Source: Marinobacter nauticus (GTDB taxonomy: Bacteria; Pseudomonadota; Gammaproteobacteria; Pseudomonadales; Oleiphilaceae). From it: a DNA stretch of 64,000 nt. The notes under the pieces were generated by a model that was not told where the DNA came from, ran no database searches, and was given only the letters and a program-made list of their open reading frames with translations. The position numbers and the translations under genes are program-made. Of this stretch, positions 1-64,000 are shown piece by piece; positions within the stretch are counted from its first letter, which is position 1, and each line of letters opens with the position of its first letter. The DNA lies in NCBI RefSeq assembly GCF_003634635.1, contig NZ_RBJB01000005.1:1-64000 (forward strand), given 5' to 3'.

Positions 1-97
1 GGAACCACCTGATCCCATCCCGAACTCAGAAGTGAAACAGACCTGCGCCGATGGTAGTGTGGCGTTGCCCATGTGAGAGTAGGTCATCGTCAGGCGC
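1..97 (+). rRNA. rrf: 5S ribosomal RNA, 3' part (5' end outside window)
   Basis: The window opens inside the conserved 5S rRNA core (CCTGATCCCATCCCGAACTC, then the GATGGTAGTGTGG and GAGAGTAGG blocks). About the first 20 bases of the usual ~116-120-nt molecule are missing. The 3' end near base 97 is set by the terminal CAGGC stem strand. It implies that a complete rRNA operon lies just upstream. Confidence 0.95.
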
Positions 98-110
98 CTA
101 ATGCCTAAAA

Positions 111-142
111 ACCCCCGACAGCGAAGCTGTCGGGGGTTTTTT
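111..142 (+). terminator. rRNA operon intrinsic terminator
   Basis: A perfect 12-bp stem, ACCCCCGACAGC (111-122) with GCTGTCGGGGGT (126-137) around a GAA loop, is followed by a run of T (137-142). It lies 14 bases after the 5S end and closes the rRNA transcript, so leuA needs its own promoter. Confidence 0.95.
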
Positions 143-170
143 ATTTCTGGCTCCGGAGAAGTGATATACT
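141..170 (+). promoter_or_regulatory. candidate leuA promoter
   Basis: A good -10 box TATACT (165-170) lies 18 bp from a poor -35 TTATTT (141-146), which overlaps the terminator T-run. An inverted repeat GAAGT (158-162)/ACTTC (168-172) overlaps the -10 and could bind a regulator. This is pattern reading only. Confidence 0.45.
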
Positions 171-211
171 TCACCGAAAATCAAAGCAACGTTTCTGATG
201 GGAGCCCAGCA

Positions 212-1762
212 ATGGCCGCTAGTGAACACCTGGTCATTTTTGATACCACTCTGCGTGATGGCGAGCAAAGTCCGGGCGCCACCATGAACAAGGCGGAAAA
301 ACTCCGCATTGCCAAGGCGCTCGAGAAGCTTCGCGTAGACGTTATCGAGGCGGGGTTTGCCATTGCCAGCCAGGGCGATTTTGATGCAGTCAAGGCTATT
401 GCCGAGAACATCAAAGAATCCACTGTCTGCAGTCTGGCTCGTGCGTTGGACAAGGATATCGACAGGGCCGCTGAAGCGATCCGCCCTGCCGAGCGCTCCC
501 GTATCCATACCTTTATTGCCACCTCGCCCATCCATATGAAGCATAAACTTCAGATGGAGCCAGATGAGGTGGTCGAGCAAGCCGTGCGCGCTGTCAAGCG
601 GGCGCGTAGCCACGTTGATGACGTCGAGTTCTCCTGTGAAGACGCCGGGCGGTCAGAGCTGGATTTTCTTTGTCGCATCATTGAAGCCGCTATCGATGCC
701 GGCGCCCGTACCATCAACATCCCTGATACCGTGGGCTATGCCATTCCTGAACAGTTTGGTGAGACCATCCGTCAGTTACTGAACCGTATCCCGAATGCCG
801 ACAAGGCTGTTTTTTCAGTCCATTGCCATAACGACCTGGGCCTTGCGGTAGCCAACTCGCTGGCTGCGGTTACCCACGGTGCCCGTCAGGTCGAATGTAC
901 TATCAATGGTCTGGGCGAACGGGCAGGTAACGCAGCGCTGGAAGAAATAGTCATGGCGGTTCGTACCCGCCAGGATCTCTTCAATATTGATACCCGCATA
1001 GACACCCAGCATATCGTCCCGGCATCACGTCTGGTGTCCACCATTACCGGGTTTCCTGTTCAACCCAACAAGGCGATCGTCGGTGCCAATGCTTTTGCCC
1101 ATGAGTCCGGCATCCATCAGGATGGCGTGCTCAAACATCGCGAAACCTACGAAATCATGCGGGCACAGGACGTAGGCTGGCATACCAATAGCCTGGTTTT
1201 AGGTAAGCATTCCGGCCGCAATGCCTTCCGTACGAGACTACTGGAGCTTGGTATCCAGTTTGAAACCGAAGGGGAGTTGAATGAGGCCTTCACCCGCTTC
1301 AAGGCACTGGCCGACCTCAAGCATGAGATCTTTGATGAAGATCTGCAGGCGATTGCCAGCGATACCAAGCAAAAGGAAGAAGAAGGCCGCTTCGGTCTGG
1401 TCTGCATGCAGGTCTGTTCTGAAACCGGCGTTGTGCCCAAGGCGCATCTGACCATGACCGTGGACGGTAAGGAACACACGGTAGAGGCTGAGGGCAGCGG
1501 TCCTGTAGACGCAACTTTCAAGGCCATTGAATCTCTGGTGGATTCCGGGTGTAACCTGCAACTGTATTCGGTCAACAATATTACCAGCGGCACTGATGCT
1601 CAGGGGGAAGTCACCGTTCGTCTTGAGCGGGGCGGCCGTATTGTGAACGGCGTTGGATCGGATACCGACATCATTATTGCGTCGGCGAAGGCCTACATTG
1701 AAGCTCTGAACCTGATTTCCAGTGGCGGTATTCGCCAACATCCCCAGGTGGCTGATGTTTAA
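212..1762 (+). CDS. leuA: 2-isopropylmalate synthase
   Basis: First committed step of leucine synthesis: condenses acetyl-CoA with 2-oxoisovalerate in the cytoplasm. The 516-residue protein shows the catalytic-barrel start DTTLRDGEQ (residues 11-19), the metal-binding HCHNDLG, the [10 protein letters not shown] block, and the C-terminal regulatory (leucine-binding) domain expected of the E. coli-type enzyme. An upstream in-frame extension to base 101 would run through the rRNA terminator, so the ATG at 212, preceded by GGGAG, is chosen. It is not in an operon with leuB/C/D here; it sits alone behind the rRNA operon. Feedback inhibition by leucine is known for the family. Confidence 0.97.
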
Positions 1763-1780
1763 AGCGCCCGAAGGATTGCC

Positions 1781-2611
1781 ATGGAGGGATTCGTGATAGG
1801 GAATGAGGCGGAGCGGCAGTTCTATCTGGCGGCGGCAGGCATTCGGATGTGGTATGCCCGCGAGAGTTTGCCTGGTGCGGCGCCAAGCCCCGACTTTGAT
1901 TTCGGAGTGGAGGACGAGCCGCAATTCCAGCCCGCGTCGGAGGTGCCTCAGATTGGGCGCAAATCTGAGCCGCTGTCAGGGGACCAGGGGCGGCAGCGCA
2001 TTGCTCAGCTCCAGAGCCTGATGGGTAACAAGCCTGAATCCGTGCAGAAGGCGGACAGCGCTGGGCAACAGGCCTCGGACCCAGTGAAAGCTCCACCGGC
2101 CACCGAGCCTCGGTCTGAAACTCCAGACATGGAGCCAGAGGCTTCCATGCCGGCCTCGGAGCCAGTAGAAGTGCAGCAGCGGGAGCCAGTGCACCGGGTG
2201 TGTCTGACTGCCTGGAAAGGCTCCCGGTTCATGCTCTTGTGCCATATTGCCGAGGACGCCAGTTTTGCCTTGCAGGAAAATCTGGCTCGTAACATATTGC
2301 GAAGCATTGGAGAGACCGGGGTGTCTCAATGCAGAGTAGTGCGCTGGCCCTTGTTCAATAACCTGAAAGTGACGCTCAACAGTGAAAGCGATCTTGTCTC
2401 AGTCATAGCCTCTGCTTTTGCTGGCGACGCCCCGACAGAAACGCTAATAACGCTGGGGCTTGGCGACGAAACTCAGGCACGGTTGATCGAGCGTGGCCTG
2501 GGGCGGGTGCCGGAGATTGCGTTTTCCAGCACCCTCGCATCACTGGCATCAGACCCCTCCCAGAAGCGACTGCTCTGGCAATCGATTCGGGTTCTCGTAC
2601 CTGGCCGATGA
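1781..2611 (+). CDS. holD: probable DNA polymerase III psi subunit (HolD-like)
   Basis: 276 residues. The N-terminus reads RQFYL (12-16), GI (20-21), W24, matching the E. coli psi pattern R.WYL..MGI..W, whose Trp inserts into the clamp-loader collar. The C-terminus has DP...LLWQSI (LWQSI at 265-269), like NP...ALWQQI in E. coli HolD. Between them lies a Pro/Glu-rich linker (about 30-145), absent from the ~137-residue E. coli protein, then an alpha/beta core. The gene overlaps rimI by ATGA, as holD precedes rimI in E. coli. A long, divergent psi next to rimI has been described in pseudomonads. Psi would bridge chi/SSB to the clamp loader. Start at 1781 has AAGGA six bases upstream; GTG 1793 is an alternative. 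Assignment is inference from short motifs and synteny. Confidence 0.72.
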   Translation: MEGFVIGNEAERQFYLAAAGIRMWYARESLPGAAPSPDFDFGVEDEPQFQPASEVPQIGRKSEPLSGDQGRQRIAQLQSLMGNKPESVQKADSAGQQASDPVKAPPATEPRSETPDMEPEASMPASEPVEVQQREPVHRVCLTAWKGSRFMLLCHIAEDASFALQENLARNILRSIGETGVSQCRVVRWPLFNNLKVTLNSESDLVSVIASAFAGDAPTETLITLGLGDETQARLIERGLGRVPEIAFSSTLASLASDPSQKRLLWQSIRVLVPGR

Positions 2612-3090
2612 AAGCATCACAGCCTTTTCTCGACGTGCACAACCAGGATGTCCGGGTACGCCCTCTGGTCGAGGCAGACCTGACGGCGGTCATGGAGCTG
2701 GAGTGTCAAGGACACTCCCATCCGTGGCCGAAATCGACTTTTCTTGACTGTTTTAAGCCGAATTACAGGCTCTGGGCCGCTGAGCGTAGCGATGAGCTGA
2801 TTGGCTATGCGGTGGTGACCTATATGGTCGACGAAGCCCACCTGCTGAATATCTGCGTCAGTCCCCGTGTGCGTGGTCAGGGTGTCGGGCGCTGGTTGCT
2901 ACGGCATCTGATCGCTGTCGCGGTGTCGGATGGCATGGAACAACTGATTCTGGAAGTGCGGGTTAGCAATGATGCCGCCACCCAGCTCTATCTGAGTGAG
3001 GGTTTCTCTGAAATCGGCAGAAGGGCCGGCTATTATCCCGATGGCGCTGCACGGGAAGATGCGCTGGTCATGGCGCTGCGGTTCACCTGA
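2608..3090 (+). CDS. rimI: ribosomal protein S18-alanine N-acetyltransferase
   Basis: A GNAT acetyltransferase of 160 residues that transfers acetyl from acetyl-CoA to the N-terminal alanine of ribosomal protein S18. The acetyl-CoA pyrophosphate loop is visible as [11 protein letters not shown], preceded by LLNICVSP, and followed by the family's [19 protein letters not shown] and YYPDG blocks. The ATG overlaps the TGA of the holD-like gene by four bases, so the two are translationally coupled. A short N-terminal extension relative to E. coli RimI (148 residues) is present. Confidence 0.93.
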
Positions 3091-3111
3091 GGACGGTATA
3101 GGCCGTATAAT
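3082..3111 (+). promoter_or_regulatory. candidate prfC promoter
   Basis: Consensus -10 TATAAT (3106-3111) with a partial -35 TTCACC (3082-3087) at 18-bp spacing, lying across the end of rimI and 40 bases before the prfC start. Confidence 0.5.
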
Positions 3112-3151
3112 GCTCGGCTTTCATCCATCTCGATTCAGGTCACCAGAGTTT

Positions 3152-4732
3152 ATGCCTAACCTTTCCCAGGAAGTGGCCAAGCGCCGCACCTTTGCGATCA
3201 TCTCGCACCCGGATGCCGGTAAGACCACCATCACAGAGAAGGTGCTGTTGTTCGGCCAGGCCCTGCAGAAGGCGGGAACCGTCAAGGGCAAAAAATCCGG
3301 ACAGCACGCCAAGTCTGACTGGATGGAGATGGAAAAAGAACGGGGTATTTCCGTCACCACGTCGGTGATGCAGTTTCCCTATGGTGGAAAGCTGGTCAAC
3401 CTGCTGGATACACCGGGTCACGAAGATTTCTCCGAGGATACCTACCGGACACTGACCGCCGTCGACTCCTGTCTGATGGTGATTGACAGTGCCAAAGGGG
3501 TTGAGGAGCGCACCATCAAGCTGATGGAGGTGACCCGCCTGCGTGACACCCCGATCCTTACCTTCATGAACAAGCTGGACCGGGATACCAGGGACCCCAT
3601 CGAGTTGATGGACGAAGTGGAAGACGTACTGAAGATTGCCTGTGCGCCGATTACCTGGCCCATTGGTATGGGCAAGGGGTTCAAGGGGGTTTACCACCTG
3701 CTGCGGGACGAAGTGATTCTTTATCAGTCAGGCCAGGGGCATACCATTCAGGAAAAACGTGTTGTCAAAGGTCTGGACAACCCGGAGCTGGATGAGGCCA
3801 TCGGCAATTACGCTTCCGACCTTCGTGATGAGATTGAGCTGGTCAAAGGGGCTTCCCATGAATTTGACCAGGAGGCTTTCCTGGCTGGTGAGCTGACCCC
3901 GGTGTTTTTCGGAACAGCGCTTGGCAACTTCGGTGTTGATCACATGCTTGATGGTCTGGTGGATTGGGCGCCGGCCCCTCAGCCCCGGGCCACGGATGTG
4001 CGCCAGGTGACCCCGACCGAGGATGGCTTTTCCGGCTTTGTCTTCAAGATTCAGGCAAACATGGATCCACAGCACCGGGACCGTATCGCTTTCCTGAGGA
4101 TCGTGTCAGGTAGTTACAATCAAGGCATGAAGGCCCGGCACGTCCGTATCGGTAAAGATGTTCGGTTCTCCGATGCGCTCACGTTCATGGCTGGTGACCG
4201 TGAGCATGCGGAAGAAGCTTTTGCCGGTGACATCATTGGCCTGCATAACCACGGCACCATTCAGTTGGGTGATACCTTTACGGCGGGCGAGGACATGAAG
4301 TTTACCGGTATCCCGAACTTCGCCCCTGAGCTGTTCCGGCGCATTCGATTGAAAGATCCGCTGAAAGCCAAGCAATTACAGAAGGGCCTGATCCAGCTTT
4401 CCGAGGAGGGTGCAGTTCAGGTCTTCCGTCCGCTGAAGAACAACGATCTGATCGTCGGGGCGGTGGGTGTGCTGCAGTTTGATGTAGTTGTCGCCCGCCT
4501 GAAAAGTGAATACAAGGTGGAAGCGGTTTACGAGCCCATCAACGTGGCAACTGCCCGTTGGGTAACCTGTTCCGATGAGCGTAAACTGGACGAATTCCAG
4601 CGTAAGAATCAGGACAACGTCGCACTGGATGGCGCAGATCGCCTTGCGTACATCGCGCCGACCATGGTGAACCTGAATCTTGCTCAGGAGCGTTATCCGG
4701 ATATCCAGTTCCACAAGACCCGGGAGCACTGA
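3152..4732 (+). CDS. prfC: peptide chain release factor 3
   Basis: GTPase that recycles release factors RF1/RF2 after termination. 526 residues, matching the usual ~527-529. The G1 loop HPDAGKTT, G3 DTPGHEDF and G4 NKLD are all visible, with the RF3-typical [15 protein letters not shown] switch region. The reading frame is open from 2996 inside rimI, but the ATG at 3152 gives the family-standard [16 protein letters not shown] start. It lies downstream of holD/rimI, as in E. coli, where prfC is also close to rimI. Confidence 0.97.
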
Positions 4733-4755
4733 TTCGCTTCCGGGAGGAGGCCGCC

Positions 4756-5547
4756 ATGCAGTTGGTAGACGCCCATTGCCATTTTGATTTCCCGTTTTTT
4801 GACGGGCATCGGGAGACGGTGTTGGCGCAGGCGGCCAGCCTTGGAGTTTGCGCGGTCGTGATTCCGGGGGTCCGGCGGCAGGACTGGCAGCGTGTGGCGA
4901 GCATGGCAGATGCAGAGAAGGGTCTCTGGTACTGTCTGGGTATTCACCCCTGGTTTATTCAGGAGCACGGCGCTGACGATCTGGCCGAGCTTGAAAGGTT
5001 GCTGTCTTCCGCGCCCCAAGCCTGTGTTGGCCTTGGAGAGTGTGGTCTGGACGCCCTCAAAGGCGATCTGTCTGAGCAGGAACCCTGGTTCAAGGCCCAG
5101 ATTGATATTGCCCAGCGGCTCGGTCTGGCGCTGGTGATTCACTCCGTCAAGAGCCATGATCTGGTGCACAGTAGTCTGAAACGCGCCGGATGGAAGGGGC
5201 GGGCATTGGTTCACGGCTTCTCGGGTAGTTATCAGCAGGCGCAAAAGCTGGTTGATCTGGGTTGTTACATTGGCGTGGGTGGCGTGATTACCCACGATCG
5301 GGCCCGGAAAACCCGGGATACCATTGCCCGGTTACCGGCGGATGCGCTGGTTCTGGAAACCGATGCGCCGGATATGGCGCCGGCCGGAGTGGCGAAAGGG
5401 CAGAATTCGCCCATCCACTTGCCGGAGATTTTTGAAGCCCTGGCAGATCTGCGGAGTGAGCCCCGGGAGTCGCTGGCTGAAATACTGTTGGCCAATACCG
5501 CGAAGCTCTACCGAAAAGATCCGCTAACTCTGGTGCCGGGACCATAG
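4756..5547 (+). CDS. TatD-family metal-dependent hydrolase (YjjV-like)
   Basis: 263-residue amidohydrolase-fold protein. The metal site starts as DAHCHFDF (5-12), and the family [21 protein letters not shown] and ETDAPDMAP blocks follow in order. TatD proteins are Mg2+-dependent 3'-5' nucleases or deoxyribonucleases; the exact substrate cannot be read here. The location after prfC suggests the YjjV branch, which in E. coli lies in the same region. A strong GGGAGGAGG ribosome-binding site precedes the ATG, and the gene follows prfC by 23 bases, so the two are likely co-transcribed. Confidence 0.9.
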
Positions 5548-5575
5548 GGGATTAACGAAACAGCATAGGTCGGGG

Positions 5576-5749
5576 TTGGCATTCGATAGGGGTTCGAGTA
5601 TACTTCGCGCCCTGGCTTTTCAAGGCGATGTCATTATCTCAGCCCCGAATGATGGCAGCGCAACATACAGGTATGAACCTCCTCCGGATGCCTTGCATGT
5701 ACCGGTGGTGGTTTTTAACGTTTCTTATATAGCGTTCAAGGCGGAATCA
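5576..5749 (+). promoter_or_regulatory. rplM-rpsI promoter and 5' leader
   Basis: A near-consensus sigma-70 promoter: -35 TTGGCA (5576-5581), 17-bp spacer, -10 TATACT (5599-5604). Transcription should start near 5611, giving a leader of about 140 nt before rplM, long enough to carry the L13 autoregulatory element known in enterobacteria, although I cannot identify its fold with confidence. A frame open across this region is only an upstream extension of rplM. Confidence 0.75.
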
Positions 5750-6178
5750 ATGAAGACTCTGAGTGCGAAACCAGAAACAGTAAAACGTGACTGGTACGTT
5801 GTAGACGCAGCCGGCAAGACGCTGGGTCGTCTGTCAACCGAAATCGCCCTTCGTCTGCGGGGCAAGCATAAGCCTGAGTATACCCCTCACGTGGACACTG
5901 GCGACTACATCATTGTTATCAATGCCAGCCAGGTGAAGGTTACCGGCAAAAAGGCATCGGCTAAAATGTATTACAGCCATACCGGCTTTCCGGGTGGAAT
6001 CAAATCCATCAATTTCGAGAAGCTGGTTGACAAGGCTCCCGAGCAAGTCATTCAGAAGGCCGTAAAAGGCATGCTTCCGAAGGGCCCGCTTGGCCGCGCC
6101 ATGTTCAAGAAGCTGAAAGTGTACGCAGGCGCTGAGCATGCTCATGCCGCCCAGCAGCCCAAAGAACTCGACATCTAA
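5750..6178 (+). CDS. rplM: 50S ribosomal protein L13
   Basis: 142 residues, exactly the E. coli length. It starts [20 protein letters not shown] and continues with the conserved [19 protein letters not shown] and [10 protein letters not shown] blocks of the L13 family. The frame is open upstream, but the ATG at 5750 behind AAGGCGG is the family start. It is an early-assembling large-subunit protein. Followed 12 bases later by rpsI, the universal L13-S9 pair. Confidence 0.98.
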
Positions 6179-6190
6179 CGGAAGGCGAAT

Positions 6191-6583
6191 ATGTCTGTAG
6201 CACAAAATTACGGTACTGGTCGCCGCAAATCATCCACGGCTCGCGTCTTTATCAAGCCGGGTAGCGGTAACATCTCCATCAACGGTCGCACTATCGAAGA
6301 TTTCTTCGGTCGTGAAACCCTGCGCATGATTGTTCGTCAGCCGCTGGTGGTTGCCGAATCCGAAGATCGTTTCGATATCGCCATTACCGTAAAGGGTGGC
6401 GGCATCAGTGGCCAGGCTGGCGCCATTCGCCACGGTCTGACTCGCGCTCTGATGGACTACGACGAAACTCTGCGTCCGGCACTGCGCAAAGCGGGTTACG
6501 TAACCCGTGATGCCCGTAAGGTTGAGCGTAAGAAAGTGGGTCTGCGCAAAGCGCGTAAGCGTCCGCAGTACTCCAAGCGTTAA
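6191..6583 (+). CDS. rpsI: 30S ribosomal protein S9
   Basis: 130 residues with the family's [15 protein letters not shown] start, the [14 protein letters not shown] block and the basic C-terminal tail [12 protein letters not shown] that reaches the P-site tRNA. Second gene of the rplM-rpsI operon with a GGAAGG ribosome-binding site; a terminator follows 20 bases after the stop. Confidence 0.98.
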
Positions 6584-6603
6584 TCGACGTTCAGTCGATT
6601 TGG

Positions 6604-6633
6604 AAAAACCCGGTCTTGTGGCCGGGTTTTTTT
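6604..6633 (+). terminator. rplM-rpsI intrinsic terminator
   Basis: AAAAACCCGG (6604-6613) pairs with CCGGGTTTTT (6622-6631), followed by further T. The symmetric A- and T-runs would also allow function on the minus strand. Confidence 0.92.
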
Positions 6634-6699
6634 ATATCTGTACTCCGGAAATATTTTTGATCTGGCGCAGGGATAGGCTCGCCTGCCGACCTTTCCGGC

Positions 6700-6728
6700 T
6701 TGTAAGCGGGGGGTAATTTCATTACCAT
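6700..6728 (+). promoter_or_regulatory. candidate petABC promoter
   Basis: TTGTAA (6700-6705), 17-bp spacer, TACCAT (6723-6728), about 90 bases before petA. Both boxes depart from consensus, and a TTATAT further down (about 6737) is an alternative -10. Nothing else was recognised in the 6634-6821 gap. Confidence 0.4.
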
Positions 6729-6821
6729 TTCAGCGCTTATATTTTTGGGTTGTGAAGTCCTTTTCGAAGCGCAGTGCCGGTTTTTCCGCGTCTGTGCCTC
6801 GCCTGATGGGAGAAAACCATA

Positions 6822-7415
6822 ATGAGTAATGGCGACGTGAGCCAAGGCCGGCGCCGGTTTCTGATCGGTGCTACGTCCGTGGTAGGTGGTGTCGGCGTCG
6901 TCGGTGCAGCCGTTCCTTTCGTAGCGTCCTGGAACCCCAGTGCGAAAGCGGAAGCGGCCGGTGCACCGGTAACCGTCAATATCAGCAAAATCGAACCGGG
7001 TCAGCAGATCACCGTTGAGTGGCGAGGTAAGCCTGTTTGGATTATCCGCAGAACGGAAGAAATGCTGGCGAATATCGAGAAGCTCAATGACGCAGTGAAG
7101 GACCCGATGTCGGAGGCGCCTCAGCAGCCTTCGTATATCCAGGGTCCCTTGCGCGCGATCAAGCCAGAGTTCGGTGTCTATGTGGGGCTCTGTACCCATC
7201 TGGGCTGCGTGCCCTCCTACCGGCCAGAGGTTGCGCCGGCTGATCTGGGTGAAAACTGGCTTGGTGGGTTGTTCTGCCCGTGTCACGGTTCCCGCTATGA
7301 CATGGCCGGTCGGGTTTATGAGGCTCAACCCGCGCCGCTGAACCTTGAGGTTCCGCCGTACCGGTTTGACGATGATGTGACCATGACCATTGGTCTTGAT
7401 CCGGAGGCCGCGTGA
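6822..7415 (+). CDS. petA: ubiquinol-cytochrome c reductase, Rieske iron-sulfur subunit
   Basis: 197 residues. A twin-arginine signal (GRRRFLIG, 9-16) with a hydrophobic stretch forms the uncleaved membrane anchor. The Rieske [2Fe-2S] site is complete: CTHLGC (C124, H126, C129) and CPCHGS (C152, C154, H155). It takes the first electron from quinol at the Qo site of complex III and passes it to cytochrome c1 in the periplasm. The strong GGGAGAAAACCATA site precedes the ATG. It overlaps petB, forming the classic petABC operon. Confidence 0.97.
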   Translation: MSNGDVSQGRRRFLIGATSVVGGVGVVGAAVPFVASWNPSAKAEAAGAPVTVNISKIEPGQQITVEWRGKPVWIIRRTEEMLANIEKLNDAVKDPMSEAPQQPSYIQGPLRAIKPEFGVYVGLCTHLGCVPSYRPEVAPADLGENWLGGLFCPCHGSRYDMAGRVYEAQPAPLNLEVPPYRFDDDVTMTIGLDPEAA

Positions 7416-8647
7416 TGCAAAAGCTGATTAACTGGGTAGACGAGCGTCTGCCAATCGTTGAGGCCTGGAACAAGCACCTGGCCAAGTATTACGCGCCGAA
7501 GAACTTTAACGTCTGGTATTTCTTCGGTTCACTGGCAATGCTGGTGCTGGTCAACCAGCTAGTGACCGGTATCTGGCTGACTATGAGCTATAACCCGTCT
7601 GCCGAGGGGGCGTTTGCCTCGGTGGAATACATCATGCGTGATGTGGAGTGGGGTTGGCTGCTGCGATACCTGCACTCGACCGGCGCATCTGCGTTCTTCG
7701 TGGTGGTGTATCTGCACATGTTCCGTGGTCTCATGTACGGTTCCTACCAGAAGCCGCGGGAATTGATCTGGATTTTCGGTATGCTGATCTACCTGGTGCT
7801 GATGGCAGAAGCCTTCATGGGCTACCTGCTGCCCTGGGGCCAGATGTCATACTGGGGTGCCCAGGTAATCGTTAACCTGTTTGGTGCGATTCCGGTCATC
7901 GGTGAAGATCTGTCTCTGTGGATTCGTGGTGACTATCTGATCTCCGGTATCACCCTGAACCGTTTCTTTGCCCTGCACGTGGTTGCTCTGCCAATCGTTC
8001 TGCTGGGTCTGGTTGTTCTTCACATCCTGGCGCTGCACGAAGTGGGTTCTAACAACCCCGACGGCATCGAAATCAAGAAGAACAAGGATGAAAACGGTAT
8101 TCCGAAAGACGGTATTCCGTTCCACCCGTATTACACCGTTCACGACCTGCTGGGCGTGGGTGTGTTCTTCTTCATCTTCTTCATCGTTGTCTTCTTCTTC
8201 CCGGAGATGGGCGGTCTGTTCCTGGAAAAACCGAACTTTGAACCGGCCAACGCCCTGAAGACACCGGATCACATCGCGCCTGTCTGGTACTTCACGCCGT
8301 TTTACGCGATGTTGCGGGCGGTGACGGTAGACTTTATGGGGCTGCCGGCTAAGTTCTGGGGTGTTGTGGTCATGGGTGGTGCGATTGCGATTCTGTTCGT
8401 GTTGCCTTGGCTTGACAGAAGTCCTGTCCGCTCAATCCGCTACAAGGGCTGGTTGAGCAAGATTGCCCTGGCAATCTTTGCGGTGAGCTTCGTAATCCTT
8501 GGCTACCTTGGACTGGTTCCCGCAACAGAAGGTCGCACGACTGTCGCTCAGATTCTGACAGTGTTGTACTTCCTCTACTTCATTCTGATGCCGTTCTACA
8601 CGCGCATGGAGAACACCAAGCCAGTTCCAGAGAGGGTGACAGGATAA
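7415..8647 (+). CDS. petB: ubiquinol-cytochrome c reductase, cytochrome b subunit
   Basis: 410-residue integral membrane protein with about nine transmembrane segments. The heme-ligand histidine pairs fall in HSTGASAFFVVVYLHMFRG and in FALHVVALPIVLLGLVVLH, and the Qo-site PEWY region is represented by PVWYFTPFYAMLRA, with Val in place of Glu. GTG at 7412 is possible, but the ATG at 7415 overlaps the petA stop in the usual coupled fashion and is preferred. Its ATG-to-stop overlap with petC shows tight coupling of the complex III genes. Confidence 0.96.
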   Translation: MQKLINWVDERLPIVEAWNKHLAKYYAPKNFNVWYFFGSLAMLVLVNQLVTGIWLTMSYNPSAEGAFASVEYIMRDVEWGWLLRYLHSTGASAFFVVVYLHMFRGLMYGSYQKPRELIWIFGMLIYLVLMAEAFMGYLLPWGQMSYWGAQVIVNLFGAIPVIGEDLSLWIRGDYLISGITLNRFFALHVVALPIVLLGLVVLHILALHEVGSNNPDGIEIKKNKDENGIPKDGIPFHPYYTVHDLLGVGVFFFIFFIVVFFFPEMGGLFLEKPNFEPANALKTPDHIAPVWYFTPFYAMLRAVTVDFMGLPAKFWGVVVMGGAIAILFVLPWLDRSPVRSIRYKGWLSKIALAIFAVSFVILGYLGLVPATEGRTTVAQILTVLYFLYFILMPFYTRMENTKPVPERVTG

Positions 8648-9402
8648 TGAAAAAGCTGATTGTTGGTCTTTTCATCGCACTCCTGCCAGCGCTTGGCCTG
8701 GCGGCTGGTGCCGCGGTTCCTCTTGATCATATGGAGCCGGATCATACGGACAAGGCGTCTCTGCAGCGCGGTGCTGCCTTGTTCACCAACTACTGCATGG
8801 GATGTCACTCCATGGAGTACGCCCGCTACAAGCGTGTTGCGGATGATCTGGAGATCCCTGTCGAGCTTTACGAGGAAAACCTGATCTTTACCGGTGCCAA
8901 GATCGGTGAACTCATGAAGAACTCCATGAGCAAGGATATGGCCGCCGGCTGGTTCGGTGCGCCGCCACCCGATCTTACGCTTGAAACCCGTCTGCGTGGC
9001 GAGTCCTGGGTTTATTCATACCTTCGGGGCTTCTACAAGGACGATTCCCGGCCGCTGGGCGTAAACAACGTGGTGTTCGATAACGTTGGTATGCCTCACA
9101 TTCTGGTCGAGATGCAGGGCCTGTGCGCCGTGAAGCCGAACATTGGTGTCGGGGCGTCTGTCGAGCCGTTGAGCGGTAACGTCAATAACGCAGACGCTTG
9201 CCCGGATTACGCAACGGAAGGCTCGATGTCCGGTGCGGAGTTTGATCAGGCCATGTGGGATCTGACCAACTTCATGTCCTACATGGGCGACCCGGTCAAG
9301 GTGGAGCGCGAGCGTCTCGGTATCTTCGTTCTGATCTTTGTGGCGATCTTCTTTGTCTTCGCGTACCTGCTCAACCGCGAGTACTGGAAAGACGTACACT
9401 AA
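8647..9402 (+). CDS. petC: ubiquinol-cytochrome c reductase, cytochrome c1
   Basis: 251 residues: a cleavable signal peptide (cleavage probably after GLAAG, about 21), the covalent heme motif CMGCH (50-54), the axial-Met region DNVGMPHIL, and one C-terminal membrane anchor (about 223-243) with the heme domain in the periplasm. It relays electrons from the Rieske protein to soluble or membrane cytochrome c. Its ATG shares a base with the petB TAA. Last gene of petABC. Confidence 0.97.
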   Translation: MKKLIVGLFIALLPALGLAAGAAVPLDHMEPDHTDKASLQRGAALFTNYCMGCHSMEYARYKRVADDLEIPVELYEENLIFTGAKIGELMKNSMSKDMAAGWFGAPPPDLTLETRLRGESWVYSYLRGFYKDDSRPLGVNNVVFDNVGMPHILVEMQGLCAVKPNIGVGASVEPLSGNVNNADACPDYATEGSMSGAEFDQAMWDLTNFMSYMGDPVKVERERLGIFVLIFVAIFFVFAYLLNREYWKDVH

Positions 9403-9411
9403 GATTTAGGG

Positions 9412-9417
9412 TATAAT
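9412..9417 (+). promoter_or_regulatory. candidate -10 box upstream of sspA
   Basis: A consensus TATAAT ten bases after petC. No convincing -35 is seen at 16-18 bp (17-bp position reads AAGACG). A start near 9424 would place the hairpin at 9433 inside the transcript. Confidence 0.4.
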
Positions 9418-9432
9418 CCCGTGTCCTTGATT

Positions 9433-9470
9433 CCAGCGAGTCTTTAAGGCTCGCTGGATTTTTGCGTTTT
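9433..9470 (+). terminator. intrinsic terminator between petC and sspA
   Basis: CCAGCGAG (9433-9440) pairs with CTCGCTGG (9450-9457) across a 9-base loop, followed by ATTTTTGCGTTTT. It would end petABC, but also lies between the TATAAT at 9412 and sspA. Confidence 0.8.
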
Positions 9471-9506
9471 GCATTGTTTCGATTTTTAGAATCGTGAGGT
9501 AGCTAT

Positions 9507-10136
9507 ATGGGCGTTGTGACCAAGCGGTCATCAATGACTTTTTTCTCGGATCCCGCAAGCCACTACAGTCACCGGGTGCGTATTGTCCTGGCTGAGAAAG
9601 GTGTCACTGTTGATATCGTGGATGTGGATCCGGACAACCCGCCGGCGGAACTGGCGGATATGAATCCGTACAACGCCCTGCCAACCCTGGTAGATCGGGA
9701 CCTGGTTCTGTACGAGCCCAACATCATGATGGAGTATCTGGATGAGCGTTTTCCTCATCCGCCGCTGCTGCCGGTTTACCCCGTTGCCCGGGCTAACAGC
9801 CGCCTGATGATTCACCGCATCCAGAAAGACTGGTGCGGACTGGTTGATCAGATCCTGGCGCAGCCGGGGGCCAAGGCCAGCGATGCCGCTCGCAAGGAAC
9901 TCAAGGAAAGCCTTCTGGCCACGGCACCTTTGTTTGCCGAAATGCCGTTCTTCCTGTCGGAAGAGTTCACCATCGTGGACTGTTGTATTGCGCCGATCCT
10001 GTGGCGTTTGCCGGCTCTGGGTATTGAGCTGAATGAAAAGCAGGCCAAGCCTTTGCAGAAGTACATGGAGAGCATCTTTGCCAGAGAAGGCTTCAAGGCA
10101 AGCCTTTCGGATCTGGAAGAAGATATTCGCAGCTGA
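9507..10136 (+). CDS. sspA: stringent starvation protein A
   Basis: 209-residue glutathione-S-transferase-fold protein that binds RNA polymerase and modulates transcription in stationary phase and stress. The thioredoxin-like N-terminal half carries [47 protein letters not shown]-type blocks characteristic of SspA, and the helical C-terminal half follows. It lacks the catalytic residues of true GSTs, as is usual. A GTGAGGTAGC ribosome-binding site precedes the ATG. Forms the conserved sspA-sspB pair 36 bases upstream of sspB. Confidence 0.94.
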
Positions 10137-10172
10137 TTGTCAGCGCCCGTATTTCAGGGCAGGAGTTAAGCA

Positions 10173-10598
10173 GTGTCTGACATGACTATCGCCATGACAT
10201 CCAGTCGTCCCTATCTGGTCCGTGCGTTGAACGAATGGATCCTCGATAACGACTGTACCCCGTATATCGTGGTGGATGCCGGCATTCAGGGTGTTCAGGT
10301 GCCTACTGAGCACGTTGCCAACGGCCAGATTGTGCTCAATATCAGCCCCGGCGCCGTGCGCGGACTGGTGATTGGCAATGGTGCGCTGGAATTCAGTGCT
10401 CGTTTCGGTGGTGTGCCGATGCAGGTTTTCATACCGTTGCAAGCGGTTATGGCCATCTATGCCAAAGAGAACGGCGAGGGCATGGTGTTTGGCAGTGAGC
10501 CTGGCTCTCCCGATCCGGAGGGTGGAGGTGAGCCCAAGTCGTCACGGCGAGCGGAAGACCGCCCGAATGGCAGGCCAACCCTGAAAGTGGTCAAGTAA
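10173..10598 (+). CDS. sspB: ClpXP adaptor, stringent starvation protein B
   Basis: 141 residues. The folded substrate-binding domain (about 1-115) contains RPYLVRALNEWILDN and the VLNISPGAV block; it captures ssrA-tagged proteins. A flexible, polar linker leads to the C-terminal ClpX-docking tail GRPTLKVVK (133-141), matching the E. coli XB motif. GTG at 10173 is chosen because AGGAG (10161-10165) is correctly spaced; ATG 10182 is too far from it. Confidence 0.94.
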   Translation: MSDMTIAMTSSRPYLVRALNEWILDNDCTPYIVVDAGIQGVQVPTEHVANGQIVLNISPGAVRGLVIGNGALEFSARFGGVPMQVFIPLQAVMAIYAKENGEGMVFGSEPGSPDPEGGGEPKSSRRAEDRPNGRPTLKVVK

Positions 10599-10600
10599 TA

Positions 10601-10627
10601 AAAAAGCCGGCGATGCCGGCTTTTTTA
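10601..10627. terminator. bidirectional terminator between sspB and diaA-like gene
   Basis: AAAAAAGCCGGC (10601-10612) pairs perfectly with GCCGGCTTTTTT (10616-10627) across a GAT-type loop. A-run on one side and T-run on the other serve the converging sspB (+) and diaA-like (-) transcripts. Confidence 0.95.
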
Positions 10628-11218
10628 TTAGCCTCCGAAAAGCTTGTGGTCAATCAGGTCGCAGAAAGCGTTGATGATGACCAGCAGCAAGGGCGTGGCC
10701 TCGCTTGGCGGCAAATCGTTTAGTGCGATTTCATGGTCTTCAGGGTGCATCAGGGAAGTGATGTCGGATTTTTCCCTGGCGCTCAGCACCACAATCCTCA
10801 TTTCCCGGTCGTGGGCAGCCTGGATGGCCTGGATCAAGTTTGCCTTGTGGCCGTCATCCACGATCACAAACAGAAGGTCGCCGGGTTTGCCAATGGCTCT
10901 GACCTGACGAGAGAAGGTGTCGTTAAATCGATTGTCACGGCAGATAGCGGAATAAGTGGTGGCGTCTGCCCCTAGGTTGATTGCCGGTAGTGCGGGGCGA
11001 TCCTGGTCAAAGCGGGACAATAATGCCGTGCAGAAATACTGGGCCAGTACGTTGGCGTTGCCATTGGCGCAGGTAATGATCTTGCCATCCTGGAGCAGGG
11101 CGTCAACAAATGCCTGCGCTACCTGCTCAATGGCGGGGCCAGCGGTGCTTGCCGCCTGCGCTGTGTGCTCCATATGGCTGGCGAACCACTGGTTGATTCT
11201 CTGTTCGGTGTCGGTCAT
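10628..11218 (-). CDS. diaA: SIS-domain protein, DiaA-like
   Basis: 196-residue sugar-isomerase (SIS) fold protein of the GmhA/DiaA family. It lies next to yraN and lpoA exactly as diaA does in E. coli, where DiaA binds DnaA and promotes initiation at oriC. The family signature normally reading C-GNGGSA-DAQHF is here CANGNANVLAQYF (50-62), so the phosphosugar loop is altered; this argues for a DnaA-binding or structural role over phosphoheptose isomerase activity. Call rests on fold, synteny and length; function is inferred. Confidence 0.82.
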   Translation of the reverse strand: MTDTEQRINQWFASHMEHTAQAASTAGPAIEQVAQAFVDALLQDGKIITCANGNANVLAQYFCTALLSRFDQDRPALPAINLGADATTYSAICRDNRFNDTFSRQVRAIGKPGDLLFVIVDDGHKANLIQAIQAAHDREMRIVVLSAREKSDITSLMHPEDHEIALNDLPPSEATPLLLVIINAFCDLIDHKLFGG

Positions 11219-11227
11219 GGTTTCTGG

Positions 11228-11599
11228 TCAGTCTGCCTGAATTGCGTTTTTGATCCATTGTATACGGTACTTGCTGGAGTGGCCTGGTGTGATGCCGATA
11301 ACATCGATCCGGCTGACCCGGTCCCAGAGCCCGTGGCGGTGCAGGTAGAATGAGGCTGCACGCACCAGGCGCTGCTGCTTCACCGCGGACACCGAGCTTA
11401 TCGGATCCACCAGCGCACCATCAGCGCGGAAGCGAACTTCAAAGAACACCAGTGCTTCGGCATCCACTCCAATAAGATCGATCTCGCCGCCACGATTGTG
11501 CACGTTCCGCTCAATAATCCGGATGCCTCTGCTTTCCAGATACCGCGCGGCGACACCTTCGTAATGCTGTCCGAGTTTTCTGGAGCCTTCCCTGGCCAT
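11228..11599 (-). CDS. yraN: UPF0102 family protein YraN
   Basis: 123 residues, standard for UPF0102, an endonuclease-like fold related to Holliday-junction resolvases. The core GGEIDLIGVD...LVFFEVRFR carries the E-D and E-R positions of the PD-(D/E)XK-like site, with Arg in the Lys position. It lies between lpoA and the diaA-like gene (6 and 9 base gaps), in the conserved lpoA-yraN-diaA operon. Biochemical role remains unsettled. Confidence 0.92.
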   Translation of the reverse strand: MAREGSRKLGQHYEGVAARYLESRGIRIIERNVHNRGGEIDLIGVDAEALVFFEVRFRADGALVDPISSVSAVKQQRLVRAASFYLHRHGLWDRVSRIDVIGITPGHSSKYRIQWIKNAIQAD

Positions 11600-11605
11600 C
11601 TGTTA

Positions 11606-13459
11606 TCAGTTGTTTGCAGTCGGGGTGGGTTCACCTTCCCGGGGAACGGTCGGAGAAAGCAGTTTGGGTGTTCCCCCCTGGAATTGTGCCCAGCGTTGTT
11701 CGCGATGAATGCTGCCGTCAGGATCCATGGTCAGAATGCCGGTTTGTCCTTCAATGGCGGCATCTTCAACCTGGCGTAGAAGCGGCAGGCGCTTGCTCAG
11801 TTGCCAGGCGTCGGCGCCCATGGCGAAAAGGCGCCCCAGTTGCCCGGTGGTGCCACTCAGATACTGGCGCGATTCTTCCCGCAGGGTATTCGTCTCGGCC
11901 AATACCCAGGGGATGTCCGTAAAGAAGACCCGGTCAATATCCCGGTCCCGGCCCGGATTCGGCGTACCCTCGTACACGATGGAAGGTGAGTATACTGGCA
12001 GATCACCGCCATAGTAGAAGGCGAACAGCGGCTTGAACTGGCGGGCAACTGTGGGTGCGGCAACCAGCACGATGCCTTCGGCATCCTGACGGCGGCGGGG
12101 TTCAAATTCCACATTCAGGCCAATTGTTCGCTCCACCTGAATGGCCCGCTGGCGGGATGCAGTAATGCCCAGCAGGTCAGCTGTCACCGAGCGAAGGTTG
12201 TCTTCCGGGAAAAAGCGTTCGATGTCGAGCGCTCGCAACCCGAGCTGGTCCATCCTCGCCCGCAGGGCGGCTTCAACCCGGTCTCCCCATTCGCCGTGGG
12301 GAATCAGTACGAGAACCTGTTCGATGTTCTCGGCATCGAGTCTGTCGGCGATCTGTCGCGCCTCGTCTTCGGCAGATAGCCCGAACTGATAAAGGCCGTC
12401 CGGGATACGGGCATCCGGGCCAAGGTAGTTCAGGCCCAGTGCCGGAATCGGCAGCGTGTTCATGTTAGCGAGCTGGGACAGTGCTTCCTTGTCCAGTGGG
12501 CCAACAATCAAATCAATGTCGTTATTGGAGAGTTCCTCGTAGAGCTCGGAAAAAGAGCCGGTGGAGGTGTCGATGACCCGAATATCGGTTTTGCTGCGGT
12601 CAGTGGTTTCATCCTTATAATAGGCGGCCAGGAAACCGTCGCGAATCGCTTTGCCGGCACTGGCGAGGGCACCTTGAAGTGGAACCGCCAATGCCAGTTT
12701 CTCCGGCCGGCTTGCTGCCAGTTCAGCCAGCAGGGCGAGATCCATGGGGAGTACCTGTGCTGCGGGGTGTCCCGGCCAGTTATTCTGCCATTGCCGGATC
12801 AGACGCCCCTGATCATCCAGGCTGGCCCCTTTGGTGCGTAGGCGCAGAGCGAGCTCAAGCCAGCCTTGAACCTCGAATCCGAGGGCGTTGTCGGAGGCGG
12901 ATTGCAGGGTTGAGCGATTGATGGGCTTGAGCAATTGCCAAATGCGATTGTGCACCTCCTGCGGGGAAGTGCTGGAGTCGGTCTGGCTGAGCAGGATCAA
13001 CGTCAGTGCCCCGTCCAAAGGTTGTCCGGCCAGCTCATAGGTCCGGGCCTGGAGCATGGCAGCCCGGGACATTAACTCCGCGGGGTAGGCAAGAAAGCTT
13101 TCTGGTGTGCTATCTGTGACAAGTTGCTCAGCCCATTGGCCGTCCTGTAACTCGCTGGCACTGGCCATGGACAAGAGTAAGCGTTGTCTGGCGATGTCCT
13201 CCGGAGCATTTTCCAGAGCGGGGGCCTGCAGAATGACTCGGGCATCTTCGTGGCGGCCTTGATCCTGGAATCGGCTGGCCACCCTCAATAGATAGCGTTG
13301 GCCAACCACCGGATCACGTTCATCGCTGGCCAGTGACAGTGCCTGCTCCGGGCTTTGTGCCATATGTTCATCGAGATTGACGGTGGCGCAGCCGCCCAGA
13401 TAGAACAGAACGAGGGTGATCAGGGCCAGAATTGGGCTGTGGCGGAAGCGATTTGTCAT
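11606..13459 (-). CDS. lpoA: penicillin-binding protein activator LpoA
   Basis: 617-residue outer-membrane lipoprotein. A lipobox LGGC follows a short hydrophobic signal (MTNRFRHSPILALITLVLFY). The N-terminal half is a TPR-like helical domain and the C-terminal half (from about 260) a periplasmic-binding-protein-like domain with VGPLDKEALSQL and FFTDIPW-type blocks that contacts the PBP1A transpeptidase. The frame is open to 13558, but ATG 13459 puts the signal peptide at the N-terminus. Divergent from rsmI, as in E. coli. Confidence 0.93.
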   Translation of the reverse strand: MTNRFRHSPILALITLVLFYLGGCATVNLDEHMAQSPEQALSLASDERDPVVGQRYLLRVASRFQDQGRHEDARVILQAPALENAPEDIARQRLLLSMASASELQDGQWAEQLVTDSTPESFLAYPAELMSRAAMLQARTYELAGQPLDGALTLILLSQTDSSTSPQEVHNRIWQLLKPINRSTLQSASDNALGFEVQGWLELALRLRTKGASLDDQGRLIRQWQNNWPGHPAAQVLPMDLALLAELAASRPEKLALAVPLQGALASAGKAIRDGFLAAYYKDETTDRSKTDIRVIDTSTGSFSELYEELSNNDIDLIVGPLDKEALSQLANMNTLPIPALGLNYLGPDARIPDGLYQFGLSAEDEARQIADRLDAENIEQVLVLIPHGEWGDRVEAALRARMDQLGLRALDIERFFPEDNLRSVTADLLGITASRQRAIQVERTIGLNVEFEPRRRQDAEGIVLVAAPTVARQFKPLFAFYYGGDLPVYSPSIVYEGTPNPGRDRDIDRVFFTDIPWVLAETNTLREESRQYLSGTTGQLGRLFAMGADAWQLSKRLPLLRQVEDAAIEGQTGILTMDPDGSIHREQRWAQFQGGTPKLLSPTVPREGEPTPTANN

Positions 13460-13603
13460 GGCGGGCTCGGTACTCTCTGAATCGTTGGGCTTGTGGTGCC
13501 GCGTTTTAGCTGGCAAGTTTACCAGCTCCCGGCGCATTTCACATGACGGGACAGTCATGGGCCGGAAATAGCGGCGCCGCGGTTCACTTCAGTGGAGTTT
13601 ATT

Positions 13604-14467
13604 ATGTCCAGTTCTGTAGCAAGCGTTGTCGGTGGTCGGCTTTCAATTGTTGCCACGCCCATCGGTAATCTGGCCGATCTTTCTGATCGTGTCCGGCAGG
13701 TGCTCGCTGCGGCGGATCTGGTCGCCGCTGAGGACACCCGTCACAGCTCACGCCTGTTACAGCACCTGGGCCTGAGCAAGCCTTTGCTGGCGCTACACGA
13801 TCATAATGAGAGGGATCGCGTCGGCAGAATCCTCTCTGCCCTTGCTGAAGGGCAGCAAGTGGCACTGATTTCCGATGCCGGTACCCCATTGATCTCCGAT
13901 CCCGGGTACATCCTGGTACGTGAAGCCAGAAAGGCGGGCTTTCCGGTTTCCCCTATCCCCGGTCCATGTGCACTGGTTGCGGCATTGTCGGCGGCAGGTT
14001 TACCGACGGATCGTTTTCTTTTCGCAGGTTTTTTGCCGGCTAAACGGGCGGGTAGACGTTCAGCGCTCGTGGAATTGCGTGAACAGACTGCCACTCTGGT
14101 GTTCTACGAATCCCCCCATCGAATTCTGGACCTGATGCAGGATCTGGTTGATGAGTTTGGCGAGGGCCGGGAGTGTGTGCTCGGTCGGGAGCTGACCAAA
14201 ACCTTTGAAACTTTCTACAGTGGGACGGTTAAAGAGGTATTGGCGGAGTTGGAGGCCGACCCGCATGGCAGTCGGGGCGAATTCGTGGTGATGGTCCGGG
14301 GTAGCGATGTCGTGACCGGTTCGTCGCTCGATCTGGATGCCGATAAGCTGTTAAAGCTGCTTGTTGCAGAGATGCCGGTCAAAAAGGCTGCGAAAATCGT
14401 CGCGGAAGTCAGCGGCATCGGAAAAAATGAACTGTATCAGCGAGCGCTGCAGTTAAAGGGTGATTAA
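13604..14467 (+). CDS. rsmI: 16S rRNA (cytidine(1402)-2'-O)-methyltransferase
   Basis: 287-residue tetrapyrrole-methylase-fold enzyme that 2'-O-methylates C1402 of 16S rRNA with S-adenosylmethionine. It shows VATPIGNLADLS near the N-terminus, AEDTRHS, HDHNE, LISDAGTPLISDPG and the FYESPHR block. ATG 13604 has TGGAG six bases upstream and is preferred over GTG 13592. Divergently oriented from lpoA, with rnpB immediately downstream. Confidence 0.96.
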   Translation: MSSSVASVVGGRLSIVATPIGNLADLSDRVRQVLAAADLVAAEDTRHSSRLLQHLGLSKPLLALHDHNERDRVGRILSALAEGQQVALISDAGTPLISDPGYILVREARKAGFPVSPIPGPCALVAALSAAGLPTDRFLFAGFLPAKRAGRRSALVELREQTATLVFYESPHRILDLMQDLVDEFGEGRECVLGRELTKTFETFYSGTVKEVLAELEADPHGSRGEFVVMVRGSDVVTGSSLDLDADKLLKLLVAEMPVKKAAKIVAEVSGIGKNELYQRALQLKGD

Positions 14468-14470
14468 GCC

Positions 14471-14499
14471 TTGCATGCCTGCGCGCACGCGGGTATTGT
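14471..14499 (+). promoter_or_regulatory. rnpB promoter
   Basis: -35 TTGCAT (14471-14476), 17-bp spacer, -10 TATTGT (14494-14499). The expected start, six or seven bases on, coincides with the first base of the RNase P RNA. Confidence 0.75.
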
Positions 14500-14503
14500 C
14501 AGC

Positions 14504-14856
14504 GCCGAGCTCGCCAGACAGTCGCCGCCGGTTGATCCGGGGGAGGAAAGTCCGGGCTCCGCAGGGCAAGGTGCCAGGTAACGCCTGGGCGGCGTGAGCC
14601 GACGGAAAGTGCAACAGAAAGTATACCGCCTAAGCGCTTTCGGGCGCCGGTAAGGTTGAAATGGTGCGGTAAGAGCGCACCGCGTGGCTGGTAACAGTCC
14701 ACGGCGATGGTAAACCCCACCTGGAGCAAGACCAAATAGGAATCCAATGGCGTGGCCCGCGCTGGATTCGGGTAGGTTGCTTGAGGTCTGTGGTGACGCA
14801 GACCCTAGATGAATGACTGTCCAAGACAGAACCCGGCTTATCGGCGAGCTCGCCTC
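14504..14856 (+). ncRNA. rnpB: RNase P RNA, type A
   Basis: Catalytic RNA that matures the 5' ends of tRNAs. Conserved regions are plain: CAGACAGTCGCCG, then GGGGGAGGAAAGTCCGGGCT (CR I), GCGTGAGCCGACGG, CAACAGAAAGTATACCGCC, and near the end CTAGATGAATGACTGTCC and ACAGAACCCGGCTTAT (CR V). The 5' strand CGAGCTCGCC (14506-14515) pairs with GGCGAGCTCG (14843-14852) to make P1. Total about 353 nt, near the 377 of E. coli. The following CCTCTTTTCCTG may terminate it. The usual rsmI-rnpB-mraZ order is kept. Confidence 0.97.
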
Positions 14857-14907
14857 TTTTCCTGATTATTCGGATGTGATCTGCATCCTTCTCACAAGTT
14901 ACCTTTT

Positions 14908-14941
14908 ATAGCCAAAAAATCTTAAACCTGAAGTTGGCTAT
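14908..14941. repeat. inverted repeat between rnpB and the mraZ promoter
   Basis: ATAGCCAA (14908-14915) and TTGGCTAT (14934-14941), 8-bp arms around 18 AT-rich bases. There is no T-run. It could be an operator or weak hairpin; apart from this the 14860-15065 stretch shows nothing recognisable except T-rich tracts. Confidence 0.4.
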
Positions 14942-15069
14942 CTAAAGGTGTCTGCAGGTATTTGTTTTTTATCCTTTTCTTTACGTCTTTTTAACGCTTC
15001 GTTCCGTTTCTGCTTTGTAACCTCTTGTCGTTAAAGGAACTTTCCTGTGTGTGGTGCCTGTCGCGGCGC

Positions 15070-15098
15070 TTGCATTGTTATTTGCGTGTTTCTATAGT
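15070..15098 (+). promoter_or_regulatory. dcw cluster (mraZ) promoter
   Basis: -35 TTGCAT (15070-15075), 17-bp spacer, -10 TATAGT (15093-15098). The predicted start near 15105 falls at the first of four GTGG repeats, so bound MraZ would block initiation. Confidence 0.75.
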
Positions 15099-15106
15099 GT
15101 GCGGGA

Positions 15107-15140
15107 GTGGGAAAAAGTGGTTTTTGGTGGAATTTTGTGG
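15107..15140 (+). promoter_or_regulatory. MraZ-binding repeats
   Basis: Four direct GTGG copies at 15107, 15117, 15127 and 15137, each exactly 10 bp from the next, separated by A/T-rich hexamers. This is the arrangement of MraZ boxes upstream of mraZ in other bacteria, where MraZ represses its own operon. Location between promoter and mraZ fits autorepression. Confidence 0.82.
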
Positions 15141-15166
15141 AAATGAAAACCTCGGACTAGACGTTA

Positions 15167-15619
15167 ATGAGCAATTTTCTTGGCAGTCATGCCATCAATA
15201 TGGACGCGAAGGGTCGCCTGGCGATCCCGACAAAGGTGCGTGAAGAGCTCGCGCAGCTTTGCGGTGGCCGTATTGTATTGACAGCCAACGCCGATGAGGA
15301 GAAGTGCTTGTTGCTCTACCCCGAGCCGGAATGGGAAGTGCTGCGCCCGAAAATCGAGGCGCTGCCCAACATGAACAAGGCGGCCAAGCGCCTGCAGCGC
15401 CTCATTCTGGGTAATGCTGCCCTCATGGAGCTGGATGCGTCCGGCCGGATTCTGGTACCGCAGACCCTCAGAAATCACGCCAATCTTGAAAAACGGCTGA
15501 TGTTGGTCGGGCTTGGCAAGAAGTATGAGCTGTGGAGTGAGGAAAGCTGGAATGCTTACCTTGATGCCTCCGCAGCCGACGAGGAAATGCCGCCGGAAAT
15601 GGAGGCGCTGTCGCTATGA
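15167..15619 (+). CDS. mraZ: transcriptional regulator MraZ
   Basis: 150 residues with two tandem SpoVT/AbrB-like halves, each with a D-x-x-GR core: [15 protein letters not shown] near residue 12 and [14 protein letters not shown] near residue 90. MraZ forms a ring-shaped oligomer that binds GTGG repeats and represses the dcw operon. Its own four-repeat operator lies 27 bases upstream. First gene of the division/cell-wall cluster; its TGA overlaps rsmH by ATGA. Confidence 0.97.
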
Positions 15620-16575
15620 CCGCACGCCGGGACGATCAGGCCAATGAAGGCTATCAGCATCGCTCGGTACTGCTGGATGCAGCGGTCGACTATCTGGTTA
15701 CAGATGAAAATGGCCGTTATGTCGACGCCACGTTTGGCCGGGGCGGTCATAGTCGTCTGATTCTCGGCAAGCTCGGTCAGGATGGTCAGCTCCTGGGCAT
15801 TGATAAGGATCCGGAGGCTATTGCCGTCGCCGGAGAGCTGGCATCTGGGGATTCCCGGTTTCAGTGGTACCACGGCTCGTTTGCCGAACTGGATCTTGCG
15901 CTTGAACGGCAGGGTTGGTCACAGGTTGATGGCGTGTTAATGGATCTGGGGGTGTCGTCGCCACAACTGGATGATGCTTCCCGCGGTTTTTCGTTCATGC
16001 GGGACGGTCCATTGGATATGCGAATGAACCCGCAGCAGGAGCCGAGTGCTGCCCAGTGGCTGGCCGAGGCTGATGAGCGGGAAATCGCAGATGTGATCTG
16101 GCGATACGGCGAGGAGCGGTTTTCTCGCCGTATCGCTCGTCTTGTCGTGGAGCGGCGTCAGGAGCAGCCGATTGAAACCACGCGGCAGCTGGCGGAGTTG
16201 GTTGCGGAGGCCGTGCCGAAGAAAGAGAAGCACAAGCACCCCGCCACCAGGGCTTTTCAGGCTATCCGGATTTTTATCAACCGGGAGCTCGAGGACCTGG
16301 AAGCCGGTCTGGCCGCGGCAGTTGATCGCCTGGCTCCCGGTGGGCGCCTGGTGGTGATCAGCTTTCACTCTCTTGAGGATCGTCTGGTCAAGCGCTTTAT
16401 GCGTGATCTGGCGCGGGGGCCAAAGCTGCCGAAGGGGATACCGGTCACGGCGGAGCAGGAAGAATCCGGGTTCCAGCTGATTGGCAAAGCCAGCAAGGCC
16501 AATGAGCAGGAAATTACTGAAAACGTCAGGGCTCGCAGCGCGGTCATGCGAGTGCTTGAACGTAAAGCGAATTAA
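15616..16575 (+). CDS. rsmH: 16S rRNA (cytosine(1402)-N4)-methyltransferase
   Basis: 319-residue SAM-dependent methyltransferase acting on C1402, the same nucleotide targeted by RsmI upstream. Motifs: [12 protein letters not shown], the SAM-binding [29 protein letters not shown] and the C-terminal [13 protein letters not shown]. Length matches E. coli (313). Overlaps mraZ by four bases; second gene of the dcw cluster. Confidence 0.97.
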
Positions 16576-16601
16576 TCGAAAACGCAGGGGAGCGCGACGC
16601 C

Positions 16602-17006
16602 ATGGGCGCGGTAGCGATTGAGCAACCAGTAAAAACCAACAGGATAAACAAACAGCGGGTTCGCGAGGGTGTTGCGACAGCCGTTCGTTTGTCCCGTCAG
16701 GTGTTTGATGCAACACGGGAAAGCCGGGTTCTGGTGACGCTGGTGTTGGTGGCGGTACTGACGCTGTCGTCCATCGGGGTAGTGGTCAGTGCCCATGAGA
16801 ACCGCGAGCTGTTCAATACGTTGTCGGGTCTGCAGGAGCAGCGCGATGCCTATCAGCGTGAGTGGAGTCAGTTGCTGCTGGAACAGAGTGCTTTGAGCGC
16901 TCACGGGCGGGTCGAGAAACTCGCTGCTGAGCGCTTCAACATGGTGGTGCCCGGGCGGCAGGACATTGTACTCGTGCCTTTGATGTCACCGCTGGCAGCG
17001 AACTAA
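16602..17006 (+). CDS. ftsL: cell division protein FtsL
   Basis: 134-residue bitopic membrane protein: a basic cytoplasmic tail (about 1-42), one transmembrane segment (about 43-63), then a periplasmic heptad-rich coiled coil ending ...EKLAAERFNMVVPG. It joins FtsB and FtsQ at the divisome and helps activate FtsWI. Sequence divergence is normal in this family; position between rsmH and ftsI is decisive. ATG 16602 has GGGGAG upstream. Confidence 0.93.
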   Translation: MGAVAIEQPVKTNRINKQRVREGVATAVRLSRQVFDATRESRVLVTLVLVAVLTLSSIGVVVSAHENRELFNTLSGLQEQRDAYQREWSQLLLEQSALSAHGRVEKLAAERFNMVVPGRQDIVLVPLMSPLAAN

Positions 17007-17036
17007 AACCAACAATAACCATCCGGGGTAACTGAA

Positions 17037-18779
17037 GTGTCCGGTCAGGGAACGCACGCAAACAGCTGGAAGCAGAGGCTGGTGGCAGGCTTGAAAGCCT
17101 GGCGCTTCGGCTCTGTGCTGGGCGTTTTCCTGCTGGTTGTGGCCGGCATTGGATGGCGGTTGGTGGATCTTCATGTGGTGGATAATGACTTCCTGCGCAA
17201 GCAGGGAGATGTCAGAACCATCCGCGTTGAATCTATCGATGCCCATCGAGGCGTGGTGACGGATCGTCATGGCGAGCCTTTGGCCGTCAGTACGCCAGTT
17301 CAGACCGTGTGGGCAAATCCTTCCGAAACCGATCCCGAAGATCCGCAACTGGCGGCTCTTGCCCGAATTCTTGGGTTGTCTGAGGGCGCGCTGCGGGAGC
17401 GATTGCGCCAGTATGCTGGCCGCGAATTTATCTACCTGCGCCGCAAAGTGCAGCCCTCAATGGCGCGTGAAGCGCTGGCTCTGGGTGTCGGTGGCATCTA
17501 TGCCCGGCAGGAATATCGTCGTTATTACCCCGCGGGAGAAGTCACCGCTCATGTGGTCGGGTTTACTGATATCGACGAGCATGGCCAGGAAGGTATCGAG
17601 TTAGCCTATAACAAATGGTTGACCGGTGAGCCGGGCCAGAAGCGGGTGCTCAAGGATAACCGTGGGCGTGTGATCAAAGATCTGATGCTTATCCGCGATG
17701 CCCGGCCCGGGAAAGACCTGGAGCTGAGTATTGATCTCCGGCTGCAGTATCTGGCCTATCGGGAGCTCAAGGCGGTGGTCGGTGCTCACAAGGCTCGCGG
17801 TGGCACGCTGGTGATGCTGGATGTCGACACCGGTGAGGTGCTGGCCATGGTCAATCAAGGTTCCTACAACCCGAATGACCGGTCACAGCTTGCCGCGGAA
17901 AACCTGCGCAACAAGGCCATTACAGATCTGTTCGAGCCCGGCTCAACCATGAAGCCGCTGACGATAGCGGCTGCTCTGGAGTCCGGGGATTACACGGTTA
18001 ACAGCACCATTGATACTTCCCCGGGCTTTCGGAGGTTTGGTCGCTTCACCATTCGGGATCATCGCAATTACGGGGTGCTGGATCTGACGGAGATTATTGT
18101 CAAGTCCAGCAACGTCGGGGTGAGCAACATCGCAACGGATCTGGGTGGCGATACTCTGAGAAACCTCTATGCCCGCCTGGGCCTCGGCCAGGCAACTGGT
18201 ATCGGCTTCCCTGGGGAAGCCGTTGGTGTTTTGCCGGCCCCCCCGAAATGGCGGCCGGTAGAAGAGTCCACCTTGTCTTATGGCTACGGCATGAGCGTTA
18301 ACGCCTTGCAACTGGCACAGGCGTATATGGTTATTGCCAATGGTGGAATTCGTTACCCCCTCAGCCTGATGAGGCAGGAGCAGAGGCCGCAGGGGCAACG
18401 TGTACTGTCTGAGCAGGTGACAAGGGCCGTTCGGGACATGCTCAAACAGGCGGTTGCCCGTGGTACTGGCAAGCGCGCCCAGCCCGGGCTGTATGCGGCC
18501 GGAGGCAAAACCGGGACCGTTCACCTGGTGGGAGCGAACGGGTACGAAGACAGTCAATATAAGGCCATCTTTGCCGGTATGGCACCGATTGATGACCCCA
18601 GAATTGTAACCGTTGTGGCCGTGGATGCGCCGCAGGCCGGAGAATATTACGGTGGAGAAGTTGCCGCGCCGGTATTCGCCCGGGTGATGGGTGACGCGCT
18701 GCGACTGCTGAATGTGAAGCCTGAACTGGAAGTCAGTGAAACACGCGTTTCGCAAGTAACTTCCGGGGGGAGAGGGTAA
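17037..18779 (+). CDS. ftsI: septal peptidoglycan transpeptidase, PBP3
   Basis: 580 residues. Cytoplasmic tail, one membrane helix (about 26-46), a pedestal domain, then the penicillin-binding transpeptidase domain with the acylated serine in STMK (303-306), SSN (357-359) and KTG (491-493). It crosslinks septal peptidoglycan together with FtsW. Start is GTG at 17037 with CGGGG upstream; no ATG lies ahead of the membrane helix. Followed by murE after three bases. Confidence 0.97.
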   Translation: MSGQGTHANSWKQRLVAGLKAWRFGSVLGVFLLVVAGIGWRLVDLHVVDNDFLRKQGDVRTIRVESIDAHRGVVTDRHGEPLAVSTPVQTVWANPSETDPEDPQLAALARILGLSEGALRERLRQYAGREFIYLRRKVQPSMAREALALGVGGIYARQEYRRYYPAGEVTAHVVGFTDIDEHGQEGIELAYNKWLTGEPGQKRVLKDNRGRVIKDLMLIRDARPGKDLELSIDLRLQYLAYRELKAVVGAHKARGGTLVMLDVDTGEVLAMVNQGSYNPNDRSQLAAENLRNKAITDLFEPGSTMKPLTIAAALESGDYTVNSTIDTSPGFRRFGRFTIRDHRNYGVLDLTEIIVKSSNVGVSNIATDLGGDTLRNLYARLGLGQATGIGFPGEAVGVLPAPPKWRPVEESTLSYGYGMSVNALQLAQAYMVIANGGIRYPLSLMRQEQRPQGQRVLSEQVTRAVRDMLKQAVARGTGKRAQPGLYAAGGKTGTVHLVGANGYEDSQYKAIFAGMAPIDDPRIVTVVAVDAPQAGEYYGGEVAAPVFARVMGDALRLLNVKPELEVSETRVSQVTSGGRG

Positions 18780-18782
18780 GCC

Positions 18783-20267
18783 ATGTGCATCACATCCATC
18801 AGCACCTTGCTTCAGGGCATTATTGAGGTGCCATCGGTCTTCGATGTCACTATCCACGGCCTGAAGACGGATAGCCGGAAAGTGCTGCCTGGTGACGCCT
18901 TTATTGCTCTGGCCGGAGCACGAACGCCCGCAGAGCACTATATGGATCAGGCCATCAGCGCCGGTGCCACGGCTATTCTGCTTGAGTCCGAGCAGGAGCG
19001 GCAGTGCCATGAGCGCCACGGCGCGTTGATTGTGCCCGTGGTTGGTCTGCGTGCCCGTCTGGGCCGAATTGCTGATCGCTTCTTCGAGCATCCCTCGCGC
19101 CATCTGAGAGTGATCGGGGTTACCGGCACCAATGGCAAGACGTCGGTGACCCAATACATCTCCCAGTTGTTACGGGAAACCGGCACGCCCTGCGGGCTGC
19201 TGGGTACCCTGGGTTATGGCATGCCGGGCAGTATCGAGTCGGCCACGCATACCACGCCGGATGTGGTCCAGGTGAACCGGGTATTGAACCGCATACGCAA
19301 TGAGGGTGGTCGGGCTGCAGTAATGGAAGTGTCGTCGCACGCTCTGGATCAGGGGCGGGTTGATAACCTGACTATGACCGGTGCGGTGTTCACCAACCTC
19401 ACGCGTGATCACCTGGATTACCACGGTTCCATGGAAGCCTATGGTGAGGCCAAGGCCAGGCTGTTCCTGCGGGAAGAACTGCACTTCTCAGTGATCAATT
19501 TTGACGATCCGTTTGGCCGGCAGCTTTACGGTCAGCTTGAGGGCCAGTGTGACCGCGTTCGTTACAGTCTGCATGAAGCCCAGACGGAACTCTGGTTGAA
19601 GGAATTTACGCCCACGGCCTCAGGGTTCCGTGCCAGGGTCGATGGGCAATGGGGCGAGTTTGATCTTACTGTCCCCCTGTTAGGGAGTTTCAATGCCAGC
19701 AATGTTCTGGCAGCCCTGGCTACCGTACTGACGCTTGGCGTACCGGTTGAGCGGGCGGTGTCCGTTGTCAGGGAGCTGTCACCGCCCCCTGGGCGCCTTG
19801 AACGATTCACCGGCCCAACCGGCAAACATGTGGTGGTGGACTACGCCCACACGCCTGATGCCCTGGCCAATGCCCTTGAAGCATTGCGGCCCCACACCCG
19901 GGGCAGGCTGATCTGTGTGTTCGGTTGCGGTGGCGACCGGGACCCCGGCAAGCGGCCTGAAATGGCGAAAGAAGCGGAAAAGCGGGCGGATTACGTCATC
20001 GTAACCGACGACAACCCGCGTACCGAGCAGCCTGAACGGATTGTCAGCGACATTTCTGCTGGTTTCACTCAGGCTGGTCGCTGGCAGGTGATTCACGACC
20101 GCGCTCAGGCAATTGCCGAGGCATTGGGTATGGCCAATGAGGATGATCTGGTGCTGATTGCAGGTAAAGGTCATGAAGCCTATCAGGAGATCCGGGGCCA
20201 GAAGTTGCCGTTCAGCGACGCCGAGCAGGTACGCCATCTATTGAACCTGAATGGAGGTGTGGCATGA
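18783..20267 (+). CDS. murE: UDP-MurNAc-tripeptide synthetase (meso-diaminopimelate-adding)
   Basis: 494-residue Mur ligase that adds the third stem-peptide residue to UDP-MurNAc-L-Ala-D-Glu. ATP loop GVTGTNGKTS (about 115-124), the HTTPD substrate block, and the DDNPR motif near residue 412 that selects meso-diaminopimelate over lysine. So the wall is of the Gram-negative mDAP type. Stop overlaps the murF start by four bases. Confidence 0.97.
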   Translation: MCITSISTLLQGIIEVPSVFDVTIHGLKTDSRKVLPGDAFIALAGARTPAEHYMDQAISAGATAILLESEQERQCHERHGALIVPVVGLRARLGRIADRFFEHPSRHLRVIGVTGTNGKTSVTQYISQLLRETGTPCGLLGTLGYGMPGSIESATHTTPDVVQVNRVLNRIRNEGGRAAVMEVSSHALDQGRVDNLTMTGAVFTNLTRDHLDYHGSMEAYGEAKARLFLREELHFSVINFDDPFGRQLYGQLEGQCDRVRYSLHEAQTELWLKEFTPTASGFRARVDGQWGEFDLTVPLLGSFNASNVLAALATVLTLGVPVERAVSVVRELSPPPGRLERFTGPTGKHVVVDYAHTPDALANALEALRPHTRGRLICVFGCGGDRDPGKRPEMAKEAEKRADYVIVTDDNPRTEQPERIVSDISAGFTQAGRWQVIHDRAQAIAEALGMANEDDLVLIAGKGHEAYQEIRGQKLPFSDAEQVRHLLNLNGGVA

Positions 20268-21661
20268 TGCGCGCCTTTTCGCTGGCGGAAGCTCGCGAGT
20301 GGCTTCAGGCAACCCTGGCAGGAGCGCGCACTGATGCGGGTGAACTCTGGTTTGATGGCGTCTCCACCGATACCCGATCGGTTGGAGATGGGCAGCTGTT
20401 TGTTGCTCTGCGCGGTGAGCGGTTTGATGGTCATGAATTCCTTGGCCAGGCCCTGAAACAGGGCGCAGTCGCCGCAGTAGTGGACACCGAGATCACCGAT
20501 GTTGCCATTCCGCAACTGGTCGTTAGCGATACGGTTCAGGCATTGGCCGATCTGGCCAGCGGCAATCGCAGCGAAAGCGCGGCCCGGCTGGTGGCGATTA
20601 CCGGCAGCAGTGGCAAAACCACGGTTCGTGAAATGACCGGGGCCATTCTCGCCGGCATGGGGCCGACCTTGGTGACTGAAGGTAATCTCAATAATCACAT
20701 TGGTGTTCCGCTGACCCTGTTTCGGCTGACGCCGGATCACCAGTTCGGTGCCATCGAGCTGGGGGCCAGTGGTCTTGGCGAAATTGCCCACACGGTGTCA
20801 ATTACCCGGCCGCAGGTTGCGATTCTGACCAATGCAGGTCAGGCGCACCTGGAGGGTTTTGGCAGTTACCAGAATATTGTTCTGGCCAAAGGCGAGATTA
20901 TTGATGGCGTGCCGGCAGATGGAGCCGTCGTGCTGAACCGGGACGATCCCGCCTTCGATCAGTGGCATGCCCGTGCGGGCCAACGGCGGGTGCTGGGTGT
21001 TTCCCGGATGGGTCACCCGGCCGCGGATTACCGCGCGGAGGCGATCATGGCCACTGACCAGGGGTTTGAATTCCTGGTGCTGGGGCCAGACAGCTGGCGC
21101 TGTCATCTGGTGCTGGGGTTGCCCGGTGAACACAACATCACCAATGCTCTGCTGGCTCTCGCGGCCTGCAGGGAACTGGGAGCGACGGATCAGCAGGTTC
21201 AGTCCGGGCTCATGCAGGTGCAAGCGGTGAAGGGGCGTCTCCAGGTGCTCAAGCCGGCCCCGGATCTGACCCTGATTGACGACAGTTACAATGCCAATCC
21301 GGCATCCATGAAGGCGGCGCTGGATGTGCTGGCGTCGTGCCCGGCGCCCCGGGTGGCGGTACTCGGCGCCATGGCAGAGCTGGGCGATGAGGCGCACGAG
21401 TTGCACCGGCAGGTGGGTGAACATGCCCGTGCCCGAGGAATCGAGAAGCTTATGGTGGTGGGAGCCGGGGGTAACGGCTACGGCACCGGATTTGGTGACG
21501 AGACAGAGTTTTTCCCGAGTCATGAGCAGGCGGTGAGCGCCATTGTGGCGGACCGGAATGGTGCTATGACGGTCCTGGTGAAAGGTTCTCGTAGTTCCGC
21601 CATGGATCGCGTGGTGGAGGGAATTCAGAAAAAGGTGAAGAACCCATGCTGCTCTGGCTGA
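20264..21661 (+). CDS. murF: UDP-MurNAc-tripeptide-D-alanyl-D-alanine ligase
   Basis: 465-residue Mur ligase attaching D-Ala-D-Ala, the product of DdlB later in this cluster. N-terminal substrate domain with [14 protein letters not shown] loop [27 protein letters not shown], and the C-terminal [15 protein letters not shown]. An ATGATG start pair is present; the first ATG (20264) overlaps the murE stop. The end overlaps mraY by 16 bases. Confidence 0.97.
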
Positions 21662-22731
21662 CAGAGATACTATCGCAATACTTTTCGTCGCTGACGGTGT
21701 TTCAGTATCTGACACTGCGGGCGATTCTGGGCATTCTTACGGCGCTGCTGATCTCGCTGGTGATCGGTCCGGTGATGATTCGCAAGCTGAGTCAGTACCA
21801 GATCGGCCAGGCCGTGCGTGATGACGGCCCCCAGACTCACCTGAGCAAGGCTGGTACTCCGACGATGGGCGGCGCCCTGATTCTGGTGGCCATCGCCATT
21901 TCCACCTTGCTGTGGGCGGATCTGACCAATCGTTATGTCTGGGTGGTGTTGCTGGTTACCCTGCTGTTCGGTGCCATTGGCTGGGTGGATGACTACCGCA
22001 AGGTTGTGGAGCGCAACCCCCGGGGCCTGCCGGCACGCTGGAAATACTTCTGGCAGTCGGTGATCGGGGCCACGGCCGCGATCGTGCTTTATGTAACTGC
22101 TTCAATGGCCCAGGAAACCTCGCTTTATTTGCCGTTCCTGAAAAATGTCTCGCTGACCCTGGGACCGGTGCTGTTCATTCTGCTGACCTACTTCGTGATT
22201 GTCGGCAGCAGTAACGCGGTAAACCTGACAGACGGTCTGGATGGTCTGGCCATCATGCCAACCGTCATGGTGGCGGGAGCTCTGGCCATCTTTGCTTACC
22301 TCTCGGGCCATGCCCAGTTCGCAAATTACCTGCTGATTCCACATCTGCCCGGAACCGGTGAGCTGATCATTTTCTGCGGAGCCTTGGTGGGTGCAGGTCT
22401 CGGGTTCCTGTGGTTCAACACTTACCCGGCTCAGGTATTCATGGGCGATGTCGGTGCCCTTGCCCTGGGAGCCGCCCTGGGCACAGTGGCCGTCATCGTA
22501 CGGCAGGAAATTGTGTTGTTCATCATGGGCGGCGTGTTCGTGATGGAAACCATTTCTGTGATTCTGCAGGTGGCCTCATTCCGGCTCACGGGTCGGCGGA
22601 TCTTCCGGATGGCGCCGCTGCACCATCATTTTGAATTGAAAGGCTGGCCCGAGCCACGAGTCATTGTCCGGTTCTGGGTTATCACTGTTGTTCTCGTTCT
22701 GATTGGCCTGGCCAGTCTGAAAATCCGATAG
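21646..22731 (+). CDS. mraY: phospho-MurNAc-pentapeptide transferase
   Basis: 361 residues, ten membrane helices, one more than the E. coli length. Transfers phospho-MurNAc-pentapeptide to undecaprenyl phosphate, making lipid I on the inner face of the membrane. Catalytic aspartates fall in [12 protein letters not shown] and in [10 protein letters not shown]; the HHH motif region is [13 protein letters not shown]. It begins inside the murF 3' end, so translation is coupled. Confidence 0.97.
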
Positions 22732-22746
22732 GAAATTGCTACGGCT

Positions 22747-24087
22747 ATGAGTGTCATTGTTTCGGATCGTCGCGCGTTAATCGTAGGGCTCGGTAAGACC
22801 GGGCTTTCCTGCGTGCGTTACCTGTCCGGGCAGGGGCGTGAGATTGCTGTGGCTGATAGTCGCCTTCAGCCACCAGGCCTGGATGAGCTGAAGGCCGGTT
22901 GGCCAGACGTCCCGGTTTACCTGGGCGAGTTTGGTGAGGACCTGTTTGCCGGTTTCAATGAGCTGGTAGTCAGCCCGGGAATCAGTATTGCAGAGCCGGC
23001 GATTGCCGGTGCGGCGGCCAGGGGCGCCCGGATTCGCGGCGACATCGATTTATTCGCCGATGCGGCCGACGCGCCGATCATTGCCATCACCGGCTCTAAC
23101 GGCAAAACCACGGTAACAACCCTGGTCGGGGAAATGGCACGAGCTGCGGGCCGCAATGTGCAGGTGGGCGGCAATATCGGTACGCCCGCGCTGGATTTGC
23201 TGGACCAGGGTGCGGATCTCTATGTACTGGAGCTGTCGAGTTTTCAGCTGGAGACCACTGAAGAACTCGGGGCGCTGGCGGCCACTGTGTTGAATGTCAG
23301 CGATGATCACATGGACCGGTACCCGGACAAGATGGCGTATTTCCAGGCCAAGCAACGGATCTACCGTGGCTGCAAAAATGCCATCGTGAACCTCGACGAT
23401 GCCCTGAGCACGCCCATGGCTCGGGATACCCTGAGGTTTCTGTGTTTTGGCTTTAACCGGGTGAATCCGGAGACCTTCAGCACCCGGGATGATGACCAGG
23501 GCACCTGGATTACCTGGGGCCTGGATAACCTTTTGCTGGCCAGTGAACTCCAGTTGATGGGCAGGCATAACATCAGCAACGTGATGGCCGCCCTGGCGCT
23601 GGGGCATGCGGCTGGCCTGGCCATGGAGCCGATGCTGGAGGTGGCCCGCAGCTTCCGGGGGCTGCCCCATCGCTGTGAATTCGTCCGCAACCTGAATGGC
23701 GTGGATTACATCAATGATTCCAAAGGTACCAATGTTGGTGCCACGGTAGCCGCCATTGAAAGCCTGGTGCCGGATTCAGGCAAGGTGATCCTGATCGCAG
23801 GCGGAGATGGCAAAGGCGCGGATTTTCAGCCGCTCGCAGAGCCGGTGGCCGCATGCTGTCGTGCCTTGGTGCTGATTGGACGCGATGCCGGCAAGATATC
23901 CGAGGCGGTAGGCGTGTCAGTGCCGCAGTATCGCGCAACGTCACTGCAAGAGGCGGTCAGCCTTGCCCGCCAGGCGGCGGAGCCGGGCGATCGGGTGCTG
24001 TTGTCTCCAGCCTGTGCCAGCTTTGACATGTTCCGGGATTACAACGATCGCGGCGAACAGTTCCGCGCTTTGGTGGAGGGGCTGTGA
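22747..24087 (+). CDS. murD: UDP-MurNAc-L-alanine:D-glutamate ligase
   Basis: 446-residue Mur ligase adding D-Glu to UDP-MurNAc-L-Ala. Rossmann N-terminal domain (LIVGLGKTGLSCVRYL), ATP loop AITGSNGKTTVTTLV, the NVSDDHMDRY block and the C-terminal NDSKGTNVGATVAAI and LLSPACASFDMF motifs, all at family positions. Start ATG 22747 lies 15 bases after mraY. Confidence 0.97.
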   Translation: MSVIVSDRRALIVGLGKTGLSCVRYLSGQGREIAVADSRLQPPGLDELKAGWPDVPVYLGEFGEDLFAGFNELVVSPGISIAEPAIAGAAARGARIRGDIDLFADAADAPIIAITGSNGKTTVTTLVGEMARAAGRNVQVGGNIGTPALDLLDQGADLYVLELSSFQLETTEELGALAATVLNVSDDHMDRYPDKMAYFQAKQRIYRGCKNAIVNLDDALSTPMARDTLRFLCFGFNRVNPETFSTRDDDQGTWITWGLDNLLLASELQLMGRHNISNVMAALALGHAAGLAMEPMLEVARSFRGLPHRCEFVRNLNGVDYINDSKGTNVGATVAAIESLVPDSGKVILIAGGDGKGADFQPLAEPVAACCRALVLIGRDAGKISEAVGVSVPQYRATSLQEAVSLARQAAEPGDRVLLSPACASFDMFRDYNDRGEQFRALVEGL

Positions 24088-25286
24088 TGCAGGCAGGCGT
24101 CAGCGTTCCTCATTATCAGGGTATGGCGGGTGAGTTGCAGCCGCTGCCGGTGCTGATTATTACCTCCGTGGCCTTGCTGGTGACTGGTGTGGTGATGATT
24201 TCGTCTGCGTCGATGGACATGGCGGCCGCCACGTTGGGCAACAGTTACCACTACGTTATTCGCCAGATTCTGTTCGCCGGGTTTGGCTGCGCCACCGCCC
24301 TTGTCGCTGTCAATGTGCCGGTATCCTGGTGGGAACGCAGTGGCTGGTTGTTGCTGGGCATTGGACTTCTGGTGTTGGTGTTGGTGCTTACTCCTCTCGG
24401 CCGCACCGTCAATGGTTCTACCCGATGGATTCCCATGGGGCTGTTCAATGTGCAGGTGTCTGAAGTCGCCAAACTCTGCCTCATCGCCTACCTGGCGGGT
24501 TACGTGGTTCGTCGGCGGGAGGAGCTGCTCCATACCTGGCCAGGTTTTCTGAAACCTCTCGGGGTTCTGGGGGTGGCGTCGGTGTTACTGGTCATCCAGC
24601 CCGACTTCGGCGCAACGGTTGTTCTGGTGACGGCGGCAGCGGGCATGATTTTTCTCAGCGGCGTAAGGCTAAGCCGTTTTATGCCATTGATTGGCGTACT
24701 GGCGGCCCTGGGTACGGTTCTGGTGGTCACCCAACCGTATCGACTGAAGCGGGTGGTCAGCTATCTCGACCCCTGGAAAGACCAGTTCGACAGCGGTTAT
24801 CAGCTCACCCAGTCACTGATTGCCTTTGGTCGAGGCGAGTGGGTGGGTGTTGGTCTGGGCAACTCGGTACAGAAACTGTTCTTCCTGCCTGAGGCCCATA
24901 CGGACTTTATCTACGCGATTATTGCCGAGGAATTCGGTTTGCTTGGAGCGCTGGTGGTGCTCGGCCTGTTTGCGGCGCTGGTGGTCAGTGGCCTGGTGAT
25001 TGCCCGGCGTGCGGAGAAAGCCGGCATGGCGTTCGGCGCCTGTTTCAGCTACGGCATCACGCTGCTGATCGGATTGCAGGCGGGCATCAACATGGCGGTG
25101 AGTACTGGGCTCCTGCCAACCAAAGGCTTGACCTTGCCGCTGGTCAGTTATGGCGGCTCCAGCCTGATGGTTACCTGCATTGGTATCGCGGTTATCGCCC
25201 GGGTAGAGCTGGAGCGGCAGGATCGGGCCAGGGTGGCATCGGAAACAAAGAGCAGCGGACGCAAAGGAGGAGCAGTGTATGACTGA
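24087..25286 (+). CDS. ftsW: septal peptidoglycan glycosyltransferase FtsW
   Basis: 399-residue SEDS-family membrane protein with about ten helices. It polymerises lipid II into glycan at the septum, partnered with FtsI. The SEDS signature is seen in GSTRWIPMGLFNVQVSEVAKL, the catalytic region KDQFDSGYQLTQSL, and TGLLPTKGLTLPLVSYGGSS near the C-terminus. A GTG at 24084 is possible; the ATG at 24087 shares its A with the murD TGA. Confidence 0.96.
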   Translation: MQAGVSVPHYQGMAGELQPLPVLIITSVALLVTGVVMISSASMDMAAATLGNSYHYVIRQILFAGFGCATALVAVNVPVSWWERSGWLLLGIGLLVLVLVLTPLGRTVNGSTRWIPMGLFNVQVSEVAKLCLIAYLAGYVVRRREELLHTWPGFLKPLGVLGVASVLLVIQPDFGATVVLVTAAAGMIFLSGVRLSRFMPLIGVLAALGTVLVVTQPYRLKRVVSYLDPWKDQFDSGYQLTQSLIAFGRGEWVGVGLGNSVQKLFFLPEAHTDFIYAIIAEEFGLLGALVVLGLFAALVVSGLVIARRAEKAGMAFGACFSYGITLLIGLQAGINMAVSTGLLPTKGLTLPLVSYGGSSLMVTCIGIAVIARVELERQDRARVASETKSSGRKGGAVYD

Positions 25287-26362
25287 TTCACCTCGCCGTC
25301 GCTTCCTGATGATGGCTGGCGGCACCGGCGGCCATGTGTTTCCTGCGTTGGCCACAGCCCGCGCGTTGCAGCAACGGGGGCACGAGGTGCACTGGCTCGG
25401 GGCCAGCGGCGGCATGGAAGAACGTCTGATTGGAGACACCGATATTCCGCTGTCGCTCATTCACATTTCCGGCCTGCGCGGTAAAGGCAAGCTGGCGCTG
25501 CTGCTGGCACCGTTCCGGTTGATGCGCGCCCTGGGCGAAGCCTACACCCATTTGCGCCGGATCCGCCCCGACTGCGTGGTAGGTATGGGCGGTTTTGTCA
25601 CCGGGCCGGGTGGTATTGCCGCCTGGCTGATGCGTAAGCCGCTGGTGATTCATGAACAGAACGCCATCGCTGGAATGACTAACCGTTGGCTCACACGTTT
25701 TTCCGAAACGGTGCTTGAGGCGTTTCCTGACAGTTTTGGTGACCAGACGGTTACCCGCTGTACTGGCAATCCGGTGCGGGGCGAAGTGGCGTCGATGGAC
25801 GCCCCCGAACAACGATTGGCGGGCCGAAGTGGCAGGCTCCGGGTGTTGGTTATTGGTGGCAGCCTGGGAGCACAGGTGTTCAATCAGCAGCTGCCCCGGG
25901 CCCTGGCGCTGATGCCGGAGGCTGATCGCCCGGATGTTCGGCATCAATGCGGTGAGAAGAATCTCGAGGCGGCCCGGGCGGCCTACGACGAAGCCGGAGT
26001 CAGTGCCAGCATTGAGCCCTTTATCCGCGATATGGCGGAGGCCTATGGCTGGGCTGATCTGGTGATCTGCCGTGCCGGAGCGCTGACGGTGTCTGAGCTC
26101 TGTGCGGCGGGAATTGGCGCGGTGCTGGTGCCATTCCCCCACGCGGTCGATGACCACCAGACCCGGAACGGCCAGCACATGGTGAAAGCCGGGGCGGCCA
26201 TTCTGGTTCCGCAGCCAAAGCTGAACCCGGAGGTGCTGGCGGAAACCCTGAAAGATCTGGCAACAGATCGAAAACGAATTCTGACTATGGCGAAGGCCGC
26301 CCGCTCGCTGGCCCGCCCTGATGCAACGGAGAGAGTCGTGAATTACTGTCTGGAGGCCGCCA

Positions 26363-26370
<8 letters not shown>
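25279..26370 (+). CDS. murG: lipid II synthase MurG
   Basis: 363-residue GT-B glycosyltransferase that transfers GlcNAc from UDP-GlcNAc to lipid I. N-terminal glycine-rich loop [14 protein letters not shown] (residues ~12-25), second loop [10 protein letters not shown], and the nucleotide-binding [22 protein letters not shown] in the C-terminal domain. Peripheral membrane enzyme on the cytoplasmic side. Overlaps ftsW by eight bases and murC by eight. Confidence 0.97.
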
Positions 26371-29610
<3,240 letters not shown>

Positions 29611-29646
29611 TAACGATTACTACGAACCTGGGGTTTGGTGAAACAC

Positions 29647-30882
29647 ATGTCATCGGTTGAAACGGAAAACATGATTGTCGGCCTGGATATTGGAACCTCC
29701 AAGGTGGTGGCGATAGTCGGCAAGCGCAAGATGGATGGAACCATCGAAGTAGTCGGTATCGGTTCACACCCGTCCCGGGGGCTCAAACGCGGTGTAGTGG
29801 TGAACATTGAAACCACGGTACAGGCCATTCAGCGCGCAGTCGAAGAGGCTGAACTGATGGCGGGGTGTCGCATTCATTCGGTGTACGCCGGTATTGCTGG
29901 CAGCCACATCAAGAGCCTGAATTCCCACGGCATCGTGGCGATCCGGGACCGGGAAGTCACCCAGGCGGATATTGACCGGGTGATTGACGCTGCCCAGGCG
30001 GTGGCGATTCCGGCGGACCAGAAAATCCTGCACATCCTGCCTCAGGAATTCGTCATCGATAACCAGGAGGGCATCAAGGAACCGATGGGGATGTCCGGTG
30101 TGCGGCTGGAGGCCAAAGTTCACCTGGTGACCTGTGCCGTGAATGCGGCCCAGAACATCGAGAAGTGTGTCAAACGCTGCGGGCTGGAAGTGGACGACAT
30201 CATTCTGGAACAACTGGCTTCCAGCCACGCCATCCTGACCGAGGATGAAAAGGAATTGGGCGTCTGTGTGGTGGATATCGGTGGTGGTACAACCGACATT
30301 GCCGTGTTCACGGGCGGGGCAATTCGCCATACCGCCGTCATCCCGATCGCCGGTGACCAGGTGACCAACGACATTGCCATGGCGTTGCGCACGCCCACCC
30401 AGAATGCCGAGGAAATCAAGATCAAGTACGCCTGCGCCCTGACCCAACTGGCGGGTGCGGAAGAAACCATCAAGGTTCCCAGCGTGGGAGACCGGGCTCC
30501 GCGGGATCTTTCGCGTCAGGCTCTGGCGGAGGTCGTTGAGCCCCGCTATGAGGAGCTGTTCACGCTGGTGCAGTCTGAGTTACGCCGGTCCGGGTTCGAG
30601 GATCTGATCCCGGCAGGCATCGTGATTACAGGCGGCTCGTCCACCATGGAAGGGGTGGTGGAGCTGGCTGAAGAAATCTTCCACATGCCGGTAAGACTGG
30701 CCTGTCCGCAGGCGGTTTCCGGTATGACGGAAGTGGTCAACAACCCGATATACGCCACTGGCGTCGGATTGTTGATCCATGGCTTCCGGCAAATGGATCT
30801 TGGCCGGGCGCCGGTGCTCAAGGGGGAGGAGGCTCCCTCGCTGGTTGAGCGCATGAAAGCCTGGTTCACCGGTCATTTCTGA
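29647..30882 (+). CDS. ftsA: cell division protein FtsA
   Basis: 411-residue actin-like ATPase that tethers FtsZ to the membrane. Phosphate-1 loop IVGLDIGTSKVVAIVG near the N-terminus, the SHIKSLNSHG 1C-domain region, CVVDIGGGTTDIAVF phosphate-2, ITGGSS adenosine motif, and a C-terminal amphipathic membrane-targeting helix (VERMKAWFTGHF). ATG 29647 is chosen; GTG 29638 would add three residues. Confidence 0.97.
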   Translation: MSSVETENMIVGLDIGTSKVVAIVGKRKMDGTIEVVGIGSHPSRGLKRGVVVNIETTVQAIQRAVEEAELMAGCRIHSVYAGIAGSHIKSLNSHGIVAIRDREVTQADIDRVIDAAQAVAIPADQKILHILPQEFVIDNQEGIKEPMGMSGVRLEAKVHLVTCAVNAAQNIEKCVKRCGLEVDDIILEQLASSHAILTEDEKELGVCVVDIGGGTTDIAVFTGGAIRHTAVIPIAGDQVTNDIAMALRTPTQNAEEIKIKYACALTQLAGAEETIKVPSVGDRAPRDLSRQALAEVVEPRYEELFTLVQSELRRSGFEDLIPAGIVITGGSSTMEGVVELAEEIFHMPVRLACPQAVSGMTEVVNNPIYATGVGLLIHGFRQMDLGRAPVLKGEEAPSLVERMKAWFTGHF

Positions 30883-30889
30883 CGGTGTT

Positions 30890-30944
30890 CCGGTTGCAGT
30901 ACACGAAGGTCTCTCGAAAAAAACACAACGATTGAAGCAACCGG
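30890..30944. repeat. inverted repeat in the ftsA-ftsZ gap
   Basis: CCGGTTGC (30890-30897) and GCAACCGG (30937-30944) are perfect 8-bp complements 39 bases apart, ending 38 bases before the ftsZ start. It could form a leader hairpin or bind a dimeric regulator. Confidence 0.5.
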
Positions 30945-30982
30945 CCTGGAAAGGTCGGACACAGCACGAAGGAGTAGGGGAA

Positions 30983-32140
30983 ATGTTTGAACTCGTTGAT
31001 AATGTTCAGCAGAACGCAGTTATCAAGGTCGTCGGTGTTGGCGGTGGCGGTGGCAACGCCGTTCGTCACATGCTCAACAGCGACGTGGAAGGCGTTGAAT
31101 TTATCTGCGCCAACACAGATGCCCAGGCCCTGAAGGACCTGGACGCACGTCAGATTATTCAGCTGGGTGGCAACATCACCAAAGGCCTGGGTGCGGGTGC
31201 CAATCCGGAAGTCGGTCGCCAGTCTGCACTGGAAGACCGTGACCGTATTGCCGAAGCTCTGAGCGGCTCCGATATGGTGTTCATCACCGCCGGCATGGGT
31301 GGCGGTACCGGTACCGGAGCAGCCCCCGTGGTTGCTGAAGTTGCCCGTGAGCTGGGTATCCTGACGGTTGCGGTGGTTACCAAGCCGTTCCAGTTTGAAG
31401 GCGGCAAGCGCATGAGCGTGGCTGAAGCCGGTCTGAAGGAACTGGAAGAGAGCGTTGACTCCCTGATTACCATTCCCAATGAAAAGCTGTTGGCAGTCAT
31501 GGGCAAGAAAACCAGCCTGCTGGATGCCTTTGCCTCCGCCAATGATGTGTTGCTGGGTGCGGTTCAGGGCATTGCTGACCTGATTACCCGCAACGGTATG
31601 ATCAACGTCGACTTTGCCGACGTGAAAACGGTTATGTCCGAGATGGGCATGGCGATGATGGGTACCGGTCGCGCCACCGGCGAGAATCGTGCCCGTGAAG
31701 CTGCAGAAGCCGCGGTTCGCAGCCCGCTGCTCGAAGATATCAACCTGCAGGGTGCCAAGGGTATTCTGGTCAATATCACCGCTGGTATGGACCTGAACCT
31801 GGGCGAGTTCTCCGAAGTGGGCGACATTGTGCGCGAATTCGCGTCCGATTCAGCCACTGTGGTGGTCGGCACTGTGATCGATCCGGAAATGACCGACGAG
31901 CTCAAGGTTACTGTTGTGGCGACTGGCCTGGGTGGCGAGCGCGAGAAGCCGACCAAGGTGGTGGACAACACCCGTACCCTCGATGGCAAGACCGATTACA
32001 ACCAGCTGGATCGCCCGGCCGTGTTGCGTCGTCGTGCGGTTGCCCAGGGTAATGTGGCGCTGGATCAGAGCAAAGAAAGCGAAGAGCAGGGTGTGGACTA
32101 TCTCGATATTCCCGCATTCCTTCGCCGGCAGGCTGATTGA
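30983..32140 (+). CDS. ftsZ: cell division protein FtsZ
   Basis: 385-residue tubulin-like GTPase forming the division ring. VVGVGGGGGNAV and the tubulin signature GGGTGTGAAPVVAEVA are intact, with NVDFADVKTVMS in the T7 region. The variable linker leads to the C-terminal conserved tail VDYLDIPAFLRRQAD, which binds FtsA and ZipA. An upstream in-frame extension to 30932 is discounted; GGAGTAGGGG precedes ATG 30983. Last gene of the dcw cluster. Confidence 0.98.
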   Translation: MFELVDNVQQNAVIKVVGVGGGGGNAVRHMLNSDVEGVEFICANTDAQALKDLDARQIIQLGGNITKGLGAGANPEVGRQSALEDRDRIAEALSGSDMVFITAGMGGGTGTGAAPVVAEVARELGILTVAVVTKPFQFEGGKRMSVAEAGLKELEESVDSLITIPNEKLLAVMGKKTSLLDAFASANDVLLGAVQGIADLITRNGMINVDFADVKTVMSEMGMAMMGTGRATGENRAREAAEAAVRSPLLEDINLQGAKGILVNITAGMDLNLGEFSEVGDIVREFASDSATVVVGTVIDPEMTDELKVTVVATGLGGEREKPTKVVDNTRTLDGKTDYNQLDRPAVLRRRAVAQGNVALDQSKESEEQGVDYLDIPAFLRRQAD

Positions 32141-32227
32141 TAATCTGTTTCAACCGTGGCAGAGCTGGCTTTACTGTCAATCAGAAAGCACAAGCTTCCG
32201 CCTAAGTTGAACTGATATGCCATAGCT

Positions 32228-32259
32228 CATGACTATTGCAAAAGTTAAGTAAAGTCATG
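32228..32259. repeat. inverted repeat upstream of lpxC
   Basis: CATGACT (32228-32234) and AGTCATG (32253-32259), 7-bp perfect arms, 18-base spacer. One of two hairpin-capable elements in the 210-base ftsZ-lpxC gap. Confidence 0.4.
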
Positions 32260-32289
32260 TTGGTTAAATGGTACTCAGTCTTGAATTCT

Positions 32290-32331
32290 GATATTCTCCG
32301 GGCAGTTTTTTGCTCAGAATATCGACTTTTT
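32290..32331 (+). terminator. hairpin with T-run just before lpxC
   Basis: GATATTCT (32290-32297) pairs with AGAATATC (32316-32323), with a possible inner GCA/TGC pairing, followed by GACTTTTT. It is terminator-like but AU-rich, and lies only 20 bases before the lpxC start, so it may be a weak ftsZ terminator or an lpxC leader element. Confidence 0.5.
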
Positions 32332-32350
32332 GTGACGGAATAATGAACCG

Positions 32351-33265
32351 ATGATCAGACAACGGACACTCAAAAACACCATCCGCGCGACCGGTGTTGG
32401 CCTGCATTCCGGGGAAAAGGTATACCTGACCCTGAAGCCAGCACCCGTCGACACGGGGATCATCTTCCGCCGCACGGACCTCGACCCGATGGTCGAAATC
32501 CGTGCCTGTGCGGAGAATGTGGGTGAGACCATGCTGTCCACGACGCTGGTAAAAGACGGTGTCCGTGTGGCGACGGTAGAGCATCTGCTCTCCGCCATGG
32601 CTGGTCTCGGCATCGACAACTGTTTTGTCGAGCTCAGCGCTGCAGAAGTGCCGATCATGGATGGCTCTGCCGGGCCGTTCGTGTTCCTGCTTCAGTCTGC
32701 CGGTATCTCCGAGCAGGAAGCGGCCAAGCGTTTTATCCGCATCAAGCGCGAAGTCACTGTGGAAGAGGGCGACAAAAAAGCCACCTTCCTGCCGTTCGAA
32801 GGCTTCAAGGTGAGCTTCGGGATTGATTTTGATCACCCGGTCTTCAAGGGCCGTGCCCAGACAGCGACCGTGGACTTTTCCAGCACCTCCTTTGTGAAGG
32901 AAGTGTCCCGCGCCAGAACCTTCGGGTTCATGCGTGATATCGAAAAGCTGCGAGCGATGAACCTGGCACTGGGTGGCAGCGTGGATAATGCGATTGTGGT
33001 GGACGACTACAAGATCCTCAATGAGGACGGTCTCCGCTACGATGACGAGTTCGTCAAGCACAAGGTACTGGATGCCATCGGCGATCTCTATCTGTTGGGC
33101 AACAGCCTGATTGGTGAGTTCCGTGGTATCAAATCAGGTCACGACCTGAACAACAAGCTGCTGCGCAAGCTCAGGGCAGAAGAAGATGCATGGGAAGTAG
33201 TGACCTTCGATGATGAAGCCACTGCGCCTATCTCTTACATGAAACCTGTGCTGGCGGCGGGTTAA
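32351..33265 (+). CDS. lpxC: UDP-3-O-acyl-N-acetylglucosamine deacetylase
   Basis: 304-residue zinc amidase catalysing the committed step of lipid A synthesis. Zinc ligands H78 (VEHLLSAM), H237 and D241 ([10 protein letters not shown]), with general acid H264 (SGHDLNNK). Length equals E. coli (305). It follows ftsZ, the usual gammaproteobacterial order. In enterobacteria the protein is degraded by FtsH; the C-terminus here ([13 protein letters not shown]) retains the hydrophobic Ala-rich end used for that. Confidence 0.97.
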
Positions 33266-33276
33266 GGCGGGAAGCC

Positions 33277-33726
33277 TTAATCCCGGACGTGGCTGGCGAG
33301 TTTTTCGAGAACCTCGCGTAGAGCTTTATCCTTCGTGTGCCCGGCTTCCTCCTGGAGGAGCCGGGCATTTTCTTTGCTGAGCGGCTCTTTTACCGGTTTG
33401 CGTCGGCTGGCGAATCTGGGTGGGCTGACCTTGATTCTGACCTTCCAGACGTAGCGGAACAGTTCATTCTCCCTCAGTGCCGACATGATCTCGTGCTGGC
33501 GGAAGCGCAGTCGCGTGGCTTTGCTCGCGTTATCAGTGGACAGCACCAGTTCCCCCTCCCGGCAGCTGACAAATCGGGTACCCTCGGACAGTTCTGCGGG
33601 AATGGCCGCGAGTACCAGTTGTTCGGCCTGCAGGTGCAGTTCGGCTTTGGACATCAGCTCTTTCAGCGTATTGTTGCCAGCCGATCCTTTGCCGAAGATC
33701 ATTTTTTGATCATTTTTTTCCGTCAT
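33277..33726 (-). CDS. dciA: DciA-like DnaB helicase loader (DUF721)
   Basis: 149-residue DUF721 protein. The KH-like N-terminal domain (about 18-110) shows the WKVRI and basic strand pattern; the C-terminal third is charged and probably disordered. DciA is the ancestral loader/operator of the replicative helicase in bacteria lacking DnaC. Position between lpxC and secA on the opposite strand is where it lies in pseudomonads. Call is from family pattern and synteny; sequence conservation is low. Confidence 0.78.
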   Translation of the reverse strand: MTEKNDQKMIFGKGSAGNNTLKELMSKAELHLQAEQLVLAAIPAELSEGTRFVSCREGELVLSTDNASKATRLRFRQHEIMSALRENELFRYVWKVRIKVSPPRFASRRKPVKEPLSKENARLLQEEAGHTKDKALREVLEKLASHVRD

Positions 33727-33957
33727 GGTCGCTTTTTTCTCGACGAGCCTGTTTACGATTGGTTACACTTCGGCACGCTTTGTGCGTAGCGCCATTGTTA
33801 CTCTCGTTTTACATTGTCACGAGTGAGAGAGTCTACCGGGCGCTGCGATTATTCAGTACGTAGTTGTTGCCAAGGATAGCAGACCCGCTCGGAATATTTC
33901 CGGGTCGCAGCACTACAGGGATACGGTTGCGGCTCAACAATGAAACCGAAAGACGAT

Positions 33958-34896
33958 ATGAACGTAATTTTCGTAGGCAAACGTCACGGTCAGTCCAGGG
34001 CAATACCGCTGAATGGGCCGCTGTTGTGTGGCCTGGTCTTTCTGGTGTTGGCAACGCTGGCGGCAGCCGGATGGGCTGGCTACCAGATGGCGATCAGTCA
34101 GTTTGAAGCCCGGCAACCCACCGAGTCTGAGCTTGTGGCCGGCTGGAAAGAAAGGCTGCAAGATCAGAAGGACGAAGTCGCCCGGGTTCGTGAGAACGTG
34201 CAGCAGCAGATTGATGCGCTGACCCTTCGGCTGGGCCAGATTCAGGGTCGTCTGCTACGCCTGGATGCGCTCGGCCAGCGATTCGTGGAAACCGGCATGG
34301 TCGCCAGCGATGAATTCAATTTTGACAAGCCGGCAGCGGTTGGTGGTCCAGAAGAAGATGCGCTACCCGGGGATTCCTACACGGCTCCCGAGCTGACGGA
34401 CATGATCAATCAGCTGGAACAGCAGATCAACGATCGCGAAAAGCAACTGCGCCTGCTCGATAAAGTCGCTTCCCGCAAAAAGCTGGAAGATGAGCTCTAT
34501 GTGCAGGGGCGGCCGATCACCTGGGGCTGGCTCTCGTCCAAATACGGATACCGCTCGGATCCTTTTACCGGAAAACGTACCTGGCATGCCGGTGTTGATC
34601 TGGCAGGCAAGGAAGGCAGCGATATTATTGCCGTGGCGGCTGGTGTTGTAACCTGGGCGGACGAGCGCTATGGCTACGGAAATCTGGTTGAAATCGACCA
34701 TGGCGACGGCCTGGTTACCCGTTATGCCCATGCCAAGAGCATCAAGGTTAAGGTTGGGGATGTGGTGCAGAAAAGCCAGGTTGTTGCACTGATGGGCAGC
34801 ACCGGCCGGTCCACCGGCCCCCACGTGCATTTTGAAGTTATCCGCAATGGTAAATCCGAAAATCCCGTGAAATACATCCAGCGCGCAAGCCGCTGA
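33958..34896 (+). CDS. M23-family peptidase, membrane-anchored
   Basis: 312 residues: short cytoplasmic tail, one membrane helix (about 20-40), a periplasmic coiled coil (about 60-110 and 145-175), then a LytM/M23 domain. The zinc site is complete: HAGVDLAG (H-x3-D) and HVHFEV (H-x-H). So it can be an active peptidoglycan endopeptidase, unlike degenerate LytM activators such as EnvC. ATG 33940 would add six residues; neither start has a strong ribosome-binding site. It sits between dciA and secA as in Pseudomonas. Confidence 0.9.
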   Translation: MNVIFVGKRHGQSRAIPLNGPLLCGLVFLVLATLAAAGWAGYQMAISQFEARQPTESELVAGWKERLQDQKDEVARVRENVQQQIDALTLRLGQIQGRLLRLDALGQRFVETGMVASDEFNFDKPAAVGGPEEDALPGDSYTAPELTDMINQLEQQINDREKQLRLLDKVASRKKLEDELYVQGRPITWGWLSSKYGYRSDPFTGKRTWHAGVDLAGKEGSDIIAVAAGVVTWADERYGYGNLVEIDHGDGLVTRYAHAKSIKVKVGDVVQKSQVVALMGSTGRSTGPHVHFEVIRNGKSENPVKYIQRASR

Positions 34897-34920
34897 TTCC
34901 ATTCCCGTGAACCCCGCCTT

Positions 34921-34948
34921 TTGTCCTGTCGCCAAATAAGGTTAGAAT
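34921..34948 (+). promoter_or_regulatory. candidate secA promoter
   Basis: TTGTCC (34921-34926), 16-bp spacer, TAGAAT (34943-34948), 38 bases before the secA start. Confidence 0.5.
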
Positions 34949-34985
34949 GCCGGCTTCCTCCGTTTAACTGAAGAAGCAGTGGTCT

Positions 34986-37724
34986 ATGTTCACAAAGCTT
35001 GCAACCAAGATGTTCGGCAGTAAGAACGCCAGAGAAATCAAGAGGATGCGCAAAGTTGTCACGCGCATCAATGAACTTGAGGAACAGTTTGGCGCATTGT
35101 CTGACACCGAGTTGCAAGGCAAGACCGCTGAGTTCCGGCGCAGACTTGATGAAGGTGAAGCGCTGGACAGCCTGCTGCCTGAAGTGTTTGCCACAGTGCG
35201 GGAGGCCAGCCGCCGGGTGATGGGCATGCGCCACTACGATGTCCAGCTCATCGGGGGCATGACCCTGCATGAAGGTCGAATCGCCGAAATGAAGACCGGT
35301 GAAGGGAAAACTCTGGTGGCTACCGCCGCGGTCTACCTGAATGCGCTTCCCGGTAAAGGCGTGCACGTGGTAACCGTGAACGATTACCTGGCTCGCCGTG
35401 ACGCCGAATGGATGGGCAAACTTTACCGTTTCCTCGGCATGCAGGTGGGAGTGGTGGCGTCGGGCCAGCCGCCGGAAGAAAAGCGTGCAGCCTATCAGGC
35501 CGATATCACCTATGGCACCAATAACGAGTTCGGTTTCGACTATCTGCGCGACAACATGGCCTTCAGCATTGAGGACAAGGTTCAGCGCGGTCTTAACTTT
35601 GCCATTGTCGATGAAGTCGATTCCATCCTGATCGACGAGGCCCGTACCCCGCTCATTATTTCCGGTGCCGCTGAGGATTCTTCCAAACTGTATCAGGCCG
35701 TCAATGCTCTGGTGCCGAGTCTTGAGAAAGGCGAGGTGAGCGAGGAAGGTGAATCCTCCGGTGACTTCACCATTGATGAGAAATCCCGTCAGGTTGAACT
35801 GACCGAATCCGGTCATGAGAAGGTTGAAGATCTGCTGCTTGGTCAGGGCCTGCTGAAGGAGGGTGAAAGCCTGTATTCGGCCGCCAACCTGAGCTTGCTG
35901 CACCATGTGCACTCGGCGCTCCGAGCCCATCACCTGTTCCAGAAAGACGTGGATTACATTGTCCAGGGCGGTCAGGTGGTGATCGTAGATGAACACACTG
36001 GCCGGACCATGCCCGGACGCCGGTGGAGCGAAGGTCTGCATCAGGCGATTGAAGCAAAAGAAGGGCTCAAGATTCAGGCCGAAAGCCAGACGCTGGCGTC
36101 GACGACCTTCCAGAACTATTTCCGTCTCTATGACAAGCTGGCCGGTATGACCGGTACCGCCGATACCGAAGCATTCGAATTCCGCCAGATCTACGGCCTG
36201 GACGTGGTGGTTATTCCGCCGAACAAGCCTATTCAGCGGATTGATTACAACGACCTGGTGTACCTGACCCAGGAAGAGAAATTCCACGCTATCATCGATG
36301 AAATCAAGGATGTGACCGCAGAAGGCCGGCCCATTCTGGTGGGCACCGCGTCCATCGAAGCCTCCGAACTTCTGTCCATGCTGCTGAAGAAGGCACGCAT
36401 TGACCATAAGATCCTGAACGCCAAACAGCACGAATCGGAAGCCTTGATTATTGCCCAGGCAGGGCGGCCGGGTGCCGTTACCATTGCTACCAATATGGCG
36501 GGTCGGGGTACCGATATTGTCCTCGGTGGCAACTGGGAGTACGAAGTTGCGGCCCTGGATAATCCCTCGGAAGAAGAAGTGGCTCGCATGAAGGCGGAGT
36601 GGACTGAGCGCCACAACCAGGTACTGGACGCCGGTGGCCTGCACATCATCGGTACCGAGCGCCACGAGTCCCGCCGGATTGATAACCAGCTCCGTGGTCG
36701 TGCCGGTCGTCAAGGGGATCCGGGCTCTTCCCGATTCTTCCTCTCGCTGGAGGACAACCTGATGCGGATCTTTGCGCCGGAGCGCGTGAAGAATCTGATG
36801 CAGGCCATGGGCATGAAGAAAGGTGAAGCCATCGAGCACCGGATGGTCACCAATGCCATTGAAAAGTCGCAGCGCAAGGTCGAAGGCCGCAACTTCGATA
36901 TGCGTAAAACGCTGCTTGAATACGACGATGTCGCCAACGATCAGCGTACGGTCATCTACGAGCAGCGCAACGAGGTGATGGCGTCCAACGACATTTCCGA
37001 GATGATCGATACGATTCGCGAAGACGTCGTGGATTCGGTGGTCAGTGACTTTATTCCGCCGCAAAGCATGCCCGAACAGTGGGATGTGCAGGGGCTGGAG
37101 GCTCAGTTGCAGTCCGAGATGGCGATTGAGCTGCCCATCCAGCAGTGGCTGAAGGACGACAATAAACTGTATGAAGACAATCTTCGCCAGAAGATTCTCG
37201 ATGCCATTGTGGCTGAGTACAAGGCCAAGGAAGAAGTGGCCGGTTCCGAAGCCATGCGCAAGTTTGAGAAGCAGGTGTTCCTGCAGGTGCTGGATACCCT
37301 GTGGAAGGAGCATTTGTCCAACATGGATCACCTGCGCCGGGGTATCCATCTGCGTGGCTACGCTCAGAAGAACCCGAAGCAGGAATACAAGCGCGAGGCG
37401 TTTAACCTGTTCGAAACCATGCTCGATACCATGAAGCGTGACGTTACCCGGGTTTTGTGCCATGTGCGGGTTCAGAGCCAGGAGGAAATGGCGGAAATCG
37501 AACGTCGACGCAAGGAAGAGCTGGAGCGGGAAATGGCGCGCGCCAAACTCCGCCACGAGCAGGCCAGTGCTGCCCAGGCAGAAGGTGAGGGTGACGATGG
37601 CCAGCAGGCCCAGCAGGCAACCCCGGAGACCTTTGTCCGCCAGGAGCGCAAGGTCGGTCGTAACGAGCCTTGCCCCTGCGGGTCTGGCAAAAAGTACAAG
37701 CAATGCTGCGGAAAGGTGAGCTGA
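34986..37724 (+). CDS. secA: preprotein translocase ATPase SecA
   Basis: 912-residue motor that drives proteins through SecYEG. Walker [12 protein letters not shown] near residue 103, Walker B region [20 protein letters not shown], nucleotide-binding domain 2 with [14 protein letters not shown], helical scaffold, and the zinc-binding tail [13 protein letters not shown] that binds SecB. No secM-like leader gene is present upstream. A long minus-strand open frame across this gene is a shadow. Confidence 0.98.
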
Positions 37725-37748
37725 TCAGCCACTGAGTAGCCGGAAACC

Positions 37749-37789
37749 AGAACCCGCAATTCGCCAGTGCGCTGGCGCTTGCGGGTTCT
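37749..37789 (+). terminator. bipartite hairpin after secA
   Basis: Outer stem AGAACCCGCAA (37749-37759)/TTGCGGGTTCT (37779-37789), 11 bp, and inner stem CGCCAG (37762-37767)/CTGGCG (37772-37777) with TGCG loop. The T-tract is weak (GTCGTTT), so termination may be partial. Confidence 0.65.
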
Positions 37790-37825
37790 GTCGTTTGAAG
37801 ATCAGGAAAATTCAAGGAGACAGGC

Positions 37826-39043
37826 ATGGCGGTAGGTCCAGGAACCTTACCCGATTTCTTCCCGGTGGCGGGAATCAAGCTGGGCATAGCCAGTGCGGGG
37901 ATCAAAAAGCCCGGCAGAAAAGACATCGTGGTGTTTGAACTGGCGCCGGAAACCCGGGTAGCGGGTATTTTTACCCGCAACCAGTTCTGTGCGGCTCCAG
38001 TGGTCCTCAGTCGCCGCCACCTGTCCCAGGATGCTCCGCGCTATCTGTTGATCAATACCGGCAATGCCAACGCCGGTACCGGCGAACGGGGCCTGACGGA
38101 CGCCGCGGCCTGCTGCGAGGCGCTGGCGAAAGAGGCGGGCATTTCTGCCAGCCAGGTATTGCCGTTCTCTACCGGGGTGATTGGCGAGCCATTGCCGGTC
38201 GCCAAGATCGTCAGTGCGCTGCCGGAGGCTCTGGCCGACACCCGGGAAGACCGCTGGGCAGAGGCGGCATCCGGCATCATGACCACCGATACCCGCCCTA
38301 AAGGCGCGTCGCGGCAGCTGGATCTGGATGGCCATCGGGTGACCATTTCCGGAATCAGCAAGGGCGCGGGCATGATTCGCCCCAACATGGCCACCATGCT
38401 CGGCTTCATCGCTACCGATGCCCGTCTTGCGCCGGAGGTACTGCAAACGCTGGCTTCTGAGCTCGGCGAGAAGTCGTTCAACCGCATTACCATTGACGGC
38501 GACACCTCCACCAACGATGCCTGCATGCTGATGGCCAGTGGCCAGTATGGCGGGCCTGAGATTACCGCCGACAGCCCGCTGCTGCCGGAACTGCGGGCGG
38601 CCTTGCAGGACGTGTACCTGGAGCTGGCCCACGCCATTGTCCGGGATGGCGAGGGGGCTACCAAATTCGTCACCATTGATGTCAGCGGCGCAGCCAGCCA
38701 GCAAGAAGCGCTTGATGTAGCCTATACCGTGGCGCACTCCCCGCTGGTGAAAACCGCCCTGTTTGCGTCAGACCCGAACTGGGGGCGTATCCTGGCGGCC
38801 GTTGGTCGTGCCGGTGTGGAGAATCTGGACCTCAATGCCCTTGAAATCTACCTGGGCGATGTCTGCCTGGTGCGCAACGGTGGCCGTGCCGACGACTACT
38901 CCGAGGCTCGGGGTCAGGCGGTGATGGATCAGGAAGAGATCACTATTGCGATTGATCTGAAACGGGGCAATGTCCGGGAAACGGTCTGGACCTGTGATTT
39001 TTCCCATGATTACGTGACCATCAATGCCGAATACCGTACCTGA
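37826..39043 (+). CDS. argJ: bifunctional ornithine acetyltransferase / N-acetylglutamate synthase
   Basis: 405-residue Ntn-type enzyme that recycles the acetyl group from N-acetylornithine to glutamate in arginine synthesis. Self-cleavage occurs at the Ala-Thr bond in PNMATMLGFIATD (Thr nucleophile); the NTGNANAGTG and GDTSTNDACML blocks are conserved. GGAGACAGG precedes the ATG. Overlaps the Nudix gene by 20 bases. Possibly monofunctional; the sequence alone does not tell. Confidence 0.96.
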   Translation: MAVGPGTLPDFFPVAGIKLGIASAGIKKPGRKDIVVFELAPETRVAGIFTRNQFCAAPVVLSRRHLSQDAPRYLLINTGNANAGTGERGLTDAAACCEALAKEAGISASQVLPFSTGVIGEPLPVAKIVSALPEALADTREDRWAEAASGIMTTDTRPKGASRQLDLDGHRVTISGISKGAGMIRPNMATMLGFIATDARLAPEVLQTLASELGEKSFNRITIDGDTSTNDACMLMASGQYGGPEITADSPLLPELRAALQDVYLELAHAIVRDGEGATKFVTIDVSGAASQQEALDVAYTVAHSPLVKTALFASDPNWGRILAAVGRAGVENLDLNALEIYLGDVCLVRNGGRADDYSEARGQAVMDQEEITIAIDLKRGNVRETVWTCDFSHDYVTINAEYRT

Positions 39044-40013
39044 GTCTGTCGAGGGTCTTTCCGCTAACCGTAAGACTGTTCATGTAGCGGTGGGCGTGAT
39101 CGTTCGCGATGGTCGTGTCCTGATTGCAAGGCGCCCGGACACAGCCCATCAGGGCGGTTTGCTGGAGTTTCCGGGTGGTAAGGTCGAGCCCGGAGAAACC
39201 GTCCAGCAGGCACTGTGTCGGGAAATCGCCGAAGAGACCGGGCTGGTTCTGACTGAGGACAGCCTGGAGCCGGTGATTGGCATACGTCACGACTACGGCG
39301 ACAAGTGTGTGTTTCTTGATGTCTGGTCAAGCCACTCGGCTCAGGGCGAGCCAGAGGGTAAAGAAGGTCAGCCGGTCAGCTGGCTGGCTCCTGAGGCGCT
39401 CAAGGACGAAGAGTTTCCTGCCGCTAACCGGCCCATCATCAGGGCGCTGCGATTGCCCCATCGGCTGGCGGTTACCGGAACAATTGAGGATGCGCCGGCA
39501 GGCCTGGCCAGACTCGGTGCCGCTCTCGACCGGGGGCAGCCGGATTCACTGGTGGTGCTTCGCGCTCCGACCCTCTCAGGGGCTGCGTACCTTGAGCTGG
39601 CCGAAGCGGCTCTGGGCGGGTGCCGGGAAAGGGGCGTCGGGTTGATTCTGCATGGGGCAGCAGACCTGTGTCGGGCCGTTCCAGATGTCCAGGGCGTTCA
39701 CCTGCCCTGGCGCGAGGCGCAGCAGTATTCAGAACGCCCTTTCAGCGACGATTACTGGTTGGGTGTGTCCTGCCATAGTGCTGAGCAATTGCGCCATGCA
39801 GAGCGCCTGGGGGCGGATTACGTGGTCCTGGGAAATGTACTGGAGACGCCCAGCCATCCGGGGCAGCCCGGAATCGGGTGGGCTGCTTTTCAGGCGTTGG
39901 CCGCAACGGCAAATGTGCCGGTTTACGGTATCGGAGGTCTCGGACCTGAGCACCAGTCCCGGGCCCGCGCGCTTGGTGGCCAGGGCGTGGCTGGTATCGG
40001 TTTCTGGTGGTAG
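39024..40013 (+). CDS. mutT: Nudix hydrolase fused to ThiE/TenI-like domain
   Basis: 329 residues. N-terminal Nudix domain (about 18-145) with the Nudix box GGKVEPGETVQQALCREIAEE matching GX5EX7REUXEEXGU; this MutT-like part would hydrolyse 8-oxo-dGTP. The C-terminal half (about 155-329) is thiamine-phosphate-synthase-like, with GVHLPW, YVVLGNVLET and PVYGIGGLGPEHQSRA, but the usual pyrimidine-binding and phosphate-contact residues are altered (LILHGAADLC in place of the N-D motif). Known two-domain architecture in Pseudomonas relatives. Overlaps argJ. Confidence 0.92.
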   Translation: MPNTVPESVEGLSANRKTVHVAVGVIVRDGRVLIARRPDTAHQGGLLEFPGGKVEPGETVQQALCREIAEETGLVLTEDSLEPVIGIRHDYGDKCVFLDVWSSHSAQGEPEGKEGQPVSWLAPEALKDEEFPAANRPIIRALRLPHRLAVTGTIEDAPAGLARLGAALDRGQPDSLVVLRAPTLSGAAYLELAEAALGGCRERGVGLILHGAADLCRAVPDVQGVHLPWREAQQYSERPFSDDYWLGVSCHSAEQLRHAERLGADYVVLGNVLETPSHPGQPGIGWAAFQALAATANVPVYGIGGLGPEHQSRARALGGQGVAGIGFWW

Positions 40014-40100
40014 GCATCTGTGGCCCGGGGCGATTACGGATTTCAACCAGGCCCGGGCCATGCCAAAGTAACCTCTTCAACAGATCAATCGGAGTTTTCT

Positions 40101-40583
40101 GTGACAAAACTGACCCATCTGGATGACAAGGGTGAAGCCCGAATGGTGGATGTCACCGACAAAGCGGTGACGGAACGTGAGGCCAGAGCCGAAGCCTGTG
40201 TCCGGATGGCTCCGGAAACCCTGAGAATGATCCTGGAAGGTGAGCACCCCAAGGGGGATGTGCTGGCGACGGCCAGAATAGCAGGCATCATGGCTGCGAA
40301 ACGAACCCACGACCTGATTCCCCTGTGCCATGCGCTTAACCTGACCTCCGTGAAAGTCGAACTGAGGGCTGGCAATGATGGCGCCTCCGTGGCGATCGAG
40401 ACCCGGTGCAAACTGGCCGGTCAGACCGGTGTTGAAATGGAAGCGCTGACGGCCGCGAGTGTGGCCGCCCTGACCATTTACGATATGTGTAAGGCGGTCG
40501 ACAAAGGTATGGTGATCGATAATCTGCGTCTGCTTGAAAAGAAAGGCGGCCGCTCCGGCCACTGGCAGGCCCGGGAGCAATGA
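40101..40583 (+). CDS. moaC: cyclic pyranopterin monophosphate synthase
   Basis: 160-residue molybdenum-cofactor enzyme converting the MoaA product to cyclic pyranopterin monophosphate. Contains [37 protein letters not shown]-type block ([24 protein letters not shown]) and [19 protein letters not shown] 40101 with GGAG ten bases upstream is the start; a longer upstream frame is discounted. No moaA/moaB here, so it is separated from the rest of the pathway. Confidence 0.95.
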
Positions 40584-40640
40584 TCTGAAGCCTGGCGGCG
40601 ACCGTAACCTTTCGGGTACTGCATAATCCGGAGGGGAACT

Positions 40641-40680
40641 GTGTCGACACTACGCCAGGCAAGCAGCCGCATGATAGAAT
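40641..40680 (+). promoter_or_regulatory. candidate ribA promoter with upstream palindrome
   Basis: -10-like TAGAAT (40675-40680) ahead of ribA, no convincing -35. A perfect 10-bp palindrome GTGTCGACAC (40641-40650) lies about 37-46 bases before the expected start and could be a factor-binding site. No FMN riboswitch pattern is seen. Confidence 0.35.
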
Positions 40681-40715
40681 GCCCGCCCAATTTGTCCGAA
40701 CCACGAGGAAACACA

Positions 40716-41327
40716 GTGGCTGTTCGTTACATTGAAACCTGCCGTTTGCCCACCCCCTTTGGTGTGTTTGATATGCACGGCTTTGAGGAGCCGGACACCG
40801 GGAAGGAGCATGTGGCGCTGACGTTGGGGGACATTGATAGCGCAGAACCACTGCTGGCACGAACCCACTCAGAGTGTCTGACGGGTGATGCCCTGTACAG
40901 CATGCGTTGTGACTGTGGTTATCAGCTGGAAGAAGCGTTACGCAGTATCGCCCGGGAGGGTCGGGGTATTCTGATGTACTTGCGTCAGGAAGGCCGCGGT
41001 ATCGGATTGCTGAACAAGATCCGGGCCTACCGTCTGCAGGACCAGGGCGCCGACACCGTGGAAGCGAATGAGCGTCTGGGCTTTGGCGCAGATCTCCGGG
41101 ATTACAGCATGTGCAAGGACATGCTTGAGCACCTGGGCATCAAAAGCCTGCGATTGATGACCAACAATCCGCGCAAGGTGAAGGCGCTGGAATCCTACGG
41201 CATCAACATTGCCGAGCGCGTGCCTCTGCATGTGGGCCGCAATCCGCACAACGAGCACTACCTGAATACCAAGCAGAGCAAACTGGGCCACTGGCTGGAA
41301 ACCCACCAGGATGACGACCCGGTCTGA
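40716..41327 (+). CDS. ribA: GTP cyclohydrolase II
   Basis: 203 residues. First enzyme of riboflavin synthesis: opens GTP to the diaminopyrimidine. Zinc and GTP-site region [25 protein letters not shown] contains the three cysteines; [18 protein letters not shown] and the NPHNEHYL tail are conserved. GTG 40716 has GAGG at a 7-base spacing, giving the E. coli-like length; frame is open from 40641. Single-function RibA, not fused to RibB. Confidence 0.95.
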
Positions 41328-41336
41328 TCGACCTCT

Positions 41337-41358
41337 GGCGGATCAGTTGTGATCCGCC
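41337..41358. terminator. hairpin between converging ribA and dxs
   Basis: GGCGGATCA (41337-41345) and TGATCCGCC (41350-41358) form a perfect 9-bp stem with GTTG loop. Only a short TTCGTT follows, so it is a weak bidirectional terminator. Confidence 0.65.
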
Positions 41359-41370
41359 TTCGTTCCCGAG

Positions 41371-43302
41371 TTATTTAGCCGCCACCACTGTCGGGTATCC
41401 GAGCTGCTCCATTCGCGTGGCAATGCTGCGAAGAATGCCTTCGGCATCCAGCCCACAGTCCCGCAGTAATTCCTTATGCTGACCGTGTTCAACGAACGCA
41501 TCCGGCAGTCCCAGTTGTAATACCGGCATGGAAACCTGGCGGGCATTCAGGAATTCCGTCACCGCGCTGCCGGCGCCACCGGCAATAACATTTTCTTCCA
41601 GGGTGACCAGCAGGTCGTGGGTTTCCGCCAGTTCCAGTACCAGGGCCTCATCCAGAGGCTTGACGAAGCGCATGTCGGCGACCGTGGCGCCCAAGGCTTC
41701 TGCTGCCTCCAGTCCCGGCGCCAACAGAGTGCCGAAATTAAGGATGGCAATACCGCTCCCGTCGCGTACGCGCCGGCCCTTGCCGATGGGCAGTGGCGTG
41801 AGTTGCTGCTGGATTTCGGCCCCAGGTCCGGTGCCCCGGGGGTAGCGAACGGCAGCCGGGCCGCTGTATTCAAGGCCGGTGTGCAGTAGCTGTCGGGTTT
41901 CGTTTTCGTCCGACGGCGTCATCACCAGCATGTTGGGAATGCAGCGTAGATAGCTGATGTCGAAGGCGCCAGCGTGGGTGGGGCCGTCTTCGCCGACCAG
42001 GCCCGCACGATCAATGGCAAACAGGACGTCCAGGTTCTGGATGGCGACATCGTGTACCAACTGGTCATAGGCCCGCTGCAAAAATGTTGAGTAAATGGCC
42101 ACGACCGGCTTGGCACCATCGCAAGCCAGACCTGCCGCCAGGGTGACGGCATGCTGCTCGGCAATGGCGACATCAAAATAGCGATCCGGGAAACGCTCTG
42201 AAAAGGCCAGCAGGTCTGAACCCTCGCACATGGCGGGGGTAATTCCGGCTACCCGGCTGTCCTGTTCGGCGGCATCGCATAGCCACTGCCCGAAGACGTT
42301 GGCGTATTTCGGGCTGGCCGGTTTCGGCTTCACCGGTTCCGGCTTGCTGGCGGGCACCGGTTCAATCTTGTTGATGGCATGGTAGCCAATCGGGTCCGCT
42401 TCGGCAGGGGCAAAACCTTTGCCTTTGGTTGTGACCACGTGCAGGAACTGCGGGCCTTCCAGCTCACGGATGTTCTCCAGGGTTTCCACCAGCAAGGGCA
42501 GGTCGTGGCCGTCGATGGGGCCAATATAGTTGAACCCCAGCTCCTCAAACAGCGTGCCGGGCGCAATCATACCCTTGAAATGTTCTTCGGTTTTCTTTGC
42601 CAGGGCCATCAGGTGAGGAGTGCCTTTGAGCACCTTCTTGCTGCTGTCGCGCACCTGATTGTAGGTACGGCTGGAGAGCAGCTTGGCGAAATAGTTGGAA
42701 AGCCCGCCGACGTTGCGTGAAATCGACATGTCGTTGTCGTTCAGCACCACCAGCATGTCGGCATGAAGGTGTCCGGCATGATTCAGGGCTTCAAAGGCCA
42801 TACCCGCGGTCATGGCGCCATCCCCGATAACGGCAATGCTCTTGCGGCCGGTGTTCTGCATCCGGGCGGCGATTGCCATGCCCAGTGCCGCGCTGATGGA
42901 TGTGCTGGAATGACCTACGCCGAAGGTGTCGTACTCGCTCTCTGCCCGTTTCGGGAAGCCGGCCAGGCCGCCTTTACGGCGAATGCTGCCCATTTGTTCC
43001 TTGCGACCGGTCAGAATCTTGTGGGGATAGGCCTGGTGGCCGACGTCCCATACCAGCCGGTCTTCGGGGGTATTGAAAACGTAGTGCAGGGCCACCGTCA
43101 GTTCGAGCACGCCAAGGCCAGCGCCGAAATGACCACCGGTCTGGCCCACTGACCACAGCAAGAACGCTCGCAATTCCCTGGCCAGCCGGGGCAAGTCCTC
43201 CGCTGGCAGTTCACGCAGCTGGGATGGCACGTCTATCCGGTCGAGCAACGGCGTATTGGGTCGCTGCGACGGGATTTCCCTGAAAATGTATGTGTCCTGC
43301 AT
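41371..43302 (-). CDS. dxs: 1-deoxy-D-xylulose-5-phosphate synthase
   Basis: 643-residue thiamine-pyrophosphate enzyme condensing pyruvate and glyceraldehyde-3-phosphate, the entry of the MEP isoprenoid pathway. TPP motif [18 protein letters not shown]...[23 protein letters not shown], and the transketolase-like [17 protein letters not shown] proline/lysine linker ([19 protein letters not shown]) separates domains I and II. Last gene of xseB-ispA-dxs, 120 bases after ispA, supplying IPP/DMAPP for IspA. Confidence 0.97.
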
Positions 43303-43422
43303 CAGCTCGGGTCTTTATCGGAATGTGGGTTCTATGGCTGGCATTATAAGGGAACAGGCGGCCCGGTTTCATACATCCCGGGCCAGTTGTTACAAAATGG
43401 TGATGCTTGGCCTTGAAATGGT

Positions 43423-44319
43423 TCAGTGGCTGCGTGCCACCACGTAGTCAGCCATGGCCCTCAGGGTGTCGGCTTCCGAGTCGAAGCTCTCCAGTGCGCT
43501 CAGAGCTTCATCAAGCAGTCGGGCCAGGTGCTGGCGAGCTCCCTCGATACCCAGTAATGCCGGATACGTGGGTTTTGCCCTGGCGGCATCAGAGCCCTGG
43601 CGTTTTCCGATGATCTCGGTGTCGCCCTCAATATCCAGAAGATCGTCCTGCACCTGAAACGCGAGCCCCAGTGCGCTGGCGTAATCCGTCAGGTTGCTCA
43701 ACTGGCACTCGGTCACGGTTTCAGAGGTTAGTGCGCCCAGGCGAACACTGGCTTCGATCAGGGCGCCGGTTTTGTGCCGGTGCATGGCTTCCAGTTGCGC
43801 CACGCTCAGCTGTCGCCCAACGGATTCCAGATCAATGGCCTGACCGCCAACCATGCCTTGATGACCGCTGGCCCGGGCCAGCTCCGAGATCATGGTCACG
43901 CGTTGTCGATCTGACAACGCCGGCGCATCGGACAGCAACGCAAATGCCAGTGTTTGCAACGCGTCCCCGGCCAGAATGGCCGAAGCCTCGTCAAAGGCAA
44001 TGTGAGCGGTCGGTCGGCCCCTGCGGAGATCGTCATCGTCCATGGCCGGCAAGTCATCGTGGACCAGGGAATAGGCGTGAATCAGTTCCAGAGCGCAGGC
44101 TGGCGCCAGGGCCGTGTTTTCGTCGCTGCCCATGGCTCGGGCGGCAGCCATGCACAGGGCCGGACGCACTCGTTTGCCGCCGCCCAGAACGCTGTAACGC
44201 ATGGTTTCCTGGAGCCGTTCTGAGGTGGCGTGGCGGGCAAGGCAGCGGTCCAGCTCCCGATCAACCTGTTGGCGGCACTGGTCCAGATAGGCCTCCGCCT
44301 GGCGGATGCGATGGTCCAT
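43423..44319 (-). CDS. ispA: farnesyl diphosphate synthase
   Basis: 298-residue prenyl-elongating enzyme making C15 diphosphate from IPP and DMAPP. First Asp-rich motif LVHDDLPAMDDDDLRRG, chain-length region CALELIHAYS, second motif FQVQDDLLDIEGD. The ATG at 44319 overlaps the xseB TGA; an additional GTG just upstream is unlikely. Feeds undecaprenyl phosphate and quinone synthesis. Confidence 0.96.
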   Translation of the reverse strand: MDHRIRQAEAYLDQCRQQVDRELDRCLARHATSERLQETMRYSVLGGGKRVRPALCMAAARAMGSDENTALAPACALELIHAYSLVHDDLPAMDDDDLRRGRPTAHIAFDEASAILAGDALQTLAFALLSDAPALSDRQRVTMISELARASGHQGMVGGQAIDLESVGRQLSVAQLEAMHRHKTGALIEASVRLGALTSETVTECQLSNLTDYASALGLAFQVQDDLLDIEGDTEIIGKRQGSDAARAKPTYPALLGIEGARQHLARLLDEALSALESFDSEADTLRAMADYVVARSH

Positions 44320-44576
44320 CACTGCTCGTCGTCTGCTGAGAAAGGCCGGGTTTCCAGTGTGCCGTCACTGTTCTGTACCAGCTGCTCGACCCGCTGTTCG
44401 GCGGATTTCAGGGCACTCTGGCATTCCCGTGTCAGCTTGACGCCGCGCTCGAAAGCCGCCAGTGATTGTTCCAGGGACAGTTCGCCCTGTTCCAGGTCAC
44501 GAACCAATTGTTCCAGTTCGTTCAGGGATTTCTCAAAGTCGGCTATGGAAGCGCTGCTGGTGTTCTCGCCGGCCAT
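44319..44576 (-). CDS. xseB: exodeoxyribonuclease VII small subunit
   Basis: 85-residue helical protein that pairs with XseA. The family core [33 protein letters not shown] is unmistakable, beginning near residue 14. Strong GGAGGT upstream. First gene of xseB-ispA-dxs, the conserved gammaproteobacterial trio. Confidence 0.95.
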
Positions 44577-44614
44577 GGGGCGACCTCCGGTCGGGTGTTT
44601 CGGAAATTGCGCGG

Positions 44615-44620
44615 ATTATA
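44615..44620 (-). promoter_or_regulatory. candidate -10 box for xseB-ispA-dxs
   Basis: Reading the minus strand gives TATAAT, about 39 bases before the xseB start. The -35 position is poor (CAGCGA at 17 bp). Confidence 0.4.
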
Positions 44621-44634
44621 ACAGAGTCGGTTTG

Positions 44635-45408
44635 CTATCGCTGCCAGCTGAATTGCCGTTTTTCCAGGGCCTGGGCATTGGGTCCCCAGGATTGTTCTGT
44701 CACCCTGACTTCGCCCTGTGCGTCCAGTGTAACGATGGTAGTGGCCCGTGTGCCGTAGTCACTGCCGACAATGAACGGTGACGATAGAAATCGTTCGGTC
44801 TCAATGCCTACGCCAGTATCGGGAAGCGTGGCGTCGGGCGCCGGGCTGGTGTCCTGAAGCAAAGGCAGGAGTTGGTTGTGCAAGTCCTCGGTACGGTGGC
44901 TCGCAGCTTCAACCGCGGTGGCAAAGGCCTTTCTCAGGCGCAGCAGTTTCGGCCAGGGTGTCTGTAAAAGATGATTGCTAAGACCAAAGCTGCCTCGGAA
45001 GAGTTGGCGCCCGGGGTGCGCGTCGCGGTTGCTGTAATACCAGCCGCCGCGTTCTGTCAGAGACACCAGGTTGAATCCGGCGTACCGATCGGGTTCGCTG
45101 TTCAGAGCAGCGCCCAATACGCTGGCGGGTTCAGCCAGGGCACGAACGGGCAGCTCGCCGCGGCTGGAGCGACCGGTTTCCGGGCTACCCTCCCGCACAT
45201 TGGTGACAGCGGCAACCTGACCGTTCGCGCTGATGGCCAGCCAGGTGCCGCCAGAAGCCAGGTCTCTCCCGGCCAGCAGATGCTGACCGCTGTCGGCCTG
45301 CCACCAGTCCATGGCGGCCGTGGGACGGCGGAAGAATTCATCCCGGTTGGCAGCAACGACCAGGGGAAAGCGGGGGTTCTGGCCGATGGCAAAAGCAATT
45401 AGGCACAT
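44635..45408 (-). CDS. NRDE (TANGO2-like) family protein
   Basis: 257 residues starting MCLIAFAIG, with the name-giving NRDE motif in VVAANRDEFFRRPT. TLTANGRVAAVTNVRE-like block ISANGQVAAVTNVREG and FNLVSL follow. Cys2 at the N-terminus suggests an Ntn-hydrolase fold; cellular function is unsettled, with roles in lipid or heme handling proposed for the eukaryotic relative TANGO2. Frame is open to 45453; ATG 45408 is the family start. Divergent from the permease gene at 45501. Confidence 0.88.
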   Translation of the reverse strand: MCLIAFAIGQNPRFPLVVAANRDEFFRRPTAAMDWWQADSGQHLLAGRDLASGGTWLAISANGQVAAVTNVREGSPETGRSSRGELPVRALAEPASVLGAALNSEPDRYAGFNLVSLTERGGWYYSNRDAHPGRQLFRGSFGLSNHLLQTPWPKLLRLRKAFATAVEAASHRTEDLHNQLLPLLQDTSPAPDATLPDTGVGIETERFLSSPFIVGSDYGTRATTIVTLDAQGEVRVTEQSWGPNAQALEKRQFSWQR

Positions 45409-45500
45409 GGGTGAACGGAATTCCTTGGATGCGTGGGCTGAAGTTGCTGGCATTCCTGCGTATCATACCAGCCTGATCTGAGCCGGGGTGGTCTGTAACC

Positions 45501-46298
45501 ATGAGCATGATAGGCATCATCGTACTGTATCTTTTATTGGGCGCATTGGCAGGCACCATGGCCGGTCTGTTTGGCATTGGTGGCGGTCTGGTGATTGTGC
45601 CGGTACTGATCTTCAGTTTCGGGCTGCAGGGGATCAGCCCGGAGATTGCAGCCCATCATGCTGTGGGGACGTCTCTGGCCACCATTGTCTTTACCTCCAT
45701 CAGTTCCATACGTACCCACCACCAGCATGGCGCAGTACGCTGGGATCTGTTTCGCCCCATGACTTTTGGTATTGTGGTTGGTGCTGTGCTTGGTGCCTGG
45801 ACAGCTGCGATGCTGAGTGGCCCGGTGCTGGAAACCATTATCGGGGTGTTCGTCATTCTGGTGGCACTGAAGATGATTCTTGAGGTCAATCCGAAGCCGG
45901 GGCGGGATGTTCCGGGCACCACAGGGCTCGGGGCAGCCGGCGGTATCATTGGCTGGGCATCGGCCATCTTCGGTATTGGTGGTGGCACTCTGACCGTACC
46001 CTATTTGAGCTGGTGCAACGTCAAAATGCAGCAGGCGGTGGCGACTTCGGCTGCTTGCGGCTTCCCGATTGCAATTGCGGGCGCCCTGGCCAATGTCTGG
46101 ACCGGCTGGCAGGATCCCGATCTGCCCGAGCTGAGTCTTGGTTTTATCTACCTGCCGGCGTTGGTGGGTGTGGTTGCCACCAGTGTGTTCTTTGCACGAA
46201 TCGGCGCCGGGCTGGCCCATCGTCTGGATGGGCGTCTGCTCAAGCGCATCTTTGCCATTATGCTGGTTCTGGTTGGTTTACGGTTTCTTCTGAGCTGA
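45501..46298 (+). CDS. TauE/SafE family sulfite or sulfonate exporter-like permease
   Basis: 265-residue membrane protein with about eight helices in two repeats, each with the glycine-rich family motif: [15 protein letters not shown] near residue 22 and [15 protein letters not shown] near residue 154. Family members export sulfite, sulfonates or sulfoacetate; no sulfur-metabolism gene is nearby, so the substrate cannot be told. It begins a run with lgt, thyA and folA on the same strand (gaps of 10 bases or less, or overlaps). Confidence 0.88.
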
Positions 46299-46308
46299 GA
46301 GAGCATTC

Positions 46309-47097
46309 ATGCTGCAACATCCACAGTTTGACCCGGTGGCGATCGCCCTTGGGCCGTTGAAAATTCACTGGTATGGCCTGACCTATCTGGTCGGGTTTGC
46401 CGCCGGCTGGTGGCTGGGCCGTCTTCGGTCCCGCAAGCCCTGGTCGCCACTGCAGGAAGAGCAGGTGGGTGATCTGCTCTTCTATATGGCCCTGGGTGTG
46501 ATCCTCGGTGGCCGCTTTGGCTATGTAGTGTTTTACAACTTCGATGCCTTTATAGCGGACCCGCTCTGGTTGCTCCGGGTCTGGGAAGGCGGTATGTCTT
46601 TCCATGGCGGGTTGCTGGGGGTAATGCTGGCCATGTGGTGGTATGGCCGAAAAACCGGAGCCGGGTTCTGGAAAATTGCCGATTTTGTCGCGCCCTTGGT
46701 CCCGGTTGGGCTGGGTGCCGGGCGAATCGGAAATTTCATAAACGGCGAACTCTGGGGAAAACCGACAGACGTAGCCTGGGGCATGGTCTTTCCGCAGGCG
46801 CCAGACAGCCTTGCCAGGCACCCGTCGCAGTTATATCAGTTCGCGCTGGAAGGCGTACTCCTGTTCGTGATTCTCTGGTGGTTCTCCTCAAGGCCCCGCC
46901 CGAAAATGGCAGTGTCCGGCCTGTTTCTGGTGTGCTATGGCATCTTCCGTTTCCTGGTGGAGTTCGTTCGCCAGCCAGATCCACAGTTGGGTTACCTGGC
47001 CTTTGACTGGCTGACGATGGGGCAGGTGCTCTCTGCACCGATGATTGCCGCCGGCGCCGCCCTGATGTTCCTTGCTTATCGGAGAAACGTCCAATGA
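46309..47097 (+). CDS. lgt: prolipoprotein diacylglyceryl transferase
   Basis: 262-residue inner-membrane enzyme that moves diacylglycerol from phosphatidylglycerol to the lipobox Cys. Conserved blocks [18 protein letters not shown] (with the catalytic-site His), [17 protein letters not shown] (the Lgt signature) and RHPSQLYQ are all present across seven helices. LpoA in this window is one expected substrate. Overlaps thyA by four bases. Confidence 0.97.
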
Positions 47098-47933
47098 AAG
47101 CCTATCTCGATCTGATGCAGGATGTTGTCGATAACGGATTCGACAAAGGTGATCGCACCGGCGTGGGCACCCGCTCGGTGTTCGGCCGCCAGATGCGTTT
47201 CAATCTGCAGGACGGTTTCCCGCTGGTGACGACCAAGAAGGTCCACCTGCGCAGCATCATTTATGAACTCTTGTGGTTCCTCAAGGGTTCCACCGACAAC
47301 ACCTGGCTGACAGAACGCAAAGTCAGCATCTGGAATGAGTGGGCACTGGAAAACGGCGATCTCGGTCCGATCTACGGCAAGCAGTGGCGCAGCTGGCAAT
47401 GCCACGACGGCCGCGTGATTGACCAGATCAGCGAGGTGATCGAGCAGATTCGCACCAAGCCCAACTCCCGGCGCCTGATCGTCTCCGCCTGGAATCCGGC
47501 CGAGCTGCCGGACGAGTCCATCAGTCCGCAGGATAACGTGCGGGAGGGGCGCATGGCCCTAGCGCCTTGCCACTGTCTGTTTCAGTTCTATGTCGCCGAC
47601 GGCAAGTTGTCTTGCCAGCTCTATCAGCGCAGCGCCGACCTGTTCCTGGGGGTGCCCTTCAATATTGCGTCCTATGCCTTGCTGACCCATATGATTGCGC
47701 AGCAGTGTGATCTGGATGTGGGGGAGTTTGTGCACACATTTGGTGATTGTCATCTTTACCGGAATCACCTGACGGACGACATCGTATTCGAACAGCTCCG
47801 GCGTGAGCCCCGTGCGTTGCCGAAGCTGGTCATCAAACGTAAACCGGAATCCATCTTTGGCTACGAGCTGGAAGATTTCGAGTTCGAAGGTTACGACCCG
47901 TCCCCCGTGATCAAAGCCCCTATAGCAATTTGA
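47094..47933 (+). CDS. thyA: thymidylate synthase
   Basis: 279 residues. Converts dUMP to dTMP with methylenetetrahydrofolate. Nucleophile Cys159 in [21 protein letters not shown] near residue 58, the [10 protein letters not shown] block and GDCHLYRNH. About 15 residues longer than E. coli, with an insert around [11 protein letters not shown] before the active Cys. Coupled to lgt, and followed 14 bases later by folA, which regenerates its folate product. Confidence 0.97.
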
Positions 47934-47947
47934 GCAAGGAACCCGTT

Positions 47948-48463
47948 ATGCGCAAGGCCCTCATCGTAGCTATGGCCCGAAACCGGGTGATCGGCCGGAA
48001 TAACAAGCTGCCCTGGTATCTGCCCGGTGATCTGCGCTACTTCAAGCAGGCCACCATGGGCAAGCCCATTATCATGGGTAGAAAGACCTGGGACTCCATC
48101 GGCCGGCCTTTGCCCGGGCGGATGAACGTGGTGATTTCCAGAAATCCGGAATGGCAGGCGCCAGCCGGAACCGTTGCCGCAGCGTCGCTGAACGAAGCGT
48201 TGGTGAAAGCCGAAGCCCAGGCGGACTTGGAAGGTGGTGATGAAGTGATGATTATTGGCGGAGGTCAGATCTATGCCGAAGCGCTGCCAATGGTTGACCG
48301 GATATACATCACCCAGGTGCACGCCGAGGTGGACGGAGATGCCTTCTTTCCGGAAGTGAACTGGGACGAGTGGGAAGAGATCGGGCGCGAAGATTTTTCT
48401 GCGTCTGACAACAATCCTTACGACTACAGCTTTGTCGTATACCAGCGTAGCCGGTCAGAGTGA
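47948..48463 (+). CDS. folA: dihydrofolate reductase
   Basis: 171-residue reductase of dihydrofolate. VAMARNRVIGRNNKLPWYLPGDLRYFK contains the catalytic Asp (PGD) and the Met20-loop tryptophan; KPIIMGRKTWDSIGRPLPGR binds NADPH; IIGGGQIYAEAL and ITQVHAEVDGDAFFP follow. ATG 47948 with AAGGAA upstream is preferred over a TTG 18 bases earlier. Last gene of the TauE-lgt-thyA-folA run. Confidence 0.96.
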   Translation: MRKALIVAMARNRVIGRNNKLPWYLPGDLRYFKQATMGKPIIMGRKTWDSIGRPLPGRMNVVISRNPEWQAPAGTVAAASLNEALVKAEAQADLEGGDEVMIIGGGQIYAEALPMVDRIYITQVHAEVDGDAFFPEVNWDEWEEIGREDFSASDNNPYDYSFVVYQRSRSE

Positions 48464-48470
48464 CCGGCTA
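48448..48470 (+). terminator. perfect hairpin at the folA stop codon
   Basis: TAGCCGGTCA (48448-48457) and TGACCGGCTA (48461-48470) with GAG loop: a 10-bp perfect stem holding the TGA. No T-run follows, so any terminator role is incomplete; it lies between converging genes. Confidence 0.5.
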
Positions 48471-48482
48471 GCCAATCAGGCC

Positions 48483-50009
48483 TCAGCGCGGCGCGCGCTT
48501 GGGGCCTTTTCCTGCAGGTTTGCCGCCCTTGCCGGCGGGCTTGCCACCTTTCGGCCCGCTCTTGCGGAAGCCGGGTTTGCCATCCTTGCTGAACTTCTTG
48601 CCAGGGCCGCCTTTGCGGAAACCGCCTTTGCCTGGTGGCGGGCCTTTACGGTCCCGGCGGGGCGCGGCGGAAATCTCCGGCAGTGCTTCCGGCTGTTCCA
48701 GCGGCAGAGAGTCTGGCTGGGAAGCTTCCAGCAGGCAGGCCATGGCGCCGGCGATGGCGGCCATGTCCATGTCGTTACGCTCGGCGATCTCATCCAGCAG
48801 GGCGATGGCCTTGGCAGCGCGAGGATCGTCGGTGAAGCCCAGCAGTTGCGCCTCAAACTGCTCTACCCGCATTTTCTGCAGGGCGGCAGGTGACGGCAAC
48901 TGGTAAGGTTCCATCGGGGAGTTGGTGGCCCGCTCCAGAGTGCGCAGCCAGCTGCGCTCACGCGGAGTCACCAGCAGGATAGCCTTGCCGGTACGGCCGG
49001 CACGGCCAGTACGGCCAACCCGGTGGATGTACGCCTCGGTGTCGTAGGGCACGTCGTAGTTGATAACGTGAGTAATCCGGGGCACGTCCAGACCACGGGC
49101 GGCGACGTCGGTGGCAATGATGATGTCTTTATTGCCACGCTTGAGGTCTTCAACGGTCTGTTCGCGTTGGCGTTGGTTCAGGTCGCCGCTCAGGGGCGCC
49201 ACAGCGTGGCCGCGTGCGGACAGTTTTTCTGCCAGCATGGTGGTTTCGGCCTTGGTGCGCACGAAAATGATCGAGGCGTCAAAAGGCTCCACTTCCAGAA
49301 TGCGGGTCAGCGCATCCAGCTTGCGCTCGGCGTAGACCGGCAGCACAAACTGAGCGATGCGTTCAACCGTGCGGGTTTCGCTCTCGATTCTTACTTCGGT
49401 AGCGTTTTTCAGGTAAGTCTGGGCCACTTTCTTGATCTGTGGCGGCATGGTGGCCGAGAAGAGCGCGCGCTGGCAGGTGTCCGGCGTCTTCGCCAGGATG
49501 GCTTCCACGTCATCAATGAAGCCCATGCGCAGCATTTCGTCGGCTTCGTCCAGTACCAGGGCCTTCAGGCCGTCCAGCTTCAGGGTGCCCTTGCGCAGAT
49601 GGTCGAGCATGCGGCCAGGTGTGCCCACAATAACCTGGGCGCCACGCTTGAGGCCGCGAATCTGCGGTGAGAAATCCTGGCCACCGTAAATTGGCAGAAC
49701 ATGAAAATTGCGGAACTTGCTGGCGTAGGTGGTGAACGCTTCCGCGACCTGAATAGCCAGCTCCCGGGTAGGGGCCAGCACCAGAATCTGTGGCTCGGCC
49801 ACGTTAGCATCAATCCGACTCAGTAACGGCAGGGCGAAGGCTGCGGTCTTGCCGGTGCCTGTCTGGGCGACGCCCAACAGGTGGTTGCCGGCCAGCAGAG
49901 CAGGGATGGATTGCGCCTGGATGGGCGACGGGGTTTCATAGCCAACGGCGGAGACGGCTTCCAGTACTGCTGGATCCAGCCCCAGTTCGGCAAAAGACAA
50001 TTCTGACAT
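48483..50009 (-). CDS. deaD: DEAD-box RNA helicase, DeaD/CsdA-like
   Basis: 508 residues with all helicase motifs in order: Q motif (YETPSPIQAQSIPALL), AQTGTGKT, PTRELAIQ, GG, TPGRMLDHL, DEAD (DEADEML), SAT, ARGLDVPRI and HRVGRTGRAG. After the core the sequence resembles the DeaD/CsdA helical region but ends in a lysine/glycine/proline-rich tail (about 430-508) with GGKPAGK repeats in place of the DeaD RNA-binding domain. RNA duplex unwinding in ribosome assembly or mRNA decay is the likely role. ATG 50009 is chosen over an upstream extension. Confidence 0.88.
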   Translation of the reverse strand: MSELSFAELGLDPAVLEAVSAVGYETPSPIQAQSIPALLAGNHLLGVAQTGTGKTAAFALPLLSRIDANVAEPQILVLAPTRELAIQVAEAFTTYASKFRNFHVLPIYGGQDFSPQIRGLKRGAQVIVGTPGRMLDHLRKGTLKLDGLKALVLDEADEMLRMGFIDDVEAILAKTPDTCQRALFSATMPPQIKKVAQTYLKNATEVRIESETRTVERIAQFVLPVYAERKLDALTRILEVEPFDASIIFVRTKAETTMLAEKLSARGHAVAPLSGDLNQRQREQTVEDLKRGNKDIIIATDVAARGLDVPRITHVINYDVPYDTEAYIHRVGRTGRAGRTGKAILLVTPRERSWLRTLERATNSPMEPYQLPSPAALQKMRVEQFEAQLLGFTDDPRAAKAIALLDEIAERNDMDMAAIAGAMACLLEASQPDSLPLEQPEALPEISAAPRRDRKGPPPGKGGFRKGGPGKKFSKDGKPGFRKSGPKGGKPAGKGGKPAGKGPKRAPR

Positions 50010-50207
50010 GAATGTACTCGGTATTCGGAGGGTATCGCACTGCAAAGGCAATGCATGATTTTGGCGCATTATAGTCTGTTTGGGGTGGTTTTTATACGAC
50101 TATTGCCAGGCAATCGATAGGTAGTTGCCGGGGCCGGCCTATTGTCAGGCTTCGACAAGTGGTGCAGTCTTACCGGTTTGCAGGCTAATGAACAGGATCT
50201 GAAGCAA

Positions 50208-50996
50208 ATGACGTTCGATGACCTTCTCGGTGATGTCCGGAATAACGACGAAGTGGTGATACCGTCAGACTGGGGCCAGGGACGTGCCACGTTCGGCGGC
50301 CTGGTCGCGGCCCTGGTGTTTGAGGTGATGGCATCAAAAGTGGCGGATGATCGCGCCATGCGGGCCCTTCAGGTGTCTTTTGTCGGCCCCGTAGAGGCGG
50401 ATGTGCCGGCCCGTGTTGAGGCCGAAGTCCTGCGTGAAGGCAAGGCAGTATCCCAGGTCCAGGGACGGATCCTTCAGAATGGCGAGCCCCGCCTTGTCTG
50501 TCTGGCCAGTTTCGGGGGCGACCGTGAGTCTGCTGTCCGGGTCGGGCCGACATCGGCACCGGAAGCGGTGCCGGCAGAGCAATGTCAGTCACTTCCGTAT
50601 ATCCCGAAGGTGACGCCGGAGTTCACCCGGCATATCGAAATGCGCTGGGCGTTTGGCCATATGCCATTCTCCGGTAAGGGCGGGCGCGAAATGGGGGGCT
50701 GGATGAAGTTCCGGGAAGCCCCGGAGACTATGACCGACGCCCACATTGTTGCTCTGGTAGATGCCTGGCCACCGGCGCTGTTGCCGCATCTCAAGGGCCC
50801 GGCGCCAGCCAGTTCCCTGAGCTGGGCGCTGGAGATTGTCCATCCCAGGCCTGCCATGAAGCCGGATGACTGGCTGCTGTACCGGGCAACCATCGACCAG
50901 GCTGGCGCCGGATATGGTCACACTCATGCCGGTATCTGGACTCCGGCCGGTGAACTGGTGGCCCTGAGCCGGCAGACGGTTACGGTATTCGGCTGA
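50208..50996 (+). CDS. thioesterase-family protein (TesB-like double hotdog)
   Basis: 262 residues. The N-terminal hotdog half ([54 protein letters not shown]) and C-terminal half (YRATIDQAGAGYGHTHAGIWTPAGELVALSRQTVTVFG) match the acyl-CoA thioesterase II architecture; catalytic Asp/Gln/Thr triad cannot be confirmed by eye. Substrate unknown. ATG 50208 is chosen; an upstream extension to 50142 lacks a ribosome-binding site. Stands alone between converging and divergent neighbours. Confidence 0.85.
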   Translation: MTFDDLLGDVRNNDEVVIPSDWGQGRATFGGLVAALVFEVMASKVADDRAMRALQVSFVGPVEADVPARVEAEVLREGKAVSQVQGRILQNGEPRLVCLASFGGDRESAVRVGPTSAPEAVPAEQCQSLPYIPKVTPEFTRHIEMRWAFGHMPFSGKGGREMGGWMKFREAPETMTDAHIVALVDAWPPALLPHLKGPAPASSLSWALEIVHPRPAMKPDDWLLYRATIDQAGAGYGHTHAGIWTPAGELVALSRQTVTVFG

Positions 50997-51014
50997 GTGA
51001 GGCGGGTCTGGTTA

Positions 51015-51914
51015 TCAGGCCGCCATCTCGGCTTTCAGCGCGTCCAGAATGACCCGGGCAAACTGTCGGGGAGAATCTTCCTGCAGGAAGTGTCCGCCGT
51101 TGAGGGTGATATGGGGCTGGCCGAAGGCTCCGGGGATTCGCCGCTGCATATAACGGTCGCCACCCCGGGTAATCGGGTCGCCGCTGCTGAAGCAGGTGAT
51201 AAAGGGTTTGCGCCATTTTTCCAGCACGCGCCAGGCTTCCCGGTTGGCGGCGCTGGCCGGGTCGTTGGGTGAGGTTGGCACCAGTGCCGGGAACGCCCGG
51301 GCACCGGCTTTGTAATCCGGTGTCGGGAAGGGCGCCTCGTAGGCGGCTATTTCGGCCGGGCTGAGTGACCGTTCGGTACCAAGCTGGACGATCCGGCCTA
51401 TCGGAAACCAGGGGCTATGGCTGGCAAACGCCTTCCAGAGTCTGAAGACGGCCGGTACCCGGGTGTCCCCCGTTGGCAGCATGCCGTTGCCGACAATGAT
51501 CCGGCTGAACCGACGATGATGCTCTGCCGCCAGCCTTAATCCCAGCAGTGAGCCCCAGTTCTGACACACCAGCGTGACGTTGGTCAGGTCCAGTGTTTCA
51601 AGCCAGTGGGTCAGCCAGCGCATGTGGCTGTCATAACTGTAGTCGCTGACATCGGCGGGTTTGTCTGACTTGCCAAAGCCAATCAGATCGGGCGCCAGCA
51701 CCCGATGGCCCGCTTCGGCGACAAGCGGAATCATGTGCCGGTAGAGATAGGACCAGGATGGCTCCCCGTGAAGCATCACCACTGGGTCTGCGTGGGCGGG
51801 CCCTTCGTCTACATAGTGCATCCGAAGACCTGGCTCAACATCCAGATAGTGTGCTGAAAAGGGGTAATCCGGGAGGCCTGCGAAGCGGGCTTCGTCGGTT
51901 CTCAGAGTACGCAT
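51015..51914 (-). CDS. haloalkane-dehalogenase-like alpha/beta hydrolase, nucleophile Asp replaced by Asn
   Basis: 299 residues of the haloalkane dehalogenase (HLD-I) subfamily pattern: HGEPSWSYLYR (49-59, oxyanion/halide Glu51), QNWGS (118-122), SSGDP with D246 as the expected catalytic acid, and NGGHFLQEDSP with H275. In true HLDs the position before Trp120 is the nucleophilic Asp (QDWG); here it is Asn119 (codon AAC on the coding strand). Other catalytic residues are kept, so the protein is either a non-dehalogenating relative, or an enzyme that self-deamidates. Convergent with the thioesterase gene. Confidence 0.85.
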   Translation of the reverse strand: MRTLRTDEARFAGLPDYPFSAHYLDVEPGLRMHYVDEGPAHADPVVMLHGEPSWSYLYRHMIPLVAEAGHRVLAPDLIGFGKSDKPADVSDYSYDSHMRWLTHWLETLDLTNVTLVCQNWGSLLGLRLAAEHHRRFSRIIVGNGMLPTGDTRVPAVFRLWKAFASHSPWFPIGRIVQLGTERSLSPAEIAAYEAPFPTPDYKAGARAFPALVPTSPNDPASAANREAWRVLEKWRKPFITCFSSGDPITRGGDRYMQRRIPGAFGQPHITLNGGHFLQEDSPRQFARVILDALKAEMAA

Positions 51915-52036
51915 GCCATCGACTGTCCTGACTGAGTGGTTGCGTGATTATCGGTACGACAATCGTCGAAGGTCAGGATAAATCAGATGGGAATTTTGTG
52001 TGTTTGAGTTGCGTAACAGAGCGTTGCCAGTTTGAA

Positions 52037-52285
52037 TCAGGATGCGATGTCAAACAGGCGTTCTGGGTTTTCCACCTGGGTCAGAGCCTCGTCGCAGCAG
52101 TTCACCGCGCCGCAATCGTCCGCGGAGCACAGGCCGATGGTGTTGCACTCAATGGCCTGATGGGCGTCGCCCTGGTTACGGAAAATTCTGGCGCGGGAGA
52201 GAATGGAATGGCAATGCCCGCACAACAGGGTGGGCACGGCGCTCCCCTGGGCCAGGATGGCAGTGTAATGGTTGTTGTCTGTCAT
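52037..52285 (-). CDS. small cysteine-rich protein of unknown function
   Basis: 82 residues. Not recognised. Seven cysteines: C22 and C25 (CGHC), C47, C53, C58, C63, C64, the last five clustered in ECNTIGLCSADDCGAVNCC. The pattern suggests metal (zinc or iron-sulfur) binding or disulfides; no signal peptide is visible. Translation signals are excellent: AGGAGG seven bases before the ATG. A promoter-like pair lies just upstream. It lies alone between two minus-strand genes. Confidence 0.8.
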   Translation of the reverse strand: MTDNNHYTAILAQGSAVPTLLCGHCHSILSRARIFRNQGDAHQAIECNTIGLCSADDCGAVNCCDEALTQVENPERLFDIAS

Positions 52286-52306
52286 AGTTATCCTCCTGAT
52301 CAGATC

Positions 52307-52334
52307 ACAGTAAGGGCGAAGTGTGACATTTCAA
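52307..52334 (-). promoter_or_regulatory. candidate promoter for the cysteine-rich gene
   Basis: On the minus strand, TTGAAA (52334-52329), 16-bp spacer, TACTGT (52312-52307), about 22 bases before the start codon. A TGATCA palindrome lies between the -10 and the ribosome-binding site. Confidence 0.45.
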
Positions 52335-52383
52335 AGTCAGTCCGGGCCTGGGCCCTGCACTTCGGCTTCCGCAGTTGTACGTA

Positions 52384-52734
52384 TCAGGCGTCAGGATCGA
52401 CCAATGGCCGGCGGTTGGAGCGCTTGTCCTCCCAATCGAGTTGCTTGGGGTCGTACCAGCCAAGTCCGTCCAGAACCCGTTGGCGAGTGTATTCAGACAG
52501 CGTGGGCCAGAGCTCCTGGAAATCCTCCAGGCCGCGATCCCGCAATCGTTGCTGCTTGCCACTCAGGCGGCTGATGGTTCTGGGCAGGTGCAGGGCCTCG
52601 CCCAACTGGCCGGGCACGAGTACCTCCTGGCCCATCACCTTGCGACGATGGGTTCGGGCTGCCAGCACTTTCTGCAGTTCCAGTGCGGCCTCCAGCGCGC
52701 TCTCCACGGTAAAGTTGTCTGCTTCCAACCACAT
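52384..52734 (-). CDS. conserved-looking hypothetical protein
   Basis: 116 residues starting MWLEADNFTVESALEAALELQKVLAARTH. Not recognised. Two helical stretches, a basic middle, no membrane segment or signal peptide, and an acidic/aromatic end (LWPTLSEYTRQRVLDGLGWYDPKQLDWEDKRSNRR). ATG 52734 is chosen; a TTG at 52764 would add ten residues, and both ribosome-binding sites are poor. Frame and codon use look genuine, but it could be a chance ORF. Confidence 0.6.
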   Translation of the reverse strand: MWLEADNFTVESALEAALELQKVLAARTHRRKVMGQEVLVPGQLGEALHLPRTISRLSGKQQRLRDRGLEDFQELWPTLSEYTRQRVLDGLGWYDPKQLDWEDKRSNRRPLVDPDA

Positions 52735-52864
52735 AACCTGTATTGTTGGCTGATTGATAACCAACCACTATAACGCGAACCCCACTACACTGGCCACGCT
52801 ATCGTGGTAGTCTGCTTTCCCTATCAGCCCCGATGGGCATGTTCTGGACAGGAATTGTTTAACT

Positions 52865-53956
52865 ATGTACGCAAAACTTGAAACACGGACTTTTCTGGCG
52901 ATGCTGCTCGGTGTGTCGCTTGCGTTCATTCTGTTGATGAAGCCGTTCTTTGGCCCGATCTTCTGGGCGGTGGCCATTGCGCTGATTTTCCATCCGGTGC
53001 AGCAGTTGCTGGTACGCAGACTTGGCGACCGGCCGACACTAAACGCCCTGATTACACTGTTCGTGTGTATGGTGATCGTGGTGATTCCGGTGCTGGTACT
53101 GGGCGCGGCGCTGATCGCGGAAGGTATGGGGATCTACCAGAAGATCCAGGCCGGAGAGATTCGGCCGGGGGAATACATTGATCAGGTTAACCAGTCGTTT
53201 CCTGCCATCCAGGCCTTTCTGGCCCAGTTTGACATCAACTTTGCGGATCTGAGGGACCGCGCCGTTAATGCCTTTCTGGGGGGGAGTCAGTTTCTGGCCA
53301 AGCAGGCCCTGGGCATAGGGCAGAACACCTTTCAGTTCTTTCTGGGGCTGGCTCTGATGGTTTACCTGGCCTTTTTCCTGATCCGCGATGGCCAGAAACT
53401 GATAGAGCTGATGATTCGCGCCTTGCCGCTGGGTGATGAGCGTGAGCGTCTGTTGTTTGCCAAATTCGCGGAAGTCACCCGTGCCACGGTCAAGGGTAAC
53501 CTGCTGATCGCCATCATTCAGGGAGCGCTCGGTGGCATGATTTTCTGGATACTGGGCATTACCGGAGCCTTGCTGTGGGGGGTGGTGATGGCCATCGTCT
53601 CATTGCTACCAGCCGTCGGGGCTGCGATTGTCTGGGTGCCGGCGGCCATTTATCTGGCTGCCGTGGGGGACATTGTGCCGGCCATCATTCTGACCGCCTA
53701 TGGGGTGGTGGTGATTGGTCTGGCGGATAACCTGCTCCGGCCTGTGCTGGTAGGGCGGGACACCAAAATGCCGGACTATCTCGTGCTTTTGTCCACCCTG
53801 GGCGGCATTGTTATGTTCGGCATCAATGGTTTTGTCATGGGTCCGCTGGTGGCGGCGCTTTTCATGGCGTTCTGGGGCATTTTTATCCGTGAATTTGGCC
53901 AGTATCACTATGCCGATCCGGCAAATCCCGAGAATGGTCCGGCCCGCGAAGATTAA
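52865..53956 (+). CDS. AI-2E family transporter (PerM-like)
   Basis: 363-residue membrane protein with about eight helices, two at the N-terminus (about 8-41) and a cluster after 150, including IIQGALGGMIFWILGITGALLWGVVMAIVSLLPAVGAAIVWVPAAIYL, the signature of this family. Members include TqsA and PerM; the name does not prove autoinducer-2 transport. Stands alone, with only a weak ribosome-binding site. Confidence 0.9.
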   Translation: MYAKLETRTFLAMLLGVSLAFILLMKPFFGPIFWAVAIALIFHPVQQLLVRRLGDRPTLNALITLFVCMVIVVIPVLVLGAALIAEGMGIYQKIQAGEIRPGEYIDQVNQSFPAIQAFLAQFDINFADLRDRAVNAFLGGSQFLAKQALGIGQNTFQFFLGLALMVYLAFFLIRDGQKLIELMIRALPLGDERERLLFAKFAEVTRATVKGNLLIAIIQGALGGMIFWILGITGALLWGVVMAIVSLLPAVGAAIVWVPAAIYLAAVGDIVPAIILTAYGVVVIGLADNLLRPVLVGRDTKMPDYLVLLSTLGGIVMFGINGFVMGPLVAALFMAFWGIFIREFGQYHYADPANPENGPARED

Positions 53957-54063
53957 ATTATGTTATGGTCTAGGAAGCGCTGATACGTAGAGGAAGGCGC
54001 CACACTATAAAAACAGAACAGCAGATGTCACAGAGATATCCAGGAGTAGATCAGGTGAGAACC

Positions 54064-54474
54064 ATGAAAACAGTCACCCGTCACATCGGCAGGACGGCGC
54101 TGGCGGTCGGAACGGTCGCCCTGCTGGGTCTGGCACCCGTTGCCCAGGCCAATGAAGTGGTCGCGCTCAAGCACGCGCTTTATGGCGCCGGTTACGACAT
54201 CAACAATGTCAGCCCGAGCATGGATGACAAGACCCGGGCGGAACTGGCCCGCTTCCAGAAAGACAACGGCCTTGAGGCAACCGGTATTCTGAACGAGGAA
54301 ACCGAGCGGGCTCTGGGGCTGATCACCGTGCAGCAGGCGGCCGCTGATGCAGGCCAGTCTGCGCCGGCGGCAACTGCGCAGGCGGCACCGGCAGAACCGG
54401 CTCCAGCTGAGACCGAGTCTTCTGCCGAAGACACCATTGAAGAAGACGAAGATGGTGGCTGGTCGCTCTGGTAA
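54064..54474 (+). CDS. secreted peptidoglycan-binding-domain protein
   Basis: 136 residues. Sec signal peptide (MKTVTRHIGRTALAVGTVALLGLAPVAQA, cleavage after AQA near residue 29), then one PG_binding_1 domain (about 31-85: VVALKHALYGAGYDI...DKTRAELARFQKDNGLEATGILNEETERALGL), then an Ala/Pro/Glu-rich acidic tail. No catalytic domain. It probably binds the wall in the periplasm. ATG 54064 with AGGTGAG upstream is chosen. A strong terminator follows. Confidence 0.85.
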   Translation: MKTVTRHIGRTALAVGTVALLGLAPVAQANEVVALKHALYGAGYDINNVSPSMDDKTRAELARFQKDNGLEATGILNEETERALGLITVQQAAADAGQSAPAATAQAAPAEPAPAETESSAEDTIEEDEDGGWSLW

Positions 54475-54490
54475 ACGCCAGTCCCCGGAT

Positions 54491-54529
54491 AAAAAAAGCC
54501 CGCAAGGCAAACACTTTGCGGGCTTTTTT
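54491..54529. terminator. bidirectional terminator between the PG-binding gene and ilvD
   Basis: GCCCGCAA (54498-54505) pairs with TTGCGGGC (54516-54523); an A-run precedes and a T-run follows, so both strands are served. Confidence 0.93.
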
Positions 54530-54540
54530 GTGGTCCAGAT

Positions 54541-56376
54541 TCAGTCCAGCTTGCTCAAATCCCGAACCGCACCTTTATCGGCACTGGTGGCCAGCAGTGC
54601 GTAGGCTTTGAGGGCGGCGGATACCTTCCGGTCCCTCGGTAACTCCGGTTTCCAGCCCCTGGCGTCGCGTGCTTCCCGTCGCTGTGCCAGTTCTTCCTTA
54701 CTGACCTGAACATTGATAGATCGGTTTGGGATGTCGATCAGAATGGTATCGCCATCCTCAATCAGACCAATCGCGCCACCGGCAGCAGCTTCCGGCGAAG
54801 CATGGCCGATGGAGAGCCCTGAAGTTCCGCCGGAGAACCGGCCATCGGTCAGCAGTGCACAGTCCTTGCCCAGCCCCTTGGATTTCAGGTAGCTGGTCGG
54901 GTAGAGCATTTCCTGCATTCCTGGACCGCCTTTGGGCCCTTCGTACCGAATGATCACCACATCACCGGCCTTGACCTCGTCACCTAGAATGCCGGCCACG
55001 GCGGAATCCTGGCTTTCGAAGACCCGGGCCTTGCCCTCGAAGACGTAGATGCTTTCATCAACGCCCGCGGTTTTCACCACGCAGCCATCCTGGGCGATAT
55101 TGCCATACAGTACTGCCAAGCCGCCTTCTGAAGAATAAGCGTGTTCCACGGAGCGGATGCAGCCGTCTTCACGGTCGCCATCGAGGCTTGGCCAGCGGGT
55201 GCTCTGGCTGAAGGCTGTCTGAGTCGGAATACCGGCGGGGCCGGCTTTGTAGAATTCGATCACTTCGGGTTTTGGCGAGCGCATGATGTCCCAGGTTTCC
55301 AGGGCTTCACGCATGGTTTTGCTGTGAGTCGTGGGCAGGTCGACGTTGATCAGGCCGCCGCGCTCCAGTTCACCCAGAATGCCCATGATGCCGCCGGCGC
55401 GGTGCACGTCTTCCATGTGGTACTTGGGGGAGTTGGGAGCAACCTTACACAGCTGCGGAACCTTGCGGGACAAGCGATCGATATCGGCCATGGAGAATTC
55501 AACACCGCCTTCCTGGGCCGCAGCCAACAGGTGCAGGATGGTGTTGGTGGAGCCGCCCATGGCAATGTCCATGGTCATGGCGTTCTCGAATGCTTCCACG
55601 GAGGCGATGCTGCGCGGCAGAACGCTGGCATCATTCTGCTCGTAATAGCGTTTGGCATTCTCCACAATCTGGCGACCGGCTTTCAGGAACAGCTGTTCCC
55701 GGTCGGCATGGGTGGCCAGCATGGAGCCATTACCGGGCAGGGCCAGGCCGATGGCTTCGGTCAGACAGTTCATGGAATTGGCGGTGAACATGCCGGAGCA
55801 GGAACCGCACGTGGGGCAGGCGCTGCGTTCGTATTCCTCGACCATCTCATCGGTCGCCGTTGGATCGGCGGCGATGACCATGGCATCCACCAGGTCGAGC
55901 TTGTGTTCAGAAAGCTTTGTTTTTCCGGCTTCCATCGGGCCGCCGGAAACAAAAATGGTGGGAATGTTCAGGCGCATGGCGGCCATTAGCATGCCCGGGG
56001 TAATCTTGTCGCAATTGGAGATGCACACCAGCGCATCGGCGCAGTGGGCGTTGACCATGTATTCCACCGAGTCGGCGATGATTTCCCGCGACGGCAGGGA
56101 GTAAAGCATGCCATCGTGCCCCATGGCGATACCATCATCCACAGCAATGGTGTTGAACTCTTTGGCAACACCGCCGGCCGCTTCGATCTCGCGGCAAACC
56201 AGCTGGCCCAGGTCTTTCAGGTGAACGTGCCCGGGCACAAACTGGGTGAAGGAGTTGGCAACGGCGATGATGGGTTTGCCGAAGTCCTCGTTTTTCATGC
56301 CGGTGGCACGCCAGAGGGCGCGGGCACCGGCCATATTGCGGCCGGCAGTAGAGGTGTGGGAACGATACTGGGGCAT
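54541..56376 (-). CDS. ilvD: dihydroxy-acid dehydratase
   Basis: 611-residue iron-sulfur dehydratase in valine, isoleucine and leucine (and pantothenate) synthesis. Cluster cysteines fall in [11 protein letters not shown] and [47 protein letters not shown] and [20 protein letters not shown] follow. Length fits the long [4Fe-4S] E. coli-type enzyme. Frame is open to 56487; ATG 56376 (MPQYRSHTS) is the family start. Divergent from the HDOD gene. Its product feeds LeuA at the other end of the window. Confidence 0.97.
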
Positions 56377-56529
56377 GGTAGGCGGTTCTCTCCCTAGGTT
56401 ATCGGATAAAGTTAAAGACCAGAGGATAACAGATTCGACGCCGCTCGCATGGCTGTTTTCCCGAGTGGTGATTACAATACGTAACATGTGATGCCCGTTT
56501 TTTATCCAGCAGTTCAGGGGAGTCTGCCT

Positions 56530-57783
56530 ATGGGCGGCCAGGAAAGCCTGCCGTTACGTCGTCTTAAAAGTTTTCAGCCTTTGGGCCGTCTGACTGACGA
56601 TCAGCTTGTGCTGTTGGCCAGCCGGGCTGAGCGCAGAACCCATGGACCAGGGCAGAGGGTCATGGAACGGGGCGTTCGGGATGGGCTGGATTATTTTCTG
56701 ATTTCCGGCGCCGTGGAGCTGCAATCGGTTGATGGTCGTAAGTCGACCATTGAGGCTGAGACCGACAAAGCCCTCAATCCAGTAGCCCGCCTGCAGCCCC
56801 GGATGTATGACGTTACTGCGGTCAAACCCTGCGAGTTTCTGGTGATCGAGCAGGAAGTGCTGAACCAGATGCTGCGGGCGGCGCCCATTTCCCAGGTGGA
56901 AATGGACTCGTCGGATCACGACGAAGACCAGAGCGAAGAGCACCATCTGTTGATGGAGTTCTACTCTGAGCTGCGGTCCAATCAAGTCCAGTTGCCGAGT
57001 GTGCCGGATGTGGCCTGGAAAGTCCGGCGGGTGGTGGATAGGGATGACTCGTCGGCCACCGAGGTCGCTTCCGCGGTGTCGGCAGACCCGGCCATGGCGG
57101 CCAAGCTGGTACGTTCCTGCAACAGTCCGCTCTATCGCGGTTTCAGCGATGTCCGCAATGTGCGTGAGGCTGTGGTTCGGCTGGGCATGCGTACCACCCG
57201 GCAATTAGTGACGGTGTTCGCCATGCGCGAGGTGTTCAAGACCCGTCGGGCGGCATTGCAGAAAGAAATGGAGCAGCTATGGCGCCATTCCCGGGAGGTG
57301 GCAGCGCTGTGCTGGGTGCTGGCGGACCACGCCACACGCATTGATCCTGAGGAAGCCTTACTGGCGGGGTTACTGCATGATATCGGGGTGGTTCCTGTGC
57401 TGGTGCAGGCCGAGCACCACGTCAATCTGTTCGCCGATGACAGAAACCTGCACCATGCCATCGACGAACTCCGCGCCGATGTCGGGTGCGCGGTACTTGA
57501 GAACTGGGCGTTCCCGAAAGCCTTCGTGGAGGCGGTGCGCCATGCGGAAGACTGGCATCATGAGTGCCGGGAAACTGCGCCCCAACTGGTTGATGTGGTG
57601 ATTGTTGCCCAACTGCATTCGATGATTGGCTCCAGCCAGAATGAGGGGCTTCCAGCCTTTGATCAGGTGCCGGCATGGCGCCGGCTGGGCGAGCTGGAAC
57701 TGAATGCTTCCAGAAGTCTGCAACTGCTGAGTGAGGCCCGGGAACGGGTGGATGAAGTGCAGAAGCTTCTTTCGATTCGATAG
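56530..57783 (+). CDS. HDOD-domain protein with degenerate cyclic-nucleotide-binding-like N-terminus
   Basis: 417 residues. N-terminal domain (about 12-125) has the cNMP-binding fold pattern ([14 protein letters not shown]) without the usual phosphate-binding Arg cassette, so nucleotide binding is doubtful. The HDOD domain (about 150-360) shows [38 protein letters not shown] and [14 protein letters not shown] proteins act in signalling and regulation of motility or stress, often without catalytic HD activity. ATG 56530 has CAGGGGAG upstream; starts at 56488 or 56491 are weaker. Confidence 0.87.
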
Positions 57784-57812
57784 ACCAAGCCGCAGCAGGA
57801 GCCTGGCCGGTA

Positions 57813-58409
57813 GTGACTGAAAAACTTATGAACGTACCGCTGTTTCCATTGAATTCAATCATCCTGCCCGGGGGGCGAATCCCCCTGCAGCTGTTTGAAC
57901 CCCGTTATATCGACATGCTCACCCGCTGCCTGAAGGAGGATCGCGGCTTTGTGGTGGTTTTGTTGCGGGAAGGGGCCGAGACCGAAGCCCGGGCCTCGTT
58001 CTACGACATCGGCACCTACGTCCGGATCATTGACTTCCAGCAACTGGATAACGGTTTGCTGGGTATCACCGTTGAGGGCGATTACAAGGTTTCCGTCATC
58101 CGTAGCTGGCAGCAGGAGGATGGTCTCAATGTTGGCGATGTGGAGTGCCTGATTGCCGAGGCCGAGAGTGACGTGCCGGAACGCTACCATGAGTTGCCCT
58201 CGGTTTTGCGGGCACTGTTCCGGCATCCGGTGGTCAAGGATCTGGAAATGGATGTGGATTATGACGATGCCCGCCATATTGGCTGGAGGCTGACCGAATT
58301 GCTGCCGCTGGATAAGCAGGAAAAACAGCGGCTGGCGGAATTACAGGATCCGCTTGAACGGCTTGACCGACTGCAACAGTTGCTGGAAGCGCTGGAACAG
58401 GGCGGCTGA
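57813..58409 (+). CDS. LON N-terminal (substrate-binding) domain protein
   Basis: 198 residues forming a stand-alone LON_substr_bdg domain: VPLFPLNSIILPGGRIPLQLFEPRYIDML near the N-terminus, then a beta-rich core and a helical end. No ATPase or protease part. Function unknown; probably binds proteins or peptides. GTG 57813 has AGGAG 12 bases upstream; ATG 57828 is possible. Follows the HDOD gene by 29 bases, so co-transcription is likely. Confidence 0.88.
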   Translation: MTEKLMNVPLFPLNSIILPGGRIPLQLFEPRYIDMLTRCLKEDRGFVVVLLREGAETEARASFYDIGTYVRIIDFQQLDNGLLGITVEGDYKVSVIRSWQQEDGLNVGDVECLIAEAESDVPERYHELPSVLRALFRHPVVKDLEMDVDYDDARHIGWRLTELLPLDKQEKQRLAELQDPLERLDRLQQLLEALEQGG

Positions 58410-58412
58410 CGG

Positions 58413-59864
58413 TTATAGCTGGGGTGCGTAACTCACCACGGCAGTTTCCCAGTTACCCATCATGTACATGGCCACGAAAGCCAGCCAGCCGATTCCGGCG
58501 GCCCAGGTCAAGCTGTCCGGGCTCAGCGCCACCCTGTCATATCGGCTGTAACTGGCCCGTGTCGCACCGGTGATCGCGAGCCCCAGAAACAGGCCTCCAA
58601 GCACATCCGTGAACCAGTGCACGCCGAGATACAGTCGGCTCAGGGCTACCGGCAGCAAGGGTAGTGACAGAAACAGGTAATGTTGCCAGCGCTGGTGTTT
58701 GCGGTTTTCGCCCGCGACGAAGCTGGCTGCCAGGGTAACCAGCACGGTCATACCGGCCGTATGCCCACTGGGGTAAGCGCCGGAGCTTGGTGCCGAGAGC
58801 ACCTGATCTGGCCGGCTGATGCCGATACCTGCTTTCAGCAGCCAAACGCTGATCCCGGTGATGGCTGCTGCAGTGGCAATATGAATGGCGGCTGCGTAGT
58901 AGCCCCGGAACGCCAGCAACAGAACGGCAAACACGGCGGCAGCGAACAGGACCGGGGGATCTCCCAGCAAGGTGAACGCTACCATCGGAAGATCCAGCAG
59001 GGGTTGGCGCAGAGCGCCGAACCATTGCAGCACTTGCTGGTTCATAAAGGCCAGCTCATCACTGACTCCGACCAACTGTGCCAGCCCAAGAAACAATGCT
59101 AGCGAGGTGGCTGTCATTAGCAGTGAGGGCAGAGGAAATTCCCCCTGCTGAGCCGGCCGCTCGCTGCTGTACAGACGCCAGAACCGGTGTGTTGCGTCGT
59201 ATTGACTCATCCGGGATTCCAGCCATTGATAGAGCCAGCTCCCTTCACCAACGCCGAGCCGAATCCGCAAAACAATCAGATAGACAACCACCAGCGCCGC
59301 ACCACTGATCGCAAGTACCAGATAGAAATGGGGTGGGGGTTTGATCTCGCTGCCCATAGCCGAGCCTACGAAAAATCCCGGCAGGATATACACCAGGGCC
59401 CAGCCCGTGGCTGATAGCAGATTGAAGGTGAGAAAGCGCTGCCACGACATGGTCAGCGCACCGGCAATCAGTGGAATGACCGGGCGTATCGGCCCAACGA
59501 AACGGCCAATGACCACGCTTTTTCCTCCGTGGGCGCGAAAAAAGCTCTCTCCGCGGGCAATGAGCCCCGGGTATCGACTGAATGGCCAGACGGTATTCAG
59601 ACGCCCCTTGAACAGGCGGCCGATGGCGAAGCTGATCGCATCCCCCGCCACGGCGCCAAGGCCGGCCCACAGCAGGGCGTCGGACAGGGGCAGGCCGCTC
59701 TTGCCAGCGAGCGCGGCAAATGCGAACAGTAAAGCCACTCCGGGCACGATGATGCCGGCCACCGCCAGCGATTCTATCAGCGCGGTCAGGAACAGGGCGG
59801 CAATCAGCCAGCCCGGATTGGCGGCGACCCAGGAAGTAACGTCGGTGAGCCAGGTCGCGGTCAT
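58413..59864 (-). CDS. DedA-PAP2 fusion membrane protein
   Basis: 483 residues in two parts. DedA domain (about 1-205): ALIESLAVAGIIVPG and GRFVGPIRPVIPLIAGALTMSWQRFLTFNLLSATGW (phospholipid/undecaprenyl-phosphate flippase-type fold). PAP2 phosphatase domain (about 245-465) with a full active site: K344-x6-RP (351-352), PSGH (365-368), SR(409-410)x5H416x3D420. It could dephosphorylate undecaprenyl pyrophosphate or phosphatidic/phosphatidylglycerol phosphate and move the product. Translationally coupled (ATGA) to the GGDEF gene at 59861. Confidence 0.93.
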   Translation of the reverse strand: MTATWLTDVTSWVAANPGWLIAALFLTALIESLAVAGIIVPGVALLFAFAALAGKSGLPLSDALLWAGLGAVAGDAISFAIGRLFKGRLNTVWPFSRYPGLIARGESFFRAHGGKSVVIGRFVGPIRPVIPLIAGALTMSWQRFLTFNLLSATGWALVYILPGFFVGSAMGSEIKPPPHFYLVLAISGAALVVVYLIVLRIRLGVGEGSWLYQWLESRMSQYDATHRFWRLYSSERPAQQGEFPLPSLLMTATSLALFLGLAQLVGVSDELAFMNQQVLQWFGALRQPLLDLPMVAFTLLGDPPVLFAAAVFAVLLLAFRGYYAAAIHIATAAAITGISVWLLKAGIGISRPDQVLSAPSSGAYPSGHTAGMTVLVTLAASFVAGENRKHQRWQHYLFLSLPLLPVALSRLYLGVHWFTDVLGGLFLGLAITGATRASYSRYDRVALSPDSLTWAAGIGWLAFVAMYMMGNWETAVVSYAPQL

Positions 59865-60859
59865 GCCTTGACGGGCTCTCCCGGGCTGAACCAGGCAGAA
59901 GCCGCTCCCCGCTTCCGCGCTTCGAGCATGGCGGTGACGGCGCGGTCACGCAATGAATGGGTGCTGGTGTCGCCGTTGCCCCGGGTGGTGCAGCCGAGGC
60001 TGACCGAGATCTTGCCAACCTGGGCCCAGTCATGTTCGCTGAGGGTTCTGCGAATGCGCTCTGCGATGACCCGGACCCCTTCCTCCGGCGTAAACGGCAG
60101 GATCAGGAAAAACTCCGAGCCGTTGATGCTGTAGAGCGAATCCCCGGCCCGGATGATTTCAAACAGGGTACCTGTGACGTCGCGCAGCAGCGTTTGCAGG
60201 CCGGCCTTGCCGTGCAGGTCGCGAATTTCGTCGGCATGGTCGATGTTCAGACTGACGACCGACAATGGGTGGCCGGTGGCAATGGCACGACTGATTTCCT
60301 TCTGCAGTGTCTCATCCAGAAAACGGGCGTTATGGGCTCCGGTGGCGGGGTCGGTAATGGCAAGATCCTGGGCCGATTGCGCCATATGGTCGTAGTGCCA
60401 GATATACAGGGCGGTCACTGCCAGCAGTGCTATAAAGCCGGCTGTCGTCATCAGGGCAGTGTCTATGGATGTCGACAGCCAGGTGACAGCCAGCACCGGC
60501 ACCAGCAGCATCGCTGAGAGCATTAGTCCATGCCGCAGGGGCAAAATCAGCAGGTTCAGCGAAAGCAAAGGCATGGCCCAGTGGCTGATGCCCGGGGCAT
60601 CCATTGTCAGTACCGCTGCAACCAGACCACTGTTAAGGCCGGCGAGAATGACCAGGTGGCCGGGCGCGGAGAGCTGCTGGCGACGGCATAGCCAGGTATA
60701 GACCAGGCCGGCAACCAGTAAGGCGGTCATGGCCAGGGCCAGATAGAACAGCTGGTAAAAGCCGTAACGCAGGTTCTGCAGTGCCAGCGCGGCGGTGAAC
60801 AGCGCCGCCAGGCCGTAGCCAAAGGCGTGGGTCCAGGTTCGGAGTCGGGTCTCGGTCAT
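59861..60859 (-). CDS. membrane protein with degenerate GGDEF domain (RxxD kept)
   Basis: 332 residues: about six membrane helices (13-156), then a GGDEF-fold domain (165-325). The catalytic motif is NGSEF (246-250) in place of GG(D/E)EF, and the metal-binding DxD region is LNIDHADE, so diguanylate cyclase activity should be lost. The inhibitory-site motif RAGD (237-240) is kept exactly five residues upstream, the spacing used for c-di-GMP binding. Overlaps both neighbours by ATGA. Confidence 0.87.
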   Translation of the reverse strand: MTETRLRTWTHAFGYGLAALFTAALALQNLRYGFYQLFYLALAMTALLVAGLVYTWLCRRQQLSAPGHLVILAGLNSGLVAAVLTMDAPGISHWAMPLLSLNLLILPLRHGLMLSAMLLVPVLAVTWLSTSIDTALMTTAGFIALLAVTALYIWHYDHMAQSAQDLAITDPATGAHNARFLDETLQKEISRAIATGHPLSVVSLNIDHADEIRDLHGKAGLQTLLRDVTGTLFEIIRAGDSLYSINGSEFFLILPFTPEEGVRVIAERIRRTLSEHDWAQVGKISVSLGCTTRGNGDTSTHSLRDRAVTAMLEARKRGAASAWFSPGEPVKA

Positions 60860-61878
60860 TGCGTTGCCTCCCTGCCGGAAGGTTCAGTTAGTCCGCTGGC
60901 CTCTGGGGGTACCGGGTTGCTGTAGGTCTGGGTCCGGTTACCGCCCTGCTGTTGGGCGCGCCGCAGGGCGTTGGCAACGCTCTGTTGCAGGCTGTCGGCA
61001 TCGTCGCCGATATTGAGCCCGGCCACGCCGGTACTGACCGTAAGCTTAAGGCCGTGCGAATCCATCAGCGTGCACAGGCCGCGGCGAACCTGTTCTGCAG
61101 TGCGGGCTGCCTCGGCAGTATTGGCGCCGGGGAGAATCACCAGAAACTGAAGGTCGGCCACCCGGTAATAGGTATCGAAATCCCGAAGCTGAGAGTGCAG
61201 GTAGCGGCCGATGCGTGGCAGAATCGCGCGAATGTCTTCGTCCGGATCGACGTCGCTCAGGTGAGTATCCAGCCCGATCATCATCACCGACATGTTGGTG
61301 CCTTCCCGCTCGCTGCGCTGTATTTCCTTGTGCAGGTCAGCTGACAGGTATTCCCGGCTGGCTGCCTGGGTAAGCTCATCGGTACGGCGCAGGGGCGCAA
61401 GCTGCCGGGATTTGTACTCGCGCATGAACACCAGAATGGCCCCGAGGAGCGTGGTCAGTACCAGTGCCGTCATCATCTGGTGCCGGTCCGGGAGGGCTAT
61501 CGCCCACTGGGTTCCGGCTAGCACCAAGAAAATGAAGATGACAGTAACAATGGCTGCCAGGTAGACCGGCGCCATGGCGAACAGTACCAGCGGCAGGGCA
61601 TAGAGCCAGTGGCTGAGTGGCCAGGGGCCCAGCCAGATGGCCGATGCGAGAGCCAGAACGAGGGCTGTCAGAAAGAATGCCCGTAATTGTGGCCAGGGGG
61701 CGTTTTGATGTGCTTTGCCCTGATGGGTGCCCGCCAGGCAAAGACCAGCTGCAGCTGCCGCTGCCACTGCCGCCAGCAGTTCCCCCATGAACAGACAGAA
61801 CCCGGTGGTCAGGCCAAAGGCAATAAACCCGCTGCGGGAAAACTTGCCGGGAAGAAATTTTTCGGCGGTTTGGGGCAT
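60856..61878 (-). CDS. membrane protein with degenerate GGDEF domain (RxxD kept)
   Basis: 340 residues: several membrane helices (about 18-152), then a degenerate GGDEF domain (165-330). GGDEF is replaced by ADLQF (241-245) but the surrounding strand LVILP and helix AEAARTAEQVRRGL are typical. RDFD (232-235) stands five residues upstream as an I-site match. ATG 61878 with AAAGGA upstream is preferred over ATG 61902. First gene of the three-gene operon; its 3' end overlaps the next gene. Confidence 0.85.
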   Translation of the reverse strand: MPQTAEKFLPGKFSRSGFIAFGLTTGFCLFMGELLAAVAAAAAAGLCLAGTHQGKAHQNAPWPQLRAFFLTALVLALASAIWLGPWPLSHWLYALPLVLFAMAPVYLAAIVTVIFIFLVLAGTQWAIALPDRHQMMTALVLTTLLGAILVFMREYKSRQLAPLRRTDELTQAASREYLSADLHKEIQRSEREGTNMSVMMIGLDTHLSDVDPDEDIRAILPRIGRYLHSQLRDFDTYYRVADLQFLVILPGANTAEAARTAEQVRRGLCTLMDSHGLKLTVSTGVAGLNIGDDADSLQQSVANALRRAQQQGGNRTQTYSNPVPPEASGLTEPSGREATQ

Positions 61879-61923
61879 TGAGTCTGTCCTTTGCTGGCGC
61901 ATCCATTTGAACCTGTGCAGCGC

Positions 61924-61929
61924 TATAAT
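61924..61929 (+). promoter_or_regulatory. candidate -10 box for proA
   Basis: Consensus TATAAT about 85 bases before proA; no good -35 at 16-18 bp. A TTGAAC at 61907 is only 11 bp away, too close. Confidence 0.35.
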
Positions 61930-62014
61930 AGTCGTTTGGGGTGCGGACTTGAAACGGGAAAGGTAAAGTAACCCTCCCGTTTTGGAATCAGCTTGCAGAA
62001 TTAAGGGTAAATCA

Positions 62015-63271
62015 ATGGATGTAGCAGCCTACATGACGGAGCTCGGCCAGCAGGCCAGGGCCGCTTCCCGGGAAGTCGCTCGGTCCTCCACTGCCGTGCG
62101 GAATCAGGCACTTCTGGCCACCGCCGCCGCCCTGGACGCCGCCAGATCCGAGCTTGCCACGGCTAACAGCAAGGATCTGGAGCGTGGCCGGGAAAACGGA
62201 CTCGACAGTGCCATGCTGGATCGCCTGGAGCTTACCTCTCAGCGCATCGATGCCATGATTGAGGGTTTGCGCCAGGTGGCTGCGCTCCCGGACCCGGTGG
62301 GTGTGATTACCGATATGACCTATCGCCCGTCGGGTATTCAGGTAGGCAAGATGCGGGTGCCGCTGGGGGTAATCGGTATCATTTACGAGTCGCGGCCCAA
62401 TGTCACGGTCGAGGCTGCCAGTCTGTGCCTGAAATCCGGCAACGCGACCATTCTGCGTGGCGGCTCCGAGGCGATCCACTCCAACCAGGCCATTGCCCGT
62501 TGTCTCAAACAGGGTCTGAGCGAGGCGGGGTTGCCGGAAACTGCAGTCCAGGTGGTCAGCACTACCGACAGGGCCGCTGTGGGTGAGCTGATTACCATGC
62601 CTCAGTTCGTGGATGTGATTGTTCCTCGCGGCGGTAAGGGCCTGATCGAGCGTATCAGTCGGGACGCCCGCGTGCCGGTAATCAAGCATCTGGATGGTGT
62701 GTGTCATGTTTACATCGACAGCCATGCCGACCCGGAGAAGGCGCTGAAGGTAGCGGTTAATGCCAAAACCCAGCGTTACGGGACCTGCAATACCATGGAA
62801 ACCCTGCTGGTTGATGACGAGGTGGCGGAGGACTTGTTGCCGCTGCTGGCGGAACAGTTCCGAAGCAAAACCGTGGAGTTGCGGGGGTGCCGGCGCACCT
62901 GTGCCATTCTCGGAGATATTGTCGAAGCCACTGAGGAAGACTGGCACGCGGAATACCTTGCCCCCATTCTGGCGGTGAAGGTGGTTGACGGACTGGATGG
63001 TGCCATTGAGCATATCAATCGCTACAGCTCCCAGCACACCGACAGCATTATCACCGAAAACTACACCCGTGCCCGTCGGTTCCTGACGGAGGTGGATTCC
63101 AGCTCTGTCATGGTCAATGCCTCAACCCGTTTTGCTGATGGCTTCGAGTATGGCCTGGGCGCTGAGATTGGTATTTCCACCGATAAGATCCATGCCCGTG
63201 GGCCGGTCGGTCTGGAAGGGCTTACCTCACAGAAGTACGTGGTGTTCGGTGACGGCCATATCCGGACCTGA
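62015..63271 (+). CDS. proA: glutamate-5-semialdehyde dehydrogenase (gamma-glutamyl phosphate reductase)
   Basis: 418 residues. NADPH-dependent second step of proline synthesis. [31 protein letters not shown] and the active-site region [16 protein letters not shown] (catalytic Cys in GTCNT) are conserved, as is [28 protein letters not shown] near the end. ATG 62015 with AAGGG upstream is used; the frame is open from 61982. proB is not adjacent. nadD follows after four bases. Confidence 0.97.
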
Positions 63272-63275
63272 CACC

Positions 63276-63926
63276 ATGCATGTGATCTACGGCGGTACCT
63301 TTGACCCGATTCACCACGGTCACCTCCGGCTGGCACTGGAAGTGTCCGAGGCGCTGGAGGTGAGCCGGGTACATCTGGTGCCCAGCCATATCCCTCCGCA
63401 TCGGGGTAGCACCGGAGCCAGTTCAGCGCAGCGTCTGGAGATGATCCGGCAGGCCATCGCCGGCGAACCCGCGCTGGCGCTGGACGAGCAGGAGGTGCAC
63501 CGGGGCGGAGCCTCATACACCGCCGATACATTGCGCCAGCTTCGGGCCGAGCTGGGGCCGGATTGTCCTCTGGTGATGGTGGTCGGTACCGACGCTTTCT
63601 CATCGTTTGACCGCTGGCGCGAGTGGCAGGAGATCCCCGGGCTTGCCCATATCGTGGTGGTGCGCCGCCCCGGCTCGGAACTGCCGGTGGGCAGCGAGGC
63701 AGCGCAGCTGGTAGCAGAGCGCTGTGTGGGTTCAGCGTCGGAGCTGCATTCGCGGCCGGCGGGCCTGGTACTGGAGCTGGCGCCGCCGTTGCTGGACATT
63801 TCCGCCACGGGTATTCGACGGCGTATCGCGGCGGGTCGGTCGCCACGCTACCTCACCCCGGATGACGTATGCCAGAGTATCCGTGCCTGGGGGCTCTACG
63901 GTGCCCGGCCCGTTGAAAGCCAATAG
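63276..63926 (+). CDS. nadD: nicotinate-nucleotide adenylyltransferase
   Basis: 216 residues. Adenylates nicotinate mononucleotide in NAD synthesis. GGTFDPIHHGHLRLA (residues 6-20) carries the nucleotidyltransferase HxGH-type motif; PSHIPPHRG, GTDAFSSFDRW and ISATGIRRRIAAGRSPRYL (the ISSTxIR block) follow. The frame is open from 63117 inside proA; ATG 63276 is the family start. The proA-nadD pair is usual in gammaproteobacteria, normally followed by rsfS beyond the window. Confidence 0.97.
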   Translation: MHVIYGGTFDPIHHGHLRLALEVSEALEVSRVHLVPSHIPPHRGSTGASSAQRLEMIRQAIAGEPALALDEQEVHRGGASYTADTLRQLRAELGPDCPLVMVVGTDAFSSFDRWREWQEIPGLAHIVVVRRPGSELPVGSEAAQLVAERCVGSASELHSRPAGLVLELAPPLLDISATGIRRRIAAGRSPRYLTPDDVCQSIRAWGLYGARPVESQ

Positions 63927-63929
63927 GAG

Positions 63930-63958
63930 TTATTCACAGGCGTCTTTGATGCTACAAT
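63930..63958 (+). promoter_or_regulatory. candidate promoter downstream of nadD
   Basis: TTATTC (63930-63935), 17-bp spacer, TACAAT (63953-63958). It would drive the gene beyond the window (rsfS expected from synteny). No coding start is seen in the final 42 bases. Confidence 0.45.
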
Positions 63959-64000
63959 CGCGTCTGAATATCATTGATCGGGTGGCCATACCGGCCAGTA

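What the first reader, a model, noticed from the sequence alone, without database searches (positions are those of the whole stretch)
58413..61878. Coupled operon: two catalytically dead GGDEF proteins with intact RxxD plus a DedA-PAP2 enzyme
Seen: three minus-strand genes overlap by four bases at both junctions. Both GGDEF domains lack the catalytic motif (ADLQF, NGSEF) but keep RxxD exactly five residues upstream (RDFD 232-235; RAGD 237-240). Known: in PelD-type receptors a degenerate GGDEF with an I-site binds c-di-GMP. Inference: two membrane c-di-GMP receptors may control a lipid-phosphate phosphatase/flippase, linking second-messenger level to undecaprenyl-phosphate or phospholipid recycling.
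Basis: partly seen in the sequence, partly recalled or inferred. Interest (0 to 1): 0.68.

Follow-up and report, generated by a model that had tools for sequence, protein, structure and literature searches.

The report
Paired dead enzymes sharing one sensor site
Two neighbouring membrane proteins descended from signal-making enzymes have lost their catalytic centres but, across related bacteria, appear to have divided one signal-binding pocket between them, which suggests that they work together as a two-part sensor of the messenger c-di-GMP.

Summary
Three minus-strand genes overlap by ATGA at both junctions. Both GGDEF domains (G1 = 60856-61878, G2 = 59861-60859) lack the A-site and keep RxxD at the I-site spacing.

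The set is not strain-specific. All three genes lie in order in 74 of 75 related loci, and similar sets occur in three families of the order. No intact A-site occurs among 154 G1 and 155 G2 sequences.

New finding: the I-site is divided between the two proteins. G2 keeps RxxD (155/155) but lacks the second arginine (WspR R198) in 150/155. G1 keeps that arginine (154/154), and in family f36 lacks RxxD (0/48). In WspR that arginine comes from a neighbouring domain (PMC2270323). I therefore infer a G1:G2 heterodimer clamped by c-di-GMP, not two separate receptors.

The link to the DedA-PAP2 enzyme is weaker than proposed. G1-G2 persist in six sampled genomes without it, and it occurs without them in other families. 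Its DedA half lacks an acid essential in studied flippases, and its P. aeruginosa counterpart protects the envelope but probably does not flip C55-P (PMC12893004, PMC7916210).

Binding, pairing and output are untested.

The parts
60856..61878 (-).
   Evidence: conserved start; AF2 model pLDDT 83, helices H3-31 to H132-168 then GGDEF fold; the 50 Foldseek rows shown are GGDEF structures
60934..61383 (-). dead GGDEF domain of G1
   Evidence: Pfam residues 174-323; one search gives the same coordinates
61306..61308 (-). G1 R199 (numbering of the 348-aa ORF), aligned with WspR R198, the I-site arginine supplied by a neighbouring domain
   Evidence: alignment; R in 154 of 154 G1 sequences
61174..61185 (-). 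RDFD of G1 (primary I-site motif; kept in f1 and f7, lost in f36)
61144..61158 (-). degenerate A-site ADLQF of G1
   Evidence: no intact A-site in 154 G1 sequences
60856..60859 (-). ATGA overlap of G1 stop and G2 start
   Evidence: ATGA at the stop in 61 of 74 loci
59861..60859 (-). G2 (second GGDEF gene): six long predicted helices plus dead GGDEF domain; paralog of G1 over most of its length
   Evidence: G1-G2 profile match over 324 columns, E 7e-38
60140..60151 (-). RAGD of G2 (primary I-site)
   Evidence: RxxD in 155 of 155 G2 sequences counted; absent from the shortened G2 of L021
60056..60058 (-). G2 R268, at the position I recall as PleD R390 (further I-site arginine)
   Evidence: R in 153 of 155, K in the other 2
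60110..60124 (-). degenerate A-site NGSEF of G2
   Evidence: positions 1-4 drift between genera
59861..59864 (-). ATGA overlap of G2 stop and DedA-PAP2 start
   Evidence: ATGA at the stop in 67 of 74 loci
58413..59864 (-). DedA (VTT) - PAP2 fusion protein, same architecture as P. aeruginosa PA4011 (named papP in PMC7916210)
59376..59747 (-). VTT/DedA domain (Pfam 40-163); the nearby E31 and R121, R127 are kept, D51-equivalent is V43
58551..58886 (-). PAP2 domain with intact motifs K-x6-RP, PSGH, SR-x5-H-x3-D (motifs recalled)

Best explanation
G1 and G2 are a duplicated pair of inner-membrane proteins whose GGDEF domains can no longer make c-di-GMP and together act as a c-di-GMP receptor. G2 carries the primary half of the I-site (RxxD plus R268). 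G1 supplies the arginine (R199) that in WspR comes from a neighbouring GGDEF domain. An intercalated c-di-GMP dimer would clamp the two cytoplasmic domains together and change the packing of the membrane helices, passing the signal to the envelope. In most sampled loci the pair is encoded with a DedA-PAP2 lipid-phosphate phosphatase, a plausible but not obligatory output. Shown: loss of catalytic residues, invariant and complementary I-site residues, conserved operon. Inferred: heterodimer, c-di-GMP binding, helix signalling, effect on the enzyme.
For: A-site intact in 0 of 154 G1 and 0 of 155 G2; G2 RxxD 155/155 but WspR-R198-type Arg only 5/155; G1 that Arg 154/154, RxxD 106/106 in f1+f7 but 0/48 in f36; G2 R268-type R or K 155/155 versus 16/154 in G1 (alignments printed). 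Profile comparison supports the f36 genes as G1 and G2 orthologs (E 9e-16 and 6e-26, against 9e-6 for G2-f1 with G1-f36; G1-f1 with G2-f36 was not run). In 24 f36 G1 sequences only 9 columns are invariant and one is this Arg; in 24 f36 G2 sequences 19 are invariant and three are RxxD and R262, the R268 equivalent. Control: the 13 other degenerate GGDEFs of this genome mostly lack these residues (Arg 2/13, RxxD 4/13). WspR R242A or R198A purifies essentially nucleotide-free, and R198 comes from a symmetry-related GGDEF domain (PMC2270323, passages). Precedents: BcsE composite I-site, Kd about 2.5 uM to 140 nM (PMC11470070, passages); CdgI, a dead GGDEF with intact I-site, binds c-di-GMP (PMC5635695, passages).
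Against: No binding, pairing or complex prediction was made. In f1 and f7, G1 keeps both RxxD and R199, so G1 homodimers could also bind. RxxD or the arginine might be kept for folding or dimer contacts. G1 of the f7 and f36 proteins tested falls below Pfam's GGDEF cut-off (one f7 G1 at E 0.016, the other three none), so its identity rests on position and profile comparison. One locus (L021) has a G2 shorter by about 80 residues, RxxD included, with the frame open. Three f1 and two f36 G2 sequences keep an Arg at the secondary position. The changes were not counted on a tree, so sequence counts are not independent events, and no other tandem GGDEF pair was examined as a control.
Confidence: 0.6

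Rival explanations
1. One reading: two independent c-di-GMP receptors whose main job is to control the co-transcribed DedA-PAP2 enzyme.
For: Three-gene order in 74 of 75 genome-contig loci, 28 of 28 family loci with an orthologous DedA-PAP2 (one G1 cut by a contig end), 47 of 48 f36 loci; tight coupling.
Against: G1-G2 kept with the same I-site pattern in g10 (4 of 5 sampled genomes) and g13 (1) where the enzyme is missing at the locus and was not found in the genome; the pair also occurs without it in one f36 genome. DedA-PAP2 stands without the pair in the f5, f6, f20, f34 loci examined. Complementary I-site losses argue against two separate receptors.
Confidence: 0.2
2. The pair is a structural or scaffolding heterodimer that does not bind c-di-GMP; RxxD and R199 are kept as salt-bridge or interface residues.
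For: Both proteins are dead enzymes with other invariant residues too (36 and 27 invariant columns in the domain). In f36 G1 the former Asp of RxxD is Glu in 48 of 48, suggesting a retained role there that is not the canonical I-site.
Against: The retained residues are the known c-di-GMP ligands and are divided as a composite site would need; most other degenerate GGDEFs in the same genome lack them.
Confidence: 0.25
3. G1-G2 act on active diguanylate cyclases (or as a c-di-GMP sink) by mixed dimerisation, as proposed for E. coli CdgI, rather than on a membrane enzyme.
For: The genome holds 49 GGDEF domains; CdgI interacts with several GGDEF domains and binds c-di-GMP (PMC5635695, passages read); the pair persists without DedA-PAP2.
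Against: Does not explain the long-lasting coupling with DedA-PAP2, nor why the two halves of the site were divided within the pair.
Confidence: 0.15

Closest known systems
WspR and PleD I-site (active diguanylate cyclases)
   Same: GGDEF fold; RxxD five residues before the A-site; second Arg (WspR R198) supplied by another GGDEF domain (PMC2270323, passages read; alignments).
   Different: WspR and PleD are active; in WspR the site lies between copies of the same protein. Here both domains are dead, membrane-bound, and the halves lie on two paralogs.
PelD-type and other dead-GGDEF receptors (PelD, CdgI, BcsE)
   Same: Degenerate A-site, kept RxxD. BcsE builds a composite I-site (PMC11470070, passages); CdgI binds c-di-GMP and interacts with other GGDEFs (PMC5635695, passages).
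   Different: Pfam finds no GAF or REC domain here. BcsE's second half-site is a REC* domain of the same chain, not a second dead GGDEF protein. PelD architecture is recalled, not from a call.
P. aeruginosa PA4011 / PapP (DedA-PAP2)
   Same: Same two-domain architecture (PMC12893004 and PMC7916210, passages read). Two f20 loci with a methylpurine-glycosylase + DedA-PAP2 pair, as described there for PA4010-PA4011, lie at the same proA/LON position.
   Different: No GGDEF pair seen at those f20 loci; PA4010-PA4011 is PhoP-controlled (PMC7916210), and no PhoP-like box was found in front of G1.
COG0586 DedA undecaprenyl-phosphate flippases
   Same: E39, R130 and R136 equivalents kept (residue roles from PMC10127716, passages).
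   Different: D51 equivalent replaced by V/I/A/T.

Membership tests
Active diguanylate cyclase | GG(D/E)EF A-site and metal-binding Asp (the latter position recalled) | tested here: not met
   A-site intact 0/154 G1, 0/155 G2; Asp at the metal position 1/154 and 2/155
Degenerate-GGDEF I-site receptor | RxxD kept while A-site is lost, across orthologs | tested here: met
   G2 155/155; G1 106/106 in f1+f7 but 0/48 in f36
Degenerate-GGDEF I-site receptor | Measured c-di-GMP binding | not testable with these tools
   needs ITC or similar
PelD | GAF domain before the dead GGDEF (recalled) | tested here: not met
   Pfam finds only GGDEF at E 0.001; AF2 models show helices before the GGDEF fold
PelD | located in a pel polysaccharide operon (recalled) | tested here: not met
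   neighbours are DedA-PAP2, proA, nadD, LON-domain, HDOD-type and ilvD genes (names by my reading of the translations; recurrence)
COG0586 DedA flippase | essential E39, D51, R130, R136 (YghB numbering) | tested here: not met
   E and both R met; D51 equivalent is V43, and V/I/A/T in other fusions
PAP2 phosphatase | three catalytic motifs C1-C3 (recalled) | tested here: met
   intact in the window protein; all nine scored positions intact in 53/53 f36; 71-74 of 74 at single positions in the genus set
DedA-PAP2 fusion (PA4011 type) | N-terminal DedA plus C-terminal PAP2 | tested here: met
   Pfam VTT 40-163, PAP2 327-438

The most novel reading that the evidence does not exclude
G1-G2 are a new kind of c-di-GMP receptor: an obligate heterodimer of two paralogous dead cyclases that have divided the two halves of the I-site, so that c-di-GMP acts as molecular glue between two different membrane proteins and gates their transmembrane bundles. 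The envelope lipid phosphatase is one of several possible outputs, and in f36 the full site can form only at the G1:G2 interface.
Probability: 0.5. Interest if true: 0.8.

Novelty: new variant of a known kind. Interest (0 to 1): 0.66.

Why it matters
Dead GGDEF domains are common (15 of 49 in this genome by my pattern) and the roles of many are unknown. A natural pair in which duplication was followed by complementary loss of the two I-site halves gives a precise prediction: neither half alone forms the full site and the pair does. It would show how an enzyme homodimer turns into a heterodimeric receptor. It may also connect c-di-GMP to envelope lipid-phosphate metabolism through a DedA-PAP2 protein whose P. 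aeruginosa counterpart has an unexplained role in polymyxin tolerance.

Tried and rejected
Rfam found no RNA family at gathering score in 56400-63300. No sigma-70-like promoter was found in 58300-62100, and the three terminator-like sites match the shuffle mean of 3.1. A PhoP-like repeat with up to two mismatches occurs 22 times in the window (shuffle mean 13; 1 of 100 shuffles reached 22) but not in front of G1. Membership of PelD and of COG0586 flippases was rejected (see Membership tests). The 50 Foldseek rows shown for each model are GGDEF structures; none informs on the membrane domain. My first script for the 49-domain base rate used an A-site offset wrong by two; one search repeats it correctly. 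The G1 frame read for L125 was wrong and was not used; the same genome enters the count as L221.

Rows dropped before the final count: L021 and L045 for G2 (deletion; contig end); L087 and L094 for G1 (script read-off failure; contig end). L087 G1 was read and has both the R199-type Arg and RxxD. L251 and L252 (G632, G676) have no G1 or DedA-PAP2 match beside G2. L112 is a DedA-PAP2 paralog without GGDEF neighbours. Sequences identical over their last 230 residues were counted once. In f36 I examined 50 of the 56 genomes with a hit in this way; two of the other six (G186, G288) were seen. Searches report one stop codon inside the G1 match of G015 and the G2 match of G013.

Papers: I read passages of PMC12893004, PMC10127716, PMC12826051, PMC7916210, PMC2270323, PMC11470070 and PMC5635695; other papers were seen only in search listings. 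PleD R390, the metal-binding Asp, the PAP2 motifs and the PelD architecture are recalled. Ten searches of the held library (three of them found nothing) listed no paper whose title or abstract start describes this pair. Most subscription journals are not in that library.
Full report
OBSERVATION. The window (contig C4 of a 3.98 Mb genome) belongs to a Marinobacter relative: 74 of the 75 related records carry that genus name and one says Halomonas. Three minus-strand genes run G1 (60856-61878), G2 (59861-60859) and DedA-PAP2 (58413-59864), each overlapping the next by ATGA. Pfam gives GGDEF for G1 and G2, and VTT plus PAP2 for the third. The position that I recall as the metal-binding Asp is G in G1 and N in G2. 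AlphaFold2 models have a helical N-terminal half and a GGDEF domain (pLDDT 83 and 90), and the Foldseek rows shown are GGDEF structures.

IS IT MORE THAN CHANCE. A single RxxD is weak evidence. Of the 49 GGDEF domains in this genome, 34 fit the A-site pattern [GA]G[DE][EDQ]F; of these 30 have RxxD and 31 the second arginine. The other 15 are degenerate: 6 have RxxD, 3 have the second arginine, 2 have both. Without our two, the degenerate figures are RxxD 4 of 13 and second arginine 2 of 13. In 13 (G1) and 14 (G2) genus representatives, RxxD of both proteins and R268 of G2 are among the 36 (G1) or 27 (G2) invariant columns of the 155-column domain. A-site positions 1-4 and the metal position each have at least 89 columns more conserved; the fifth A-site position, F, stays conserved.

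DISTRIBUTION. All three genes are matched, in order, in 74 of 75 genome-contig loci; in the other a contig end cuts the set. P0003 finds a match in 55 of 61 sampled genomes of the family, 14 of 16 genera. The 28 family loci fetched with it all carry G1 and G2 matches in the same order (one G1 cut by a contig end); proA lies divergent upstream in 22 of the 28, was not matched in the five loci of genus g4, and one stretch ends first. In the order search, 111 of 293 genomes matched the enzyme, many over the DedA part only. I looked at 39 further neighbourhoods plus one repeat. Two genes in the place of G1 and G2 precede DedA-PAP2 in both genomes of f7 and in five of six f36 loci. Their G2 passes Pfam's GGDEF cut-off in the three proteins tested; their G1 does not in the four tested. 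No such pair was seen in the f5, f6, f20, f34 loci, by tblastn for all and by ORF reading for part. Within f36, 56 of 81 genomes in 16 of 24 genera matched G2. Of the 50 such loci examined, 48 have G1-G2 and 47 of these continue into DedA-PAP2. The other two are the only matches in their genera, so the pair is shown for 14 f36 genera. Families are unnamed here; f1 holds Marinobacter.

THE DIVIDED I-SITE. In WspR an intercalated c-di-GMP dimer is held by R242 (of RxxD) and by R198 from a symmetry-related GGDEF domain, and either mutant purifies essentially nucleotide-free (PMC2270323, passages). R198 aligns with G1 R199 and with G2 A194. After removing duplicates: G1 has R at this position in 104/104 (f1), 2/2 (f7), 48/48 (f36); G2 in 3/105, 0/2, 2/48. 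RxxD in G2 is 105/105, 2/2, 48/48; in G1 it is 104/104, 2/2, 0/48. The further arginine R268 (recalled PleD R390) in G2 is R 105/105, K 2/2, R 48/48; in G1 it is R in 5/104, 0/2, 3/48. No A-site is intact in any of the 309 sequences. Thus in f36 neither protein alone has a complete site (two G2 keep the second Arg), but the pair does. G1 and G2 are paralogs over most of their length (E 7e-38). The f36 genes match their own counterparts with E 9e-16 (G1) and 6e-26 (G2), against 9e-6 for the one crossed comparison made. In 24 f36 G1 sequences nine columns are invariant, one of them this arginine and another the Glu that stands where RxxD has Asp. In 24 f36 G2 sequences nineteen are invariant, three of them RxxD and the R268 equivalent.

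RESULTS AGAINST A SIMPLE LIPID-ENZYME SWITCH. In genera g10 (four of five genomes sampled; the fifth is 68% complete and gave no strong G2 match) and g13 (one genome, 88% complete) the LON gene follows G2 directly and DedA-PAP2 is absent from the locus. Genome-wide, P0003 found only weak DedA-like matches in g10 (E 4e-6 to 5e-10) and none in g13. The five pairs keep the I-site pattern. One f36 genome (G669) also has G1-G2 and no P0003 match. Conversely DedA-PAP2 exists without the pair. So the two parts are partners in most sampled loci, but each is dispensable to the other. A strain-level exception is L021, whose G2 is shorter by about 80 residues including RxxD.

THE ENZYME. PAP2 motifs are intact in the window protein and in most relatives of f1 and f36; some relatives in other families lack them. 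The DedA domain keeps the E39, R130 and R136 equivalents, but D51, essential in studied COG0586 flippases (PMC10127716, passages), is V, I, A or T, with one gap. The P. aeruginosa DedA-PAP2, PA4011, is needed for normal emergence of colistin resistance but could not replace the C55-P flippase PA4029 (PMC12893004, passages); it is PhoP-regulated and protects the outer membrane under polymyxin (PMC7916210, passages). I therefore favour a lipid-phosphate phosphatase in envelope upkeep over a C55-P flippase (inference).

MECHANISM. Most likely G1 and G2 form a membrane heterodimer clamped by a c-di-GMP dimer between G2 RxxD/R268 and G1 R199 (0.6 for the receptor as a whole). In f1 and f7, G1 also keeps RxxD, so G1-G1 sites are possible there. 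Control of DedA-PAP2 as one output is plausible, but I give it only about 0.3. BcsE offers a biochemical precedent for a composite site, with affinity rising from about 2.5 uM to 140 nM (PMC11470070, passages), but within one chain.

NOVELTY. Dead GGDEF receptors and composite I-sites are known. A division between two paralogous dead GGDEF proteins of one operon was not seen in the listings of the ten library searches named in Tried and rejected. I file it as a new variant of a known kind.

Noticed in passing
L021 7029-7787: G2 of Marinobacter sp. EhC06 is about 80 residues shorter (roughly 194-273 missing, including RxxD) while the reading frame stays open and DedA-PAP2 is matched in full; could be a real loss or an assembly fault.
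   Followed up: partly
L254-L258 (g10, g13) and L259 (f36, G669): The G1-G2 pair is present where DedA-PAP2 is missing from the locus and was not found in the genome.
   Followed up: yes
own genome (G000): 49 GGDEF domains in a 3.98 Mb genome, 15 of them with a degenerate A-site by a simple pattern.
   Followed up: partly
f36 G1 sequences, position of the RxxD aspartate: The Asp is Glu in 48 of 48 although the Arg is lost in 41 of 48; the conserved Glu probably has some other role.
   Followed up: no
L140 and L150 (f20): At the same proA/LON position a methylpurine-DNA glycosylase gene stands next to DedA-PAP2 in place of G1-G2, as described for P. aeruginosa PA4010-PA4011.
   Followed up: partly
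window 56488-57783, plus strand: Neighbouring gene with an HDOD-like region (my reading of the translation, not tested by Pfam) recurs near the operon in many of the family loci.
   Followed up: no
class-level DedA-PAP2 matches: Outside the order most listed matches lie in open frames of about 660-740 aa, so a further C-terminal domain is probably present.
   Followed up: no
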